Assembly: GCF_001676785.2 (NCBI RefSeq)
Contig: NZ_CP015910.2
Location: 2,542,001 to 2,606,000 of the forward strand
Reading direction: 5' to 3'
Length of the DNA: 64,000 nucleotides
Source: Brachyspira hyodysenteriae ATCC 27164
GTDB lineage: Bacteria > Spirochaetota > Brachyspiria > Brachyspirales > Brachyspiraceae
Below the pieces are notes generated by a model. That model saw nothing but the letters and a program-made list of their open reading frames with translations. It searched no databases and was not told the DNA's origin. Positions 1 through 64,000 of this stretch are shown here, in pieces; positions within the stretch are counted from its first letter, which is position 1; each line of letters opens with the position of its first letter. Both the position numbers and the translations under genes were made by a program.

Positions 1-234
1 AATAAGGCAAGATTAGAAGCAGGAATTGCGGGACCTATGAATATAGAACTTGGAGGTGAATATATAAAAGATGGGGAAATATTCGACAGACCATTGGTTG
101 GTGAATATTTAGAAGATTTAAATCCTAATCATATAGAAAAAGCTAATAAATTTATATTAACTTCTGCTATATTTGCTTTAGCAGCATTGATAATCATCAA
201 GCTTATTTCTATGCTCATATCTTCAATATTTTAA
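1..234 (+). CDS. 3' end of a membrane protein gene (partial)
   Basis: The reading frame is open from the first base, so this is the last 77 codons of a gene that begins outside the window; the ATG at 37 is probably internal. The visible part is a polar stretch followed by one strongly hydrophobic C-terminal segment (roughly the last 30 residues, rich in Ile, Leu and Ala), which looks like a membrane anchor. I do not recognise the family. A bidirectional terminator follows, shared with the convergent MATE gene. Confidence 0.6.
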   Translation, partial: NKARLEAGIAGPMNIELGGEYIKDGEIFDRPLVGEYLEDLNPNHIEKANKFILTSAIFALAALIIIKLISMLISSIF

Positions 235-257
235 AATGATAAATAAAAAATATAATT

Positions 258-308
258 ATAGGCTTTAAATAATATAATATTGATTATTATTTAAAGCCTA
301 TATTTTTT
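258..308. terminator. Bidirectional rho-independent terminator
   Basis: Perfect 16-bp inverted repeat (arms 258-273 and 286-301, 12-nt loop), followed by six T on the plus strand and by an A-rich flank that gives T's on the minus strand. It lies between convergent genes ending at 234 and 316. Confidence 0.8.
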
Positions 309-315
309 ATACTAA

Positions 316-1662
316 CTATTCATTTTGATAAACTGCTTTACTTACTAAATTATCATTCTTTAAATTCGTATTATAAAATATAAATAAAAACAAAATAGCT
401 AATATTAACTGTGATGCAGGTACAGCAAACCAAACACCATTAAGTTTCAAGAATAAAGGAAGTATCAATATACATAAAGGACTTACAAGAAAAGGATCTA
501 TATATGTTAAAAGCGTAGAATATATGCTTTCTCCTGATGAATAAAAATATGCAGTTCCAAGTCTTACTATAGGCTGAAATATAAAACCTGATGATATTAT
601 AGGAAGCCCCAAACTTATTATAGCATTAGTTTCTATAGATGCCCCAAATAATATTCCAAGTTTATTTCTAAAAATCAATACTATTATTATAAGAAAAGCT
701 CCAAGTATAATATCAAATAATATACCTTTTTTAAATACTTTTCTCATAAGATCATTTCTGCATGCACCTTTAAAATAACTTATCATAGGCTGACAGCCCT
801 CTGCAACTCCCTCAAATAAATGCAAAATAGAGCCGTATATATAATTCATTACAGAGTATGCAGTAGTTCCTAAATATCCGCCGTATTTGATGCATTGAAG
901 ATTATTAAATATCACTATAAGAGAAGGAGCCATAACCAAACCAAATGGAGATAATCCTATTTGCAAAGCTCTCTTTGTCATAGATAAATCAAAATCTGAT
1001 AATCTTATTTTTGTTCTGTTTTTCTTTCTTATAAATAAATAATAAACAGCTATCAAAGCAACTAATCCTTGAGCTATTATTGTAGCTAAAGCAGCACCAA
1101 ACATTTCTAATCTAAACACCATTAAAAATAAATAATCAAGAATAATATTTGTTATAAGTCCAACTCCCATAAAACTCATGGCATGAATAGTTTTTCCTGA
1201 ATTTCTTATTATAGGCATGCTTCCAAATGATATTATTTGAAAACTGCCTCCTAAAATTATAGTAGTAATATATGAATCAGCCTGTTTAAATACCTCATCT
1301 CTTGCACCAAGTAAATATATAAGACTGTTTTTTAATAAAAGAAGAACAATAGTTAATATTATACTAGCTAATATTAAAGAAATAAAAGTATTTACTTTAG
1401 CCCTATTAAATCCTTCTATATTACCCTCTCCAAGATATGTTGACATTATAACAGAGCCTCCCATACCAAGCATAATAGCTACTGCCATAAGCAAAGTACC
1501 TATAGGATAAACTAAATTAATCGCAGTAAGCCCAATATCTCCCATAGAATTGCCAACGAAAAAACCGTCTACAACTATATAAAATCCTCCAAGCATAGTT
1601 GATACTATAGCAGGTAAAACATATTTGAAAAAAGACTTATCCATTTTTTGAATATTCATCAT
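316..1662 (-). CDS. MATE family efflux transporter
   Basis: A 448-residue multidrug and toxin extrusion (MATE) transporter of the inner membrane, expected to have 12 helices and to use a Na+ or H+ gradient to export cationic drugs or metabolites. The N-terminal motif GGFYIVVDGFFVGN and the two-fold repeated hydrophobic pattern are typical of MATE proteins of the MepA/DinF type, and the length is normal. Two ATGs are adjacent (1662 and 1659); AAGGAG at 1669-1674 serves either. It is transcribed alone. A TTGACA-16-TATAAT promoter lies upstream with a 13-bp palindrome over the predicted start point, suggesting repressor control. The substrate cannot be read from sequence. Confidence 0.88.
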   Translation of the reverse strand: MMNIQKMDKSFFKYVLPAIVSTMLGGFYIVVDGFFVGNSMGDIGLTAINLVYPIGTLLMAVAIMLGMGGSVIMSTYLGEGNIEGFNRAKVNTFISLILASIILTIVLLLLKNSLIYLLGARDEVFKQADSYITTIILGGSFQIISFGSMPIIRNSGKTIHAMSFMGVGLITNIILDYLFLMVFRLEMFGAALATIIAQGLVALIAVYYLFIRKKNRTKIRLSDFDLSMTKRALQIGLSPFGLVMAPSLIVIFNNLQCIKYGGYLGTTAYSVMNYIYGSILHLFEGVAEGCQPMISYFKGACRNDLMRKVFKKGILFDIILGAFLIIIVLIFRNKLGILFGASIETNAIISLGLPIISSGFIFQPIVRLGTAYFYSSGESIYSTLLTYIDPFLVSPLCILILPLFLKLNGVWFAVPASQLILAILFLFIFYNTNLKNDNLVSKAVYQNE

Positions 1663-1696
1663 AATAAACTCCTTTAAAATATAGTCTTATTTCGTA

Positions 1697-1709
1697 CTAT
1701 TAGTAATAG
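1697..1709. promoter_or_regulatory. Candidate operator palindrome upstream of the MATE gene
   Basis: CTATTA-G-TAATAG is a perfect 6+1+6 dyad just downstream of the -10 hexamer, covering the expected transcription start. An operator for a MarR- or TetR-type repressor is inferred; no regulator gene is adjacent. Confidence 0.35.
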
Positions 1710-1712
1710 AGT

Positions 1713-1740
1713 ATTATATACATGTTTATTTGTTTGTCAA
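1713..1740 (-). promoter_or_regulatory. sigma70-type promoter of the MATE gene
   Basis: On the minus strand TTGACA (1735-1740) and TATAAT (1713-1718) are separated by 16 bp. Both hexamers match consensus exactly. Confidence 0.65.
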
Positions 1741-1833
1741 TAGAAAAAGTACGATTTTTTACTTTTTTATTAATATTGAAATATTTAACTTTTAATATAT
1801 ATTTAAAATTATTAATATAAAGAGGAAAGAATT

Positions 1834-2289
1834 ATGACTAAATATAATATAAAATTTTACTTTCTAATATTAATATTATATATAGTATCTTCTTCTTTCA
1901 TATTTTTTGATGATGGAGGAAATATAAAATTTATACCATATACTTCACTGCCAGATAATATTCAGGAATTTGTAAATACATACTTTAGCGAATATGAAGT
2001 ACATAGTGCTGCTGTTTCATCTCATTATATAGTTATTTTCAAAGGCGGTTCATCAATAAATTTTAATATAAAAGGCGAATGGACTTCAATAATAGGAAAT
2101 AGAAAAATTATACCAATTAATATAGCTTCAAAATTTATTGATGCTAAAATAATGAATATTATAAAAAATAAATATACAACTATAAATAATATAAATAAAA
2201 AAAGTAAAGGATATGAATTCAAAGTAGATGATGCATATTATATTTATATAGATTATGAAGGAAATATTTTAAAAACCAAGAAAGCCTAA
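1834..2289 (+). CDS. PepSY-like (DUF2874-type) secreted protein
   Basis: A 151-residue protein with a hydrophobic N-terminus (about residues 6-25) acting as signal peptide or anchor, then a domain resembling PepSY_like (formerly DUF2874), a small BLIP-like beta fold usually found in the periplasm. Family hallmarks visible are LPDNIQEFVNTYF (res 39-51), the GGSSINFNIKGEW strand (res 71-83) and a second half ending in IDYEGNILK. AGAGGAAAG precedes the ATG. A paralogue without signal peptide lies downstream at 2602. Function is unknown; inhibitor-like or stress-related periplasmic roles are suggested for the family. Confidence 0.7.
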   Translation: MTKYNIKFYFLILILYIVSSSFIFFDDGGNIKFIPYTSLPDNIQEFVNTYFSEYEVHSAAVSSHYIVIFKGGSSINFNIKGEWTSIIGNRKIIPINIASKFIDAKIMNIIKNKYTTINNINKKSKGYEFKVDDAYYIYIDYEGNILKTKKA

Positions 2290-2431
2290 AATAATCAATT
2301 AATAAAAATTATAGTTTTCAATTTATTTATACACAGCATAACTGATAACTTATGGATTGACATACTCTAAATAATATTATATTGTTTAACCCAAAAAATT
2401 ATTACTTTAATTATTAAAGGAGTTTATATAT

Positions 2432-2575
2432 ATGAAAACAAAAGAAGAATTAGTGGAATTTCTAAATAGAAAAATTGAAAATAATCAAAATCTCGATGAT
2501 GCTCATAATTATATCTTTTTAAAGGCATACTTAGAAGATATGATAGAAAAAGAAAAGAATGAAGAACATAAATAA
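2432..2575 (+). CDS. Small hypothetical protein (47 aa)
   Basis: An ATG at 2432 is preceded by AAAGGAG at 2416-2422 with 9-nt spacing, and opens a 47-codon frame ending TAA. The product is charged and helical in appearance (begins MKTKEELVEF, Lys/Glu-rich C-terminus), with no membrane segment. It sits between two PepSY-like paralogues, 26 nt before the second, so it may be co-transcribed. A TTGACA at 2357-2362 could be a -35 box, but the -10 is unclear. No family recognised; the strong ribosome site is the main support. Confidence 0.5.
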   Translation: MKTKEELVEFLNRKIENNQNLDDAHNYIFLKAYLEDMIEKEKNEEHK

Positions 2576-2601
2576 TTTCTATAGCTGCAATAAGGATAAT
2601 T

Positions 2602-2985
2602 ATGGATATTCTTTCATTAAAAAGCCTGCCTCAAAAAGCAAGAGAATTTATAGAGACATACTTTTCTGATTATTATGTATTTAAAGTAACATTTAATTCA
2701 TCATATAGTGCAGTATTTAAAGGCGGTTCATCAATAAATTTTAATACAAAAGGAGAATGGATTTCTGTAATAGGAAACGGAAATGAAATACCATTTAATA
2801 TAATAGAAAAACTTTCTGAAGATAATAATATAGAAAAAGAAATAATAAAAACTATAAAAAATAAATATACAGATTTTAATATATACAGAATCATTAAAAG
2901 AAAAAATAAATATGAAATAGAAATCAACAGCAATATAATCATAATAGATATTGAAGGGAATATATTAAAAATAAAAAATGTATGA
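2602..2985 (+). CDS. PepSY-like (DUF2874-type) protein, second copy
   Basis: A 127-residue paralogue of the gene at 1834: LPQKAREFIETYF and GGSSINFNTKGEW align directly, and 28 bp around the GGSSINFN codons are identical between the two genes, pointing to tandem duplication. Unlike the first copy it has no signal peptide: the domain starts almost at the initiator Met, so it should remain cytoplasmic unless the start is misplaced. AAGGA precedes the ATG by 6-7 nt. The difference in predicted location between near-identical domains is odd. Confidence 0.65.
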   Translation: MDILSLKSLPQKAREFIETYFSDYYVFKVTFNSSYSAVFKGGSSINFNTKGEWISVIGNGNEIPFNIIEKLSEDNNIEKEIIKTIKNKYTDFNIYRIIKRKNKYEIEINSNIIIIDIEGNILKIKNV

Positions 2986-3027
2986 AATATATATTGAAAT
3001 TTGTATTTTTAAGGTTATTATATTGAA

Positions 3028-3783
3028 ATGAAAAACATATTGATAATTTTTTTTATATTAAATTCATTTTTATTTGCACAATATTATTCTTATACTAATA
3101 TTCCATCTTTTCAAAAAAATGAGTATTTTGTTCATAAAGGAGTATCAGGAAAGAAAAATAATGCTGTAATAATATATACAGAAACATCTATAGATAATAA
3201 CGGATACTGGAATATTAAAGAAACATCTATAAAAGGTTATGTAACAAATAAATTAAAAGATCCGTTCTTACTTGAAGAAAGTATGATGACGAATATTAGA
3301 AAGTCAGAAATGTATTCTAAAATAGATCTTGTAAATATGAGAACTGTTTATAATAAAACTATAGATTATTATGATTTCGGTACTATGGAGCATACATTCG
3401 ATATAAGAGGCAAGGTAAATTATACAAATGCAGAAGGTTCTTTGGCCATATTCTCTATGTACGGAGCCTATCAAATAGCTAGAACTTTCCCTCTTGAGGC
3501 AACAAATGAAATGAATATTATTATGCCTATGACTTCTAAAGATAATAAAATAAGAGTGTCCATACTTAATAACGGAATAAAAAAAATAAAAATACAAAAT
3601 GAAGAAAAAGAATGCTATGAAATGGAAATAAAAATAGAAGGAATTCCATTCTCAATATTTCTTCCTAAAATAGCAGCCTATATTGAAAAAGATGATAAAA
3701 CAAGAAAAATAATCAAATATAATACTATGTCTGGAATGCTTGATACTATGGATATTTTCCTTACAGAGACAGAAAAAAAATAA
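3028..3783 (+). CDS. Hypothetical secreted protein
   Basis: A 251-residue protein with a clear signal peptide (hydrophobic residues 4-15, likely cleavage after LFA near residue 17). The mature part is predicted mostly beta, and its C-terminal third (CYEMEIKIEG ... PKIAAYIEKDDKTRKIIKYN) resembles periplasmic DUF3108/LolA-like beta proteins, but I cannot assign it firmly. Only AAGG, about 13 nt upstream, is available as ribosome site, so the start is less certain. It follows the PepSY-like pair by 42 nt and may belong to the same transcript. Confidence 0.55.
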   Translation: MKNILIIFFILNSFLFAQYYSYTNIPSFQKNEYFVHKGVSGKKNNAVIIYTETSIDNNGYWNIKETSIKGYVTNKLKDPFLLEESMMTNIRKSEMYSKIDLVNMRTVYNKTIDYYDFGTMEHTFDIRGKVNYTNAEGSLAIFSMYGAYQIARTFPLEATNEMNIIMPMTSKDNKIRVSILNNGIKKIKIQNEEKECYEMEIKIEGIPFSIFLPKIAAYIEKDDKTRKIIKYNTMSGMLDTMDIFLTETEKK

Positions 3784-3808
3784 TTTACAAAATACAGGAG
3801 AAATAATA

Positions 3809-4432
3809 ATGAGCGAATTACAAATATATTGCATAAATAATAATATGTACGGTATGAATTCTTATGTAGTAATAGCTGATGATGAAGCTATGATTATAGA
3901 TGCAGCACAATTAAATAATTATAATGCTTATAAAAAAATATTAGAAGGAAAAAAGCTAGTAAGAGTAATATATACTCATGGACATTTTGACCATATATCT
4001 GGTGCAGATGACATAAGAAACGAATTTCCAGATGTTCCTCATTGCGTACACAGTATGGATTATGATTTCTTTCAGGACGGAGGATTAAATGTAAGTTCAT
4101 ATTTGGGAAGCGTAATAAAATGCCAAAGCCCTGAAATACAATTCAATGACGGCGATACTTTCAAATTAAAAGATATAGAGTTCAAAGTTATACATACTCC
4201 AGGACATACAAGAGGAGGCGTATGCTTTTATACTAAAGGACATTTATTCTGCGGCGATACAATATTTGCTTACGGAATAGGAAGAACAGATTTTCCTACA
4301 GGCGATTTTCCTACATTAGAAGAAAGCATATCCAAAAAAGTATTTGCTTTAGATGATGATACTCTATTATATCCTGGACATGATGCTTATGGAGTAAAAT
4401 TATCCCAAAGAAAGAAAATGGGTGTCTTTTAA
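3809..4432 (+). CDS. MBL-fold metallo-hydrolase (glyoxalase II-like)
   Basis: A 207-residue metallo-beta-lactamase-fold hydrolase. The zinc-binding motif THGHFDH is at residues 56-62, with further ligands in HTPGHTRGG (His133), CGD (Asp150) and PGHD (His191), so the active site looks complete. Such short proteins are usually annotated as hydroxyacylglutathione hydrolase-like; the substrate is unknown. I start at the ATG at 3809, preceded by CAGGAG at 3795-3800; a longer frame from 3740 would overlap the previous gene without a ribosome site. The DUF1848 gene begins 12 nt after the stop. Confidence 0.85.
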   Translation: MSELQIYCINNNMYGMNSYVVIADDEAMIIDAAQLNNYNAYKKILEGKKLVRVIYTHGHFDHISGADDIRNEFPDVPHCVHSMDYDFFQDGGLNVSSYLGSVIKCQSPEIQFNDGDTFKLKDIEFKVIHTPGHTRGGVCFYTKGHLFCGDTIFAYGIGRTDFPTGDFPTLEESISKKVFALDDDTLLYPGHDAYGVKLSQRKKMGVF

Positions 4433-4444
4433 TCTAAATACAAA

Positions 4445-5359
4445 ATGATAATAAGTGCAAGCAGAAGAACCGATATACCTTCTTTACATACTAAATGGTT
4501 TTTGAATAGATTAAAAGAAGAATATGTTATTACACAAAATCCTATAAGCAAAAATAATTTCTACAAAATACCATTAAATAAAAATATAGTTGATATAATA
4601 GTATTTTGGTCAAAGAATCCTAATATAGATTTTTTAAAAGAAGTTAGAGATTTAGGGTACGAGTTCTATCTGCATTTCACTATCACACCTTATGACAAGA
4701 ATATAGAAATAAATATACCTGATAAAAATTTATTAATAAAAAACTTTCAAACTATAAGCAAATTATTCGGTAAAGAAAAAATTATATGGAGATATGATCC
4801 TATTATTTTGAATGATGATTTTGATACTCATTATCATATAAATAATTTCAAAAACTTTGCTGATAGTTTAAATGGTTATACAGATGAATGCATATTCAGT
4901 TTTGTGCAAATATATTCAAAGATAAAAAATAATATTAAAAATATAAATGATAATGATAAACTTTTATTAATAGAAAATATGAAAGAAATATCTGAAAAAA
5001 ATAATATAAAATTAAAATCCTGCTCTCAAGATTTTGATAATATAACAAATATAAGAGTGGAAAAATCAGCCTGCATAGATAAAGAAAGAATACAAAAAAT
5101 ATTAGGATATTCTATAAAAGAAAAAAAGGATAAATCTCAAAGAAAATTATGCAATTGTATAGAAAGTATTGATATAGGAATGTATAATACATGTACTAAC
5201 GGATGTATATACTGCTATGCCAATTCAAAAAATATATTAAAAGATTATGATGCAAACAATGAAATATTATCAGATAAAAATTTAATTGATAATAAAAATA
5301 TAAATATACAAGAAAGAAAAATAATAATTAATGAAAAAAATGCCGTATTTAAACTTTAG
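4445..5359 (+). CDS. DUF1848 family protein
   Basis: A 304-residue member of DUF1848, a family of unknown function with a Cys-rich C-terminal part resembling a radical-SAM or Fe-S cluster site. Visible hallmarks are the N-terminal IISASRRTDIP, the FWSKNP motif and the Cys cluster LCNCIESIDIG followed by CTNGCIYCYAN. Length is normal for the family. No clear ribosome site precedes the ATG, which lies 12 nt after the MBL gene stop, so translational coupling is likely. tilS follows after 9 nt. Enzymatic activity is inferred only from the Cys pattern. Confidence 0.8.
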   Translation: MIISASRRTDIPSLHTKWFLNRLKEEYVITQNPISKNNFYKIPLNKNIVDIIVFWSKNPNIDFLKEVRDLGYEFYLHFTITPYDKNIEINIPDKNLLIKNFQTISKLFGKEKIIWRYDPIILNDDFDTHYHINNFKNFADSLNGYTDECIFSFVQIYSKIKNNIKNINDNDKLLLIENMKEISEKNNIKLKSCSQDFDNITNIRVEKSACIDKERIQKILGYSIKEKKDKSQRKLCNCIESIDIGMYNTCTNGCIYCYANSKNILKDYDANNEILSDKNLIDNKNINIQERKIIINEKNAVFKL

Positions 5360-5368
5360 GATATTTTT

Positions 5369-6727
5369 ATGTTAAAAGAAACTTATAATTTTCTGATTTC
5401 AAATATAGATGATATAAAAAATAAAACTTTAGCCGTAGCATATTCAGGCGGAATAGATTCTCAAGTTTTGCTTAATATTGCGTACAGATTAAAAGATGAG
5501 TTATCATTCAATTTAATAATAATACATGTTAATTATAATCTTAGAGGAGAAGATTCTACAAATGATGAATTATTCGCAAGAGATATGGCCAAGAAATATA
5601 ATATAGAAATATATGTCAAAGAAATAAAACCTAACAGCTATAACGGAAAAAATATTCAGCTTGAAGCTAGAAATGACAGATATAATTTTTTTGAAGAACT
5701 TCATAATAAAAAAATATACGACTATTTATTAATAGCACATAATAAAGATGATTTAGCTGAAACTATAATTTACAGAATGATTAAAGGGGCTGGAACTAAT
5801 GTCTATAAAAGTTTAAGAGATAAAAAAGGATACATCTTAAGACCTATTTTAAATTTCTATAGAAAAGATATTGAAGCGTATGCTAGAAATAATAATCTTG
5901 AACATAGAGAAGATGTTTCAAATAAAAAAAATTATTATTCTAGAAACAAGATAAGAAATTTGATAATACCAATGCTTGAAGAAATAAATACAAATGCTAA
6001 AAACAATATTATAAGATTTGCAAAAAGAAGCTATGAAGAAACATATATATTAAGAAAAAAAATTAATAAATTATACAAAAAAAATATATATAAAAAAAAT
6101 ACTAAACTTAATATAGAAAAAATAAAAAATACTAATGAACTTTTTATAAAAAAAATCATAGTTAAATTTTTAGCCAAAAATAATATAGAGATAACGGAGA
6201 AAAGAGTTTCAGAAATATTAAAAGTGATAAAATCAGATAAACCGAATATAAAATTAAGACTAGATAATTTTTATTTGATAAAAGAATATAATTATATTAA
6301 TATAAAAGCTATAGAAAAAAAACTTGATAATACGAAAACAAATAATTTTATAAGAATTGAAAAAGATGGAATATATAATTTTTTAAATAAAAAAATAGAA
6401 ATAAAAACTGTATTAAATAAAAATATTAATTATAAGGATAATATGTATATAAAAGCAGATTATCCATTAATAATAAGAAATAAAAAAGAATCTGACTTTA
6501 TAAATGCTTATCCTAATGGAAATAAAAAATATTTAAGAAAAATTTTCATAGATTTAAAAATACCTTTGTATGAGAGAGAATTAATACCAATAATAACTTC
6601 AGAAAATGATGATATACTAGCATTATATTTAGAGCCTTACGGATTAAATAGAATATCAAAAAATGCTGCTGTAAATAAAGATGATGAATATATATTAGAA
6701 ATAAATGTTTATTATGATAAAGAATGA
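5369..6727 (+). CDS. tilS: tRNA(Ile)-lysidine synthase TilS
   Basis: TilS converts the wobble C of the tRNA-Ile(CAU) anticodon to lysidine using ATP and lysine, changing its decoding from AUG to AUA; it is essential in most bacteria. The 452-residue protein has the PP-loop SGGIDS at residues 26-31, HVNYNLRGEDS shortly after, and the longer C-terminal region expected of the full-length form. An AGGA site precedes the ATG. The central and C-terminal parts are extremely Lys/Asn/Ile-rich, as expected for this composition. It appears to be in an operon with DUF1848 and the NUDIX gene. Confidence 0.92.
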   Translation: MLKETYNFLISNIDDIKNKTLAVAYSGGIDSQVLLNIAYRLKDELSFNLIIIHVNYNLRGEDSTNDELFARDMAKKYNIEIYVKEIKPNSYNGKNIQLEARNDRYNFFEELHNKKIYDYLLIAHNKDDLAETIIYRMIKGAGTNVYKSLRDKKGYILRPILNFYRKDIEAYARNNNLEHREDVSNKKNYYSRNKIRNLIIPMLEEINTNAKNNIIRFAKRSYEETYILRKKINKLYKKNIYKKNTKLNIEKIKNTNELFIKKIIVKFLAKNNIEITEKRVSEILKVIKSDKPNIKLRLDNFYLIKEYNYINIKAIEKKLDNTKTNNFIRIEKDGIYNFLNKKIEIKTVLNKNINYKDNMYIKADYPLIIRNKKESDFINAYPNGNKKYLRKIFIDLKIPLYERELIPIITSENDDILALYLEPYGLNRISKNAAVNKDDEYILEINVYYDKE

Positions 6728-6748
6728 TTAATTAAAAAGGAATAATAA

Positions 6749-7237
6749 ATGGCATTTTCGGATAATGAAAGAATGATATTTGGAAAAGGCGTTGGCTGTG
6801 TAGTAATAAAGGACGGTAAAGTTCTTCTAGGACGTCATAATTACGGCAGAGGAAAAGGACTTCTTATAATACCGGGAGGATTCATAAATGAAAGAGAACT
6901 GCCTGCTGAAGCTGCTGAGCGTGAAGTACTAGAAGAAACAAATGTAAAAGTAAAGGCAAAAGAAATAGTATCAATGCGTTTTACTGAAAATGATTGGTAT
7001 TTAGTTTTCAGAGCAGAATATATTTCAGGAGAGGCAAAAGTTAATGACAGTGAAAATAGCGAAGTAATTTGGCTTGATGTAGAAGAAGCTTTAAATAAAA
7101 AAGATGTCCCTCCGCTTTCAAAAGAAGCAATAAAATCATGTTTAAAATTTATTAACTCAGAAAATAAATATGCCATGAGTATAAAAGAGGATTATGATGC
7201 ATCAAGAGAATTAGGTTCTTATGCCTATTATGATTAA
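6749..7237 (+). CDS. NUDIX hydrolase
   Basis: A 162-residue pyrophosphohydrolase of the NUDIX family, hydrolysing nucleoside diphosphates linked to another moiety. The Nudix box occupies residues 44-66 (GFINERE, then REVLEETNV) and fits GX5EX7REUXEEXGU except that the late Gly is Asn; the catalytic glutamates are intact. AAAAAGGAAT lies before the ATG. The substrate is not evident. It is the last gene of the 3.8-7.2 kb plus-strand run; an intergenic repeat follows directly. Confidence 0.87.
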   Translation: MAFSDNERMIFGKGVGCVVIKDGKVLLGRHNYGRGKGLLIIPGGFINERELPAEAAEREVLEETNVKVKAKEIVSMRFTENDWYLVFRAEYISGEAKVNDSENSEVIWLDVEEALNKKDVPPLSKEAIKSCLKFINSENKYAMSIKEDYDASRELGSYAYYD

Positions 7238-7240
7238 ATT

Positions 7241-7582
7241 TATACCTAAACAATTACATTTTGTCAATTTTTATATTTTGTAAATGTATTATCAACTTTT
7301 TTGTCGCTCAAAAAAGTTGCTGCCACAGGCACGCTTCGCGAAAACGCATATACTACAGCTTAATATTTTAAGAATATGTGTTAAATGTAATATAATACTG
7401 TAATTTTATGTCAAAAATGCAGTCTTTCGCGAAGCGTATCCGAGTCTGTCGAGGATATAGGTTCTTTGTGTCAACAAAAGAACTTGGGGTTCGGCACGTC
7501 TGTGTACTTCGTAGGGCTAGCCCCTGAAAATAATAACAATATAAAAACTAATTTTGACAAAGTTAAAAATTTTTAATATATA
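7241..7582. repeat. Dispersed intergenic element, copy 1
   Basis: This fills most of the 409-bp gap between the NUDIX and hydrolase genes. Its left end (7241-7267, TATACCTAAACAA...TTTTGTCAA) and right end (7554-7582, TTGACAAAG...TATATA) match those of a second copy at 28395-28670 in the same order. The core holds a hairpin around 7305-7320, a conserved block with TATAAT near 7390 and a second hairpin (GTTCTTT/AAAGAAC) near 7461-7482. The core is inverted relative to copy 2. Copy 1 also carries GC-rich extra sequence with a 12-bp inverted repeat (7332-7343 and 7425-7436). No coding frame seen. Confidence 0.6.
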
Positions 7583-7585
7583 CTA

Positions 7586-7624
7586 TTAAAAAAGCATAAG
7601 TATAAATAATTATACCTATGCTTT
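7586..7624 (-). terminator. Rho-independent terminator of the alpha/beta hydrolase gene
   Basis: 15-bp stem (7591-7605 with 7610-7624, one G-U pair) and a 4-nt loop; on the minus strand it is followed by a T-run. It lies 23 bp after the hydrolase stop. Confidence 0.8.
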
Positions 7625-7646
7625 ATAAAAATATCATATAGTAATA

Positions 7647-8579
7647 CTATGCTATATGAGCATTAAGCCAAGCAATTATCTCTTTAGCTACATCATCTCT
7701 TTGAACATCATTAAGTATTTCATGTCTTCCATTTTCATAAAGACTTATAGTAACATCTTTGAATCCTAATGATTCATACATTTCATGAACCCATTTAACG
7801 CCCTTTCCCATATCTCCTACAGGGTCTTTCGCTCCTGATATTAAAAGTATAGGGAAATTTTTATCCATAGAAGAGTAATTATCCTTATCTGAAATTTTAT
7901 CAATAAGTTCAAATAATTGTATATATGTTTCTATACTTGCAGGTTTATTTGCAAAGTATTCATCTTCCTGGGCTTTTTTAATTTCTTCTTTATCCGAAGT
8001 AAGCCATGCCAAATCTGAATTATCTTTAGGGAAGAATTTTTTACCGTATCCGCCTACTGATAATTTGTCGAGTAAATAAGCTCTTTTTCTTCCCCCGAAT
8101 AATGACTTCTGAATATTAGCTATAGTTTTTCCTAAGTTCTCTATTCCCTTAGGTTTTCCTCTAGTACCCATTATTATAGCGCCATTTAAATCTTTATGAT
8201 ATTTAATTAAAAAACCTCTAGTAAGAAAAGAACCCATACTATGCCCCATCATAAAATAAGGAAGATTAGGATAATCAGCTTTAGTATTTACCATTAAATG
8301 CCTCATATCTTCTATAATAAGTTCATGTCCGTTTTTATCGCCCATATGCCCTATTTGATCTTTACTTACAGTGCTTCTTCCGAATCCTCTATGATCATCG
8401 GCACAAACTAAAAATCCTTCTTTATTGAGTTTTTCAGCAATCTCTTTATATCTTCCGGCATGCTCTCCAAGTCCATGAACTATCTGAACTATTGCTTTTG
8501 GTTTGGAATCAGGCTTAAAAATATATGTATACATTCTATGACCATCATCTGATATTAAAACTCTATTAAGCATTTCCAT
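7647..8579 (-). CDS. Alpha/beta hydrolase (monoacylglycerol lipase / lysophospholipase type)
   Basis: A 310-residue serine hydrolase of the Hydrolase_4 (serine aminopeptidase S33 / lysophospholipase) group. The oxyanion motif HGLGEHAGRY starts at residue 35, the nucleophile elbow GHSMGS places Ser at 114, and the remaining triad members are probably Asp252 (GAKDPVGD) and His286 (NGRHEILND). No signal peptide, so cytoplasmic. Likely acts on monoacylglycerols or lysophospholipids by family analogy. CGGAGT lies about 7 nt before the ATG at 8579; an in-frame ATG two codons later is also possible. Monocistronic, with its own terminator. Confidence 0.88.
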   Translation of the reverse strand: MEMLNRVLISDDGHRMYTYIFKPDSKPKAIVQIVHGLGEHAGRYKEIAEKLNKEGFLVCADDHRGFGRSTVSKDQIGHMGDKNGHELIIEDMRHLMVNTKADYPNLPYFMMGHSMGSFLTRGFLIKYHKDLNGAIIMGTRGKPKGIENLGKTIANIQKSLFGGRKRAYLLDKLSVGGYGKKFFPKDNSDLAWLTSDKEEIKKAQEDEYFANKPASIETYIQLFELIDKISDKDNYSSMDKNFPILLISGAKDPVGDMGKGVKWVHEMYESLGFKDVTISLYENGRHEILNDVQRDDVAKEIIAWLNAHIA

Positions 8580-8804
8580 AAAAAGACTCCGATAATAAAA
8601 AATTACTATTTTAGACTATTATTCAATTTGACATAATTAATACAGCTATTATTTGTAAATAGTAGGATAAATTATATAGTATTTTTTTTCTTAATGCAAT
8701 TAATATTTTATATATATTTCAGTGTAATATATAATACCCCAATAGGATATACTTGCAAAAAAATTATTTATATTTTAATATTTTAATACATTAAGGAGGG
8801 ACAT

Positions 8805-9596
8805 ATGAGAATAATAAATGTAAATTCAAATAGGCTGCATTCTATACTTTTTATAGCATTGCCTGTGGTTTTAATTGTGGGATTTTTAATATTTTCCAGC
8901 GTTACAATAGTATCAACAGGAGAAGTGGGAATAAGAAGCAGATTGGGTAAAGCAATATCAGAGGAAGATCCTGGACTTCATTTTAGAATACCTTTTATAG
9001 ATACAATAAAAACTATGGAAGTAAGAGAGCAGACTGTAGAAAAAACTTATGCTGTATCATCAAAGGATATGCAGACAATATCTATGACTTTGAATGTTCA
9101 GTACTCTATAACAGGTGATGCTTTGGATTTATTTAGAAAATTCGGAACAGATTATAAAAACAAACTAGTTAATCCTAGAATATCAGAGAGTTTGAATGCT
9201 GTTTCTGCAAGATATACTATAGAAGAATTCATAACAAAAAGAAATGAAATGGCTGGAGAACTTTTAAAAGAAGTTATGAGCGATTTTCAGGATTACGGCA
9301 TCACAGTTGCTGCATGTTCTATCATAGAGCATGATTTTTCTGATGAATTTGATCAGGCAATAGAAAGAAAATTGATAGCTTCTCAAGATGCTTTAACAGC
9401 ACAAAATGCATTAGAAAAAGTAAGATATGAAGCTGAAGCTGAAATAACAAAAGCTAAAGGTATAGCAGAAGCTAATAGAATAATGCAGGAATCTTTAACT
9501 CCTCTTTTAATACAGAGAATGTATATAGAGAAATGGGATGGTAAAATGCCTCAAGTTTCAGGTTCAGGCGTTACACCTATGATACAAGTAAAATAA
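8805..9596 (+). CDS. SPFH/prohibitin-family membrane protein
   Basis: A 263-residue SPFH-domain (stomatin/prohibitin/HflC-like) protein. One N-terminal membrane segment (about residues 13-33) is followed by the SPFH domain, starting STGEVGIRSRLGKA and including the GLHFRIPFID motif, then a Glu/Ala-rich helical region (EKVRYEAEAEITKAKG) that drives oligomerisation in this family. Such proteins form large rings around membrane proteases such as FtsH. A strong AGGAGGG precedes the ATG. comF follows 12 nt downstream. No hflK partner or protease gene is present here. Confidence 0.85.
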   Translation: MRIINVNSNRLHSILFIALPVVLIVGFLIFSSVTIVSTGEVGIRSRLGKAISEEDPGLHFRIPFIDTIKTMEVREQTVEKTYAVSSKDMQTISMTLNVQYSITGDALDLFRKFGTDYKNKLVNPRISESLNAVSARYTIEEFITKRNEMAGELLKEVMSDFQDYGITVAACSIIEHDFSDEFDQAIERKLIASQDALTAQNALEKVRYEAEAEITKAKGIAEANRIMQESLTPLLIQRMYIEKWDGKMPQVSGSGVTPMIQVK

Positions 9597-9607
9597 TTAA
9601 ATGATAA

Positions 9608-10339
9608 ATGAAATTTTACAAGCATATTATAAATAATATATTATCTTTAATATTTCCTAATCACTGTATAATATGCGGAGAGTTAATGCAAAGTAATAAT
9701 ATGAATTATGTTTGTATTGACTGCATAAATAAAAATTTGGATTATATACATAAAGATGAATATATAAGATGCCCTAAATGCGGTAAAGTTTTAGAAAGTG
9801 AAAAATCAATATGCATTTGCAAAGATGAAGAACTTTATTTTGATGAATGCAAATCTATGCTTTATTATAATAATCATACAATAGATTTGATTCACAAAAT
9901 GAAGTTCTCTCATAGATATTTAATTTGTAAAGACTTTGCTGCTATGCTTAGTTATTATTATAAAGATTATATTAAAAGTTATGATGCCGTTACTTTTGTG
10001 CCTCTTGGTAAAAATAGATTCTTGGAAAGAGGATACAATCAAAGCGAAATCATAGCAGAAACAATATCTAAAATTCTAAATATAAAATTAATAGATGATA
10101 TAATATTCAGACAAAAAGAAACTAAAGCATTAAGTTCTTTAAACAGTAAAACTGAAAGATTAAACATGATAAAAAATGCTTTTGTGATAAATACCGACTA
10201 CAGCGATCATAATAAAATAAATCTTCTTATAATAGATGATGTACTTACCACGGGAAGCACTTTAAATGAAATTTCTAAAGAGATTAAGAAACTAGAATGC
10301 ATTAACAAAATAGGTTTGCTTACCGTAGCCCGTGCTTAG
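9608..10339 (+). CDS. ComF family protein (phosphoribosyltransferase-like)
   Basis: A 243-residue ComF-type protein: an N-terminal zinc-binding part with Cys pairs (C20/C23, C36/C39, C55/C58, C69/C71) and a C-terminal phosphoribosyltransferase domain with the PRPP loop IIDDVLTTGST at 208-218. In competent bacteria ComF helps import transforming DNA; in others it may have a housekeeping role. No other competence gene is nearby. It has no obvious ribosome site and sits 12 nt after the SPFH stop. Its stop overlaps that of the convergent gene (10336). Confidence 0.87.
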   Translation: MKFYKHIINNILSLIFPNHCIICGELMQSNNMNYVCIDCINKNLDYIHKDEYIRCPKCGKVLESEKSICICKDEELYFDECKSMLYYNNHTIDLIHKMKFSHRYLICKDFAAMLSYYYKDYIKSYDAVTFVPLGKNRFLERGYNQSEIIAETISKILNIKLIDDIIFRQKETKALSSLNSKTERLNMIKNAFVINTDYSDHNKINLLIIDDVLTTGSTLNEISKEIKKLECINKIGLLTVARA

Positions 10340-11376
10340 TTTTTCATCTCTTTTTCAACTTTCTCTTTTAATTCAGCATCATTCATTTTATCACATGCTT
10401 TTAAGAAATCATCATATAGAGTTTTTGTATAAGGAGCATGCTCATTAACAAAAGCTATTTTTATAAAATCCCATAATAAATTTATATTATCATTATTTTC
10501 TTTATTAATTAGAATTTTTAATGCACTATCTACTATTGATATGCCGGCATGAACTTTATAAAAAGCATTATTATTAATAGATTTTATATCATCAATATTT
10601 AATAAAATAATATTCAAAGCCTCATCATAATTTGAAAGCCTTATTAAATTCTCTGAATAATTACTTAAATATGAAACTAAATAAAATAAATACTTCTTTG
10701 ATAATGCCTGATTTTGTTTATTTTTATCATAATCGTTTTTTACAATCTCATAAAGTTTTTTATTAGCATCTAATTCCCCTTCTTTATTTCCTATTTCAAT
10801 TTCAAAATCTCTAAGTCTCTCTAAATTAATTCTATCCCAATTTTTAATGCTTGATTTCCATACATCTATTAATTCATAATATAAATCTTTAAATCCCAAC
10901 TCTAAAGCATAATGCATACAATACTGAATAGTTAATTTTTCTATATCAGTTTCAAATCTCACATTGCTGTCATAACCAATGGCACAATCAGTATTTATCT
11001 TTTTTGCTTTTTCAAATAAATCTTTATTATCTTTATTGTATTTACTTAGAAGAAATGTTAAAGATTCTAATGCTATTCCTATACCTTTATATTTTGATGT
11101 TTCTCTGTCTTTTAATTCTTCATTAAATAAATGAATGATTATATTTTTCAAAGCTTCTTTATTTAAAGCTTGTACATTTTTATAATATATAATAGAAAAT
11201 GAAAGTCTTGCTCTTAATAAATAATTTTTATCAACATCATCTTCCATTTCGCATGAATATTTACTTATTAAATTATTGTATTTCTCTTTATCATCAAAAA
11301 AACTTCCTATAATATTATCAAAATCGTTTTGATACATTTCTAAAGCTTTTAATAATTTTTCTTGAAATATTTGCAT
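10336..11376 (-). CDS. Hypothetical helical protein
   Basis: A 346-residue protein of unknown function, apparently all-alpha, with repeated helix-pair patterns reminiscent of TPR proteins but no clear consensus. It has no signal peptide or membrane segment. I place the start at the ATG at 11376, with AGGAG at 11384-11388; an upstream in-frame start at 11430 would add 18 residues but has no ribosome site. It is convergent with comF, the two stop codons overlapping by three bases, and lies downstream of the HAD gene on the same strand. Confidence 0.65.
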   Translation of the reverse strand: MQIFQEKLLKALEMYQNDFDNIIGSFFDDKEKYNNLISKYSCEMEDDVDKNYLLRARLSFSIIYYKNVQALNKEALKNIIIHLFNEELKDRETSKYKGIGIALESLTFLLSKYNKDNKDLFEKAKKINTDCAIGYDSNVRFETDIEKLTIQYCMHYALELGFKDLYYELIDVWKSSIKNWDRINLERLRDFEIEIGNKEGELDANKKLYEIVKNDYDKNKQNQALSKKYLFYLVSYLSNYSENLIRLSNYDEALNIILLNIDDIKSINNNAFYKVHAGISIVDSALKILINKENNDNINLLWDFIKIAFVNEHAPYTKTLYDDFLKACDKMNDAELKEKVEKEMKN

Positions 11377-11463
11377 GATTAAACTCCTAACTAACTTAAA
11401 AAATATATCAATAAAATGTAAATTTGTCAAAGGCGTTTCTATTGAAGTTTTTATTATTTAAAA

Positions 11464-12267
11464 TTATATATTTAAATTAAGCATATCATTAATGAATATA
11501 CCTACCCCATTTTCTTCATTGCTTTTAGCGGTATACAAAGACTTTAATTTCACTATATCCTCAGCATTTTCAACAGCAACAGAAATACCCACAAATTCAA
11601 GCATTTCCAAATCATTATTATTATCCCCAAAAGCCATTATATTATCAGAATTGATATTGTATTTATCAGCTAAATATTTTAATGCATTAGCCTTTGAAGC
11701 ATTAGGACTATGAACTTCTAAATAAACAGGTCTTGAAAATGCATAATATATACTGTTTCCAAAAGTACGATTTAATTCTTCAGCTATATTTTTTAATATA
11801 TGATTTTCTCCTATAAACATAAACTTACTGAAAGAAAAATCTTCTATATTGTCAAATCCTATAATATAATTATCTATTTGAGCTATTGATATATAAAAAT
11901 TAGTCCATTTATTATCAAAAAAACCAATATTCCATCTATCACCTAAAAAGCCTTGATGATATATATTATATTTTTTAGCTATATTTATAAGCTCTATACC
12001 TATTTTAGGATTTAAATTTTCTTGGTATATAATATTAGAATTTTTATCTGTTATCATAGCACCATTAAATGATATAAGCTCAGTATCAATATCTAAATCA
12101 TATAAAAATTTAATTGCTGCTGAAGTGGGTCTTCCTGTAGATAATATTGTTTTTATTCCTTTTTTAGAGGCTGCTTTTATTATATTTTTATTATACTCAC
12201 TTATTTGATGATTATTATTTAATAATGTGCCGTCTAAATCAGTAGCTATAAGCTGAATATTATTCAA
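11464..12267 (-). CDS. Cof-type HAD-IIB phosphatase
   Basis: A 267-residue haloacid dehalogenase phosphatase of the Cof/IIB subfamily, usually acting on sugar phosphates, flavin mononucleotide or similar small phosphoesters. Motif I is DLDGTLL (nucleophile Asp10), motif II STGRP, motif III Lys in SKANAL, and motif IV GDNNNDLEM; the cap lies between motifs II and III. The start is a TTG at 12267 with GGAG 7 nt upstream; no in-frame ATG fits. It follows the EIIA gene closely on the same strand, which fits a sugar-phosphate role. Confidence 0.87.
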   Translation of the reverse strand: MNNIQLIATDLDGTLLNNNHQISEYNKNIIKAASKKGIKTILSTGRPTSAAIKFLYDLDIDTELISFNGAMITDKNSNIIYQENLNPKIGIELINIAKKYNIYHQGFLGDRWNIGFFDNKWTNFYISIAQIDNYIIGFDNIEDFSFSKFMFIGENHILKNIAEELNRTFGNSIYYAFSRPVYLEVHSPNASKANALKYLADKYNINSDNIMAFGDNNNDLEMLEFVGISVAVENAEDIVKLKSLYTAKSNEENGVGIFINDMLNLNI

Positions 12268-12304
12268 AAAACATCTCCGAAAATGTTAATATAAAAAATT
12301 AATT

Positions 12305-12736
12305 CTACAATAATGATAAAATTTCTTCTTCATTTAAATCTTCTTTTATCATTTTTTTAACTTTATCATCATTACCTAAAAATTCGGCTAATTCAGATAT
12401 AGCCTCTTGATGTCCATCAGAATCTTCTGCTGCTAATACAAAGAATAGATACACTTTTTCATCTGTTTTATAAAAATCAACTCCGTCCTTTACTTTTAAA
12501 AAGCTCATTCCTCTTTTAAATACACCATTTTCAGGTCTTGAATGGGGCATTGCCACACCATCTATAAGAACAATATAAGGACCGTATTTATATACATCAT
12601 CTATTATAGCCTGAACATATCTTTCTTCTATATTTTTATTATCTATTAAAGATTTTGCAGCTATTTTTAATGCTTCTTCCCAATTCGAAACATTTTGCAC
12701 AATTTTTATATTACCTTCTAAAAACTCTTTTAACAT
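12305..12736 (-). CDS. PTS EIIA component, ascorbate/mannitol-fructose type
   Basis: A 143-residue EIIA domain of PTS_EIIA_2. His65 in VAMPHSRPENGV is the expected phospho-acceptor; the surrounding GPYIVLIDG closely resembles UlaC/SgaA (ascorbate-type) EIIA. No EIIB or EIIC is adjacent. The gene at 12839 is a paralogue with the same length and the same leader (GGAGTTTTTATG). Both may donate phosphate to a permease encoded elsewhere, or act as regulators. The Cof-type phosphatase follows downstream. Confidence 0.83.
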   Translation of the reverse strand: MLKEFLEGNIKIVQNVSNWEEALKIAAKSLIDNKNIEERYVQAIIDDVYKYGPYIVLIDGVAMPHSRPENGVFKRGMSFLKVKDGVDFYKTDEKVYLFFVLAAEDSDGHQEAISELAEFLGNDDKVKKMIKEDLNEEEILSLL

Positions 12737-12838
12737 AAAAACTCCAAAATTATTTTATTTATATAATAAAACAATTTTTGAATTTGTAAATTATATTATG
12801 GAAAATAATATTTTTATTATAAAAGGTTTTAATTAAAA

Positions 12839-13273
12839 TTACTGTAATATAATATCGTATATTTCTAAATCAGTTAATTCATCATACATTATTCTTTTAA
12901 TTTTTTCGCTTTCATTTAATAAATCAGCAATTTCTTCCATTAATTCTTGATGATTATCATTATTTTCGGCAGCCAAAGTAAATAATAAGAATATTTTATT
13001 ATTTTCATCAAAGTCTACACCATTTTTTATTTTTAAAAGAGTAATACCATTGCTTATAACGCCATCCTCAGGTCTGGCATGAGACATAGCCATTCCATCA
13101 CCAAGTACGATATAAGGTCCGCTTTCTTTAATATTATTTATAATACAGTCTACATATCTAGGCTCTATACATTTATTCTCAATAAGAAGTTCAGCTCCTT
13201 TTTTTATAGCATCTTCCCAATTATCCATACTATCAACTATATCTATTTTGTTTCTTATAAGTTCTTTTAGCAT
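12839..13273 (-). CDS. PTS EIIA component, second tandem copy
   Basis: A 144-residue paralogue of the EIIA at 12305, with the phospho-acceptor at His65 in MAMSHARPEDGV, closest to the ascorbate-type family. The two proteins share NWE at residues 18-20, GPYIV, the active site and the LAAE...HQE segment, so they arose by tandem duplication. It has a consensus promoter 40 bp upstream (13312-13340) that probably serves both EIIA genes and the HAD gene. No permease or EIIB gene is present in the window. Confidence 0.83.
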   Translation of the reverse strand: MLKELIRNKIDIVDSMDNWEDAIKKGAELLIENKCIEPRYVDCIINNIKESGPYIVLGDGMAMSHARPEDGVISNGITLLKIKNGVDFDENNKIFLLFTLAAENNDNHQELMEEIADLLNESEKIKRIMYDELTDLEIYDIILQ

Positions 13274-13311
13274 AAAAACTCCAAAAATAATAAACTTTTA
13301 TTTATTATAAT

Positions 13312-13340
13312 ATTATACTTTTATTTTTATTATTTGTCAA
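13312..13340 (-). promoter_or_regulatory. Consensus sigma70 promoter of the EIIA operon
   Basis: Minus strand TTGACA (13335-13340), 17-bp spacer, TATAAT (13312-13317). All twelve positions match consensus. Confidence 0.75.
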
Positions 13341-13504
13341 TTATTATTTATTATGTACGAAAAAGTTTCAAAATACTAAACTTATGTTGCATTTAATATA
13401 TAAAAATAGAAATTACGATAATAAATTATTAAAATATAACAAATTTTGTATAAATAGGTTATAATACTATATAATGAAAAATATATTTACAAATTGGAAG
13501 TTAA

Positions 13505-16500
13505 TTGAAACAAAAAAATAGATATTCTAGATTTAGGATGTATGTGGCTACAACCTTGTTAGCTTTTATGATACCTGCTTTATTTAGCATATCAATGGTA
13601 TTATCAAATAAGCAAAAATATTTGGATAATGTTATAGAGTATATAAATAAGGTAAGTCCAATAGATATATACATATCAGATATAAGCATATCCTATAAAT
13701 TAGAATTAGTTTTGGATAATGTAAAATTATACTCTAAAAATAACTCAGAAGCTTTCTTTGAAATGGACAGGGCTTCATTAAGATTTAACTTTTTTAGAAT
13801 ATTTATTAAAAGAGATCCTTTATATCTTTTAAGCGATATAAATATTAATGATGCTGAGTTCTATCCTGTATTAATGGATATGTCTATATTTCAGAGTGAT
13901 AATACAAACAAAACTTCATTAGAGGATATAAGAGAAATAGTTAATAATATAAGTCCTATATTTATGGATAAAAATATTAACATTAATAACTTCTCAGCTA
14001 AAATAGCAGATAATAATAATATCACAGAAGTATCACTTAATTCTTTAAATGGTAATTTCAGAAATTATGGTTATTTTCTTTCATATAAAATAAACTTACC
14101 TGATAAAACATTAGTACATTTTTCATTAGAAAGTAAAACTAATCTATCAGAAATCAATACAAAAATATACGGTGAAGATGAAAACGGAGATTTATTTGAT
14201 TATACATTATTTTTAACAAATGAATACAATATATTAGCGGCAAATTTACAAAATGAAAATCAAAATAATTTTATCAACTTTAAGTATAATTTTGATAATA
14301 AAGATATGGATTTCTCCGTTACAAATTTAAAAATAAAAAAAGATAATATATACAAGATTATGAATATAGCGTTGGATACGCCTATAATTTATAAATTTGT
14401 AAAATTAGATAATAAAACTATAAGCAGTATAAGCAATTATATAAATACATTCAGAGATGCAGAAATAGAGGCATACGGATATTATTCATTTGAAGAAAAA
14501 GAAAAATCACATGTTAATTTTGATTTAAATGTAAGAGATAAATTATTTAATGTAATGGTAAATGCTGAATTAACAAATAACAGTATAATGTTATCAAATG
14601 CATATATTAATATTCTAGAAGGAAATATTATAGCAAGCGGTATAGTACCTTTGAATGATCCTATATCAAGCATACTTTCTTTAAACGTTAATAATATAAA
14701 AGCAGGAGCAAATTATTTATCAACAAAAGTAAATTTAAAGCCTGTAAATGTAAATGATGATGAAATAAAATCAAGATTTACAATATCATCTCTTAGTTAT
14801 GCTAATAGTATGCCGCGACCTATGACATTTGAATTTTTGTATAAAAAACCTGAAAAAGAAATATCTCTCAGATTAATACCAAATGAATACTATCAGCCTC
14901 TATATGCTAGTTATTCTTTAGATAATAATAATCCTGTAATAGTTTCTGCTAAAGGTGTAATACCTCAGGATATATTCGTAGTATTATTAGGACAAAATAT
15001 AATAGACAACTTATCATCTCTAAATGTAGAATATACTATGAGTAATGCCATGTACACAGGAGGAAAAGGAAATGTACATGTATTACAGGCTTCGTCCAGA
15101 AAAATATATACAGAAGAATATTTGATAAGAATAGGAGCATCTGCATATAAAAATATTATAGATATTAATGATATTTATTACAGACTTTCTGAAGACGGCG
15201 GAATAAATGCCAATGCCAAAATAGAATATGATAATAATTTTAATGTTAAAATAAATGGTAATTTTAATACACCTGCTGGTAATTATGGTTTGAGCGGATT
15301 CAGCACAACTTCTACTAATAGAAGTAAAATAATATATGCCTCTACTGATAACTCAGAAATAATAGCAAGCGGAGTTATATCCACAAACGGCATATTAGAT
15401 TTAAATATCAAAACTCCTAAAACATTAAGTATAAAAGATATTGATTTAAATGTGGATGTTAATATAAATAATTATATGCAGCAGCCTCTGTATTTATATG
15501 GAAATGTAAAAGCTAATAAAAACCTTGCTCCAATATTCGCTTTAAATACTCAATTTGAATTATCAAATCAAAGTATAATGTTTACAAATATTATTTTAAA
15601 TTATGGTGAAAATAGAGTAACTGGAGATGGAATATTAAGTTCTACAGATGGTATAACAAAATTTACTGCCTTATTAAAAGATTTAGAAAATAATGGAATA
15701 TTTGCAGTAGATACATCTATCAATAAAAATAATATGTATGGTAAAATAACAGTCAATCAGCTGCCTTTCGATATCAGCGGACAGGCTTATGGAGTATTAA
15801 CTGCCAATGCCACTATAATAGGATTAATGAATAATCCTGTAATTTACCTTGAAAAATTTGATATAAAAGATTTTCAAATACCTGGAATGCAGTTTGATGT
15901 TTCTTTAAATGGTTATTATAGAGAAAATGAATTGGAAATAAAAAATGTATTGATAACCAAAACAGGAGATTTCGGAACTCTTACAGCAAAACCATTTGCT
16001 AAAAAACAGCAGATAAAAATACCTTACGCCTATTTTTCAAAAGAACTTCAAAATATGACTGTAGAAGTTAATAATATGACATTTATGAGTTCATTCTCAG
16101 GTACAATAAATTATAATATGAGAAAACTGCCTGACGGTAAAGAAGAATACAGACTTCAAACAGGGATTATCACTATAAATAAAAGAAAATTGCCGGAATT
16201 CGGAACTACAATTATTAAAGATAAAAATGATATATTACTAACAAATACAAAAAATCATGGTATACAAGGTTCTATATTAGAAGAAGATGGAAATAAAAGA
16301 ACTGATTTAATTTATGTATATGATAATGATAATATGCTTAATATAGACGGAGTTATAAAAAATACTCAAAAAGATCAAGTTGATTTATTGGTTACATCTG
16401 ACATAATCAATGTAGAAATTTTTGAAATATTTCATGTATTATTTACAGAAATAAATTCATCTCCTACTAATTTTATGGTAGACGGCAAACCTTATACATT

Positions 16501-17950
16501 ATATGCACGCATACATGGTGATGCTGATAATGTAGCAATAGACGGAAGATTTTTAGGACATGGAAAAAAAGTAAAAATAGCTTATTTCAATGATATATTT
16601 GATGATACTATAGTAGACTTCAACTTTGACGGACATATGTTTAATGTTAATAACCTAACATTTACATCCAAAAATAATAAAAGTTTAACTGTAACAGGCG
16701 AAGCAGAAATATTCAAAAACAATATAAATTATATGGCATTTGACTTACTGTCATCAGATGAACAGCTTGGACTTTTAGACGGTAATCTAAATTTAGGTAT
16801 AGCTAAAGTAAGAGGACCTGTGCATGTTGACCTTACAGTAGGAGGAAATATAGCTGCCCCTAGAATAGGCGGAATACTTACTCTTATGAAAAGTGATGTT
16901 CAGTTATCTACTTTGCCTTCAGGAACTACATATAAAGAAAGAGTTTATGGAATACTCAGTAAAATATATTGGGATTTTACTATAGAGGCTTGGCGTCAGG
17001 TTAGAGTTGCACATAACTTAGTAGGAGATGTATATTTAGAGGAAGGTTCCAAAATGAGAGTTTATAACACTCTTATTGATGGAATAGAACTTGCAGGAAC
17101 TATTAATGTAGAGAGAGGAAGTATATACTATTTGCAAAATGTATATCAACTAGAAAGAGGTTCTGTAACTTTCCCTCCTGTAAACAGTGCTGATCCTATA
17201 ATAGAGGCTACAGCTTACACATATAAAAAATACTATCCTTCAACAGGAAATACATCTTCTCAGTCTTTTGAAAATGAATTAGCAGGTGAAAGTGTAACTT
17301 TATATATGGAAATGGATGCAAGATTGTCTCAATTAATATCTTCTCAGGACGGAGCATTGAGACCTGTGAGATTCTATACAATACCAGCTTTAGGACAGTA
17401 TCAGGTTAATCAGCTTGCCGGAATACCTCAGGGAAGTTTTGGAAGCAGAGAAGATCAAATGTTTGCTGACAGTACAGCAAATAGAAGCAGTATAAACAGC
17501 GATCAATTACAGCAGCTTACAATGAATTACAGCGATTTACTATTAAGAAGTACAGTATTAAGACCTGTAGAAAGATGGTTTAGACAATTTTTAGGTATTG
17601 ATTATATCAACTTAAGCCCTACAGTAGTAAATAATTTATTATTCGTTACAAACAATAATAATTTAAGTCCTACATCTGTATGGGATAATACAAGTGTTGG
17701 TATAGGTAAATATGTATCTAAATATTTATATTTAAAATACGATGTTACATATAGAGTTAATGATACAACAAGGCCTAGTGTTAATGGTAAAAATGTAGAC
17801 CCTTACTATTTTGACCATCAATTTGGTTTTGAAGTGTCTTTATTAAAAAATTATAAACTTGCAAATTTTGTGTTTGAGTATAAAATAAATCCTTTCGATA
17901 TAAGAGGAAAAGGACAAGATTTTAATATTGTTACTCGGTGGAGATTTTAG
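13505..17950 (+). CDS. tamB: Translocation and assembly module protein TamB
   Basis: A 1481-residue TamB/DUF490 (AsmA-like bridge) protein. It is anchored in the inner membrane by one N-terminal segment (about residues 13-33) and spans the periplasm as a long beta-taco, moving lipids or outer-membrane proteins. The C-terminal TamB domain is recognisable (VYLEEGSKMRVYNTLIDG, then LAGTINVERGSIYYL), ending in a short WRF tail. The start is a TTG at 13505 with GGAAG upstream, which supplies the basic KQKNRYSRF before the anchor. bamA overlaps the stop by one base. TamB pairing with BamA has been shown in Borrelia, where the genes are likewise adjacent. Confidence 0.9.
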   Translation: MKQKNRYSRFRMYVATTLLAFMIPALFSISMVLSNKQKYLDNVIEYINKVSPIDIYISDISISYKLELVLDNVKLYSKNNSEAFFEMDRASLRFNFFRIFIKRDPLYLLSDININDAEFYPVLMDMSIFQSDNTNKTSLEDIREIVNNISPIFMDKNININNFSAKIADNNNITEVSLNSLNGNFRNYGYFLSYKINLPDKTLVHFSLESKTNLSEINTKIYGEDENGDLFDYTLFLTNEYNILAANLQNENQNNFINFKYNFDNKDMDFSVTNLKIKKDNIYKIMNIALDTPIIYKFVKLDNKTISSISNYINTFRDAEIEAYGYYSFEEKEKSHVNFDLNVRDKLFNVMVNAELTNNSIMLSNAYINILEGNIIASGIVPLNDPISSILSLNVNNIKAGANYLSTKVNLKPVNVNDDEIKSRFTISSLSYANSMPRPMTFEFLYKKPEKEISLRLIPNEYYQPLYASYSLDNNNPVIVSAKGVIPQDIFVVLLGQNIIDNLSSLNVEYTMSNAMYTGGKGNVHVLQASSRKIYTEEYLIRIGASAYKNIIDINDIYYRLSEDGGINANAKIEYDNNFNVKINGNFNTPAGNYGLSGFSTTSTNRSKIIYASTDNSEIIASGVISTNGILDLNIKTPKTLSIKDIDLNVDVNINNYMQQPLYLYGNVKANKNLAPIFALNTQFELSNQSIMFTNIILNYGENRVTGDGILSSTDGITKFTALLKDLENNGIFAVDTSINKNNMYGKITVNQLPFDISGQAYGVLTANATIIGLMNNPVIYLEKFDIKDFQIPGMQFDVSLNGYYRENELEIKNVLITKTGDFGTLTAKPFAKKQQIKIPYAYFSKELQNMTVEVNNMTFMSSFSGTINYNMRKLPDGKEEYRLQTGIITINKRKLPEFGTTIIKDKNDILLTNTKNHGIQGSILEEDGNKRTDLIYVYDNDNMLNIDGVIKNTQKDQVDLLVTSDIINVEIFEIFHVLFTEINSSPTNFMVDGKPYTLYARIHGDADNVAIDGRFLGHGKKVKIAYFNDIFDDTIVDFNFDGHMFNVNNLTFTSKNNKSLTVTGEAEIFKNNINYMAFDLLSSDEQLGLLDGNLNLGIAKVRGPVHVDLTVGGNIAAPRIGGILTLMKSDVQLSTLPSGTTYKERVYGILSKIYWDFTIEAWRQVRVAHNLVGDVYLEEGSKMRVYNTLIDGIELAGTINVERGSIYYLQNVYQLERGSVTFPPVNSADPIIEATAYTYKKYYPSTGNTSSQSFENELAGESVTLYMEMDARLSQLISSQDGALRPVRFYTIPALGQYQVNQLAGIPQGSFGSREDQMFADSTANRSSINSDQLQQLTMNYSDLLLRSTVLRPVERWFRQFLGIDYINLSPTVVNNLLFVTNNNNLSPTSVWDNTSVGIGKYVSKYLYLKYDVTYRVNDTTRPSVNGKNVDPYYFDHQFGFEVSLLKNYKLANFVFEYKINPFDIRGKGQDFNIVTRWRF

Positions 17951-20586
17951 TGAATTTTATTAAGAAAAATTGTATTATTTTATTTTCATTTCTTTTACTT
18001 GCTGCAGCTTTATTAATATCTGCAGAAAGCGACTTTGAAAATTTACAAACAGCAAGAAATATAGCTGTATATGAAGGGCTTACAATAAACCGTATAGATG
18101 TTACAGGTGAAGTAAGGCTTACAAAGGAACAAATAATAAACAATTTTCCTATAAAAGCCGGCAGTAAATTTCAAAGAACAGAAATAAATGCAGCCATAAA
18201 AAAACTATTTGATACGCAGTTATTCGATAGAGTGGCAATAGATGCAAACAGAGAAGATGACGGAGTAGTTTTAAATATTGTAGTAGCTGAAAGATTCATA
18301 ATAAAAGATATAGAATATATAGGAAATAAAAGATTAAGCAGAACAGCACTTAATGATGCCGTAAAACCAATTATGAAAGCAGGTGATCCTTATATACCTC
18401 AGAAATTAAATGATGCTGTTAATGCTATAATAACAAATTATCAAGATAAAGGATATTTGAAAGCTTATGTTGAGCCTAAAGTAATAGAAAATAAAGATAC
18501 TTCTGATGTTTTAGTACAAATGAACATAGTAGAAGGTAATGAAGTTAAGGTTGCTAATATAAGATTCCATGGTAATACACATTTTACTGATAATGAACTT
18601 AAAAGACAGATGTCAACAAAAGAAAATGGATTTATGACTCTTGGAAAATTTAATGAGTTTACATTTGATGGAGACAAAGATAAAATTGTTAAATACTATG
18701 CAGATAGAGGTTACTATAGAGCCAAAGTTGATAATGTAAAGTTCACATATCAATGGAGAAATCCTGAAATAAAAAATGAACAGGATTTAATAATAGATAT
18801 ATATGTTACAGAGGGAGATAAATATTATTTCGGAGATATAGGATTTAAAGGAAACTTTATAATACCTTCTGAAAATATACAAAAAGATATAAAATCAAAA
18901 AAAGGTGCTTTATATAATTACACATATCATATGGCAGACTATCAGGGTATACAAAATAAATATTCTGAAAGAGGTTATATATTCAGACAAGTTATACCTG
19001 TAATTACAGTAAATGAAGAAAATAAAATAGTAAATATAATGTATGATATTGTTGAAAATGATAAAGTGCATATAGAAAATATTACTATAGCAGGAAATAC
19101 AAAAACTAAAGATTTTGTTATAGAAAGATATATAGATATAAAACCCGGAGAAGTATTCAATACTGCAAAAATACAAAGAGTTCAAGAGAGATTATATAAT
19201 ACTCAATTCTTTGATAATATTAATTTAGGAGTAAAACCTGGTTCTGCTGAAGGACTTATGGAATTAAATTTAAGTGTAACTGAAGGAAGAACAGCTATGG
19301 TATCAGGAGGAGGCGGTTTCTCCACTGGTTCCGGATTTAAGGTATTTGCTTCTATTAGAGAAAATAACTTCTTAGGAAGAGGATTGCAGTTAGGATTAAG
19401 CGGAGAATTTGGAGAGCAGCAGAAACGTATAGCTGTTAACTTTGCTGAGCCTTATTTACTTAATCTGCCTATATATTTGGGTGTGGATTTATCATACTTC
19501 AATGAAGGTGTAAACACTGGTTATCAAATAGGAACCGATGGTAATTTTGGTATACCTAAATACTCATACTATACTAGACATGGTTTTGAAGGTATAGTAA
19601 GACTAGGTTATTACTTTGCTGATTATTATTCTACATTCATAACATTTGATACCATAGTACAGCAGTATCAGCAATGGCATGACCAAGGAGCTACTGCTGC
19701 CGGTCCTAATTATGTTCTTAGTGATATAAAAAAATATTTAACTCATAGAGTTAATAAAAAAGATGGATCATTCCAAAGATGGGAAAGTGATTGGTTTACA
19801 ACATTCATTGTTTCATATTCTTTACTTAGAGATAGCAGAAACGATTATTTGAACCCTACTAGAGGAAGTTTCTTGAGAGGTATGGTAGATTTCTATTTTG
19901 GACACACCCAGCTTACAAGATTGAGTGCTACAGGATTCTTGGCTGTACCTGCTACAGAATGGCTGTCATTTGCATTCTATGGAGAATTAGGACAAATAAT
20001 TGCTACTCCTGGACTTGCTTTGCAAAATGATGCTGATGTACTCTATTATCTTAACCCATTTGAAGATGTAAGGGGATGGGATACTTCCAAATATACTATA
20101 TTTAAGAAGAACAGAGGATTATCAACTTATGATATGTTAGGAGCCAACGGTTCAGACGGTAAACCTACTACTGACTCTTGGAGTTACGGTAGAGCAAAAG
20201 TAAGATTCTTTGCTGAACTTCGTATACCTATAATACCTAAAACTCTTGGATTCGTTACTTTCCTTGATGCAGGACAATTATGGATGCCATACAGTACAGG
20301 TTGGAATCAGGACGGAGATGCTCATTCATATCCTTCTCAATTTATGAATATTAAAGATATATTTGATCCTTCTCAATATATATATTCTGTAGGAATAGGA
20401 TTCAGACTTACAATACCTATATTCAATATAAGATTCTATATTGCTAAAAGATTCGTTTACAATAAAGAAGATGTTGGATTTGGTAAAGGATTTCAAGATT
20501 TTGAAGGAGATACTTTCACTCCTCTTGGTGCTTGGTTCGGAAGAGGATGGGGAATTGCATTTACTATGAACCACCCATTCTATTAA
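17950..20586 (+). CDS. bamA: Outer membrane protein assembly factor BamA
   Basis: About 878 residues: a signal peptide (FSFLLLAAALLISA, cleavage near residue 24), five POTRA domains (for example INRIDVTGEVRLT and IKDIEYIGNKRLS) and a C-terminal 16-strand barrel of the surface-antigen family ending in aromatic F-Y. BamA folds and inserts beta-barrels into the outer membrane. I start at the GTG at 17950, which overlaps the tamB TAG by one base and has GGTGGAG at 17937-17943; an in-frame GTG at 17938 lacks a ribosome site. The overlap implies translational coupling with tamB. Confidence 0.93.
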   Translation: MNFIKKNCIILFSFLLLAAALLISAESDFENLQTARNIAVYEGLTINRIDVTGEVRLTKEQIINNFPIKAGSKFQRTEINAAIKKLFDTQLFDRVAIDANREDDGVVLNIVVAERFIIKDIEYIGNKRLSRTALNDAVKPIMKAGDPYIPQKLNDAVNAIITNYQDKGYLKAYVEPKVIENKDTSDVLVQMNIVEGNEVKVANIRFHGNTHFTDNELKRQMSTKENGFMTLGKFNEFTFDGDKDKIVKYYADRGYYRAKVDNVKFTYQWRNPEIKNEQDLIIDIYVTEGDKYYFGDIGFKGNFIIPSENIQKDIKSKKGALYNYTYHMADYQGIQNKYSERGYIFRQVIPVITVNEENKIVNIMYDIVENDKVHIENITIAGNTKTKDFVIERYIDIKPGEVFNTAKIQRVQERLYNTQFFDNINLGVKPGSAEGLMELNLSVTEGRTAMVSGGGGFSTGSGFKVFASIRENNFLGRGLQLGLSGEFGEQQKRIAVNFAEPYLLNLPIYLGVDLSYFNEGVNTGYQIGTDGNFGIPKYSYYTRHGFEGIVRLGYYFADYYSTFITFDTIVQQYQQWHDQGATAAGPNYVLSDIKKYLTHRVNKKDGSFQRWESDWFTTFIVSYSLLRDSRNDYLNPTRGSFLRGMVDFYFGHTQLTRLSATGFLAVPATEWLSFAFYGELGQIIATPGLALQNDADVLYYLNPFEDVRGWDTSKYTIFKKNRGLSTYDMLGANGSDGKPTTDSWSYGRAKVRFFAELRIPIIPKTLGFVTFLDAGQLWMPYSTGWNQDGDAHSYPSQFMNIKDIFDPSQYIYSVGIGFRLTIPIFNIRFYIAKRFVYNKEDVGFGKGFQDFEGDTFTPLGAWFGRGWGIAFTMNHPFY

Positions 20587-20630
20587 AAATATATAAAAAT
20601 AATTTTTATTAAAATTATAAGGAGATAAAA

Positions 20631-21056
20631 ATGAAAAAGTATTATATTATGAGTTTATTATTTGTAGCAGTACTTATAGTATCCATTGTTAGCCCTAGAG
20701 TATTTACTCAATCTTACAGGCTTACAAAAGTTGGATATATTGATCTTGAGAGAGTAATAAAAGAATTAACTAGCGATGATGAATTTGTTGAAAAATTAAA
20801 AATGAAATTAGAAGAATATAAACAAAAAGATGCTATGCAGACAAATATGGAAGATACTTCTATAGCACAAAATAGAGATTATTCTTTGAGAGGAGAGGTA
20901 AAAAGACAAGTTGCAAACTCTCTTATGTCTATAGTAAAAAAAGAAGGTTATACTCTAATACTAGAAAGAACAGAACATGCCATTCTTTATGCTGATAGAA
21001 ATTTTGATATAACAGAAGCCGTTATAGCAAATGTTAAAGCATCTTTGCAAAAATAA
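20631..21056 (+). CDS. OmpH/Skp-like periplasmic chaperone
   Basis: A 141-residue protein with signal peptide (residues 1 to about 26, ending VFTQ) followed by VGYIDLERVIKE, typical of OmpH/Skp chaperones that escort unfolded outer-membrane proteins to BamA. The end (LILERTEHAILYADRNFDIT) also matches the family. At 141 residues it is shorter than the usual 160-180, the coiled-coil arm in the middle being reduced. AAGGAG precedes the ATG. Its place between bamA and lpxD is the canonical one. A terminator follows, so lpxD has at least partly separate expression. Confidence 0.82.
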   Translation: MKKYYIMSLLFVAVLIVSIVSPRVFTQSYRLTKVGYIDLERVIKELTSDDEFVEKLKMKLEEYKQKDAMQTNMEDTSIAQNRDYSLRGEVKRQVANSLMSIVKKEGYTLILERTEHAILYADRNFDITEAVIANVKASLQK

Positions 21057-21091
21057 TAAACATAAAATAATTTAATAATGACTTTTATAAT

Positions 21092-21135
21092 AACTAAAAT
21101 GCATTTAAACAAAATTGATGCATTTTAGTTTTTTA
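21092..21135 (+). terminator. Rho-independent terminator after the skp-like gene
   Basis: Perfect 13-bp stem (21092-21104 with 21118-21130), 13-nt loop, then five or more T. It would end the tamB-bamA-skp transcript. Confidence 0.75.
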
Positions 21136-21164
21136 TATATAAAATAAAAACGGAGAAATTTATC

Positions 21165-22205
21165 ATGAAAGTAAAAGATATAAGCAATTTTATTCAGGCA
21201 AAAAAAATAATAGGAGATGAAAATAAAGAAATATCTACTCTCTCCCCTATTAATGAAATCATAGAAAATTCAATAGTATGTATAGATAATAATAAATATC
21301 TTGAAACAGCATTAAACAGTAATGCAAATGCATTGATATTAAGAGAAGATGCTGCAAATGAAATAAAAGATTTCAAAAATAAAACTGCCTTAATACATAA
21401 TAACCCAAAAGAAGCATTTATAAAATTACTTTACTTTTTATTTGAAGATAAAAAATATCCGCTTGGCACCATAGAATCTACAGCTATAATAAAAGAAAAA
21501 GCTAATATATCTGACAATACTTATATAGGTGATAATGTACATATTGGAAAAAATACGGTAGTTGGAAAGGGAACCGTTATAGAAGCTAATGTATTTTTAG
21601 GAGATAATGTAGTTATTGGAGAGAACTGCACTATATATGCAAATGTTACTATTCATGACAGATGTGTAGTAAAAGACAGAGTTATAATAGGTTCTTCTAC
21701 TGTTATAGGAAATGACGGATTCGGATTCTTCGAAGTTAATGGAAAGCAAATGAAAATACCTCAAAGAGGAAATGTTGTAATAGAAAATGATGTTGAGCTT
21801 GGAGCAAATGTTTGTATAGACAGAGCAACATTGGGTTCTACCATAATAAGAGAAGGTGTAAAAATAGATAATTTAGTACAAATAGCACATAACTGCGATA
21901 TAGGAGAACATTCTATTATAGTATCTCAAGTAGGAATAGCAGGAAGTTCTAAAATAGGAAATCATTGTATATTAGGCGGACAGGCAGCATTGGCAGATCA
22001 TGTTACTGTAGGCGACAGAGTAATATTCGGAGGAAGATCTGCTGTGATGTCAAATGTAAAAATACCTTCTAATTCTATTATGCTTGGAGCTCCTGCCCAA
22101 AACATAGAAAGAGAAAAATTAAAAATGATAGCAGAACAAAAATTACCTGAATTAATTAATTTAGTAGAAGAACGTTTTGAAGTGAAAATAAAAAGAGTAA
22201 AATAA
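21165..22205 (+). CDS. lpxD: UDP-3-O-(3-hydroxyacyl)glucosamine N-acyltransferase LpxD
   Basis: LpxD adds the second hydroxyacyl chain to UDP-GlcN in lipid A synthesis, so its presence implies a lipid A-based outer membrane. The 346-residue protein has the N-terminal uridine-binding domain, then a left-handed beta-helix of hexapeptide repeats (about residues 100-290) and a C-terminal helical tail. The catalytic His lies in the conserved [11 protein letters not shown] segment. Length is normal. GGAG precedes the ATG. Other lipid A genes are not in this window. Confidence 0.93.
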
Positions 22206-22321
22206 CTTTATTTTAATTAAATTGTAAAAATAATATAAAAATATCAAATATTTTTTTTACAAAATTTAAAACTATTGTATATTTAAATATAATTAATCTT
22301 TTACATTAATAGGATTATTCT

Positions 22322-24286
22322 ATGAAAAATAAAAAACCTCTTGGACTTCAGTTTAAAATATTTGTATTACTCACTGTATCTATATTAATAATGGTTATAA
22401 CTATTATTTCATATATGGTAACGCATAATATTTCCACTTCAAAAAAAAAGGGATATGCTTCTACAGAATATATGATTACAACCTACGCCAAAGATATAGA
22501 AATAGAAATGCTCACTTACATATCAATACTAAGAACATTATCATCATCTCTTAAAAACGATATAGCAAATGGTACAATTACGAGAGAATCACATGCAGAA
22601 ATTTTAGGAGATATGCTTCAAAATAATAAAAATTTGTTCTCAATATATGAAATGTGGGAAAAAAATGCCTTTGACGGAAAAGATAATGAATTTATAGATA
22701 CTGATTATGGATCTGAAGTTGATGGAAGGTATGGCCCTTCTTATTTTTATGATAACAATGTAGTTAGTTATGATAAAGTTTATCAAGAAGAATTCGATGC
22801 TAATCCAAATTATTATACTATACCTAAAAATACAAAGCAATTATATATAAGCGATGTAGAAAAAGATGATACTTATGCAGAGGCAGGAACTGTATTGACT
22901 GTTAGTGTAGTTGAGCCTATATTAAATGATTCAGGAAATTTTTTAGGTACTATAGGTGTTGACTTCTCTGCAGACAATTTAGTTGAAATTGTATCTGATA
23001 TATCTACAAATAATGGTATGGTTGGATATTTAATTAATCAAAATGGAACTATACTTGCAGCAACCAATACACAGAACATAGGAAAACAAATATCAGATAT
23101 ATATAAAAATAATTCAAAAGAAATAATAGATTATATAAATAATAATATTAAATATTCTTTTGTAAATGAAATTGATGATCAAAAAACATTTAATATTTTG
23201 ATACCATTGGATTCATTAAAAGATAACAATAATTCATTAGCTTTATTAGTAAATGTGCCTGAAATTATCATAGTAAAAGAAAATATTATAAATGCTATTG
23301 TAACTTCTGTATTAGCTCTCATTATTATTATAATATTTTTATTTATTATAAATATCTTAATAAAGAAAAGTATAATAGATCCTATATTAAAAGTTATGCA
23401 TATATCTGAAAAATTAAGCAGCGGAAATTTAACTTCTGATCAAAATCAATCTTTAAGCAATAGAAAAGATGAAATAGGAATGATATTTAATTCTATTCAA
23501 AATACTCAAAATAAATTATCAAATATAATAAAACAGATATTAGCCTCTACCAATGCTATGGAAAATGCAAGTAAGAATGTAAGTGCAGGTACAATGGATT
23601 TATCAAACAGAACTGAAAAACAAAGAGATGATTTAAAAATTATAAATGAAACTATGAGTAATACATTAAAAGTTATAGATAAAACAAGCAATGACATAGT
23701 ACTAACTAATGATAAAATACAAGTGCTTACAAATTCAAGTGAACATTGTTATAATCTATCAAAAGAATCTATGGCTCTTATGGAAGATATAACAAAAGCT
23801 ACATCTGAAATATCGAATATAACAAAAATTATAGATGATATAGCTATGCAAACTAATATACTTGCTCTTAATGCATCAGTAGAAGCAGCACGTGCCGGAG
23901 AACAAGGAAAAGGGTTTGCTGTTGTAGCTGCTGAAGTAAGAAATTTGGCACAAACTTCTCAGGAATCTGTAAAAAATATTACTAATATAGTTAATACCAG
24001 CATAGAGAAAATACAAGATGGAAACAAAAAAATAAAAGAAACTATGGATGCATTAGAAGATATAACTAATAAAGCTAGAGAAAGCAGTTATATAGTAAGC
24101 CAAATGGTTGAATCTTCTACTGAGCAAGATGCTTCTGCAAGAGAAGTTCAGAGTGCAGTTAATAGTGTTGATATTAGTGCTGAGCAGAATACAAATTTGG
24201 TAAAGACAAATGCTGATATAGTTATTGATATGGAAAAAGAAACAGAAAAACTTGCTGATTTAATGAAATTTTTCAGCTTAAAATGA
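22322..24286 (+). CDS. Methyl-accepting chemotaxis protein
   Basis: A 654-residue chemoreceptor: N-terminal membrane segment (about residues 15-40), large periplasmic dCache-like sensor (to about residue 315), second membrane segment (about 322-345), HAMP, and a cytoplasmic signalling domain with the conserved hairpin tip ([32 protein letters not shown]). Flanking helices carry Glu/Gln-rich pairs typical of methylation sites. The ligand is unknown; the dCache type often senses amino acids. An AGGA-like site precedes the ATG, and a strong terminator follows. It is monocistronic and remote from other che genes. Confidence 0.93.
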
Positions 24287-24336
24287 TATTATAGTAATTC
24301 CTATATTTAAACTCTTTTATAGTTTAATTCTTTAAT

Positions 24337-24387
24337 GATATGCTTTTATAAAAAACTAATTTTTAATAAAAGCATATCTATTTTTTT
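24337..24387 (+). terminator. Rho-independent terminator of the MCP gene
   Basis: Perfect 13-bp stem (24337-24349 with 24366-24378), AT-rich loop, then TATTTTTTT. Confidence 0.8.
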
Positions 24388-24401
24388 ATAAATTTACTCT
24401 G

Positions 24402-24417
24402 CCCGCCCACCCGCCCC
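24402..24417 (-). other. Putative G-quadruplex motif
   Basis: On the minus strand GGGG-C-GGG-T-GGG-C-GGG: four G-runs separated by single bases, the most stable parallel quadruplex pattern. It stands alone in strongly AT-rich DNA between the MCP terminator and the gene at 24477, about 60 bp upstream of that start codon. Confidence 0.7.
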
Positions 24418-24476
24418 TATTTATATTTTTTACGATTATATTTATAATAAAATAAATATTTTTTTGGAGAATAAAA

Positions 24477-24770
24477 ATGAAATTCGCTTATTTAATAATG
24501 GATAAAATTTTCGATAGCAAAAAAGATAAAGCATCTATACATAATGGAGTTTCACAAATAATAGGAGTTTCAAATATAGAAGAAGCTTGCAAAATAGCTA
24601 AAGAATTGAAGGCAGAAGGTATTGATTGTATAGAGTTATGCGGAGGATTCAGAGAAGAAGGAGCTAGAAAAATAATAGAAGCAACAGAAAATAAGGTAGC
24701 TGTTGGATTTGTAGTGCATTTAGAAGAGCAGAATGATATTTATAAAAAATTATTTGGAAATGAAAATTAA
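24477..24770 (+). CDS. DUF6506-like small protein
   Basis: A 97-residue cytoplasmic protein that resembles DUF6506, a short family with the pattern seen here: MKFAYLIMD at the start, IIGVSNIEEACKIAKEL and GIDCIELCGGFREEGA in the middle, and a conserved VGFVVHL near the end. The function of the family is not known. TTGGAG precedes the ATG by 8 nt. The stop overlaps the stop of the convergent small membrane protein gene by two bases. The G-quadruplex motif lies in its 5' region. Confidence 0.65.
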   Translation: MKFAYLIMDKIFDSKKDKASIHNGVSQIIGVSNIEEACKIAKELKAEGIDCIELCGGFREEGARKIIEATENKVAVGFVVHLEEQNDIYKKLFGNEN

Positions 24771-24967
24771 GAATTAGATTTATATAAGAAACCAGCAACT
24801 ATAGTTATAATACCCACAAGCATAGTAAAAGGTGCTAGAAATCCCATAAAACCTTCAGGGTGCTGTCCTACCATTGCTATAAATAGAAAACTAATAGCAA
24901 ATATTAGAATCCCTATTGCTAAAATAATAATATTTTGTTTAGAAAGTTTATCATGATTATTTATCAT
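24767..24967 (-). CDS. Small two-helix membrane protein
   Basis: A small protein with two hydrophobic segments separated by a GQHPEGFMGF loop; no family recognised. The start is uncertain. The frame extends to a GTG at 25018 (83 residues), but an internal ATG at 24967 (66 residues) gives a more ordinary N-terminus; neither has a good ribosome site. tRNA-Leu lies just upstream on the same strand, so read-through from the tRNA promoter could express it. It is convergent with the DUF6506-like gene. Confidence 0.45.
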   Translation of the reverse strand: MINNHDKLSKQNIIILAIGILIFAISFLFIAMVGQHPEGFMGFLAPFTMLVGIITIVAGFLYKSNS

Positions 24968-25043
24968 ATTCAGTATACAAAAAAAGTTTATAGGTATTAC
25001 ACTACAAACTCTATTCACTCCGTTTCATAAATTGATTATCATT

Positions 25044-25128
25044 TGCTCGGGGCCGGAATCGAACCGGCACGGTCACAAGGACCAGCAGATTTTAAATCTG
25101 CTATGTCTACCAATTCCATCACCCGAGC
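25044..25128 (-). tRNA. tRNA-Leu (anticodon TAA)
   Basis: An 85-nt class II tRNA on the minus strand. The acceptor stem GCTCGGG pairs with CCCGAGC, with discriminator A. The D-arm and the T-loop (GGTTCGATTCC) are standard, the variable arm GGTCC...GTGACC is long, and the anticodon loop TTTAAAA gives TAA. CCA is not encoded. Confidence 0.95.
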
Positions 25129-25255
25129 TGGTAGTTGCCTAAAATATTAACATATAATAAAAAAAATCAAGTTCTATTTTAGATTTTTTTTTATTTTATA
25201 ATACTATCAAGTTTAAATGTATTATCTTCATATTTGAAATATATTAGAAAAAATA

Positions 25256-25284
25256 TTGACATAAGTATAAATTATTGATAATAT
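25256..25284 (+). promoter_or_regulatory. Promoter of the yajC-secD-secF operon
   Basis: TTGACA (25256-25261), 17-bp spacer, TAATAT (25279-25284), 48 bp upstream of the yajC ATG. Confidence 0.55.
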
Positions 25285-25331
25285 GATATAATATCAAAAA
25301 AAATTTAAAAAATTCAAGAGGTAATTAAAGA

Positions 25332-25763
25332 ATGTTCACAGCTACATTATATGCACAAGGAGCTCAAGCACAGGCAGGAGGAAGCCCATTAGTATCTATA
25401 GGTATGATGGTTGTAATCTTTGCTATATTTTATTTTTTGTTGATAAGACCGCAAAAACAGCAGCAAAAAAAATTAGCACAAAGTATAGCTGAATTAAAAA
25501 AAGGAGACAAAGTAATAATCGCAGGCGGAATAATTGCTGAATATGTTTCTGATAAAGAAGGCGGAAGAATTGCAATAGTAAAAGTAGGCGAAAATACTAA
25601 AATGGAAATAATTAAATCTTCAATATCAGCAGTAGTTACAGAAGAAATGCTAAACCCTCCTAAAAAAGAAGAAAAGAAAAAAGAGGATAAAAAAGCTATA
25701 GAAGATAAAAATCAATTAAAAGAAGATTTGGAAAAAGCTCAGGCAGAAGATAAAAAAGAATAA
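25332..25763 (+). CDS. yajC: Preprotein translocase subunit YajC
   Basis: YajC is the small inner-membrane partner of SecDF in the Sec accessory complex. The 143-residue protein has one membrane segment (about residues 22-42), followed at once by the diagnostic FLLIRPQKQQQKK and by a small beta domain (GDKVIIAGGI). It ends in an unusually long Lys/Glu-rich tail of about 35 residues (KKEEKKKEDKK), absent from most YajC proteins and probably disordered. AAGAGGT lies upstream. It is first in an operon with secD and secF. Confidence 0.9.
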   Translation: MFTATLYAQGAQAQAGGSPLVSIGMMVVIFAIFYFLLIRPQKQQQKKLAQSIAELKKGDKVIIAGGIIAEYVSDKEGGRIAIVKVGENTKMEIIKSSISAVVTEEMLNPPKKEEKKKEDKKAIEDKNQLKEDLEKAQAEDKKE

Positions 25764-25802
25764 TAAATAATAATTAAAAATATAATAATAGGATAGTATA
25801 AT

Positions 25803-27314
25803 ATGAGTCATAATTTAAGACTAGCATTCATCATTATAGGACTTGGTGTAATGGCTTGGTTTATTACTCCTACAGTAAGATGGTATTTTTTCACATCTGA
25901 TGATAAGAAAGAAGAAAGTAATATGTCTTTAGATGAAATGATAGCTAAAGGATATACTAAAGAACAAATAGATAATGTTCAATCACTTAAAAGATTAAGA
26001 AGTGAATCTGTAAATATGGGTTTGGACTTACAAGGCGGTATAAGAATAGTACTTCAGGCTGATTTTGAAGAGTATGCAAATAGATTAGATAGAACAGCAG
26101 CATCTCTTACAGCTGAAGAGAAAAATGATGCTATGGAAAGACTTATATCAAGACTTAGAGGAAGAATAGACCAATTCGGAGTAAGTGAAGTGGGTATAAG
26201 AAAACAAGGCGAGGACAGAGTGGTTGTTGAACTTCCTGGAGCAAGAGACCCAGACAGAATAAAAAGTGTAGTATTAAGTCAGGGAGCTTTAACTTTCAAT
26301 TTGGTTGATGAACAAGCTACAGCTACTTTAACTACTAATGATATGCTTATGGGTGTATTCACTAATACAGCTAAAGTTCCAGAATATGGAAAACAGCTTT
26401 ATTTCTATAGTGAGAAAGATGATTTCGGAAGAAGAGTAAGAGGAGCTCCTGTTATAGTTAATAAAGAACCTTCATTGGAGGGAAGTGCTTTAATCAATGC
26501 TCAGGTAGGCGGAGGTCAATTCGGTGAGGTTACTGTAGAGTTTGAACTTAATGCAGAAGGATCTACTCAATTCGCTGAAGTTACTGCACAAAATAAAAAT
26601 AGAATGCTTGCTATAGTATTAGATGATAAAGTTATAAGTGCTCCTAATATTAATGATGAGATAAGAGGCGGAAGAGGCGTTATCACTGGAAGATTTACTT
26701 TAGAAGAGGCTCAAGACTTAGCTAGAATATTAAAAGAAGGTGCTTTACCTATTAATGTAAGTATTGTAGAAGAAGAAGTTGTAGGACAGTCTATAGGTGC
26801 TGACTCAGTTAAAGCCGGAGCTACTGCTTTACTTATGGCTGCTGTTTTAGTTGCTGTATTTATGATAGCTGTATACAGAGTATCCGGAGTTTTATCAACT
26901 ATTGCAATGCTTGTGAATGTTGTACTTATAATCGCTGTATTATCACCTTTAAGATTTACTTTAACATTGCCTGGTATAGCCGGACTTATTCTTACTATAG
27001 GTATGGCTGTTGATGCCAATGTTATTATATTTGAGCGTATAAAAGATGAGTTAAAAGTAAAATCTAGTGTTGCTGATGCTATTATATCTGGTTATGACAG
27101 AGCTTTTGCAACAATATTTGACTCTAACATCACTACTATAATTGTAGCTTTAATACTTTGGATATTCGGAAGCGGTCCTGTACAAGGTTTTGCTATTACT
27201 TTGTTCTTTGGTATTTTAATAAACCTATTCACAGCTGTATTCATTACTAGATATATCTATGAAGAGATTATAAGAACTAAAATAGTAAAGAAAGCAGGAT
27301 TCTTCTTTATTTAA
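25803..27314 (+). CDS. secD: Protein translocase subunit SecD
   Basis: SecD works with SecF to pull preproteins across the inner membrane using the proton gradient. At 503 residues it has an N-terminal membrane helix, the P1 periplasmic region (GLDLQGGIRIVL, then RIDQFGVSEVGI), and a C-terminal RND-like block of five helices with GMAVDANVIIFERI. A short helical insert (residues 38-60) after the first helix is rich in charged residues. AGGA precedes the ATG, 39 nt after yajC. Confidence 0.95.
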   Translation: MSHNLRLAFIIIGLGVMAWFITPTVRWYFFTSDDKKEESNMSLDEMIAKGYTKEQIDNVQSLKRLRSESVNMGLDLQGGIRIVLQADFEEYANRLDRTAASLTAEEKNDAMERLISRLRGRIDQFGVSEVGIRKQGEDRVVVELPGARDPDRIKSVVLSQGALTFNLVDEQATATLTTNDMLMGVFTNTAKVPEYGKQLYFYSEKDDFGRRVRGAPVIVNKEPSLEGSALINAQVGGGQFGEVTVEFELNAEGSTQFAEVTAQNKNRMLAIVLDDKVISAPNINDEIRGGRGVITGRFTLEEAQDLARILKEGALPINVSIVEEEVVGQSIGADSVKAGATALLMAAVLVAVFMIAVYRVSGVLSTIAMLVNVVLIIAVLSPLRFTLTLPGIAGLILTIGMAVDANVIIFERIKDELKVKSSVADAIISGYDRAFATIFDSNITTIIVALILWIFGSGPVQGFAITLFFGILINLFTAVFITRYIYEEIIRTKIVKKAGFFFI

Positions 27315-27347
27315 TATAACTTCTTAAAAATAAATAGGATTTCGTAA

Positions 27348-28271
27348 ATGAGTGAAGAAATAAAAAAAGAAAATAATGATTTGACAAAAAATAAGATACC
27401 GTTTGTTAAAATTATGCCTATAGCTGCTGTGGTGTCATCTATATTGTTTATAGCTTCTATAGCATTGTTTGTTAATAAACTTACTACAAATAGCTTCAAT
27501 ATGGGTATTGACTTTGCTGGCGGTGTTGAATTAAAAGTACAGATAGATAATCCTGAAGTAATTAATATTGCTGAAATAAGAGCTTTATATAATAATTTCG
27601 GAACAGAGACTGTTAATATACAGGAACTTGAAGGTGCTGATAATGTAAATGCTTTCCTTTTAAGATTCAGAGGATCTAATGAAGAATCTGACAGAGCTAT
27701 GCAGGTGCTTTATGATAAATATACTCAGGAAAAAGTTAATCTAATAGGAAGCAATATTATAAGCGGTGTAGTATCTGCTGATAACTTAAAACTAGCTTTC
27801 ATATTAATAATTGTATCTTGGATTATCATAATGATATACATTACTATAAGATTCAATTACAGATATGCTTTCCCTGCAATAATAACTTTAATACATAATG
27901 TTGTTATAGTATTCGGTATACTTCTTTTCTTGAATAAAGAGTTTTCTGTATTAGTTCTTTCTTCAATGCTTACTTTGATAGGTTATACAATCAACGACAT
28001 CATAGTAGTATTTGATAGAATAAGAGAAAATGCTAATTCTAAAAAACCTTTCAAAGAGATTGTTAATATAAGTTTGAATAATGTTGTAGGAAGAACAATT
28101 ATTACTAGTATTTCTACCCTACTTGCTGCACTTGCTATAATGATATGGGGCGGATTCATACTTTATGACTTCGCATTTACATTCTTCTGCGGTGTTGTTA
28201 TAGGTACTTATGCTAGTAACTTCATAGCAAGCGGACTTTTAATACTATTTATGAAAACTAAAAAAGCATAA
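27348..28271 (+). CDS. secF: Protein translocase subunit SecF
   Basis: SecF, 307 residues: an N-terminal membrane helix (about residues 22-45), a short periplasmic domain with NMGIDFAGGVELKV, and five C-terminal helices with the signature TINDIIVVFDRIREN. Length and motifs are normal. TAGGAT precedes the ATG, and the gene is 33 nt after secD. A terminator just after the stop ends the operon. Confidence 0.95.
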   Translation: MSEEIKKENNDLTKNKIPFVKIMPIAAVVSSILFIASIALFVNKLTTNSFNMGIDFAGGVELKVQIDNPEVINIAEIRALYNNFGTETVNIQELEGADNVNAFLLRFRGSNEESDRAMQVLYDKYTQEKVNLIGSNIISGVVSADNLKLAFILIIVSWIIIMIYITIRFNYRYAFPAIITLIHNVVIVFGILLFLNKEFSVLVLSSMLTLIGYTINDIIVVFDRIRENANSKKPFKEIVNISLNNVVGRTIITSISTLLAALAIMIWGGFILYDFAFTFFCGVVIGTYASNFIASGLLILFMKTKKA

Positions 28272-28296
28272 AAATTATTAATATAAAAATAAAAAA

Positions 28297-28327
28297 GGGT
28301 ATGCATTTATAATGTATACTCTTTTTT
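28297..28327 (+). terminator. Rho-independent terminator of the sec operon
   Basis: Stem 28297-28307 with 28311-28321 (two G-U pairs), short loop, then six T; the A-run on the left extends the stem. Confidence 0.7.
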
Positions 28328-28394
28328 ATTTGCAATGATAGAAGTTTTATAACAAAATAAAAATCATTTTTTAAAAAGTTAAAAATTTTCAGTA

Positions 28395-28670
28395 TATACC
28401 TAAACAACTATATTTTGTCAAAAATAAAATTATATTTTCTTTTTAATATATGGAGCTTTGCCCCATACCCCAGTTCTTTTATTGATATAAAAGAACCAAA
28501 AGAACTGCATTTTTTACCTAAAATCAGAGTATTATACCATATTTGATACATATTCTTAAAATATAAAATTATAGCAATTGCGTTTTTTGCTACTTTTTTG
28601 TGCGGCAAAAAAGTAGATAATATCTATATAAAGTGCATCAGTTGACAAAGTCAAAAATTTTTAGTATATA
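28395..28670. repeat. Dispersed intergenic element, copy 2 (core inverted)
   Basis: This fills the gap between secF and the SWIM gene. Left end 28395-28421 and right end 28642-28670 match those of copy 1 (7241-7582) in the same order and orientation. The core, however, is the reverse complement of copy 1: the GTTCTTTT hairpin comes first, then the TATAAT-containing block reversed, then the ACTTTTTTG hairpin. A right-end-like sequence also lies to the left (28375-28398), so the element is flanked by about 24-bp direct repeats. No coding frame seen. Confidence 0.6.
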
Positions 28671-28768
28671 CAAAATATAATTATTAATTTCATAATGATA
28701 TTATTATCTATATTTTGACAATATATTGATTTTAGTATATCATATCACAAAATTGCTTATGGTTTATA

Positions 28769-30517
28769 ATGACAGAAAAAATTAATAACTTAAAACAATA
28801 TATCAATGAGAACTTTCTCCTTACATTAACAAATAAAGGCATATATAATCGCTCTGTAAAAGACATTGATAATATTATAAATAATAGCCCTGAAAAAATA
28901 CATATTGAAGAAGCTGAAGATAAAATAAAAGTTACTATAGATACAGGCGAAAAAATAGAAGTAATTCTTAATGATGAAGATCTAAAATCAAGCAAATGCT
29001 CTTGTCCTTCAAAAGATATTTGTAAGCATATTATAATGTCGCTTTTGTATATAGAACATTTAGATACTGAAAATAAAGAAAATGAAAGCAATACTGATAC
29101 AGCAGAAAATAATACAGAAATTGAGATAAAAGAAGAAAACAATACATTTGATGAAGTAAAAAATATTAGTTATGATGAAATAAAAAAATTAAGCACTAAA
29201 AAGAATTTTGAATATGCTTTAGATAGACTTGATGATAATATTGAAGCTGATATAGAAGAAAAAGCAATGCTTGAAATAAATATACCTGAAGAAAATGTAA
29301 TTATTTATTTTCCAAAAAAAGACAGTATAAAAAAAGCTGTATGTTCATGTAAAGATTCATCTCTTTGTGCTCATAAAATAATAGCAATACTTAAATACAA
29401 ACAAATGTACAATTCACTTGAAGAAATTAAGGAAGATGATAAAGAAATAGATGAAAATATTTTAAAATTTTCAAAAGAGTTTATAGAAAATATTTTTGAA
29501 AAAGGACTTTATTCATGCAGTGAAAAAGACTTTGATATAGCAGAGCAATTAAGCGTAAAACTTCAAGTAAAAGAAATGCCTGAATTAGCAAAAATGTTTA
29601 GAAGTATTTCTGAAAGTATTGACTCTATGATTAATAAACATGCTTCATTTAATAAACTATTCACTTTTGCAATACTATCAAGGCTATACAATACTATTAA
29701 AGTAATAGAAAAAGCAAAACAAGATAATGATAATAAAACTGTAAAACTTCTAACAGGAGAAATAAGAAGTAAATATATAAATAGAAAAAGTGCTGAATTA
29801 GTAGGACTAGGTTCTTATCCTTGGATTTCTTCTACAGGATATTTGGGAGCAAGTGCCTATTTATATAATTTAAATACTAAAAAATTATCATTCTTTTCTT
29901 ATGTAATACCTACATTTTATGATAATTCAAAAATCTCTTATGATGATGTAAGAAGCAACTATAGAAAGAAAATACATTTTGAAAATAATATATCTATAGA
30001 AGAAATTTCAAAATATAAGCTTAAATTTATAAATTACAAAGTTAATAATGAAGAGAGAATATCATCTAGTAAATTTACGTCAGTTATTTTAAATGATAGA
30101 ATGGATTATAAATTATTAGAAGAAATAAAAAATTCCAAAAATAATGAAGAACTATTTGCAGAAAACTATGATGATATAAAAAATATAGATTTCAAATATG
30201 ATTATTTTAATAAAAATGACAGATCAAAAATAATAATAGCAAAATTCCAGATAATAGAAAATCAAGAGTTCAATAAAATAGAACAAATACTTTATTTCGA
30301 TATTGTAAATCACTATGAAGAAGATGATGAAGAAAGATTAACTTTGAATGTAAAATACACATCAATTCATTCAAATGGAATAAAATATATAATGAACTAT
30401 AAAAACTCAAATATTGATAAAGATAGATTTATTGTATTAGAAAAAACAAAATATTATATAAGACCTATAAGTATAATAAATGCAAATGCTGTTATAAATA
30501 TATTTTTTGATAATTAA
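28769..30517 (+). CDS. SWIM zinc-finger protein with two fingers
   Basis: A 582-residue cytoplasmic protein with two SWIM-type fingers, both CxC-x5-CxH: CSCPSKDICKH (about residues 76-86) and CSCKDSSLCAH (about 193-203), separated by an acidic linker. SWIM domains bind DNA or protein and are found next to Swi2/Snf2 helicases and in stand-alone proteins. Here no helicase domain is present, and the 370-residue C-terminal part is not recognised. The ATG has no strong ribosome site. The intergenic element lies directly upstream. Confidence 0.7.
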   Translation: MTEKINNLKQYINENFLLTLTNKGIYNRSVKDIDNIINNSPEKIHIEEAEDKIKVTIDTGEKIEVILNDEDLKSSKCSCPSKDICKHIIMSLLYIEHLDTENKENESNTDTAENNTEIEIKEENNTFDEVKNISYDEIKKLSTKKNFEYALDRLDDNIEADIEEKAMLEINIPEENVIIYFPKKDSIKKAVCSCKDSSLCAHKIIAILKYKQMYNSLEEIKEDDKEIDENILKFSKEFIENIFEKGLYSCSEKDFDIAEQLSVKLQVKEMPELAKMFRSISESIDSMINKHASFNKLFTFAILSRLYNTIKVIEKAKQDNDNKTVKLLTGEIRSKYINRKSAELVGLGSYPWISSTGYLGASAYLYNLNTKKLSFFSYVIPTFYDNSKISYDDVRSNYRKKIHFENNISIEEISKYKLKFINYKVNNEERISSSKFTSVILNDRMDYKLLEEIKNSKNNEELFAENYDDIKNIDFKYDYFNKNDRSKIIIAKFQIIENQEFNKIEQILYFDIVNHYEEDDEERLTLNVKYTSIHSNGIKYIMNYKNSNIDKDRFIVLEKTKYYIRPISIINANAVINIFFDN

Positions 30518-30531
30518 TCATTAATTTAACA

Positions 30532-30552
30532 GCAAGAAGTTTTTCTTCCTGC
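30532..30552. terminator. Possible hairpin between convergent genes
   Basis: GCAAGAAG (30532-30539) and CTTCCTGC (30545-30552) form a hairpin with a T5 loop and one mismatch (G-U on the minus strand). No long T-run follows on either strand, so it is a weak terminator at best. Confidence 0.35.
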
Positions 30553-30573
30553 CGTCAAATATAAATTTATGAT

Positions 30574-31707
30574 CTACTTATGTACGAATTCTCTAATTTT
30601 TTTAGCTGCCTCTTTTAATATAGGTATATCCTGAGTCAAAGCTATTCTAAAGTAATTTTCACTTCCGAAAGCAATTCCAGGAACTACAGCAACGCCTGTT
30701 TCATCTAACAGCCTCATAGCAAAATCAAGCGAAGGCTCTTTTGAAAATTTCTCATATCCTACAAATAAGTAAAATGCCCCTCTAGGCTCTATAACATCGA
30801 ATCCTAAATCTGTTAATTCCTTAGCCAAAAAGAAAGCACGCTCTTTATAAATATCTCTGAAGCTCTCTATAACAGGATATTTTTCCAAAGCATATTCAGC
30901 AATAGCACATGAAAGAGTTACCATACTTCCTACATTATTGAAGCTTGCATTAACCAAACATTTTCTAACATATTCAGGAGTTATACTATACCCTATTCTC
31001 CAACCTGTCATAGAATGTGATTTAGAAAAACCATTAAGAACTATAACTTTATCTTTTATAGAAGGATAAGAAGTAAATGAAGTAAAAGGATAAAATGATA
31101 TAGCAGAATATATTTCATCAGCTATTATAAATATATCTTTTTTCTCAAAATATTTAACAAGCTCATCCATTTCTTCTTTTTTAAGCATATATCCGGAAGG
31201 GTTTCCAGGATTGCTGAAAAGTATAGCCTTAGTTTTATTTGTTATCACTTTTTCTATAGCTTCAGGCTTGATTACAAGATGATCAGGTCTTGTATCTACA
31301 AACACACATTTACCATAAGAAAGATTTACAGCCTGTTCATAAGGAGAGAAAAAAGGTGTAGGTATTATAACTTCATCATCTATATTTAAAATAGTCCTAA
31401 ATATAGAAGAAATACCTTCCATAGAACCAATATGCATAGTTACATTGTCAGCTTTAATATCAGAATTATAATATTTATTATAATGATTAGCTACCAATGT
31501 TCTTATATGTTCGCTTCCGCCTGATTGAGTATATCCTAAAGTGTGAGTTTTAGCATACTCACATCCGTATTCAATTAATTCTTTAGGAGGCAGTAAATCA
31601 GGTTCACCTATTGTAAGCATTATAGCATTTTCTTTTTTCTGTGCTTTTTCTGTAAGTTCTCTTATAAGCGAATATGGCACTTGAACTATGTTTTTATTGA
31701 GTTCCAT
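30574..31707 (-). CDS. Class I/II PLP aminotransferase, probably of the DAP pathway
   Basis: A 377-residue fold-type I aminotransferase. The PLP lysine lies in NGFSKSHSMTGWRIGY, and NPGNPSG and DEIYSA are the usual cofactor-binding motifs. It lies directly downstream of dapH, dapB, dapA and an M20 deacetylase, so a role as N-acetyl-LL-2,6-diaminopimelate (N-acetyl-amino-ketopimelate) aminotransferase is inferred from context; by sequence alone it could be an aspartate-type enzyme. GGAG precedes the ATG. A terminator after dapH and a separate TTGACA-16-TAAAAT promoter show it is transcribed at least partly alone. Confidence 0.8.
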   Translation of the reverse strand: MELNKNIVQVPYSLIRELTEKAQKKENAIMLTIGEPDLLPPKELIEYGCEYAKTHTLGYTQSGGSEHIRTLVANHYNKYYNSDIKADNVTMHIGSMEGISSIFRTILNIDDEVIIPTPFFSPYEQAVNLSYGKCVFVDTRPDHLVIKPEAIEKVITNKTKAILFSNPGNPSGYMLKKEEMDELVKYFEKKDIFIIADEIYSAISFYPFTSFTSYPSIKDKVIVLNGFSKSHSMTGWRIGYSITPEYVRKCLVNASFNNVGSMVTLSCAIAEYALEKYPVIESFRDIYKERAFFLAKELTDLGFDVIEPRGAFYLFVGYEKFSKEPSLDFAMRLLDETGVAVVPGIAFGSENYFRIALTQDIPILKEAAKKIREFVHK

Positions 31708-31790
31708 AACGATTCTCCATAGATGTTTTTTTAATTAATACATTCAAATATAATATTATATACAATAATATTATATATAATAATCCATAT

Positions 31791-31818
31791 ATTTTACCAA
31801 AAATATATAATTTGTCAA
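31791..31818 (-). promoter_or_regulatory. Promoter of the aminotransferase gene
   Basis: Minus strand TTGACA (31813-31818), 16-bp spacer, TAAAAT (31791-31796), about 85 bp upstream of the ATG. Confidence 0.5.
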
Positions 31819-31920
31819 TTTCTATTATAAAAAAGTAGAATATTTTTTATAAAAAAATATATAATTAGCTATATAAATTAAATTTAATGAAAGCAAATAA
31901 AAATTAATTAAAATTTTTTA

Positions 31921-31951
31921 ATAAAAAAGCCTCCGTATATACAGAGGCTTT
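31921..31951 (-). terminator. Rho-independent terminator after dapH
   Basis: 8-bp stem (31926-31933 with 31944-31951), 10-nt loop, followed on the minus strand by six or more T. It separates dapH from the aminotransferase gene. Confidence 0.8.
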
Positions 31952-31977
31952 AAAATTATTTTTTATAAAAAATTATT

Positions 31978-32682
31978 TTATTTTCTTAAATCATCTACCA
32001 ATTTAGTTTTGTCAGCAGTTTTTTCATCTTTAGTTTTTACTACTTTGGCAGGATTTCCAGCAACAACCTGATTTTCTTCAACATCTTCTATAACAACAGC
32101 ACCAGCACCTATAACAGCATTCTTTCCAATATGAACACCCTCTATGATAACAGCATTAGCTCCTATTACAACATTATCCTCTACAATAACAGGTTTAGCA
32201 GAAGGAGGCTCAATAACACCAGCAAGTACAGCACCAGCACCAACATGGCAATTTTTTCCTACAATAGCACGTCCGCCTAAAACAGCACCCATATCTATCA
32301 TAGTACCCTCTCCTACTTCAGCACCTATATTTATAATAGCTCCCATCATAATAACAGCATTATCACCAATTGTAACTTTATCTCTGATAACAGCACCAGG
32401 CTCGATTCTTGCATTAACATTAAAATAATCTAAAGTAGGTACACCTGAATTTCTTCTGTCATTTTCTAAATAATAATCTTCTATGGAGTCTTTATATTCT
32501 TCTAATATAGCTTTTATATCTTCATAATCTCCAACTACAAAATGAAAATTTCCTGAAGAAAATACCTTAGCATTAGTTTTTATTTCAGCTAAATTTCCTT
32601 TTATATAGATTTTAACAGGTGTTTTCTTTTTAGAATTTTTAATATATGCAATAATATCCTCTGACTTTTCTAACATATCCAT
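31978..32682 (-). CDS. dapH: Tetrahydrodipicolinate N-acetyltransferase DapH
   Basis: DapH acetylates L-2,3,4,5-tetrahydrodipicolinate, the committed step of the acetyl branch of diaminopimelate/lysine synthesis. The 234-residue protein matches the Bacillus-type enzyme along its length: an N-terminal helical domain, [24 protein letters not shown], then a hexapeptide beta-helix with [16 protein letters not shown] and [12 protein letters not shown]. The succinylating DapD lacks this arrangement. AGGAG lies 9 nt before the ATG. It follows dapB by 49 nt and is closed by a terminator. Confidence 0.93.
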
Positions 32683-32731
32683 TTCCGTATTCTCCTATAA
32701 TAATTTAACAGCATTATCAAGTAATTTTTTA

Positions 32732-33427
32732 TTAAGCTAAAACCTCTTTCATTCTATAAAGACCAGGTTTTTTACCTACAAGGAATTTAGCAGCTTTTAT
32801 AGCACCATTAGCAAAAATTCTTCTAGAAGTAGAAGAGTGCTTAATCTCTATAATCTCATCATCTCCATAGAAAATAACACTATGATCTCCTACAACAGAT
32901 CCTCCTCTTACAGAATGCATACCTATTTCTTTTTTATCTCTTACATGAAGACCGTTTCTTCCGCTTACTAAGAACATTTCATTATCTAAAGCATCATTAA
33001 TAACATTGAATAAACTTTTAGCTGTTCCGCTTGGAGAGTCAACTTTTCTATTATGATGTGTTTCAATGATTTCAATATCAAAATTCCTAAGCTGAGGAGC
33101 TATTTTAGATACTATCTCATTCATAAGATTTATTCCTATACAAGTATTAGATGATAATACTATAGGTACATGTGTAGAAGCTTCAACAATCTTAGCAAGC
33201 ATAGTTTCATCATAACCTGTAGTACATATAACCATAGGTATATTATTTTTAATACTGTAATCTATCATAGCAGGAAGTCTTGAAAAATGAGAGAAATCTA
33301 TAATCATATCTCCCTTTTCATTTGTAAAATCATCAGCAAAACCTGATATTTCTAATTCTCCTTCTTTTTCTATAACTTCTTTTAAAATTGAGCTCATAAC
33401 TCCTGTTCCATGTATTAATACTTTCAT
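32732..33427 (-). CDS. dapB: 4-hydroxy-tetrahydrodipicolinate reductase DapB
   Basis: DapB reduces the DapA product with NAD(P)H to tetrahydrodipicolinate. The N-terminal Rossmann part begins KVLIHGTGVMSS, and the substrate-binding signature is ETHHNRKVDSPSGTA, with the catalytic His-His and Lys. At 231 residues it is shorter than the usual 250-270, mainly in the N-terminal half, as in several Firmicutes and Thermotoga enzymes. AAGGAG precedes the ATG. It lies between dapA and dapH. Confidence 0.93.
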   Translation of the reverse strand: MKVLIHGTGVMSSILKEVIEKEGELEISGFADDFTNEKGDMIIDFSHFSRLPAMIDYSIKNNIPMVICTTGYDETMLAKIVEASTHVPIVLSSNTCIGINLMNEIVSKIAPQLRNFDIEIIETHHNRKVDSPSGTAKSLFNVINDALDNEMFLVSGRNGLHVRDKKEIGMHSVRGGSVVGDHSVIFYGDDEIIEIKHSSTSRRIFANGAIKAAKFLVGKKPGLYRMKEVLA

Positions 33428-33446
33428 ATTTTTCTCCTTTTAATTT

Positions 33447-34328
33447 TTATTTTTTTAATCCATATTTATTTATAATATTTTTTACATGCTCTCTATTTTT
33501 TTCGCTCAAAGGACCTAATGGAGAACGGCATTCGCCTACATTAAATCCCATAATATTCATAGCCTCTTTTATAGGAGCAGGATTAGTTTCTATAAACATA
33601 GCCCTTACAAAATCTATATATTTAATTTGTGTTTTAATAGCTTCATTTACATTTCCATTAAGAAAATTCATAACCATATCATGATTTTCTTTAGGAATAA
33701 TATTACTTGTAACAGATATAACACCCTTAGCACCTAAAGCCATCATAGGAGTTACCATATCATCATTTCCTGAATATAAATCCAATTTAGGCGCTACATT
33801 AACAATATCCGCAACATAACTAATATCTCCGCTTGCCTCCTTAATACCCTGAATATTAGAAATCTCAGATAATGTTTTAATAACATTAAGAGATAATTTA
33901 ACACCAGTTCTTGAAGGAACACTATACATAATCACAGGACATTTAACACTATTTGCTATTTGTGTATAATAATCAATAAGTCCGCTTTCATTACCTTTAT
34001 TATAATACGGAGTAACTGCCATCACCATATCAGCACCGTACTCATAAGATTTTTTACTGAACTCTACCGCAGATGCTGTATTATTAGTACCTGTACCAGC
34101 TATTACTATAGTTCTTTTTTTTGTACGCTCTATACAAAATTTAATAACCTGCATTCTTTCTTCAGGTGTAAGAGTTGCACTTTCTGCTGTTGTACCTGCT
34201 GCAATTATAGCATCTGTTTTATTTGCTATCTGAAATTCTATTAACTCTTCTAATTTTTCATAATTAATTTGATTATCTTCCGTAAATGGTGTTATTAAAG
34301 CTACACCTGCTCCTTCAAATAATGACAT
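33447..34328 (-). CDS. dapA: 4-hydroxy-tetrahydrodipicolinate synthase DapA
   Basis: DapA condenses pyruvate with aspartate semialdehyde, the first step of the diaminopimelate branch. The 293-residue TIM barrel has GTTAESATLTPEE near the N-terminus, the catalytic Tyr in MYSVPSRTG and the Schiff-base Lys in GIKEASGD. AAGGAG precedes the ATG at 34328. It follows the M20 deacetylase gene by 66 nt and is followed by dapB after 19 nt. Lysine feedback residues were not assessed. Confidence 0.94.
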   Translation of the reverse strand: MSLFEGAGVALITPFTEDNQINYEKLEELIEFQIANKTDAIIAAGTTAESATLTPEERMQVIKFCIERTKKRTIVIAGTGTNNTASAVEFSKKSYEYGADMVMAVTPYYNKGNESGLIDYYTQIANSVKCPVIMYSVPSRTGVKLSLNVIKTLSEISNIQGIKEASGDISYVADIVNVAPKLDLYSGNDDMVTPMMALGAKGVISVTSNIIPKENHDMVMNFLNGNVNEAIKTQIKYIDFVRAMFIETNPAPIKEAMNIMGFNVGECRSPLGPLSEKNREHVKNIINKYGLKK

Positions 34329-34394
34329 ATTAATCTCCTTGTAATTATATAATGTATTTCTTTTTTTTTCTATAGTAAAAACAAAATAATAATA

Positions 34395-35576
34395 TTACTT
34401 TATAAACTTATCCTTATTTTTATATGTATTATAAACATTTAATACCTGAGCCTTAACTCCTATATTTATGGCATTTTCATCTATATCAAATAAACCATTA
34501 TGAATAGGAGCATTTATTTTTTCATTTGATACACCCAAACTAAAGAAAGCTCCTTTTACCCTTTGAACATAATAACTAAAATCTTCAGCTGTCATATTAG
34601 CATTTTCAAGTAGGCAATTTTCCTTACCCAAAAAAGATTCAGCAGAATTTTTTACAATATTAACAGCATCATCATTATTAATTAAAGCAGGATAGGAAGG
34701 AATATTAACAAACTCAGCATCAGCATTAAAACTTTTTGACGTATTTTTAATAATATTTTCTATCATATTTAATCTTTTATTTCTAGTATCATCATCGCAT
34801 AACATTCTAATGATACCTTCCATCTTAACATTATCAGCTACTACATTATTAGCACTTCCGCCATTTATAGTACCTATATGAAGCCTCATACTTCCATCTG
34901 TAAATGCTGAAGTAAAACTATGAAGCTGAGTTATAATATGAGCAGCAATTACTATAGCATCTATACCATTATATGACTTAGCACCATGAGCAGATTTTCC
35001 ATGTATATACACTTCAAACATATTAGAACTAGCATACATAGCACCATAAGTAATGCTTATTTGTCCCACATTTATTTCAGGACGAACATGAAGCCCGTAA
35101 ATAACATTAACACTATCTAAAGCCTGCTCATTTATCATAGGCAAAGCACCGCCTGTAGTTTCCTCTGCAGGCTGATATATAAGTCTAATATTACAAGGAG
35201 GCTTTATTTCAGAAAAATATTTCGCTATTCCTGTAAGCACTGCAGTATGAACATCATGCCCGCAAGAATGACATTTACCCTTATTCTGCGATGAATAAGA
35301 GCAATTTTTTTTATCTTCCATAGGCAAAGCATCCATATCAGCCCTAAAAGCTATAGTAAAATCTTTATCCTCCCCTTCTATATCCGCTATTATTCCTGTT
35401 TCAGCAACTTTATTTCTATATTTTATATTCAATGAATCAAGTATAGAAGAAATTTTCTCTGAAGTCCTAAACTCTTGAAATCCAAGTTCAGGATGGGCAT
35501 GCAAATCTCTCCTTAAATCTATTAAAAAGTCTTTCATAGATGAAAGAACATTTTCTGATACTATATTATCCTGCAT
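34395..35576 (-). CDS. M20 amidohydrolase, probable N-acetyldiaminopimelate deacetylase
   Basis: A 393-residue M20D metallo-peptidase/amidohydrolase. Metal ligands are visible in GHDVHTAVL and PAEETTGGA, and the N-terminus (LRRDLHAHPELGFQE) is typical of the hippurate-hydrolase-like subfamily that includes N-acetyl-LL-diaminopimelate deacetylase. Position at the head of dapA-dapB-dapH makes that the likely role; other N-acyl amino acid substrates remain possible. I start at the ATG at 35576 (GAGGTG at 35587-35592); a longer frame from 35606 has no ribosome site. The promoter lies about 250 bp upstream, with a small ORF in between. Confidence 0.82.
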   Translation of the reverse strand: MQDNIVSENVLSSMKDFLIDLRRDLHAHPELGFQEFRTSEKISSILDSLNIKYRNKVAETGIIADIEGEDKDFTIAFRADMDALPMEDKKNCSYSSQNKGKCHSCGHDVHTAVLTGIAKYFSEIKPPCNIRLIYQPAEETTGGALPMINEQALDSVNVIYGLHVRPEINVGQISITYGAMYASSNMFEVYIHGKSAHGAKSYNGIDAIVIAAHIITQLHSFTSAFTDGSMRLHIGTINGGSANNVVADNVKMEGIIRMLCDDDTRNKRLNMIENIIKNTSKSFNADAEFVNIPSYPALINNDDAVNIVKNSAESFLGKENCLLENANMTAEDFSYYVQRVKGAFFSLGVSNEKINAPIHNGLFDIDENAINIGVKAQVLNVYNTYKNKDKFIK

Positions 35577-35674
35577 ATTATTTAAACACCTCAATAAAAA
35601 GAACAATTATACCGTACAGATATAAAACATTATTATATATATAATTTTTATTAACTTTAGAATTATTAAAAAGA

Positions 35675-35791
35675 TTACTTCTTAGATTTTGAAAGAATAC
35701 GTTTTGAAGATTTATAGAATTTAGAAAATTGAAAGCAGATATTTGAATGATTGAATAAACGGCCTGCATTACAGGTGAATGAAATATACAT
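35675..35791 (-). CDS. Possible leader ORF (38 aa) upstream of the dap operon
   Basis: The first ORF after the consensus promoter: ATG at 35791 with AAGGAG at 35799-35804, 7-nt spacing, so the ribosome site is as good as that of any gene here. It would start within about 25 nt of the mRNA 5' end. The 38-residue product begins MYISFTCNAGRLF and has six Lys in its last fifteen residues, ending SKSKK. It has no signal peptide. A regulatory leader peptide for lysine control is an inference; no terminator/antiterminator pair is visible in the 98 nt before the deacetylase gene. Confidence 0.45.
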   Translation of the reverse strand: MYISFTCNAGRLFNHSNICFQFSKFYKSSKRILSKSKK

Positions 35792-35825
35792 TTCTAAACT
35801 CCTTGAATTTATTTGTAGTAGTATT

Positions 35826-35854
35826 ATTATATGTAATAATATCGCAAAAGTCAA
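35826..35854 (-). promoter_or_regulatory. sigma70 promoter of the dap operon
   Basis: Minus strand TTGACT (35849-35854), 17-bp spacer, TATAAT (35826-35831): eleven of twelve consensus bases. The expected start is near 35819. Confidence 0.7.
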
Positions 35855-35967
35855 GAAAAATCATATTATTTTTTAATAAAAAAGAGTCTAATTGAATATA
35901 TGCTAAATACATATTATATTTATAAAAAATTATATAATGAAAAAAGGATTAAATGAAAAAATACAGA

Positions 35968-36282
35968 TTATTTATTTTTATCAGTATCGGCAGAAACAGT
36001 ATTATATACAGAATCAACAATATCAGTAACACGAACACCAAAACATTCATCTATAACTACAACTTCGCCTTTAGCTATTAATTTACCATTAACAAGTAAA
36101 TCCACAGGCTCACCGGCTAATTTCTGAAGCTCTATGATAGAACCCTCTCCTAGTCCTAATATTTCTCTAATACTTAAACGTGCCCTTCCCAATTCTACAG
36201 TTACATTTATAGTAACATCCATCAATAGGCCGATGTTATTAGAGGGAATATTATTAGAATTCTTATTTTCTACATTACTCAT
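35968..36282 (-). CDS. Additional FliN-like flagellar switch protein
   Basis: A 104-residue protein consisting almost only of a SpoA (FliN C-terminal) domain, the part of the C-ring that binds FliM and FliH. Its domain from GLLMDV onward is nearly identical to the C-terminus of the FliY encoded 140 bp upstream (both contain [20 protein letters not shown] and FGVRVTDI), and the DNA is also closely alike, indicating a partial duplication. It lies after the fliY terminator and has its own possible promoter. It may act as a FliN alongside FliY. Confidence 0.85.
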
Positions 36283-36313
36283 AATTTAACTTCTGTATTA
36301 TATGATTGATTAT

Positions 36314-36341
36314 ATTATATATATTTATTCAATAATTTCAA
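36314..36341 (-). promoter_or_regulatory. Possible promoter of the fliN-like gene
   Basis: Minus strand TTGAAA (36336-36341), 16-bp spacer, TATAAT (36314-36319). The surroundings are very AT-rich, so chance matches are easy. Confidence 0.4.
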
Positions 36342-36361
36342 TTATATTATTATTAAAAAAA

Positions 36362-36391
36362 TAATAAAAAAGCGGGAATTAATCCCGCTTT
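36362..36391 (-). terminator. Rho-independent terminator of the fliL-fliM-fliY operon
   Basis: 9-bp stem AAAGCGGGA/TCCCGCTTT (36369-36377 with 36383-36391), 5-nt loop, followed on the minus strand by a T-rich run. Confidence 0.85.
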
Positions 36392-36418
36392 CATTATATT
36401 GGTAATTATTTTAACTTA

Positions 36419-37501
36419 TTATCTAGGTTTATTAGTAAGTCTATCCATAGGGTTAATAATATCAGTAACACGAACACCGAAGTTTTCATCTATTACTACA
36501 ACCTCCCCTTTAGCTATTAACTTACCATTAACAAGCAAATCTACAGGCTCACCAGCTAACTTTTGAAGCTCTATAATAGAACCTTCACCAAGTCCTAATA
36601 TATCTCTAATAGTCATAGTAGCTCTTCCAAGCTCTACAGTCATATTCATGGTTACATCCATTAATAGACCGATATTTCCTGTTCCTTGTACATCAGAAGC
36701 AGGCATTAGAGAGTTAAACTCAGCATGCTGTACACCCAATTGAGGACCTGAATCAAAGGCTTGATTATCTACAAGTCCTGCCATAGAATTATTAGCAGAA
36801 GCTCCGGCATTTGCAGTATTTCCTCCAGCAGCAGGTGCAGCAGCATTATTAGATGCAGAACCTATAAGGCTTTGTAATAATGGAAGCTCCAAAGCAAATA
36901 CATAAGGAGCATTTTCTACTTCACCTTCAATAGAAAGAGAACCGCTTACTATAGCTAAAGGACCTGGTATATTAATACTGAAAGCATCCTCTAATATAGA
37001 AGTCTCTATAGGAGAGTTAGTAAAACTTCCTCCAAACCTTGAAGATAAAGCACTGTCAGAAACTCCTACCATTTGAGAGAAAGCTTCTTTTAATACTTGT
37101 GATACCATATCATTCAAAGCTGCTTCTTTCTGCCCCATCATAAGAGAAGCAACTACTAAAGCCTCATTTTCTCCCATGAAGTAATAAACATTTCCATTGA
37201 TAGAACCAGTATATCCTACTTTAGCCTCTACCATTTTGCCGGAAAGCATTTGATGCAAATTATTTACATCTCCGACTGTAGTTGTAATATTAGTGATAGA
37301 TACGGTTTTTGTAGAAATAGATGATAATGAGAAAGCCTGATTCTCAGCTATCATTTTTGCAGCTTCATTAAATAGCTGTTTATCTACATTTCCGCCTCCG
37401 TTACTTGATGCTTTAGGAGCAGTGTCTCCTCCAAAAGCTTCATCGGCACCTTTTAACAAAGCTTCTATTTCGTCTTGAGATAATGCACCGTCACTCATCA
37501 T
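36419..37501 (-). CDS. fliY: Flagellar motor switch protein FliY (FliN with CheC-like domain)
   Basis: A 360-residue switch protein: an N-terminal FliM-like peptide (LSQDEIEALLKG, a CheY-binding motif), a CheC-type phosphatase-like domain in the middle (MVSQVLKEAFSQMVGVSD region), an Ala/Asn-rich linker (about residues 222-245) and a C-terminal SpoA/FliN domain. It is part of the C-ring controlling rotation direction. Two ATGs lie in tandem after an AGGAGG region, and the gene is 4 nt after fliM. A terminator ends the operon here, so the export genes usually found next are elsewhere. Confidence 0.92.
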   Translation of the reverse strand: MMSDGALSQDEIEALLKGADEAFGGDTAPKASSNGGGNVDKQLFNEAAKMIAENQAFSLSSISTKTVSITNITTTVGDVNNLHQMLSGKMVEAKVGYTGSINGNVYYFMGENEALVVASLMMGQKEAALNDMVSQVLKEAFSQMVGVSDSALSSRFGGSFTNSPIETSILEDAFSINIPGPLAIVSGSLSIEGEVENAPYVFALELPLLQSLIGSASNNAAAPAAGGNTANAGASANNSMAGLVDNQAFDSGPQLGVQHAEFNSLMPASDVQGTGNIGLLMDVTMNMTVELGRATMTIRDILGLGEGSIIELQKLAGEPVDLLVNGKLIAKGEVVVIDENFGVRVTDIINPMDRLTNKPR

Positions 37502-37505
37502 AACC

Positions 37506-38537
37506 TTAATCCTCCTCTTTTAATAAATCGTCTTCGGTTATATCAGCCTCTCCATCCATAACACCTGTAAGCTGTACAGCCATTCTGCTGCCTGATATAC
37601 CAGGACGACATAAGAATTTCTTTCTGTTTCCTATCTTGAATATGACAGGATCTGTAATCTTAGTATCTGTAAACTTAACAACATCACCTTTCTGAAGATT
37701 GAGAATGTCTGATAGCGGTAATTGCATAGATCCAAGTTCCGCCGAAGTTTCAACAAATATATTTTGTAATTTTTCTTTAATAATTTTTAAATTCTCGCTA
37801 GTGCTTCCTCTTCTAATAGATGCATACCAATATTGAGCTGAGAACTTAGATAATATAGGCTCAATAGTAATATATGGTATACAAAAGTTCATCATACCTT
37901 CAACATCAGCTACTTTAGTTTCCAAAGTAATTAAAACAACCATGTCATTAGGACTAACCATCTGAGCAAACTGCGGGTTAGTTTCTATAGAACCCAAACG
38001 AGGTCTTAAATCTATTACCTGTGACCAAGCCTCTCTTAAGTTACCTAGTATTCTTACTATAATACCTTCCATAACGGATAACTCAATATCTGTAAGCTCT
38101 CTGTTTAAGTTCTTAGGACTTTCACCGGGTCCGCCAAACAATCTATCAATAATAGTAAATGTGATAGATGGGTCAATCTCTAATATGGAGCTTCCTTTCA
38201 AAGGATCCATACTTACAATAGCCAAAGTAGAAGGATTGCTGACACTTCTTATAAACTCTTCATAAGTAAGCTGATCTACACTTGCTACGTGAATACCTAC
38301 TAAAGTTCTTAACTGTGCAGATAATGAAGTTGTGGTAACACGAGCAAAGTTTTCATGCATCATCTGAAGCGTTCTAATTTGGTCTTTTGAAAACTTATCG
38401 GGACGTTTAAAGTCGTATATCTTTATCTTTCTATGCTCTACTTCTACACGTTTAGTATCAATATTATCTAAACTTTCACCAGATGATATAGCACTTAATA
38501 ACGCATCTATTTCGCTTTGTGACAATACTTCTGTCAT
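37506..38537 (-). CDS. fliM: Flagellar motor switch protein FliM
   Basis: FliM, 343 residues, is the CheY-P-binding component of the flagellar C-ring. The N-terminal CheY-binding peptide (VLSQSEIDALLSAI) is followed by the middle CheC-like domain (IYDFKRPDKFSKDQ; GGPGESPKNLNREL) and the C-terminal SpoA domain. Length and motifs are normal. AAGGA precedes the ATG. It lies between fliL (46 nt upstream) and fliY. Confidence 0.95.
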   Translation of the reverse strand: MTEVLSQSEIDALLSAISSGESLDNIDTKRVEVEHRKIKIYDFKRPDKFSKDQIRTLQMMHENFARVTTTSLSAQLRTLVGIHVASVDQLTYEEFIRSVSNPSTLAIVSMDPLKGSSILEIDPSITFTIIDRLFGGPGESPKNLNRELTDIELSVMEGIIVRILGNLREAWSQVIDLRPRLGSIETNPQFAQMVSPNDMVVLITLETKVADVEGMMNFCIPYITIEPILSKFSAQYWYASIRRGSTSENLKIIKEKLQNIFVETSAELGSMQLPLSDILNLQKGDVVKFTDTKITDPVIFKIGNRKKFLCRPGISGSRMAVQLTGVMDGEADITEDDLLKEED

Positions 38538-38583
38538 ACGAATATCCTTCTCTTATAAATTTTTTCAATAGCATTCATTAGCA

Positions 38584-39129
38584 TTAGCTTAACAAGAAGT
38601 TATCAAATAATATACCATCTATTTGACCATTTCTAAGCATACTATTAATTTCCCGCTTAATATCAGCTTTTAACTGCTCTCTGCCCTCATTAGTCCTCAA
38701 CTGATCATAAGTATAAGAACTAAGTATAGTTGTAATTCTATCTCTTATCATATAGAATCTTTCTGGAAGTTCTACTGCAAGCTGTTTAGTATTAGTAGTA
38801 TAAGTTAATATAATACTTACTTTTACATATCTTGCTACATCCATATCTGCAGTGTTAACATTAAACTCAGGATCTATACGATAGATTGATGGTGGTGGCT
38901 GTTTTACCATATCATCAACAACGCCGCCCTGTACGCCTGCAGCTTTTCCTACACTTTTAGATACAAAAAATGCTATAAGCCCGGATATTAAAGCCACAAC
39001 TAAAATGGCAGCAATTCCCATAAGTATTTTTACAATCATAGGGCTTAAACCAAATTTTTTCTTTGGTGCAGCTTCGGCTTGTTCTTCCTCTTCGCCTTCT
39101 TCCAAATCTAAATTTTCTTCGTCTGCCAT
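38584..39129 (-). CDS. fliL: Flagellar basal body-associated protein FliL
   Basis: FliL, 181 residues, surrounds the stator units and supports torque. It has an acidic cytoplasmic N-terminus (LEEGEEEEQAEAA), one membrane segment (about residues 32-54) and a periplasmic SPFH-like domain with the typical YVKVSIILTYTTN and late RDRITTILSSYT. GAGGAAA precedes the ATG. It is the first gene of fliL-fliM-fliY; a sigma28-like promoter is proposed 57 bp upstream. Confidence 0.92.
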   Translation of the reverse strand: MADEENLDLEEGEEEEQAEAAPKKKFGLSPMIVKILMGIAAILVVALISGLIAFFVSKSVGKAAGVQGGVVDDMVKQPPPSIYRIDPEFNVNTADMDVARYVKVSIILTYTTNTKQLAVELPERFYMIRDRITTILSSYTYDQLRTNEGREQLKADIKREINSMLRNGQIDGILFDNFLLS

Positions 39130-39185
39130 ATAATTTCCTCACTTAAATTAATATGTTTATTTTACAATTATATAACAGTAAAATA

Positions 39186-39212
39186 AAATTAGCAACTCTT
39201 ATGTTAACTTTA
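39186..39212 (-). promoter_or_regulatory. fliL: Candidate sigma28 (FliA) promoter of fliL
   Basis: Minus strand TAAAGTTA (39205-39212), 11-nt spacer, GCTAATTT (39186-39193). Against TAAAGTTT-N11-GCCGATAA the -35 matches 7/8 and the -10 only 4/8. Confidence 0.3.
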
Positions 39213-39298
39213 ACTTTTTTTACTGTCCTTATATATAATATCGGTAAACTACAAAAACACTTAACATATTTTTTATGCAAAAGTAAAAAAATATTATG

Positions 39299-39327
39299 TT
39301 GATTTTTTTTCCTTTAATCGTTATAAT
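39299..39327 (+). promoter_or_regulatory. pyrR: Promoter of pyrR
   Basis: TTGATT (39299-39304), 17-bp spacer, TATAAT (39322-39327), 63 bp upstream of the pyrR ATG. Confidence 0.55.
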
Positions 39328-39389
39328 TTTTATAGATGCTTAATTGAAATTTGAATAGGCAAATATCTAAAATATCAAAGGAGTATAAA

Positions 39390-39917
39390 ATGAGAGTTTT
39401 ACTAAAAGCTGAAGAATATGAAAAAGTTCTCCCTAGACTTGCTGCTGAAATCATTGAAAAAGAAGATATGGACAAATTAGCTATTGTCGGCATAAGAAGA
39501 AGAGGCGATTATTTAGGTATAAGATTAAAAAAACTTTTAGAAGAAAAAGTTAAAAAAGAAGTACCAATTGGAGCAATAGATATTAATCTTTATAGAGATG
39601 ATTTGTCTACTCTCTCTGAATTTCCAGAAATTAAAGAAACTGATATACCTTTTGATATTACAGGTAAAACAATATTGCTTGTTGATGATGTTCTTTATAC
39701 AGGAAGAACTATTAGAGCGGCTCTAAATGCTTTATTTGATTATGGAAGACCAAAAAAAGTATCTTTACTAGTTTTAGTTGATAGATTTGGAAGAGAACTT
39801 CCTGTATCTGCTAATTATGTTGGACTTGCTCTTAATGTACCTCAAGATCAATATGTATCTGTTAGAGTAAAGGAATTGGAAGGAGAAGATTTAGTTCTTT
39901 TAAAAGATAAAAATTAA
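39390..39917 (+). CDS. pyrR: PyrR-type pyrimidine regulator / uracil phosphoribosyltransferase
   Basis: A 175-residue PyrR-type protein: a phosphoribosyltransferase that binds UMP/PRPP and, in many bacteria, regulates pyr mRNA by attenuation. The PRPP loop is ILLVDDVLYTGRTIRAAL, and IVGIRRRGDYLG and GAIDINLYRDD are PyrR hallmarks. No pyr gene or pyr attenuator is visible here, so it acts in trans or mainly as an enzyme. The start is the ATG at 39390 after AAAGGAG; a longer TTG-initiated frame from 39351 is not needed. Monocistronic. Confidence 0.9.
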   Translation: MRVLLKAEEYEKVLPRLAAEIIEKEDMDKLAIVGIRRRGDYLGIRLKKLLEEKVKKEVPIGAIDINLYRDDLSTLSEFPEIKETDIPFDITGKTILLVDDVLYTGRTIRAALNALFDYGRPKKVSLLVLVDRFGRELPVSANYVGLALNVPQDQYVSVRVKELEGEDLVLLKDKN

Positions 39918-39938
39918 AAAATATAATATTTTAATAAT

Positions 39939-39970
39939 AAAAAAAGGGACTTATTAAGGTCCCTTTTTTT
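39939..39970. terminator. Bidirectional rho-independent terminator
   Basis: 12-bp stem A7GGGAC/GTCCCT7 (39939-39950 with 39959-39970). It serves pyrR on the plus strand and the giant repeat gene (stop at 39989) on the minus strand. Confidence 0.85.
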
Positions 39971-39988
39971 ATTCGAGAAAAATTAATT

Positions 39989-42900
39989 TTAATCACCAAA
40001 TTTTCTAAATAGAGATGAATACATATCGTAGAATTCTGTTTTTGAAAAATCATTTAAATCTTCAGGAGACATTTTTTCCACAATATTCTTGAAATAGCCA
40101 AAAAGTTTTTTAAACTTATTAATTTCATTTTCTGATAATAGTATATCCTGTTTAGAACTATACTCATTAGTATTTACATTAGACTCTTCAGATTCAAATA
40201 GCTTAATAGCATAATCTAAATCAGACTGAGTAATTTCTCCGTCAAAATCCTCTTCATCATCTTCTGTATGCTTTTCATCTTCCATTAGTATAGGCTCATT
40301 ATCATCACCTAAACTAAATTCTTCTTCAACTGCCACATTTTCATCTAAATTTTCTTTTTCAATAGTTTCTAATTCTTTTTCTTCAGACATATTAGTCTCC
40401 TTATTTAAAAGCTCTTCCATAGAATCAAAATTTTCTAAAGATTTAGCTTTGGTATTATCTTCTTGAGTATTATTATTCTCATTTATTTTATCGTCTATTC
40501 TTATGAGTTCTACACCGTCTTCATCATTGCCTTTAATAATATTTTCAAGCATATTCAAATCAGAATCTCTTATTTCATCTATTTGAACATTATTTATATA
40601 TACTAGATCTTCTAATTCCTCATCGCTTACTTCTTCTTTCAATTCATTATTATAATCTTCTTCTTCATCTGTTTCTTCAGCAGAAGTAGATAAATAATTC
40701 TGATATAATTCTTTTTCTTCATCTGTTAAATCTTCTGAAGAAGCATCTACTTTATCTAGATAACCTTCTATCATTGATTTATCTTCTTCTGTCAAATCAT
40801 CTTCATTATTGATTATCTCTTCTTCTAACTCTTCAGTAGATTCTGGTTCAGAAGCTGATTCTTCTTCTTTTACTTCTTCTTGATTTTCAGCAGAAGTAGA
40901 TAAATAATTTTGATATAATTCTTTTTCTTCATCTGTTAAATCTTCTGAAGAAGCATCTACTTTATCTAGATAACCTTCTATCATTGATTTATCTTCTTCT
41001 GTCAGATCATCTTCATTATTAATTATCTCTTCTTCTAACTCTTCAGTAGACTCTGATTCAGAAGTTGTTGATTCTTCTTCTTTTACTTCCTCTGATGATT
41101 CTGATATATCTTCTTTTACTTCTTCTTGATTTTCAGCAGAAGTAGATAAATAATTTTGATATAATTCTTTTTCTTCATCTGTTAAATCTTCTGAAGAAGC
41201 ATCTACTTTATCTAGATAGCCTTCTATCATTGATTTATCTTCTTCTGTCAAATCATCTTCATTATTAATTATTTCTTCTTCTAACTCTTCAGTAGATTCT
41301 GATTCTGAAGTTGATTCTTCTTTTACTTCCTCTGATGATTCTGATATATCTTCTTTTATCTCTTCAGTGATAGGTTCTTCATCTTTTGTTTCTTCTGCTT
41401 TTATTTCTGTTTCTTCTACTAGTTCAGAAGATTCTTCTTTATTTTCTGATTCTTCAGCTTCTGCATTAGATAAATAACTTTGATATAATTCCTTTTCTTC
41501 ATCTGTTAAATCTTCTGAAGAAGCATCTACTTTATCTAGATAGCCCTCTATCATTGATTTATCTTCTTCTGTCAAATCATCTTCATTATTAATTATCTCT
41601 TCTTCTAATTCTTCAGTAGATTCTGATTCGGAAGTTGATTCTTCTTCTTTTACTTCCTCTGAGGATTCTGATATATCATCTTTTGTTTCTTCTATTGATT
41701 CTGATATTTCTTCCGATTTTATTTCTGTTTCTTCTACTAGTTCAGAAGATTCTTCTTTATTTTCTGATTCTTCAGCTTCTGCATTAGATAAATAACTTTG
41801 ATATAATTCCTTTTCTTCATCTGTTAAATCTTCTGAAGAAGCATCTACTTTATCTAGATAGCCCTCTATCATTGATTTATCTTCTTCTGTCAAATCATCT
41901 TCATTATTAATTATCTCTTCTTCTAATTCTTCAGTAGATTCTGATTCGGAAGTTGATTCTTCTTCTTTTACTTCCTCTGAGGATTCTGATATATCATCTT
42001 TTGTTTCTTCTATTGATTCTGATATTTCTTCTGCTTTTATTTCTGTTTCTTCTACTAGTTCAGAAGATTCTTCTTTATTTTCTGATTCTTCAGCTTCTGC
42101 ATTAGATAAATAACTTTGATATAATTCCTTTTCTTCATCTGTTAAATCTTCTGAAGAAGCATCTACTTTATCTAGATAGCCTTCTATCATTGATTTATCT
42201 TCTTCTGTCAAATCATCTTCATTATTAATTATCTCTTCTTCTAATTCTTCAGTAGATTCTGATTCGGAAGTTGATTCTTCTTCTTTTACTTCCTCTGAGG
42301 ATTCTGATATATCATCTTTTGTTTCTTCTATTGATTCTGATATTTCTTCTGCTTTTATTTCTGTTTCTTCTACTAGTTCAGAAGATTCTTCTTTATTTTC
42401 TGATTCTTCAGGTATATTTGATAAATAGCTCTTATATAATTCTTTTTCCTCATCTGTCAAATCTTCATCATTATTTACTATTTTTTCTTCTTTTGATTCT
42501 CCTACCTCAGATGATGTTTCTTCTTTAGATTCTTCTTCTTTTTTAGTACTTTCTACATATTCCTCATTCATCTTTTTGAATTTGGATATATAGTCATCAT
42601 TTGATGGTTCTTGATTATTATTCAATTCCTGATTATGTAAATATTCATCATGAAGTTTAGATATATAATCATTAGTTAATTCTGGTTTTTCTTCTTTTGA
42701 TTCTTCTACCTCAGATGATGTTTCCTCTTTAGGTTCTTCTTCTTTTTTAGTACTTTCTACATATTCCTCATTCATCTTTTTGAATTTAGATATATAGTCA
42801 TCATTTGATGGTTCTTGATTATTATTCAATTCCTGATTATGTAAATATTCATCATGAAGTTTAGATATATAATCATTAGTTAATTCTGGTTTTTCTTCTT

Positions 42901-45900
42901 TTGATTCTTCTACCTCAGATGATGTTTCCTCTTTAGGTTCTTCTTCTTTTTTAGTACTTTCTACATATTCCTCATTCATCTTTTTGAATTTAGATATATA
43001 GTCATCATTTGATGGTTCTTGATTATTATTCAATTCCTGATTATGTAAATATTCATCATGAAGTTTAGATATATAATCATTAGTTAATTCTGGTTTTTCT
43101 TCTTTTGATTCTTCTACCTCAGATGATGTTTCTTCTTTAGGTTCTTCTTCTTTTTTAGTACTTTCTACATATTCCTCATTCATCTTTTTGAATTTAGATA
43201 TATAGTCATCATTTGATGGTTCTTGATTATTATTCAATTCCTGATTATGTAAATATTCATCATGAAGTTTAGATATATAATCATTAGTTAATTCTGGTTT
43301 TTCTTCTTTTGATTCTTCTACCTCAGATGATGTTTCTTCTTTAGGTTCTTCTTCTTTTTTAGTACTTTCTACATATTCCTCATTCATCTTTTTGAATTTA
43401 GATATATAGTCATCATTTGATGGTTCTTGATTATTATTCAATTCCTGATTATGTAAATATTCATCATGAAGTTTAGATATATAATCATTAGTTAATTCTG
43501 GTTTTTCTTCTTTTGATTCTTCTGCCTCAGATGATGTTTCCTCTTTATGTTCTTCAGTTATAGGTTCTGAAGATGATTCTTCTGATTTATTTTCTAATTC
43601 TTGAGTATCAGTTGTATTAGATAAATAACTTTTATATAGTTCTTTTTCTTCATCTGTTAAATCTTCATCTTTTATTTCTTCTTTAGGTTCTTCTTCTTTT
43701 TTAGTACTTTCTACATATTCCTCATTCATCTTTTTGAATTTGGATATATAGTCATCATCATTTGATGGTTCTTGATTATTATTCAATTCCTGATTATGTA
43801 AATATTCGTCATGAAGCTTAGATATATAATCATTAGTTAATTCTGGTTTCTCTTCTTTTGGTTCTTCTACCTGAGATGATGCTTCTTCTTTATGTTCTTC
43901 AGTTATAGGTTCTGAAGATGATTCTTCTGATTTATTTTCTAATTCTTGAATATCAGTTGTATTAGATAAATAACTTTTATATAGTTCTTTTTCTTCATCT
44001 GTTAAATCTTCATCTTTTATTTCTTCTTTAGGTTCTTCTTCTTTTTTAGTACTTTCTACATATTCCTCATTCATCTTTTTGAATTTAGATATATAGTCAT
44101 CATTTGATGATTCTTGATTATTATTCAATTCCTGATTATGTAAATATTCATCATGAAGTTTAGATATATAATCATTAGTTAATTCTGGTTTTTCTTCTTT
44201 TAGTTCTTCTGATTTTGGTTCTTCTAATTCTTCTTTTATCTCTTCAGTAATAGGTTCTGAAGTTAATTCTTCATCTTTTGTTTCTTCTATTGGTTCTGAT
44301 ATTTCTTCTTCTTTTATTTCTGTATCTTCTATTAATTCAGAAGACTCCTCATGAGATTCTGACTCTTCTGATTTTGGTTCTTCTAATTCTTCTGATACAG
44401 TATCTTCTTTCGATGATTCTGATAATTCTTCTACTTTTATTTCTGTAGCTTCTATTAATTCAGAAGAGTATTCCTGAGATTCTGACTCTTCTGGTTTTGA
44501 TTCTTCTAATTGTTCTGATACTTCTTCTACCTTTATTTCTGTAGCTTCTATCAATTCAGAAGAGTATTCCTGAGATTCTGACTCTTCTGGTTTTGATTCT
44601 TCTAATTGTTCTAATGCATTCTCTTCTTTTGATTCTTCTGCTTCTGTTAATTCTTCTTTTATCTCTTCTAAATCTCCATCAGATATTTCTGACATAGCAT
44701 AATTATTTTCTCGGTAATCATCTGTAATATCTTCTTCATTCTCATTAATATAGCCGTCATCTATTTCTTCTAAATCTCCATCAGATATTTCTGACATAGT
44801 ATAATTATTTTCTCTATAATCATCTATAATATCTTCTTCATTCTCATTAATATAACCGTCATCTATTTCTTCTAAATCTCCATCAGATATTTCTGACATA
44901 GTATAATTATTTTCTCTATAATCATCTATAATATCTTCTTCATTCTCATTAATATAACCGTCATCTATTTCTTCTAAATCTCCATCAGATATTTCTGACA
45001 TAGTATAATTATTTTCTCTATAATCATCTATAATATCTTCTTCATTCTCATTAATATAACCGTCATCTATTTCTTCTAAATCTCCATCAGATATTTCTGA
45101 CATAGTATAGTTATCTTCTCTGTAATCATCTGTAATATCTTCTTCTTTTGGAGATTCTATATTATTAATTTCAAAATCTTTAGTTATCAAATCAAGTTCA
45201 TTACCAGATAATTGTATTACATCATCATCATTATCTATTTCATTTATATAGTTTGATTCATCTATATAATCAACATTATCTATATCAGGAACAACAACAT
45301 TTCTATCATTATATTGTATATTTATTTCATCTTCTTTTAGATTATCTTCTTTTATTAAATCTACTTCTTTTGGTTCTTCATCATCTATTTCAGGCAATTC
45401 TAAATCTTCATTTATTGCCAAAGAATCATCATTATCAATAACTACGGAATTATCATCATATAAATCTGGTACTTCTATTTCTTCTTCATTATCATTTATA
45501 TTATTATCAACTGGCTGATTATTGAAAAGACTGCTCAAATCAAATTCTTCAACACAATCAATGGATTCTAACTCTTCTTCTGTGAGAGCATCTTTTTCAG
45601 ACACTTCTTTCATAAGAATATCTTGCTCTTCAGAATATATGTGCTGAACAACATAGTTTTGCTCATCAGAAAATACAGCATCTTCTACATCTATATTATC
45701 TTTTGCATAAGATGTTCTTTTTACTTTTGTTCCATCTTCTAATTCTATTAATGTGTATTTATCTAATGATAATTCATTATTATCTTCAGTAGGTGTTTTT
45801 TCTATATTTTCTTCTAAAGGTTCAGATTCTAATTCATTCAAAGATGATTCTGTTAAACTTATAGTTTCATCATCTGATTTTTCTTCTTCTAAATTTTCTT

Positions 45901-48577
45901 CAATTGCTTCTTCTGCATTCTCAAGCTCTTCTAAAGCTGATAAACTTTCATCAATATTTTTTTCATCATATTCACTAACTTCTTCTGATAATGGCTCTGA
46001 TTCCTCTTCTAATTTTTCTTTAATAGCTTCTTCTATATTCTCAAGCTCTTCTAAAGCTGATAAACTTTCATCAATATTTTTTTCATCATATTCACTAACT
46101 TCTTCTGATAATGGTTCTGATTCTTCTAATTTTTCTTCAATGGCTTCTTCTGAATTCTCAAGCTCTTCTAAAGCTGATAAGCCTTCATCAATGTTTTTTT
46201 CATCATCTTCACTAACTTCTTCTGATAATGGTTCTGATTCTTCTAATTTTTCTTCAATGGCTTCTTCTATATTTTCAAGCTCTTCTAAAGCTGATAAACC
46301 TTCATCAATGTTTTTTTCATCATCTTCACTAACTTCTTCTGATAATGGTTCTGATTCTTCTAATTTTTCTTCAATGGCTTCTTCTGCATTCTCAAGCTCT
46401 TCTAAAGCTGATAAACTTTCATCAATGTTTTTTTCATCATCTTGAATAACTTCTTCTTCTGGAGAACTTTCATCATCTTCTATATGATTAATATCAAGAA
46501 GTTCTTCATCAGTATATTCTTTCATTTCCAAACCAGATTCTTCTGTTGCAGTATCTGATTCTTCTGGATTTTCATCAATAGATTCTTCTATATTTTCAAG
46601 CTCTTCTAAAGCTGATAAATCTTCATCAGGAGTTTTTTCATCATCTTGAATAACTTCTTCTTCTGGAGAACTTTCATCATCTTCTATATGATTAATATCA
46701 AGAAGCTCTTCATCAGTATATTCTTTCATTTCCAAACCAGATTCTTCTGTTGCAGTATCTGATTCTTCTGGATTTTCATCAATAGATTCTTCTATATTTT
46801 CAAGCTCTTCTAAAGCTGATGAATCTTCATCAGGAGTTTTTTCATCATCTTCTCTAGCTTCTTCTTCTGGAGAACTCTCATCATCTTCTATATGATTAAT
46901 ATCAAGAAGTTCTTCATCAGTATATTCTTTCATTTCCAAACCAGATTCTTCTGCTGAAGTATCTGATTCTTCTGGATTCTCATCAATAGATTCTTCTATA
47001 TTTTCAAGCTCTTCTAAAGCTGATGAATCTTCATCAGGAGTTTTTTCATCATCTTCTCTAGCTTCTTCTTCTGGAGAACTTTCATCATCTTCTATATGAT
47101 TAATATCAAGAAGCTCTTCATCGGTATATTCTTTCATTTCCAAACCAGATTCTTCTGCTGAAGTATCTGATTCTTCTGGATTCTCATTAATAGATTCTTC
47201 TATATTCTCAAGCTCTTCTAAAGCTGATAAATCTTCATCAGGAGTTTTTTCATCATCTTGAATAACTTCTTCTTCTGGAGAACTTTCATCATCTTCTATA
47301 TGATTAATATCAAGAAGTTCTTCATCGGTATATTCTTTCATTTCCAAACCAGATTCTTCTGTTGTAGAATCTGATTCTTCTGGATTCTCATCAATAGATT
47401 CTTCTATATTTTCAAGCTCTTCTAAAGCCGATGAATTTTCTTCATTACTTTGAGCAGATTCTTCTGGAACCTTATTATTAGATTCTATTTCTTCATCATC
47501 TAATATATTATTAATATCAAGAAGTTCTTCATCTGTATATTCTCTCAACTCTAAACCAGATTCTTCTTCTGAAGTATCATCATCATCGTATTCTTCTTCA
47601 TATTCTATATTTTCTCCTATAAGATCTTCTATATTAATATCTTTAGGAGCAGCATTTTCAACATTGTTATTTGCATCATTTGGTAAATCTTTTAGCGTAT
47701 CTTCTAAATTATTTAAATCTGATTCACCTAGACGTATACTTTCATCTTTAATGTTTTCTACGTTTAGAGTATTTTCTTCACCAATTAAATCTTCTATATC
47801 AATATCTTCTATTGATTTATTATCGCCTTTTATATCATCTGATAGTTCTTTTAAATTATCTTCTAAACTATTTAAATCTGATTCATCTGAAGTAATATCA
47901 TCATTTTCTGCAGAATTTAAATCTGAATCTTTTTCCTCTTCTTCATAATATGTTGGAGAATCATCTTTTTTAAAGCTATCATCTAAATTGAAATCTTCAA
48001 CAGTTTCAATATTACTTAATTCATAACCTTCCAAAGATTCATCTTCAGATTGCTTATGTATATTACTTTCTTCTTTGGAATATATATTATTTATTATTTC
48101 AGATTGTTCTTCTGTTAATTCTGATGTTTTTTCTGGTTCTTCTTCTTGAACTTCAGTTTCTTCTTTATCTAAATTATTTGAATTATCTGAATTAGGAAAT
48201 AGTCTTGACATATCTATTTCAGAATCAACTATTTCACCTGCCACTTCTATATCGCTTTCTGACAAGCTTAAAGTTTCTTGAAGGTTTTTATAATTTTTTG
48301 TCTCTTCTTCAGAATAAGCATTATTGCTTACATCTAATCCTTCTTTATCTTCTGAATAATTATTAACGACTTTATTATCTTTTTCCTCATATTCTTTAGT
48401 AGTTATTTTACCATGTATCTTTGGAGTTTCTTTATCAGAATTACCTATAGCTATTACAGGAAATTCATTTTCATTGATTTCTATAGATTTTTCTAGAAGT
48501 TTATTTATTTCATATTCATCAAGGGAGATGTCTTTATTACTTTCAAAAATACTAGCGAACTCTTTTTCCACTATCAA
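39989..48577 (-). CDS. Giant acidic tandem-repeat protein (2862 aa)
   Basis: An uninterrupted 8.6-kb frame encoding an extremely Glu/Asp/Ser-rich protein with almost no Arg, Trp or Cys and no signal peptide or membrane segment, so cytoplasmic and probably largely extended. Order: unique N-terminus (1-340); array A, six 68-residue units with EMKEYTDEELLDINH (340-713); array A', five 39-40-residue units (713-893); unique centre (893-1146); array B, five 34-residue units (1146-1306); degenerate units (1310-1460); array D, seven units, five of exactly 68 residues (1460-2016); array E, six core units, three with 106-residue period (2026-2633); unique C-terminus (2634-2862), which ends in a more ordinary helical region. 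The start is a TTG overlapping the upstream TGA; a GTG at 48571 is better spaced from GAAGAG. Function unknown; a multivalent scaffold is inferred. Confidence 0.8.
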   Translation of the reverse strand: MIVEKEFASIFESNKDISLDEYEINKLLEKSIEINENEFPVIAIGNSDKETPKIHGKITTKEYEEKDNKVVNNYSEDKEGLDVSNNAYSEEETKNYKNLQETLSLSESDIEVAGEIVDSEIDMSRLFPNSDNSNNLDKEETEVQEEEPEKTSELTEEQSEIINNIYSKEESNIHKQSEDESLEGYELSNIETVEDFNLDDSFKKDDSPTYYEEEEKDSDLNSAENDDITSDESDLNSLEDNLKELSDDIKGDNKSIEDIDIEDLIGEENTLNVENIKDESIRLGESDLNNLEDTLKDLPNDANNNVENAAPKDINIEDLIGENIEYEEEYDDDDTSEEESGLELREYTDEELLDINNILDDEEIESNNKVPEESAQSNEENSSALEELENIEESIDENPEESDSTTEESGLEMKEYTDEELLDINHIEDDESSPEEEVIQDDEKTPDEDLSALEELENIEESINENPEESDTSAEESGLEMKEYTDEELLDINHIEDDESSPEEEAREDDEKTPDEDSSALEELENIEESIDENPEESDTSAEESGLEMKEYTDEELLDINHIEDDESSPEEEAREDDEKTPDEDSSALEELENIEESIDENPEESDTATEESGLEMKEYTDEELLDINHIEDDESSPEEEVIQDDEKTPDEDLSALEELENIEESIDENPEESDTATEESGLEMKEYTDEELLDINHIEDDESSPEEEVIQDDEKNIDESLSALEELENAEEAIEEKLEESEPLSEEVSEDDEKNIDEGLSALEELENIEEAIEEKLEESEPLSEEVSEDDEKNIDEGLSALEELENSEEAIEEKLEESEPLSEEVSEYDEKNIDESLSALEELENIEEAIKEKLEEESEPLSEEVSEYDEKNIDESLSALEELENAEEAIEENLEEEKSDDETISLTESSLNELESEPLEENIEKTPTEDNNELSLDKYTLIELEDGTKVKRTSYAKDNIDVEDAVFSDEQNYVVQHIYSEEQDILMKEVSEKDALTEEELESIDCVEEFDLSSLFNNQPVDNNINDNEEEIEVPDLYDDNSVVIDNDDSLAINEDLELPEIDDEEPKEVDLIKEDNLKEDEINIQYNDRNVVVPDIDNVDYIDESNYINEIDNDDDVIQLSGNELDLITKDFEINNIESPKEEDITDDYREDNYTMSEISDGDLEEIDDGYINENEEDIIDDYRENNYTMSEISDGDLEEIDDGYINENEEDIIDDYRENNYTMSEISDGDLEEIDDGYINENEEDIIDDYRENNYTMSEISDGDLEEIDDGYINENEEDITDDYRENNYAMSEISDGDLEEIKEELTEAEESKEENALEQLEESKPEESESQEYSSELIEATEIKVEEVSEQLEESKPEESESQEYSSELIEATEIKVEELSESSKEDTVSEELEEPKSEESESHEESSELIEDTEIKEEEISEPIEETKDEELTSEPITEEIKEELEEPKSEELKEEKPELTNDYISKLHDEYLHNQELNNNQESSNDDYISKFKKMNEEYVESTKKEEEPKEEIKDEDLTDEEKELYKSYLSNTTDIQELENKSEESSSEPITEEHKEEASSQVEEPKEEKPELTNDYISKLHDEYLHNQELNNNQEPSNDDDYISKFKKMNEEYVESTKKEEEPKEEIKDEDLTDEEKELYKSYLSNTTDTQELENKSEESSSEPITEEHKEETSSEAEESKEEKPELTNDYISKLHDEYLHNQELNNNQEPSNDDYISKFKKMNEEYVESTKKEEEPKEETSSEVEESKEEKPELTNDYISKLHDEYLHNQELNNNQEPSNDDYISKFKKMNEEYVESTKKEEEPKEETSSEVEESKEEKPELTNDYISKLHDEYLHNQELNNNQEPSNDDYISKFKKMNEEYVESTKKEEEPKEETSSEVEESKEEKPELTNDYISKLHDEYLHNQELNNNQEPSNDDYISKFKKMNEEYVESTKKEEEPKEETSSEVEESKEEKPELTNDYISKLHDEYLHNQELNNNQEPSNDDYISKFKKMNEEYVESTKKEEESKEETSSEVGESKEEKIVNNDEDLTDEEKELYKSYLSNIPEESENKEESSELVEETEIKAEEISESIEETKDDISESSEEVKEEESTSESESTEELEEEIINNEDDLTEEDKSMIEGYLDKVDASSEDLTDEEKELYQSYLSNAEAEESENKEESSELVEETEIKAEEISESIEETKDDISESSEEVKEEESTSESESTEELEEEIINNEDDLTEEDKSMIEGYLDKVDASSEDLTDEEKELYQSYLSNAEAEESENKEESSELVEETEIKSEEISESIEETKDDISESSEEVKEEESTSESESTEELEEEIINNEDDLTEEDKSMIEGYLDKVDASSEDLTDEEKELYQSYLSNAEAEESENKEESSELVEETEIKAEETKDEEPITEEIKEDISESSEEVKEESTSESESTEELEEEIINNEDDLTEEDKSMIEGYLDKVDASSEDLTDEEKELYQNYLSTSAENQEEVKEDISESSEEVKEEESTTSESESTEELEEEIINNEDDLTEEDKSMIEGYLDKVDASSEDLTDEEKELYQNYLSTSAENQEEVKEEESASEPESTEELEEEIINNEDDLTEEDKSMIEGYLDKVDASSEDLTDEEKELYQNYLSTSAEETDEEEDYNNELKEEVSDEELEDLVYINNVQIDEIRDSDLNMLENIIKGNDEDGVELIRIDDKINENNNTQEDNTKAKSLENFDSMEELLNKETNMSEEKELETIEKENLDENVAVEEEFSLGDDNEPILMEDEKHTEDDEEDFDGEITQSDLDYAIKLFESEESNVNTNEYSSKQDILLSENEINKFKKLFGYFKNIVEKMSPEDLNDFSKTEFYDMYSSLFRKFGD
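40680..42430 (-). repeat. Array E in the giant gene
   Basis: Six copies of a core with DLTEEDKSMIEGYLDK followed by EDLTDEEKELYQ. Three copies are spaced exactly 318 bp (106 codons; anchors 41471, 41789, 42107) and are nearly identical in DNA; three are shorter and more varied. Each core itself consists of two similar halves of about 22 residues. Confidence 0.85.
42530..44200 (-). repeat. Array D in the giant gene
   Basis: Seven copies of a unit with NDYISKLHDEYLHNQE and DDYISKFKKMNEEYV. Anchors at 42553, 42757, 42961, 43165 and 43369 are exactly 204 bp apart; two more at 43711 and 44056 carry an insertion of about 140 bp containing the DLTDEEKELY motif of array E. DNA identity between the 204-bp units is almost complete. 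Confidence 0.88.
44660..45140 (-). repeat. Array B in the giant gene
   Basis: Five copies with 102-bp period (34 codons; anchors 44670, 44772, 44874, 44976, 45078), encoding MSEISDGDLEEIDDGYIN. The central copies are nearly identical in DNA. Confidence 0.88.
45890..46440 (-). repeat. Array A' in the giant gene
   Basis: Five units of 117-120 bp (anchors 45931, 46051, 46168, 46285, 46402), encoding LSALEELEN, EEAIEEKLEE and PLSEEVSE. It shares its LSALEELEN segment with array A. Confidence 0.82.
46450..47600 (-). repeat. Array A in the giant gene
   Basis: Five near-identical 204-bp units (anchors 46521, 46725, 46929, 47133, 47337) plus a degenerate one near 47541. Each encodes SGLEMKEYTDEELLDINH and LSALEELENIEESI. 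The EMKEY motif recurs in the protein encoded at 57849. Confidence 0.88.
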
Positions 48578-48891
48578 TTCTCTTCATAATTTTTTCTTAT
48601 AGTTGAATATCTTTTTTGTATATTAATCGTAGTATCATTAGTTATCGGCATATTATAATCAAATCCTATCGGTAAAAAACCTAATTCTGTCATTCCTCCG
48701 CAAATTTCTAAAACCTCATTTACTGAAATGCCATATTTACAAAAATATACTCCCTGATTAACAACCGCTCCTTTTACTGTAATACTAATTAATTTATCAT
48801 TTGCATTTTTAGTTTTATAAAATAGATTTATAAACATACCAAATACAAATATCAATAATGTAAAAGATAAACAAAGTATTCTATCTCTCAT
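48574..48891 (-). CDS. SLBB-domain membrane-anchored small protein
   Basis: A 105-residue protein: an N-terminal membrane segment (about residues 5-24), then a soluble-ligand-binding beta-grasp (SLBB) domain resembling the N-terminus of ComEA and polysaccharide-export proteins (ISITVKGAVVNQGVYF, then NEVLEICGGMTELGF). No helix-hairpin-helix follows. Its TGA overlaps the TTG start of the giant gene, so the two are translationally coupled. The ATG has no ribosome site; a sigma70-like promoter lies 45 bp upstream, and a sigma28-like -10 directly before the ATG would give a leaderless mRNA. The partner ligand is unknown. Confidence 0.65.
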   Translation of the reverse strand: MRDRILCLSFTLLIFVFGMFINLFYKTKNANDKLISITVKGAVVNQGVYFCKYGISVNEVLEICGGMTELGFLPIGFDYNMPITNDTTINIQKRYSTIRKNYEEN

Positions 48892-48935
48892 AATATTATC
48901 GGTTACTATTTTATATAACTATATAAATTTATTTA

Positions 48936-48964
48936 ATGATATCATTCTTTTTATTTGTAGTCAA
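48936..48964 (-). promoter_or_regulatory. Promoter of the SLBB / giant-protein operon
   Basis: Minus strand TTGACT (48959-48964), 17-bp spacer, TATCAT (48936-48941): ten of twelve consensus bases. Confidence 0.55.
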
Positions 48965-49003
48965 GATTTCTATTAATTAATATGTAATAATTATATTTTT
49001 TAC

Positions 49004-49060
49004 TTGAATATTTACATAATGGTTGTATACTATTAAAAATATTATATTTATTTCCGATTA
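49004..49060 (+). promoter_or_regulatory. cheX: Promoter region of cheX
   Basis: Two candidates overlap. A sigma70-like TTGAAT (49004-49009), 16-bp spacer, TATACT (49026-49031); and a sigma28-like TAAAAATA (49034-49041), 11-nt spacer, TCCGATTA (49053-49060), which matches TAAAGTTT-N11-GCCGATAA at 5/8 and 6/8. Confidence 0.4.
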
Positions 49061-49094
49061 TTATTAGTAAAAATAAATTATATGGTGTTATTAT

Positions 49095-49568
49095 ATGTTT
49101 GATTTAGATGTAGTAAATGCTTTCAGCAAAGGTACAGTTATTATATTAAAAAGTTATTTCAATTCTAAAGTTGGAAAAGGTGATGTAAGAATATACAGAA
49201 ATGCAAATCATGTAGGCGGTGTTATAGTATTTGTTGGTATTACAGGCGATTTAAGCGGAAGACTTATGTTTAATATGAGTAAAGCAACTGCTTTTAAACT
49301 AGCTTCAGCTCTTAATATGGAATCTATAACTTCAATAGACGATATTTTTATTGCAACTATTAAAGAATTTGTTAACATGGTTGCTGGAAGTGCTATCAAT
49401 GATCTATCAACAAAACATATAGATTTAGATATGACTCCTCCTGCTATACTTATGAGCGAACAAATGTCTATGCTTGAAAAAGAAAATGATAAAATATTAT
49501 CTATAAATTATAAAACAGAATTAGGTGAAATTTTTATGAACTTAATTCTATTTAATCAAACTAATTGA
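49095..49568 (+). CDS. cheX: CheX-like chemotaxis phosphatase
   Basis: A 157-residue CheC/CheX-family protein. CheX dephosphorylates CheY-P in spirochaetes and Thermotoga. The catalytic helix motif E-x-x-N is present in IKEFVNMVAGSAIND, followed by DLDMTPPAILMSEQ as in CheX. The single E-x-x-N motif favours CheX over CheC. No strong ribosome site precedes the ATG. The gene at 49573 starts 4 nt after the stop. It is divergent from the SLBB/giant-protein operon and not next to cheA or cheY. Confidence 0.82.
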   Translation: MFDLDVVNAFSKGTVIILKSYFNSKVGKGDVRIYRNANHVGGVIVFVGITGDLSGRLMFNMSKATAFKLASALNMESITSIDDIFIATIKEFVNMVAGSAINDLSTKHIDLDMTPPAILMSEQMSMLEKENDKILSINYKTELGEIFMNLILFNQTN

Positions 49569-49572
49569 TAAA

Positions 49573-49905
49573 ATGCCCAAAATAGTACAATATTCTCTAA
49601 TATTATTTATTATAGTTTTAACTATAAAAATAATTATTGATAATATTTGTATAAAAATAAAATCAGATAAATTTTTAAATAAATATTTTAAAGATGAAGA
49701 AAAACTATACTCTTTAGAAGAAGTTTCATCGGCTTTTAGATTAGAAAAAGAACATTTTTTACAGCTTTTATCCACATTGGAAAAATATAATTATTTTTCT
49801 TTTTTTAATAAAAAAGGCGTTACTATGGTAAAAGATTACTATTCAAGATATGAATTAAAATATTTAGTACGTATTTTATCTAAAAAGCAAAAATTGAAAT
49901 ATTAA
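49573..49905 (+). CDS. Hypothetical single-pass membrane protein
   Basis: A 110-residue protein with one N-terminal membrane segment (about residues 6-26) followed by a basic and acidic helical domain; residues 45-85 (SLEEVSSAFRLEKEHFLQLL) look like a small winged-helix or helix-turn-helix, but this is a guess. It starts 4 nt after cheX, so it is very likely co-translated with it. Its stop lies one base from the convergent HD-GYP gene end. No family recognised. Confidence 0.6.
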   Translation: MPKIVQYSLILFIIVLTIKIIIDNICIKIKSDKFLNKYFKDEEKLYSLEEVSSAFRLEKEHFLQLLSTLEKYNYFSFFNKKGVTMVKDYYSRYELKYLVRILSKKQKLKY

Positions 49906-49906
49906 A

Positions 49907-51046
49907 TTATATTATTTCCTTTATAAATAAGTCATTAGATGTAGATAAATCAACAACTTCTAACCCATCACTAACTGTACCATCAAGATGTTTAACAATG
50001 GAAAGTACAGGTCTTAAAGGAAGATTAGGATTTTGCTCTATTACTCTTGCTATAGAACCGTTTGAAAGTTTTACCCTTGTATTATTAGGATAAAATCCTA
50101 CAGCTTTTTGAAATGCTTTTACAACATCACTGTCAAAATCTTTTTTAGCTAAAGATATTATAATTTTCACAGCCTTATCAGGAGTACAAGGTACGCCATG
50201 TTCTCCTTTGGTTAGTAAATTATTAAAAGTATTACAAATAGATACTATTTTACTGTATAAACTTATATCTTTATTATCTTTTTGAAAAGGATATCCGCTT
50301 CCATCATATTTTTCATGATGCTCCAACACAATATCTGCTATATTATCATCTAAATTATCTCTTTTTACTAATTTATAACCTTGAGTTGGATGTTTTTTTA
50401 ATATACTTTCCTCTTCTTTTGTGAGATTAACCTTTGAAAGAAGACTCTCTTGTATAAGTACTTTTCCTATATCATGTACCAAAGCTCCAAGCATAATATT
50501 AGCCATATCCACTTTAGTAAGATTCAATTCTCCTGCTGTAATAGCTGCTAATGTTGCAACATCTACTGCATGTTTATACATAGTTTCATCTTTTCTTTTC
50601 AGCATAGAAAGATAGGAATGGGCATCTTTATTTTCTACAATAGAAGAAAGCATGTTATTTACTTCCTTCTTCATAGAATCAAAATCTATTCCGCCGCCTT
50701 TTTTTGCTATTTCATATAATGACTTTGTTTTTTCTATAGTAGCTTCCTGTCTTTTAACAACTTCCTGACTATCTATCTTCAATATTTTCTTTCCTTCTTC
50801 TTCCATTATGCCTCTTAATACAGGTTTTTTGCCGTCTCCAGAAGTATTAACAGTATTTTCTTTTTTTAAATCTAAAAGCTCCATTACACTAACTGTAGTA
50901 ATAGAATTCCTTTTTAAAGTTTCTATAATATCTTTTGTAACAATAGTTCCAATATCTACAATTCTTTTTTCATCACTATTATATATATTGCTGGCTATCT
51001 TCATTCCTTCTTTTACTTCATTTAATGGTATAACAATCTTTGGCAT
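49907..51046 (-). CDS. HD-GYP domain protein (cyclic-di-GMP phosphodiesterase family)
   Basis: A 379-residue protein with an N-terminal DUF3391-like region (IPLNEVKEGMKIASNIY) and an HD-GYP domain (about residues 150-330): HAVDVATLA, ALVHDIGK, KKHPTQGYKLV and EHHEKYDGSGYP. HD-GYP enzymes degrade cyclic di-GMP. One oddity: where the family has a metal-binding Asp in a vaDvfDAL segment, this protein reads SICNTFNNLLT, with Asn in both acidic places. Activity may be altered or lost. GAGGAA precedes the ATG. It is monocistronic, with a TTGATA-16-TATTAT promoter. Confidence 0.85.
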   Translation of the reverse strand: MPKIVIPLNEVKEGMKIASNIYNSDEKRIVDIGTIVTKDIIETLKRNSITTVSVMELLDLKKENTVNTSGDGKKPVLRGIMEEEGKKILKIDSQEVVKRQEATIEKTKSLYEIAKKGGGIDFDSMKKEVNNMLSSIVENKDAHSYLSMLKRKDETMYKHAVDVATLAAITAGELNLTKVDMANIMLGALVHDIGKVLIQESLLSKVNLTKEEESILKKHPTQGYKLVKRDNLDDNIADIVLEHHEKYDGSGYPFQKDNKDISLYSKIVSICNTFNNLLTKGEHGVPCTPDKAVKIIISLAKKDFDSDVVKAFQKAVGFYPNNTRVKLSNGSIARVIEQNPNLPLRPVLSIVKHLDGTVSDGLEVVDLSTSNDLFIKEII

Positions 51047-51085
51047 TTAGTTCCTCACTATAAATAAATCATTATATTAAAGAAT

Positions 51086-51113
51086 ATAATATCATATAGT
51101 TGTATATTATCAA
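51086..51113 (-). promoter_or_regulatory. Possible promoter of the HD-GYP gene
   Basis: Minus strand TTGATA (51108-51113), 16-bp spacer, TATTAT (51086-51091). Confidence 0.4.
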
Positions 51114-51162
51114 GTAAAATTATGTTAATTTCTATATATAAAATTTTGTACTGCTTATGAAA

Positions 51163-52176
51163 TTATGTATTTTTTCCAAATCTTATAGATGTCACATTGT
51201 ACTTATTAAGCCTTAATATAAACATAGCCACTATTACAGCAAAAAATAATGCTGCCACTATAAAATAATTAGCTATAGATGCTGTAGTTTTATTCTGTAT
51301 GATATTAAGTCTTTCTGATTTGGAATTTATGCTTTCATCTATTGCATTGGCTTCTGATATATTGCCGCTTTCCATCAAAGAACCTTTTCTCATTCTAAGA
51401 TTATCTATTTCTTGTATTATAGTATCGGCTTCCCTATCTTTTTTTATATTATTGTAAAGATTATATCCCCAAGTACCTATACCTATAAGCGACAAAATAG
51501 AAGTTATTATAATCAATACTAATATAGCAAATCTTCTTTTTTTTATGCTTAAATTTGATATATTTAAAGATTTTGACTTTATTTCTTCAATATGATCTAT
51601 AAGCTCTTTAGAATCCGGATAAGTCAATTTTGCTTCTTCTATACATGACAAAAGATTAAGCATAGATTTGTATCTTTCAGACCTTTGAAATCCTAAATAA
51701 TATTTATCTATCTCTTTTATTTTATCTTCTACTGTATGTTTAACTATTTTTGGTTTTAAAAAATATGATTTTTTTTTCTTTTTTTTCTTATTATCTTCAT
51801 CCGAACCATCATTTATTTCTTCATCGTTATCTTTATCTATAAGATCAATATTACTTTCATTACTGCCATCAAGAAATCCCTTATCTAATTTCCTAATTCC
51901 TCCTAATGTGCTTTCCTGACTTACTGTATTTCCATTCTTATCTTTTACCTGAACTCTGATTCCAAATGTATTTCTAAACATAGCTTCTGCACTTTCTACA
52001 CTTGTATCTTTATTGATGACTATAAAAGCTTTTTGATTTTTTCTAGGATCAGATATTTCAAATAGTTTAATATTATCTGATTTGTGAGCACCTTTATATA
52101 TTCCTAAAGATACCCCAAATTCTCTATCAAAAGCATCAAGTAATTTTGATATTGACATATCTAATGTTATCTTCAT
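51163..52176 (-). CDS. Hypothetical membrane protein with N-terminal globular domain
   Basis: A 337-residue protein. The first 100 residues form a compact alpha/beta domain (MKITLDMSISKLLDAFDREF, then MFRNTFGIRVQVKDKNGN) of a type seen in uncharacterised bacterial proteins. An acidic and Lys-rich linker follows, then a helical segment, a membrane helix near residues 217-240, a coiled-coil-like loop and a second membrane helix near 303-325. I start at the ATG at 52176 (GAAGG 9 nt upstream); a TTG three codons earlier is less likely. No function assigned. Confidence 0.6.
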   Translation of the reverse strand: MKITLDMSISKLLDAFDREFGVSLGIYKGAHKSDNIKLFEISDPRKNQKAFIVINKDTSVESAEAMFRNTFGIRVQVKDKNGNTVSQESTLGGIRKLDKGFLDGSNESNIDLIDKDNDEEINDGSDEDNKKKKKKKSYFLKPKIVKHTVEDKIKEIDKYYLGFQRSERYKSMLNLLSCIEEAKLTYPDSKELIDHIEEIKSKSLNISNLSIKKRRFAILVLIIITSILSLIGIGTWGYNLYNNIKKDREADTIIQEIDNLRMRKGSLMESGNISEANAIDESINSKSERLNIIQNKTTASIANYFIVAALFFAVIVAMFILRLNKYNVTSIRFGKNT

Positions 52177-52268
52177 AATAAACAACCTTCACAATATGCT
52201 ATTTTACCATATTTTACAATAAATAAAACATATAACTATAAAAAAAGAAAAAATATAGAATATCATAC

Positions 52269-52296
52269 TTGATTTTTACTCAGTATAATTTATAAT
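52269..52296 (+). promoter_or_regulatory. Promoter of tRNA-Leu(CAA)
   Basis: TTGATT (52269-52274), 16-bp spacer, TATAAT (52291-52296), about 50 bp upstream of the tRNA. Confidence 0.5.
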
Positions 52297-52345
52297 CTAA
52301 GCATTAAAAAAATTTTAAATTTGTATGTTTTTATTATAACATATT

Positions 52346-52429
52346 GCCGAGATGGCGAAATTGGTAGACGCAGCAGACTCAAAATCTGCCTGAGGCAACT
52401 CAGTGAGGGTTCGAGTCCCTCTCTCGGCA
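52346..52429 (+). tRNA. tRNA-Leu (anticodon CAA)
   Basis: An 84-nt class II tRNA: acceptor GCCGAGA pairs with TCTCGGC, discriminator A, anticodon loop CTCAAAA giving CAA, long variable arm TGAGGCAACTCA, and T-loop GGTTCGAGTCC. CCA is not encoded. The receiver-like gene starts 16 bp after its 3' end. Confidence 0.95.
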
Positions 52430-52445
52430 CAGTAAATTACTATAA

Positions 52446-52814
52446 ATGAGTGTGCCTATGAATTACTCAGCTATAATAATAGATGATGATAATAATAGAT
52501 TGAACAAAGTTAAAGCTACTTTAGAAAGTTCATCTATAAAGGTATTCATAGCTGAAAATTTATATGAACTTATAAGCAAAATATATAAATACAGTGTGAA
52601 AATTTTAGTATTCAATCCTAATCTTGTATGGATAAATGTTATAGAATTTATAACAGAACTCAAAAAACTTCCAAATTATGATGAGTTTACAATATTCTTT
52701 TTATATGAAGATATAGATATAGACTTGGAAAGAGAAGCAAAAAAACATAATATAATATGTATGAAATATCCGCTTCATATAAATAAATTGATAACGAAAA
52801 TAGAATCTTTATGA
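52446..52814 (+). CDS. Receiver-like protein lacking the phospho-acceptor Asp
   Basis: A 122-residue protein with the fold pattern of a response-regulator receiver: an N-terminal acidic patch (AIIIDDDNNRLN), beta-3 ILVFNPNLVW where the phospho-acceptor Asp would be, and a conserved Lys near the end (CMKYPLHINKL). The acceptor position reads Asn, so ordinary phosphorylation is not expected; such pseudo-receivers act as constitutive or protein-binding modules. No output domain. No ribosome site is visible for either ATG (52446, 52458). It directly follows tRNA-Leu, and its end overlaps by 6 bp with the convergent kinase gene. Confidence 0.6.
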   Translation: MSVPMNYSAIIIDDDNNRLNKVKATLESSSIKVFIAENLYELISKIYKYSVKILVFNPNLVWINVIEFITELKKLPNYDEFTIFFLYEDIDIDLEREAKKHNIICMKYPLHINKLITKIESL

Positions 52815-54599
52815 CTCTATCATAAATTTTATAAAGAAAGTAGTTCCTTCACCCGGTATTGATTCTACATCTATTGTACCATTATGTTCTGATATTATTT
52901 TTTCAACTGTAGAAAGCCCTATTCCTGTACCCTTCTCTTTTGATGTAAAATACGGTTCAAATATTTTATGCAAATTATTATTTTCAATTCCAATACCTGT
53001 ATCTGTAATACTAATAATAAAAAATTCATTTAAATCTATAATTTCATGGTATGATGATATATATATAACCGATCTTGAAGACTTTTCCATAGCTTCTATA
53101 GCATTTTTAATCAAATTTCTAAAAGCCATTATCAACTTTTCTTTATCCATGTTAATAAAATAATCATGCTTACTTAATACCACACTGAATTTAATAGTGT
53201 TTATGTTCTTAAAAGACTCTAAAACCTCTATTAAAGCACTATTTATAGACTGTTTTTCATCAGAAAGTCTAATGGCAAATGAAAACTCAGAAAAAGATCT
53301 CACCAAATTAGAAATTACATTAGCATTTTTTATTATAATATTTGATGATTTTTTAGCCTTTTCAACATCTTTATCTGTCATATTCGTAGATATTTTTCTT
53401 TCTATAAGTTCTGCATTCATTATTATAGGCATAAGAGGATTTTTTATCTCATGAGCCACTTTAATAGCAGCCTCTCTCCAAGTTTCAAGTCTAGCCCTTG
53501 TATTCTCTCTGTCTCTATGATATTTTAATGCCCTTGCCATTACATTGAATCTATGTATCAAATTTCTCATATCATGAACGCCGCCAAGCTTCATATCTAT
53601 ATTAAAATCAGCATTTGTAATAGAATTTGTAGCATTAAGTATTAAACTTATAGGTCTTGTTATGAGCCTAGATAGAGCTATTCCAAATATTATAGAAAAA
53701 AATGCGGATATACCAAGAACAAATATATACAAAAGACTAAGTATCATAGAAAATTCATTTGTAAACATATTTACAGAGTTATATATCCTAAAAGTCTCCA
53801 AAGCATTATTTCTAACTTCTATATAATTTTTAGGCATAGATTCAGACCATATAACATAGTTGTTTTTGTATGATAATGGTATAATAGCATTAACATAAAA
53901 AGAACCATTATATTCGCTATTAATAAATAATATATTTGTGTTAGTTAATTTATAGTTGATATCAAGCGGTATATAATTAGCAGAATTAAAAAAAATTATA
54001 TTATTCAAATTATATGAATTTGATAGAAACACTATATTATTAAAATATTCTGAAGATTTTATTATTTTACTTATATCTTCATATTTTATATGTCCAATTT
54101 CTAAATTATAATATAAATTATTGAAATACCTTATACCAACACTATCAATAACATTTGACATGAATATCTGTTTATCTATTATTTCTTGATTTGAAATATC
54201 TATTACATATTCTACAGAACTGCTAATTTTTTGATCCAAAAATAGATTTAAATTTGTTTTGATAATATATGTAGATATTTTGCTTATAAACAAACTTGGA
54301 ACAACAGTCATAAGCCCCATAATCAATACTATTACCAATTTTAGATGAGAACCTTCCTTTTTCATTATAGCATCAACAATAAATTTAATTATAACTATAA
54401 CACCTATTAAAATACTTGTTAAAGGGAAAAACATTACAGAAAACATATAAAACTGATTTGTAATGTTAGGTTCATATATAAAGCTGCTTATCCACAAAGC
54501 AGCTATAAAATTTAATATAATAAAAAAACATATAATACTTGGAAATAATATTCCATATCTAGTTTTTATTTTCGATATTGTTTTTTTAATAAAATTCAT
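52809..54599 (-). CDS. NtrY-like sensor histidine kinase
   Basis: A 596-residue membrane histidine kinase. Three hydrophobic segments occupy the first 110 residues, an extracytoplasmic sensor spans about 110-285, a fourth membrane helix is followed by HAMP, and the kinase core has the phospho-His motif VAHEIKNPLMPI, N-box RNLIKNAIEAM, G1 DTGIGI and G2 GTGIGLS. The arrangement and AHEIKNPL motif are those of NtrY. No NtrX-like regulator is adjacent; only the convergent receiver-like gene is near. It starts 10 nt after the HAD gene without its own ribosome site. Confidence 0.88.
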   Translation of the reverse strand: MNFIKKTISKIKTRYGILFPSIICFFIILNFIAALWISSFIYEPNITNQFYMFSVMFFPLTSILIGVIVIIKFIVDAIMKKEGSHLKLVIVLIMGLMTVVPSLFISKISTYIIKTNLNLFLDQKISSSVEYVIDISNQEIIDKQIFMSNVIDSVGIRYFNNLYYNLEIGHIKYEDISKIIKSSEYFNNIVFLSNSYNLNNIIFFNSANYIPLDINYKLTNTNILFINSEYNGSFYVNAIIPLSYKNNYVIWSESMPKNYIEVRNNALETFRIYNSVNMFTNEFSMILSLLYIFVLGISAFFSIIFGIALSRLITRPISLILNATNSITNADFNIDMKLGGVHDMRNLIHRFNVMARALKYHRDRENTRARLETWREAAIKVAHEIKNPLMPIIMNAELIERKISTNMTDKDVEKAKKSSNIIIKNANVISNLVRSFSEFSFAIRLSDEKQSINSALIEVLESFKNINTIKFSVVLSKHDYFINMDKEKLIMAFRNLIKNAIEAMEKSSRSVIYISSYHEIIDLNEFFIISITDTGIGIENNNLHKIFEPYFTSKEKGTGIGLSTVEKIISEHNGTIDVESIPGEGTTFFIKFMIES

Positions 54600-54609
54600 A
54601 ATATAATTA

Positions 54610-55212
54610 TTATTTAAGCATATTTTGTAATATATCTTTCATATCATCTATTTTTTTTAATTGTACTGCTTTAATACCAATATCTAAAGCAGCATTAACA
54701 TTATTAATATTATCATCTATAAATAGGCATTCATCAGCTTTTAAATCAAATTTATTTAAAAAATATTCATAAATATCTTTATTAGGCTTTATCATTTTTA
54801 TATGAGCAGAAACAACACCTCCAATGCATGTATCATCAAAAAAATCTGTTTCTTTTCTTAATGCTTCAAATGTTTCAGAAGGCATATTGGAAAGATAATA
54901 TATATCATATCCTTTATTTTTATATTCTTTAAGTAAAGAAATATTATTATGATTTTTATTTAAACATAGAGTAAGTGAAGTATCAAATAATTCATCTATA
55001 ATTTTTTGATATTTAGGATTCATATCTATAAATAATTTTCTTGCATCATTAAAGTCAAGATCTCCTTTATCCATAAGATGCCAATTTTTATTTGAAAAAG
55101 AATTTTGAAAAAATTTTTCTCTGTCTTCTTCATCTATATATTTATTCATAAATTCATTTACATTAAATTCATATAATACATTTCCAATATCTGATACAAT
55201 ATTTTTAATCAT
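54610..55212 (-). CDS. HAD-superfamily hydrolase (YihX-like)
   Basis: A 200-residue HAD subfamily IA phosphatase. Motif I is SDIGNVLYEF (nucleophile Asp with the D-x-G-x-V variant seen in YihX, an alpha-glucose-1-phosphatase), motif II YYLSNMP, motif III Lys in KPNKDIYEYFL and motif IV FIDDNINNVNAA. I start at the ATG at 55212, preceded by AAGG; the frame stays open upstream to 55275 without a ribosome site. A consensus promoter (55247-55275) serves it and the kinase gene downstream. Confidence 0.82.
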   Translation of the reverse strand: MIKNIVSDIGNVLYEFNVNEFMNKYIDEEDREKFFQNSFSNKNWHLMDKGDLDFNDARKLFIDMNPKYQKIIDELFDTSLTLCLNKNHNNISLLKEYKNKGYDIYYLSNMPSETFEALRKETDFFDDTCIGGVVSAHIKMIKPNKDIYEYFLNKFDLKADECLFIDDNINNVNAALDIGIKAVQLKKIDDMKDILQNMLK

Positions 55213-55246
55213 AAAGATAGCCTTTTTAAAAAAGAAATTTAGTAAT

Positions 55247-55275
55247 ATTATATTTTCTATAAAAATGTTTGTCAA
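55247..55275 (-). promoter_or_regulatory. Consensus promoter of the HAD-kinase operon
   Basis: Minus strand TTGACA (55270-55275), 17-bp spacer, TATAAT (55247-55252): all twelve positions match. Confidence 0.7.
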
Positions 55276-55363
55276 GTATATAGATAATATATTATAATTA
55301 TATAAAAATAATTTTTTTAATCATAATTTTATCTAATATTATGTTAATTTTAATACTGCAGTC

Positions 55364-55392
55364 TTGACAAATAATTAAAAAGAATTTATATT
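55364..55392 (+). promoter_or_regulatory. Promoter of the predicted structured RNA
   Basis: TTGACA (55364-55369), 17-bp spacer, TATATT (55387-55392): eleven of twelve consensus bases. Predicted start near 55399, exactly where the GC-rich paired RNA begins. Confidence 0.65.
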
Positions 55393-55398
55393 GTATTC

Positions 55399-55599
55399 AA
55401 CTCTGCTGTTCTCGTTAAACGATAGTACATTCTTGCGCCAGTATAAATTAATGCATTAGGGATCTGGAGCGAAGCATTAATGATAGGCTCGCCGTTATCG
55501 CGATACGGTTTTGAGAAATCAAGGTCATGTTTCTGAGGAACCCACCTGACAAGAAAAGTCAGGCGCATTTATGTCGTATACGGCTCAGCGGAGCTTTTT
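55399..55599 (+). ncRNA. Predicted structured non-coding RNA, about 200 nt
   Basis: By hand count 55401-55600 has 88 G+C (44%) in a genome near 27%. The 5' end CTCTGCTG (55401-55408) pairs with CAGCGGAG (55586-55593; one G-U), after which CTTTTT gives a terminator-like end. Inside, ACAT/ATGT (427-430 with 571-574) and TGCGCC/GGCGCA (434-439 with 562-567; offsets from 55000) stack across a 3x3 loop. Local hairpins are ATTAATGC/GCATTAAT (447-454 with 474-481), CCGT/ACGG (492-495 with 505-508), GTTTC/GGAAC (529-533 with 537-541) and CTGAC/GTCAG (546-550 with 558-562; its last base competes with the GGCGCA helix). A sigma70 promoter ends 6 bp upstream. I do not see tmRNA, RNase P or SRP signature sequences; 6S RNA is the nearest in size and paired ends. 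Confidence 0.65.
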
Positions 55600-55639
55600 A
55601 ATAACATATCAAATTAAATAAACATATCAAGAAAACATT

Positions 55640-55666
55640 TCAAGTAAAATTTGCTTTAGCCGATAA
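55640..55666 (+). promoter_or_regulatory. Candidate sigma28 promoter of the sensor pair
   Basis: TCAAGTAA (55640-55647), 11-nt spacer, GCCGATAA (55659-55666). The -10 is a perfect match to the FliA consensus and the -35 matches 5/8, at the correct spacing, 58 bp before the ATG at 55725. Confidence 0.45.
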
Positions 55667-55724
55667 CTAATATAGTTTTTTATATCTTTATTATAAGATA
55701 ACTATTATATAAAGGCTGAATATT

Positions 55725-57827
55725 ATGAATGAAAATAAAAAGCAGAAAATAATGAAAACAGTTTTAAGTTTAATGATATCTTTTCTTATCATTTTTATAG
55801 TTGCTATGTTCGCACGTGCTGCAAGTAATACTGTACTTCCAGAAAACAATGGTATAGCGGTATTTATCAATGACTATTTAGATATGATGATGCAAAGAGT
55901 AGATAAAATAGCAGTAAAAATGAAAATAAAAAGAAATAGTGTATCTGAGTACCAAGTTAATTTAATAACTCAATCAATATCCGATTATGTAGGATATAGT
56001 ATGTATCAAACATCAGATTCACTAAAAGATTTTAATCCTAATAATACACCTTCAAAAGCTCAAATAGATAAATACAAAAATAATTATTATAAAATGACTG
56101 TTGAAAATCCATATTTGAGAGGAATGACTGTTTTCAGCACAGAAGGAAAAATGCTTCTTAATTTATATTTATCAAGAAATAAATCTTGGCCTTTAGAACT
56201 TCAGGACAATTTAATAAATGAAATTAAAAATAAAGGATCATTAGTATTAAATGCTACAAATGAAAATGCATTTTATATAATGGAATATATAAAAAATCCT
56301 TATGGAGAAATAATCGTTACTACTAGAAATGATTATGCTTATGTATCTGATATAGCTATGTATTATCAAGTAGCTGACAAAAGACTTTATGTAAGCGATG
56401 CAAGAAACTCTGTTTACAATGTAAGAGAAGCTGTAGGAGATAACAATATAGAAAAAGTTTCATCTGTTATAAATAGATATGCATACTATAAAAAACAGCC
56501 TAGTTTCATGGTTAATGATTCTCTTTCTGTTTCTATGATAGGAAAAGAATATCCTAACTACTTTGAACTTATAGTACTTGCTATAACAGCATTACTCATA
56601 CTTGTTTGTCAGTTATTTATCAAAGCGGTAGTATATTTCTTTAAATACATTATGCAGATAAAAAGCAATAAAGATTATGTTGAAAGCATAAGAGGAAATG
56701 ATGAGCTTATAAATAACAATATAGTTAACTCACAATTACCTAAATCAAATGCTATTGAAGAAATGCCTCCTATGATTCAAAAAGTACATTACAAAGTACC
56801 TGATGAATATCTAAAAGAAAATAATAATTCAAAAGATGAGGATAAATTCAACATAGGAAAAGATATATTAAATATAGTATCTAATATAAAAGATGAAATA
56901 AATGCATGCAAAAATAAATTTACTGTTTCAAAAGAGGACTTAGAAGATAAAAAAGAAAATTCAGAAAATCAATTAGAAGAAAGTACAACAGAAGAAGAAA
57001 CTATAGAAGAAATAAACGAAATAAATACTGAAATAGATATAGAAACTGCATTTGCTAATATAAAAAAGGATTTACAAGAAGAATATGATAGAGCTATAGA
57101 AGAGAATTTCTTAGAAGATAGTCTTTATGATATGAGCAGTGAAGAAGAAGTTTATGAAGACATTAATATATCAGAAAATGATGATATGTCTATAAACGAA
57201 TACGAAATTAAAGAAGAAAAAGAAGAAGAAAATAATGATACTGTTATAAATGATTATGAGATAAAAGAAGAGCAATATGCTGAAAATAATGATGATGATA
57301 AAGAATTCATGTCTATATCTAATGAAGAATTAAATATTAAATCATCAGATTCAGATATTGACAATAATTTTATAGCTGAAAGTTTATCTTTAGATGAAAA
57401 TATATTAAAAAATAATGTATTAAATAATTCTGAAGAGAAAGAAGAAGAAAATGCTTACAAAATCGATAATGAATTTAATAAAAAAATAATAAAAAATGAT
57501 TTATTATCAAGCTATAAAGAAAAAGAAGAAGAAAAAAATAAAGAATATGTAAGAAATTTATTCAATAGTAAGAAAACAGAGAACCATATAAATAATGATT
57601 CTCATGATATTAGTATGGATATATTAAATTCATATAATAAAGCTATCGATAATATAAAAAATAAAAGCGAAAAAGAAGAGGATTCTAAAGAAGATGTAAA
57701 AGCATCTAACTTGGATAATGAGTCTAATTCAAGAACAGATGATGTGTTTGCCGCTTTCGATAAAATGTTATCCTCTATAATAAGCAAAGCAGAGGAAGAT
57801 GCGAGAAAAAGCATAACAAAAAAATAA
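55725..57827 (+). CDS. Membrane sensor-like protein with acidic cytoplasmic tail
   Basis: A 700-residue protein: N-terminal membrane segment (about 11-31), extracytoplasmic domain of about 245 residues with Cache-like features, second membrane segment (about 281-303), and a 390-residue cytoplasmic tail rich in Glu, Asp, Asn and Lys, without clear tandem repeats and ending in a basic KSITKK. There is no kinase, MCP or other known output domain. AAAGG precedes the ATG. It shares its layout with the next gene, 21 nt downstream, so the two probably work together. A FliA-like promoter lies upstream. Confidence 0.6.
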   Translation: MNENKKQKIMKTVLSLMISFLIIFIVAMFARAASNTVLPENNGIAVFINDYLDMMMQRVDKIAVKMKIKRNSVSEYQVNLITQSISDYVGYSMYQTSDSLKDFNPNNTPSKAQIDKYKNNYYKMTVENPYLRGMTVFSTEGKMLLNLYLSRNKSWPLELQDNLINEIKNKGSLVLNATNENAFYIMEYIKNPYGEIIVTTRNDYAYVSDIAMYYQVADKRLYVSDARNSVYNVREAVGDNNIEKVSSVINRYAYYKKQPSFMVNDSLSVSMIGKEYPNYFELIVLAITALLILVCQLFIKAVVYFFKYIMQIKSNKDYVESIRGNDELINNNIVNSQLPKSNAIEEMPPMIQKVHYKVPDEYLKENNNSKDEDKFNIGKDILNIVSNIKDEINACKNKFTVSKEDLEDKKENSENQLEESTTEEETIEEINEINTEIDIETAFANIKKDLQEEYDRAIEENFLEDSLYDMSSEEEVYEDINISENDDMSINEYEIKEEKEEENNDTVINDYEIKEEQYAENNDDDKEFMSISNEELNIKSSDSDIDNNFIAESLSLDENILKNNVLNNSEEKEEENAYKIDNEFNKKIIKNDLLSSYKEKEEEKNKEYVRNLFNSKKTENHINNDSHDISMDILNSYNKAIDNIKNKSEKEEDSKEDVKASNLDNESNSRTDDVFAAFDKMLSSIISKAEEDARKSITKK

Positions 57828-57848
57828 TAGTTATTTAGAGGTGTTAAT

Positions 57849-60800
57849 ATGTCTGACAAAAATAAGATATCTATCTTTGTGTATGTATCTATACTTATAA
57901 ATTTGATAGTTCTTGCTTTATTTATTACGTTTGTATTCGGACTGAAAAAAGATGCTTTTGATGTTGATACAAAGAAACTTGATAGAAATGCTTTGATATG
58001 TCAGAATAGTATAGTAAATTTGGTGAAAGATTATGATGAAAGACTTAACAAAATAGTTGATAGCTATCCTTTTATTAATCTTTTACAGCAGGTTATATTA
58101 AATGGAATAGATACTGCAGAAAGAGATAGAATTATATCAATATTCAGAAGCGGTAATTATCCTTTTGATACAGTAGCATTATACTTAGCAGATGGAAAAT
58201 CAGTATTTTCTTCTCCTGTAAAAACTAAACCTGTAGATTTAGAAAGCTACAAAAATTCTAAAGCTGTGGCATTTTTTGATAAAGATTATGACGGCGTATA
58301 TTTTGTTAAGCCAATAAAAAATGACAGAGGAATAGAAGTAGGATATATAGTAGCAAGCGTATTTAAGAAAATATTTGAAAATACATCATATAATTTAAAC
58401 TTCGTAGTACTTTCTAATGGTGTTGTCTATTATAACCCTTCTATAGATATTAACAGCATATCAATAGACAGTTTAACTCAATATATGAATAAAGATATAG
58501 GAAGTTCTGGTACTATAGATGCTGATAATAATACATTTGCTTTTTATTCAGGTAAAGTTAAAGATATAGATAATTTTAGTATAGGTATATTAGAACTTAA
58601 TGTACCTATAGTTCAAAAGTATTTAAAATATATAATATTAGCACTTTTATCTTTATCTTTTATATTCTTGCTTACAACTTCTCTAGTAGAAAGATTCAAA
58701 CCTGCTGCTAATAATAATATAACAGAAGAATCTGAAGAAGATGATATATATGATGAAAGCGAACCTCCTATAAATAATTATGATAATGCTAATATTGTAA
58801 ATGATGAAGAGTTTAATATTGATGATTATGATAATGATATAGAAGGCTTAGATGATGAAAGTATTAAATATCTAAATAAAGTAGATAAAATAACAAAAAA
58901 TAGTAAACTTGATCTTCCTAATATAGATGAAATAGAAGATATAAAAGTTGAAGATAATGATACAAGATTGAATGATGTAATGGATTATGAAGATAATGAT
59001 GATGAAATAATCAAATTAGATGATGTACTAGAAGACGGCGGAGAAACAATTCAAGATGATAATGATGAAGATGAAGAAATAAAAATAGAAGATTTATCAT
59101 CTTTAGATAAAGTATTAGAAAATGAAGATAATGATGAAGATGAGAGTATTAAATTAGAAAATATAGAAAATTTGGATGATGTGCTAGATGAACAGCAAGA
59201 TGAATTAGAAGATGTTCCTAATATAGACGATGTACTTGATGAACAGAAAGATGAATTAGAAGATATACCTAGTTTGGACGATATAGTTGATGAAGATAAT
59301 GAAGAAAATAATACAGAGGATGTACCTAGTTTAGACGATGTACTCAATGATGATAATACAGAAGATGTTCCTAATTTAGATGATGTACTAGATGAACAAG
59401 AAGATGAATTAGAAGATGTTCCTAATTTAGACGATGTACTCGATGAAGAAGAGAAAGAAAATAATACAGAAGACAATAGTAATGAAAGTATGCCTGAAAT
59501 GAAAGAGTATTCTGATGAGGAGCTTTTAGATTCTAATCTTTTATTGGATGATGATGAAGACAATAATATAGATGATACTGTAGGCGATTTGAACGATATA
59601 CCTGATCTACATGATGAAATAAAAGAACCTGAAGAAGATAAAGAAGATAATAAAGACATGCTTGAAATGAAAGAGTATTCTGATGAGGAGCTTTTAGATT
59701 CTAATCATTTATTGGACGATGATGAAGATAATAACGAAGAAGACAATAATATAGATGATACTGTAGGTGATTTAGATGATATACCTGATTTGGATGATGT
59801 AATAGATAATATTACAGAAGAGAATGATAATACAGAAAATAGTAATGAAGAAAATGAAGAATCTGATGAAAATATTCCTGAAATGAAAGAGTATTCTGAT
59901 GAGGAGCTTTTAGATTCTAATCATTTATTGGACGATGATGAAGATAATAACGAAGAAGACAATAATATAGATGATACTGTAGGCGATTTAGATGATATAC
60001 CTGATTTAGACGATGTAATAGACGATATTACAGAAGAAAATGATAATACAGAAAATAGTAATGAAGAAAATGAAGAATCTGATGAAAATATTCCTGAAAT
60101 GAAAGAGTATTCTGATGAAGAGCTTTTAGATTCTAATCATTTATTAGACGATGATGAAGATAATAACGAAGAAGACAATAATATAGATGATACTGTAGGC
60201 GATTTGGATGATATACCTGATTTAGACGATGTAATAGACGATATTACAGAAGAAAATGATAATACAGAAAATAGTAATGAAGAAAATGAAGAATCTGATG
60301 AAAACATGCCTGAAATGAGAGAGTATTCTGATGAAGAGCTTTTGGATTCTGATCATTTAGTAGATGATGATAATGAAGAAGATTTAAATGATATACCTGA
60401 TACAAACGATGAAGTTAAAGAATCTGAAGAAGCTGATAATGAAGAGCTAGAAGAAACTATTGATGATAATAATAACTCATCAGATAATGATATTATAAAA
60501 GGAATTGATGATATTATAGATGATAATGATGACAATAAAGAGGGGGATATTTTGATAAGTCATGGATCTATTTTAGAAGATGAAATAGTAAAAAAAGAAG
60601 AGGAATACTTTTCTTCAAGCGATGCTTTCAATTTTTCGCTTAACAGAGATTTTTTGCTAGGAGATTATGATGATGAAGAAAATGACAGCAATAATAATGG
60701 AAGCTCTAATATATCACCTAATTTCAATGAAGAATATGATGACGGAGAAGTAATTAAACCTGCAAGTGAAAAAGATAGTTTCGATACAGAAGATTTAATA

Positions 60801-61289
60801 GATAAAGATTTATATGACCCTGAAGAAGTTCCTAAAGTTCCAGATGACTTTTATAGAGAAGCAGAAGAAAAAGTAAAAGAAAATATGACTTCTAATTGGA
60901 AGAAAGTTTTAAAAGCTCTTAGAGGTAAAAAATTTGTCAATAAAAATATGAGCGAAATGCTAGAATGGGTAAAAGAACAATCTGGACTTGATATAATACA
61001 TGCAGCTATGCTTACAAGACAAGATAATGGAAGTTATGATATAGCAGAATCTCAAAATATTTCTGATAATACAAAAAATAAATTGAATATTAGCGAGAAT
61101 GAAGCTTTATTCAAAAAGATTCTGTCTCATAAAAAAACATTATATGTATCTGATCCATTCGCTTCAGATTCTATAAAAAGTAAATTTGATTCTGAAGATA
61201 GAAAAGATATTTCCCATATGATATTTGTACCAATAGAAAATGATGAAGGAGGATTAAAATCATTTTTTATAGGACTTTCATCTAACTAG
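57849..61289 (+). CDS. Membrane sensor-like protein with acidic repeats and GAF-like domain
   Basis: A 1146-residue protein: membrane segment (about 9-32), extracytoplasmic Cache-like sensor (to about 258), second membrane segment (about 261-281), a very acidic region (290-1000) and a C-terminal globular domain (1001-1146) that looks like GAF (SGLDIIHAAMLTRQDNGSYD, then HMIFVPIENDEGG). The acidic region has short NLDDVLDEQ-type units and then five longer units with EMKEYSDEELLDSNH, a motif also repeated in the giant protein at 39989. No catalytic domain seen. AGAGGTG precedes the ATG, 21 nt after the upstream partner. Function unknown. Confidence 0.65.
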   Translation: MSDKNKISIFVYVSILINLIVLALFITFVFGLKKDAFDVDTKKLDRNALICQNSIVNLVKDYDERLNKIVDSYPFINLLQQVILNGIDTAERDRIISIFRSGNYPFDTVALYLADGKSVFSSPVKTKPVDLESYKNSKAVAFFDKDYDGVYFVKPIKNDRGIEVGYIVASVFKKIFENTSYNLNFVVLSNGVVYYNPSIDINSISIDSLTQYMNKDIGSSGTIDADNNTFAFYSGKVKDIDNFSIGILELNVPIVQKYLKYIILALLSLSFIFLLTTSLVERFKPAANNNITEESEEDDIYDESEPPINNYDNANIVNDEEFNIDDYDNDIEGLDDESIKYLNKVDKITKNSKLDLPNIDEIEDIKVEDNDTRLNDVMDYEDNDDEIIKLDDVLEDGGETIQDDNDEDEEIKIEDLSSLDKVLENEDNDEDESIKLENIENLDDVLDEQQDELEDVPNIDDVLDEQKDELEDIPSLDDIVDEDNEENNTEDVPSLDDVLNDDNTEDVPNLDDVLDEQEDELEDVPNLDDVLDEEEKENNTEDNSNESMPEMKEYSDEELLDSNLLLDDDEDNNIDDTVGDLNDIPDLHDEIKEPEEDKEDNKDMLEMKEYSDEELLDSNHLLDDDEDNNEEDNNIDDTVGDLDDIPDLDDVIDNITEENDNTENSNEENEESDENIPEMKEYSDEELLDSNHLLDDDEDNNEEDNNIDDTVGDLDDIPDLDDVIDDITEENDNTENSNEENEESDENIPEMKEYSDEELLDSNHLLDDDEDNNEEDNNIDDTVGDLDDIPDLDDVIDDITEENDNTENSNEENEESDENMPEMREYSDEELLDSDHLVDDDNEEDLNDIPDTNDEVKESEEADNEELEETIDDNNNSSDNDIIKGIDDIIDDNDDNKEGDILISHGSILEDEIVKKEEEYFSSSDAFNFSLNRDFLLGDYDDEENDSNNNGSSNISPNFNEEYDDGEVIKPASEKDSFDTEDLIDKDLYDPEEVPKVPDDFYREAEEKVKENMTSNWKKVLKALRGKKFVNKNMSEMLEWVKEQSGLDIIHAAMLTRQDNGSYDIAESQNISDNTKNKLNISENEALFKKILSHKKTLYVSDPFASDSIKSKFDSEDRKDISHMIFVPIENDEGGLKSFFIGLSSN
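59150..60390 (+). repeat. Acidic repeats in the sensor-like gene
   Basis: Short units encoding (N/S)(L/I)DDV(L/V)DE occupy roughly 59150-59460. Five longer units with EMKEYSDEELLDSN (the last EMREYSDEELLDSD) have anchors 59496, 59664, 59880, 60096 and 60312; the last three intervals are exactly 216 bp (72 codons) with near-identical DNA. Confidence 0.85.
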
Positions 61290-61315
61290 TAAAATAAAAG
61301 AGGTTATATAAACAA

Positions 61316-61579
61316 ATGGAATATATTATAGTAGTATCGGCGTTTATTGTTATAGGAATCATTGTTAGTTTAGTATTCGGTAAAATACTTAAAATAAAAG
61401 TATTTGGCGGTTGGGTTATGATGTTTCTTATAGCAACTGTCGGTGCTCTGCTTGGATCATACTATTTACCTAGATTAAGCAATATACAATATATAAAAAT
61501 AAATTTATCATCTGCGATATTAGGATCTTTTATATTGGTGATTCTTTTATATATATTTACTCCTAAATCTTTAAAATAA
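61316..61579 (+). CDS. Small three-helix membrane protein
   Basis: An 87-residue, very hydrophobic protein with three predicted membrane helices and Gly-rich helix contacts (ATVGALLGSYYLP). The pattern resembles the GlsB/YeaQ/YmgE (transglycosylase-associated) family, although similarity is weak by eye. AGAGG precedes the ATG, about 26 nt after the GAF-domain gene, and map follows after 12 nt, so all four genes from 55725 may form one transcript. Confidence 0.6.
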   Translation: MEYIIVVSAFIVIGIIVSLVFGKILKIKVFGGWVMMFLIATVGALLGSYYLPRLSNIQYIKINLSSAILGSFILVILLYIFTPKSLK

Positions 61580-61591
61580 GGATATAAATAC

Positions 61592-62389
61592 ATGTTCATA
61601 AAAGAAGTAAGAGAAATAGTAAAACCTAGTATAAAAGATGAAGATGCTATAGAAAATATAAGAAAAGCAGCTGAAATAGCACAAAATTCTATTGACTTGG
61701 CATTTAAACTTTGTATGTCAGGAGTAAGAGCCTCTAAAGTAGATAAGGAAGTAGAAAAATATATAAAATCACAAAATGCCTACCCTGCCAATTTTGAAGT
61801 TCCTGATTACGGATTTGCTACAAGCATATCAAGCGGAAATGAAATAGCACATGGAAGACCTACAAATAATAAAATACTTGTTCATGGTGAGCCTGTATGC
61901 GTTGATGTAGGAGTTAAATATAATGGATATTATGCTGATTGTGCTAGAACTATAGTTATAGAAGGCGGTATGGGTTCTGTAAATCATAGAGCTTATAAAC
62001 TTATAGATGCTTGCAAAAAATCTTTAGAATATGGTATTTATAAATTAAGACCTAATGTGCTTTTAAGCGAATATGGAAGAACTGTTGAAAATAAAGTTCA
62101 TGAATACGGATTCAGCGTAATAAAATCGCTTACAGGACATGGCGTAGGCTATGAATATCATGAAGCTCCTTATATATTTAATTTTTATCATCCTAATAAT
62201 GATGTTGCATTAGAACCTAATATGGTGCTTGCATTAGAGCTTATGATAACAAATGGTACAGATAAATACGAAAAAGAAAAAGACGGCTGGACTTTATCAA
62301 CTCCTGATTATTCTTTAGCTGTTCATTTTGAGCATACTGTTTTAATCACTCAAACTGGTGTAGAAATTCTCGGTATAAAAAAACAATAA
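61592..62389 (+). CDS. map: Methionine aminopeptidase, type I
   Basis: Removes the initiator Met from nascent proteins. The 265-residue protein has all five metal ligands: Asp in VCVDVGV, Asp in YYADCART, His in TGHGVGYEYHE, Glu in LALELM and Glu in HFEHTVLIT; the substrate-side His is in AHGRP, where most type I enzymes read HGIP. The segment before the fourth ligand (LALELM rather than the usual ftIEPm) is a variant. AAGGA precedes the ATG. Confidence 0.92.
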   Translation: MFIKEVREIVKPSIKDEDAIENIRKAAEIAQNSIDLAFKLCMSGVRASKVDKEVEKYIKSQNAYPANFEVPDYGFATSISSGNEIAHGRPTNNKILVHGEPVCVDVGVKYNGYYADCARTIVIEGGMGSVNHRAYKLIDACKKSLEYGIYKLRPNVLLSEYGRTVENKVHEYGFSVIKSLTGHGVGYEYHEAPYIFNFYHPNNDVALEPNMVLALELMITNGTDKYEKEKDGWTLSTPDYSLAVHFEHTVLITQTGVEILGIKKQ

Positions 62390-62510
62390 AAAATAATTAT
62401 TATTCTTTTAATAAAATCTCAATTTAATTCTTTACTAATAATTCAATAATATAGAAAGTTTATCAAAAATAATATATACTAGTACAAATTAAATTTTAGG
62501 AATATATATA

Positions 62511-63620
62511 ATGGGAAGCGTATTTGGAAATAATATTAAATTAAGTTTATTCGGAGAATCTCATGGAGAAGCTATAGGCTGTGTTATAGACGGATTTCCT
62601 TACGGAATTAATATAGATAATGATTTTATAGACAGTGAAATGGACAGAAGAAGAGCTAAAAATGCAAAGCTCACAACAGCAAGAAATGAAGCCGATAAAG
62701 CAGAAATATTATCAGGAATACTTGAAGGTAAAAGTACAGGTATGCCGATAGCCGCAATCATAAGAAATGAAAACAAAAGAAGCGGAGATTATTCTAATTT
62801 AAAAACACTTCCTAGACCTTCGCATAGTGATTATACTGCAATGCTAAGATATGACGGATTCAATGATATAAGAGGCGGCGGACATTTCTCAGGAAGACTT
62901 ACTGCTCCTTTAGTATTTGCAGGTGCTTTGGCAAAATTGGCATTGAAAGAAAAATTTGATATTAATATAGCAGCTCATATAAAACAAATATACAATATAA
63001 AAGATAAATATCCTAATAATGTTTTTCCAACTTATGAAGAGTTTACTCATAATTATAATAAAGAATTAAGTGTATTTGATAATGAAGCTATGGATAAAAT
63101 GATAAAAACTATTGAAGAAGCCAAAATGAATATGGACTCAGTAGGAGGTATTATAACTGCTGCCGTATTTAATATGCCTGCAGGATTCGGAGATCCTTTT
63201 TATTCATCTATAGAAAGCAGAATAGCTCAGTCTATATTTGCTGTGCCTGCTGTAAAGGGAATAGACTTCGGACTTGGATTTGACTTTGTTAATTATAAAG
63301 CAAGCGAATGTAATGATGCTTACACTATAAAAAATGATAATAATATAAAAAGAGTTGAAACAAAAACTAATAATAATGGCGGTATATTAGGCGGTATATC
63401 AAATGGAATGCCTATAGTAGTTAATGTAGTTATAAAGCCTACCCCATCAATATCAAAAGAACAATTAACTTTGAATATAGAAACAAAAGAAGAAGAAACT
63501 CTTGTAATTAAAGGACGTCATGATCCATGCATAGCTGTAAGGGCTGTAGCTGTTATAGAATCTGCCATTGCTGTTTCAATACTTGATTTATGTTTGGATA
63601 TGAAAGGAAAATTGATTTAA
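62511..63620 (+). CDS. aroC: Chorismate synthase
   Basis: AroC converts 5-enolpyruvylshikimate-3-phosphate to chorismate, the last common step of aromatic synthesis, using reduced flavin. Signatures are FGESHGEAIGC at the N-terminus, GMPIAAIIRN, RPSHSDYTAM with the catalytic His, DIRGGGHFSGRLTA, and GRHDPCIAVRA near the end. At 369 residues the length is normal. AGGA precedes the ATG. The 120 bp upstream show no clear terminator or promoter. No other aro gene is nearby. Confidence 0.95.
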   Translation: MGSVFGNNIKLSLFGESHGEAIGCVIDGFPYGINIDNDFIDSEMDRRRAKNAKLTTARNEADKAEILSGILEGKSTGMPIAAIIRNENKRSGDYSNLKTLPRPSHSDYTAMLRYDGFNDIRGGGHFSGRLTAPLVFAGALAKLALKEKFDINIAAHIKQIYNIKDKYPNNVFPTYEEFTHNYNKELSVFDNEAMDKMIKTIEEAKMNMDSVGGIITAAVFNMPAGFGDPFYSSIESRIAQSIFAVPAVKGIDFGLGFDFVNYKASECNDAYTIKNDNNIKRVETKTNNNGGILGGISNGMPIVVNVVIKPTPSISKEQLTLNIETKEEETLVIKGRHDPCIAVRAVAVIESAIAVSILDLCLDMKGKLI

Positions 63621-63704
63621 TAGCATATTTATACAGTATTAAAAATTTGTAATTAATGAAAAATTGTATATACTATATAAAATAAAAACATTATAGGATA
63701 TTAA

Positions 63705-64000
63705 GTGAAGAAAATATTTACAGATATACCTCATCCGATAAAAGAAATAGCAAGAATATTATATGTTGAAGGCTTTCAGTGTTTTTTAGTAGGCGGTGCA
63801 GTTAGAGATTCTATAATGGGCATCACTCCGCATGAATATGATATAACTACAGATGCAAGACCAGAGGACGTACAAAGAATATTTAAATATACTATCCCAA
63901 CAGGCATCAAGCATGGAACTATACTTGTAATTATAGAAGATATGCATGTGGAAATAACAACTTTTAGAAGCGATGGAAATTACAGTGACGGAAGACATCC
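63705..64000 (+). CDS. CCA tRNA nucleotidyltransferase / poly(A) polymerase family (5' part)
   Basis: The first 98 codons of a class II nucleotidyltransferase; the gene continues past the window. It starts at a GTG with AGGA 6 nt upstream. The nucleotidyltransferase signature is complete (FLVGGAVRDSIMG, then TDARPEDVQRIF, TGIKHGTI, and TTFRSDGNYSDGRHP), with one oddity: where most members have D-x-D after the GG motif, this reads HEYDITT, with Glu in the first acidic place. The enzyme adds CCA to tRNA 3' ends; both tRNAs in this window lack encoded CCA, so it is needed. Confidence 0.88.
   Translation, partial: MKKIFTDIPHPIKEIARILYVEGFQCFLVGGAVRDSIMGITPHEYDITTDARPEDVQRIFKYTIPTGIKHGTILVIIEDMHVEITTFRSDGNYSDGRH

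Follow-up and report, generated by a model that had tools for sequence, protein, structure and literature searches.

A divergent 6S RNA (ssrS) gene in Brachyspira hyodysenteriae

Organization of the locus

The 64,000-nt stretch of the Brachyspira hyodysenteriae ATCC 27164 genome that was analysed (hereafter the window) contains a gene for a structured RNA of about 200 nt on its plus strand (Table 1). In most species this RNA sits between a HAD-family hydrolase and the ORF at 55725-57827. The gene is preceded by a predicted promoter matching the consensus at 11 of 12 positions, its two ends can pair with each other, and the downstream arm is followed directly by a T-run; all three features had been pointed out in the original prediction and lie where it placed them, and the size of the RNA and its promoter-defined 5' end had likewise been read correctly. 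The -35 hexamer TTGACA is the same in every one of the 25 orthologues, and the -10 element reads TATATT, TATAGT or close to these. The T-run, weak in orthologues such as L017 and L018, is a candidate intrinsic terminator that probably marks the 3' end.

Table 1. Coordinates of the RNA gene and its elements in the window
Feature	Position	Strand	Remarks
Sigma70-type promoter (predicted)	55364..55392	+	TTGACA 55364-55369, 17-nt spacer, TATATT 55387-55392
6S RNA (ssrS) gene, ~200 nt	55399..55598	+	5' end inferred from promoter, 3' end from model and T-run
Closing stem P1, arms CTCTGCTG / CAGCGGAG	55401..55408 / 55586..55593	+	2 pairs with two-sided changes, 96.6% of cells paired
Upper closing stem CGT / ACG	55413..55415 / 55580-55582	+	
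Extra helix ACGAT / GTCGT	55419..55423 / 55573-55577	+	Two pairs with two-sided changes
Helix P2 (downstream duplex) TGCGCC / GGCGCA	55434..55439 / 55562..55567	+	Two pairs with two-sided changes, 96.2% of cells paired
Central bubble, 5' strand (open-promoter mimic)	55440..55458	+	
Apical arm base GGG / CCC	55459..55461 / 55541-55543	+	Aligned to GGG/CCC of the Rfam consensus
Apical stem GAAGCAT / ATGTTTC	55471..55477 / 55527-55533	+	4 pairs with two-sided changes, 98.7% of cells paired
Conserved apical core, specific to the family, TGATAGGCTCGCC...GGTTTTGAGAAATCAAGGTC	55481..55526	+	Stems 55481-55484/55518-55521 and 55491-55495/55505-55509
3'-central-bubble hairpin CCTGAC-(7)-GTCAGG	55545..55563	+	Arms 55545-55550/55558-55563; 94.7% of cells paired, a two-sided change
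CTTTTT after closing stem, probable 3' end	55594..55599	+	C, then TTTTT at 55595-55599

The G+C content over 55397-55598 is 0.44, compared with 0.273 for the whole window, which bears out the described G+C-rich island in DNA of about 27% G+C. Elevated G+C in AT-rich genomes can mark real RNA genes, yet two other 202-bp stretches of the window, within 36631-36928 and 37380-37620, equal this value, and a few further ones come within 2 points of it. Promoter-like sites in AT-rich DNA numbered 12 against 4.9 expected, and the single-sequence fold energy of the island is unremarkable and uninformative (z = -1.45). By themselves, promoter, paired ends, T-run and G+C are suggestive only, and modestly so. 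The locus stands above chance because a 6S covariance model matches it end to end, because it is conserved in every genome of the genus, and because its helices covary.

An open frame of 60 amino acids on the minus strand (ORF 55386-55568) could be taken in the window sequence for a small antisense protein gene. Among the orthologues no antisense frame is conserved: the longest stop-free frame falls to 27-39 codons in seven of them (L003, L014, L018, L024-L026 and G074), indels are not multiples of three, and the ORF has no Pfam match. A protein gene is thus vanishingly unlikely here, and this candidate was rejected since its frame is broken in several orthologues.

Identity as a 6S RNA

6S RNA is a well-known bacterial RNA that imitates an open promoter and thereby shuts down RNA polymerase. 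The Rfam covariance search, which the original prediction had proposed with 6S as the first family to try, aligned the full 187 positions of RF00013 (6S RNA) to 55397-55598 of the plus strand; the cmscan of the surroundings gave 31.3 bits at E = 0.0012. RF00013 is the sole credible Rfam match in these surroundings and the only family at E <= 1 at the locus, and the whole 3.07-Mb genome contains only one RF00013 match (E = 1.7e-4). The Rfam consensus fits the 5' half of helix P2 badly, and the score is 15 bits short of the curated gathering cut-off of 46.4 bits.

This shortfall is attributable to sequence divergence, since scores rise through the relatives. Within the genus, 11 of 14 orthologues tested have an RF00013 match of 27.5-42.4 bits, in each case over the full length; the divergent members L024-L026 have no RF00013 match at E <= 1, and every genus member tested scores under the cut-off. 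Two genomes of the sister genus score 48.6 bits (G066, E = 4.4e-7) and 45.7 bits, and a member of another family of the same order (G026) scores 69 bits. At the DNA level, the RNA of G066 is 75% identical to that of the window over 171 nt (E = 1.6e-26), and the RNA of G074, also of the sister genus, is 72% identical over 202 nt (E = 3.4e-22). The cut-off is a detection threshold and not a biological criterion, as homologous relatives in the sister genus and the order reach 48.6 and 69 bits.

The reciprocal search used a genus model, R1, a covariance model of 196 positions built from 22 Brachyspiraceae RNAs. R1 aligns to 55399-55597 and finds this single place in its own genome at E <= 10. It recovers 28 of 30 cut-off-passing 6S loci from other spirochaete families, all of which had been left out of its training, over all 196 positions in each case (E from 3.5e-11 to 0.0066). 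G026, the relative from the same order, is recovered too (E = 1.2e-14). R1 missed two loci of curated level (L048, L049) as well as two Rfam matches of 30.5 and 47.7 bits (L066 and L067).

The original prediction had left the choice between a divergent 6S RNA and a new RNA. A new class of structured RNA, resembling 6S in size and paired ends only, would account for scores that stay under the Rfam cut-off throughout the genus, for a helix outside the Rfam consensus fold (55419-55423/55573-55577) and for the family-specific apical core. However, all 187 positions of the 6S model are aligned, sequence-similar relatives in the sister genus and the order exceed the cut-off, R1 recovers known-level 6S loci end to end, and the genome has no other 6S RNA. 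A new class has therefore only a very slight chance of being correct, the cut-off-passing relatives and the reciprocal model refuting it to a practical degree. The 6S half of the prediction stands on the direct end-to-end Rfam alignment, the intermediates above the cut-off and the reciprocal model search, and the new-RNA half falls. The RNA is a divergent new member of the known 6S family, easily missed, and no new kind of RNA. We conclude with high confidence that the locus is the ssrS gene of Brachyspira, whose product is a divergent 6S RNA some 200 nt long; its mode of action is most likely that of other 6S RNAs.

Distribution among relatives

One copy per genome was found with R1 in 26 of 26 genus genomes searched. 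Across the order, 30 genomes out of 31 have one R1 place each, the 26 of the genus among them; in one genome (G148) the match is partial and lies at a contig end. G025, which belongs to this order and is 97% complete, has no R1 match and is absent among the Rfam 6S matches, which may reflect loss of the gene, too much divergence or an assembly gap. A plain DNA similarity search in 16 genomes gave no match beyond the genus; covariance models were needed to reach farther. Cut-off-passing 6S RNAs are present in 83 of 296 genomes of the phylum.

A search of the open-access literature yielded no paper that pairs 6S RNA with Brachyspira, although earlier surveys may have listed it. Pipelines that apply the Rfam cut-off would leave the 6S RNA unannotated in the Brachyspira members tested, and the tested alignment could extend the Rfam 6S seed. 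Another spirochaete 6S RNA, Bb6S of Borrelia burgdorferi, has been seen as a transcript and is raised by the stringent response (PMC6041397); it belongs to a different spirochaete order and is likened to the Brachyspira RNA by description.

Fold and covariation

The family alignment (A4) comprises 22 sequences aligned with MAFFT. L026 is locally misaligned at the P2 3' strand and was left so, which makes the pair counts conservative. Unguided, RNAalifold folds A4 into a 6S-like rod with 14 pairs showing two-sided changes. In the explicit 6S structure, 97.1% of cells are paired, and two-sided changes occur in 13 pairs and 40 cells, against shuffled means of 5.3 pairs and 8.5 cells; none of 500 shuffles reached either observed value. 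The alignment check for compensatory changes suggested at the outset thus came out in favour of a structured RNA. When the partner is slid by 1-3 columns, pairing falls to 32-46%; for cells paired, this control favours a structure derived from a single sequence, and the two-sided changes are not due to that.

Covarying pairs lie in the closing stem, in the extra helix next to the bubble, in P2 and in the apical stems. A pair flanking the upper closing stem (55411/55583) covaries as CG, UG, UA and GC. The closing stem, the large central bubble and the apical stem with internal loops are all present and supported by covariation with controls. The Brachyspira RNA shares with 6S RNA/SsrS (RF00013) its size, closing stem, central bubble and apical arm, a single gene with its own predicted promoter, the CCCACCU motif beside the 3'-bubble hairpin, and the end-to-end model alignment. 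It differs in the score, in the poorly matched P2 5' strand, in the extra helix near the bubble and in the family-specific apical core.

Predicted refolding and product RNA

The 3'-bubble hairpin and P2 overlap at GG 55562-55563 and are mutually exclusive. Compensatory changes occur separately in the two helices, and their competition is visible at the sequence level. The alternative state containing the hairpin has 96.9% of cells paired and 12 pairs with two-sided changes. When nucleotides 31-44 are held unpaired, P2 disappears from the fold predicted by thermodynamics and all 6 bp of the hairpin form. The constrained fold also contains AAUGC/GCAUU, between the distal 5' bubble and the P2 3' strand, a candidate for the central bubble collapse helix of B. 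subtilis type; judged by eye on A4, this pairing is missing from part of the members.

In E. coli and other gammaproteobacteria, synthesis of the product RNA (pRNA) unwinds P2 and permits a 9-bp 3'-bubble hairpin that is important for release (PMC8876501). The Brachyspira hairpin is predicted to use the P2 3' strand and so to exclude P2, the feature of E. coli-type refolding: CCUGAC/GUCAGG and P2 need the same two G's, and each of them covaries. Unlike the E. coli-type hairpin, it has 6 bp rather than 9 bp and overlaps P2 by only 2 nt. In these fold models it may partly form in the free RNA, which would place it nearer to B. subtilis 6S-1. The competing hairpin and P2 provide a covariation-supported case outside the proteobacteria.

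All 22 sequences of A4 carry U44 (55442). We take this nucleotide, the third beyond P2, to be the equivalent of the E. coli 6S pRNA start. By this analogy we infer a pRNA start at U44, with 5'-ACUGGCGCAAGAAU as the predicted product; the candidate pRNA 5' ends are ACUGGCGC for a start at 55442 and AUACUGGCGC for a start at 55444.

The behaviour of the 6S family suggests how the Brachyspira RNA would work. It would be transcribed from its own sigma70-type promoter and would fold as a long rod whose central bubble mimics an open promoter. It would then occupy the RNA polymerase holoenzyme carrying the housekeeping sigma factor, so that transcription is held down when nutrients are short, a growth-phase role like that of other 6S RNAs. 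On recovery, the polymerase would take the bubble as its template, begin near U44 and copy the P2 5' strand into a short pRNA, with nucleotides 31-44 as the expected template. The P2 3' strand would thereby be freed, the CCUGAC/GUCAGG hairpin would form, and the 6S RNA would be released.

A 6S RNA by descent could also have come to act by an altered mechanism, for example by binding core polymerase or by no longer templating pRNA. Such a shift has a parallel in Ms1 of actinobacteria, which has a 6S-like shape and binds RNA polymerase as 6S RNA does, but in the form of the core rather than the holoenzyme (PMC9130861); the Brachyspira locus, for its part, matches only RF00013 at E <= 1. The 6S function proposed here is predicted from the family, and the apical core is unusually conserved, both of which leave some room for such a change. 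Yet the RNA retains the bubble, P2, the 3'-bubble hairpin and the inferred start at U44, with separate covariation in P2 and in the hairpin. An altered mechanism is thus very unlikely, and operation as a conventional 6S RNA remains the preferred reading.

A conserved apical core

The apical core is near-invariant in 25 orthologues and in two sister-genus RNAs. Among 84,980 species genomes, its pattern is found only in Brachyspira and spirochaete metagenome-assembled genomes (MAGs); carriers include B. pilosicoli, B. hampsonii, B. innocens, B. alvinipulli, B. catarrhinii and related MAGs. In most 6S RNAs the apical arm is less conserved. The Brachyspira core may contact something lineage-specific. 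That a 6S RNA by descent has here gained a lineage-specific partner or polymerase contact through its apical core is nevertheless a rather improbable proposal; if true, 6S RNA would be regulated or released in Brachyspira unlike in other bacteria.

Neighbourhood and independence of the gene

The RNA lies 126 bp upstream of ORF 55725-57827 on the same strand, and the two are syntenic in 18 of 25 loci, an arrangement that a 5' leader or riboswitch of this ORF would also show. However, seven genus loci (L020-L026) and the sister genus keep the RNA while neither neighbour occurs in the flanks that were fetched, the flanks of L019 and L022 being shortened by contig ends. Moreover, a T-run ends the RNA, and the end-to-end match is to a family of trans-acting RNAs. 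A leader is therefore extremely unlikely. The invariant TTGACA, the conserved -10 element and retention across changed neighbourhoods point instead to an independent gene with a promoter of its own, and the evidence for 6S identity upholds the independent structured RNA gene that had been proposed.

The two large downstream ORFs (55725-57827 and 57849-61289, on the same strand) had been labelled a sensor pair; this label is without domain support, neither ORF having a Pfam match at E <= 0.01. The DNA separating the 6S gene from ORF 55725-57827 includes a sigma28-like element (TCAAGTAA-N11-GCCGATAA, window 55640-55666), which is conserved together with this ORF in most orthologues. Genome-wide, the motif has 3 matches against 1 for the control and is too rare to confirm. 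ORF 57849-61289 carries long acidic repeats.
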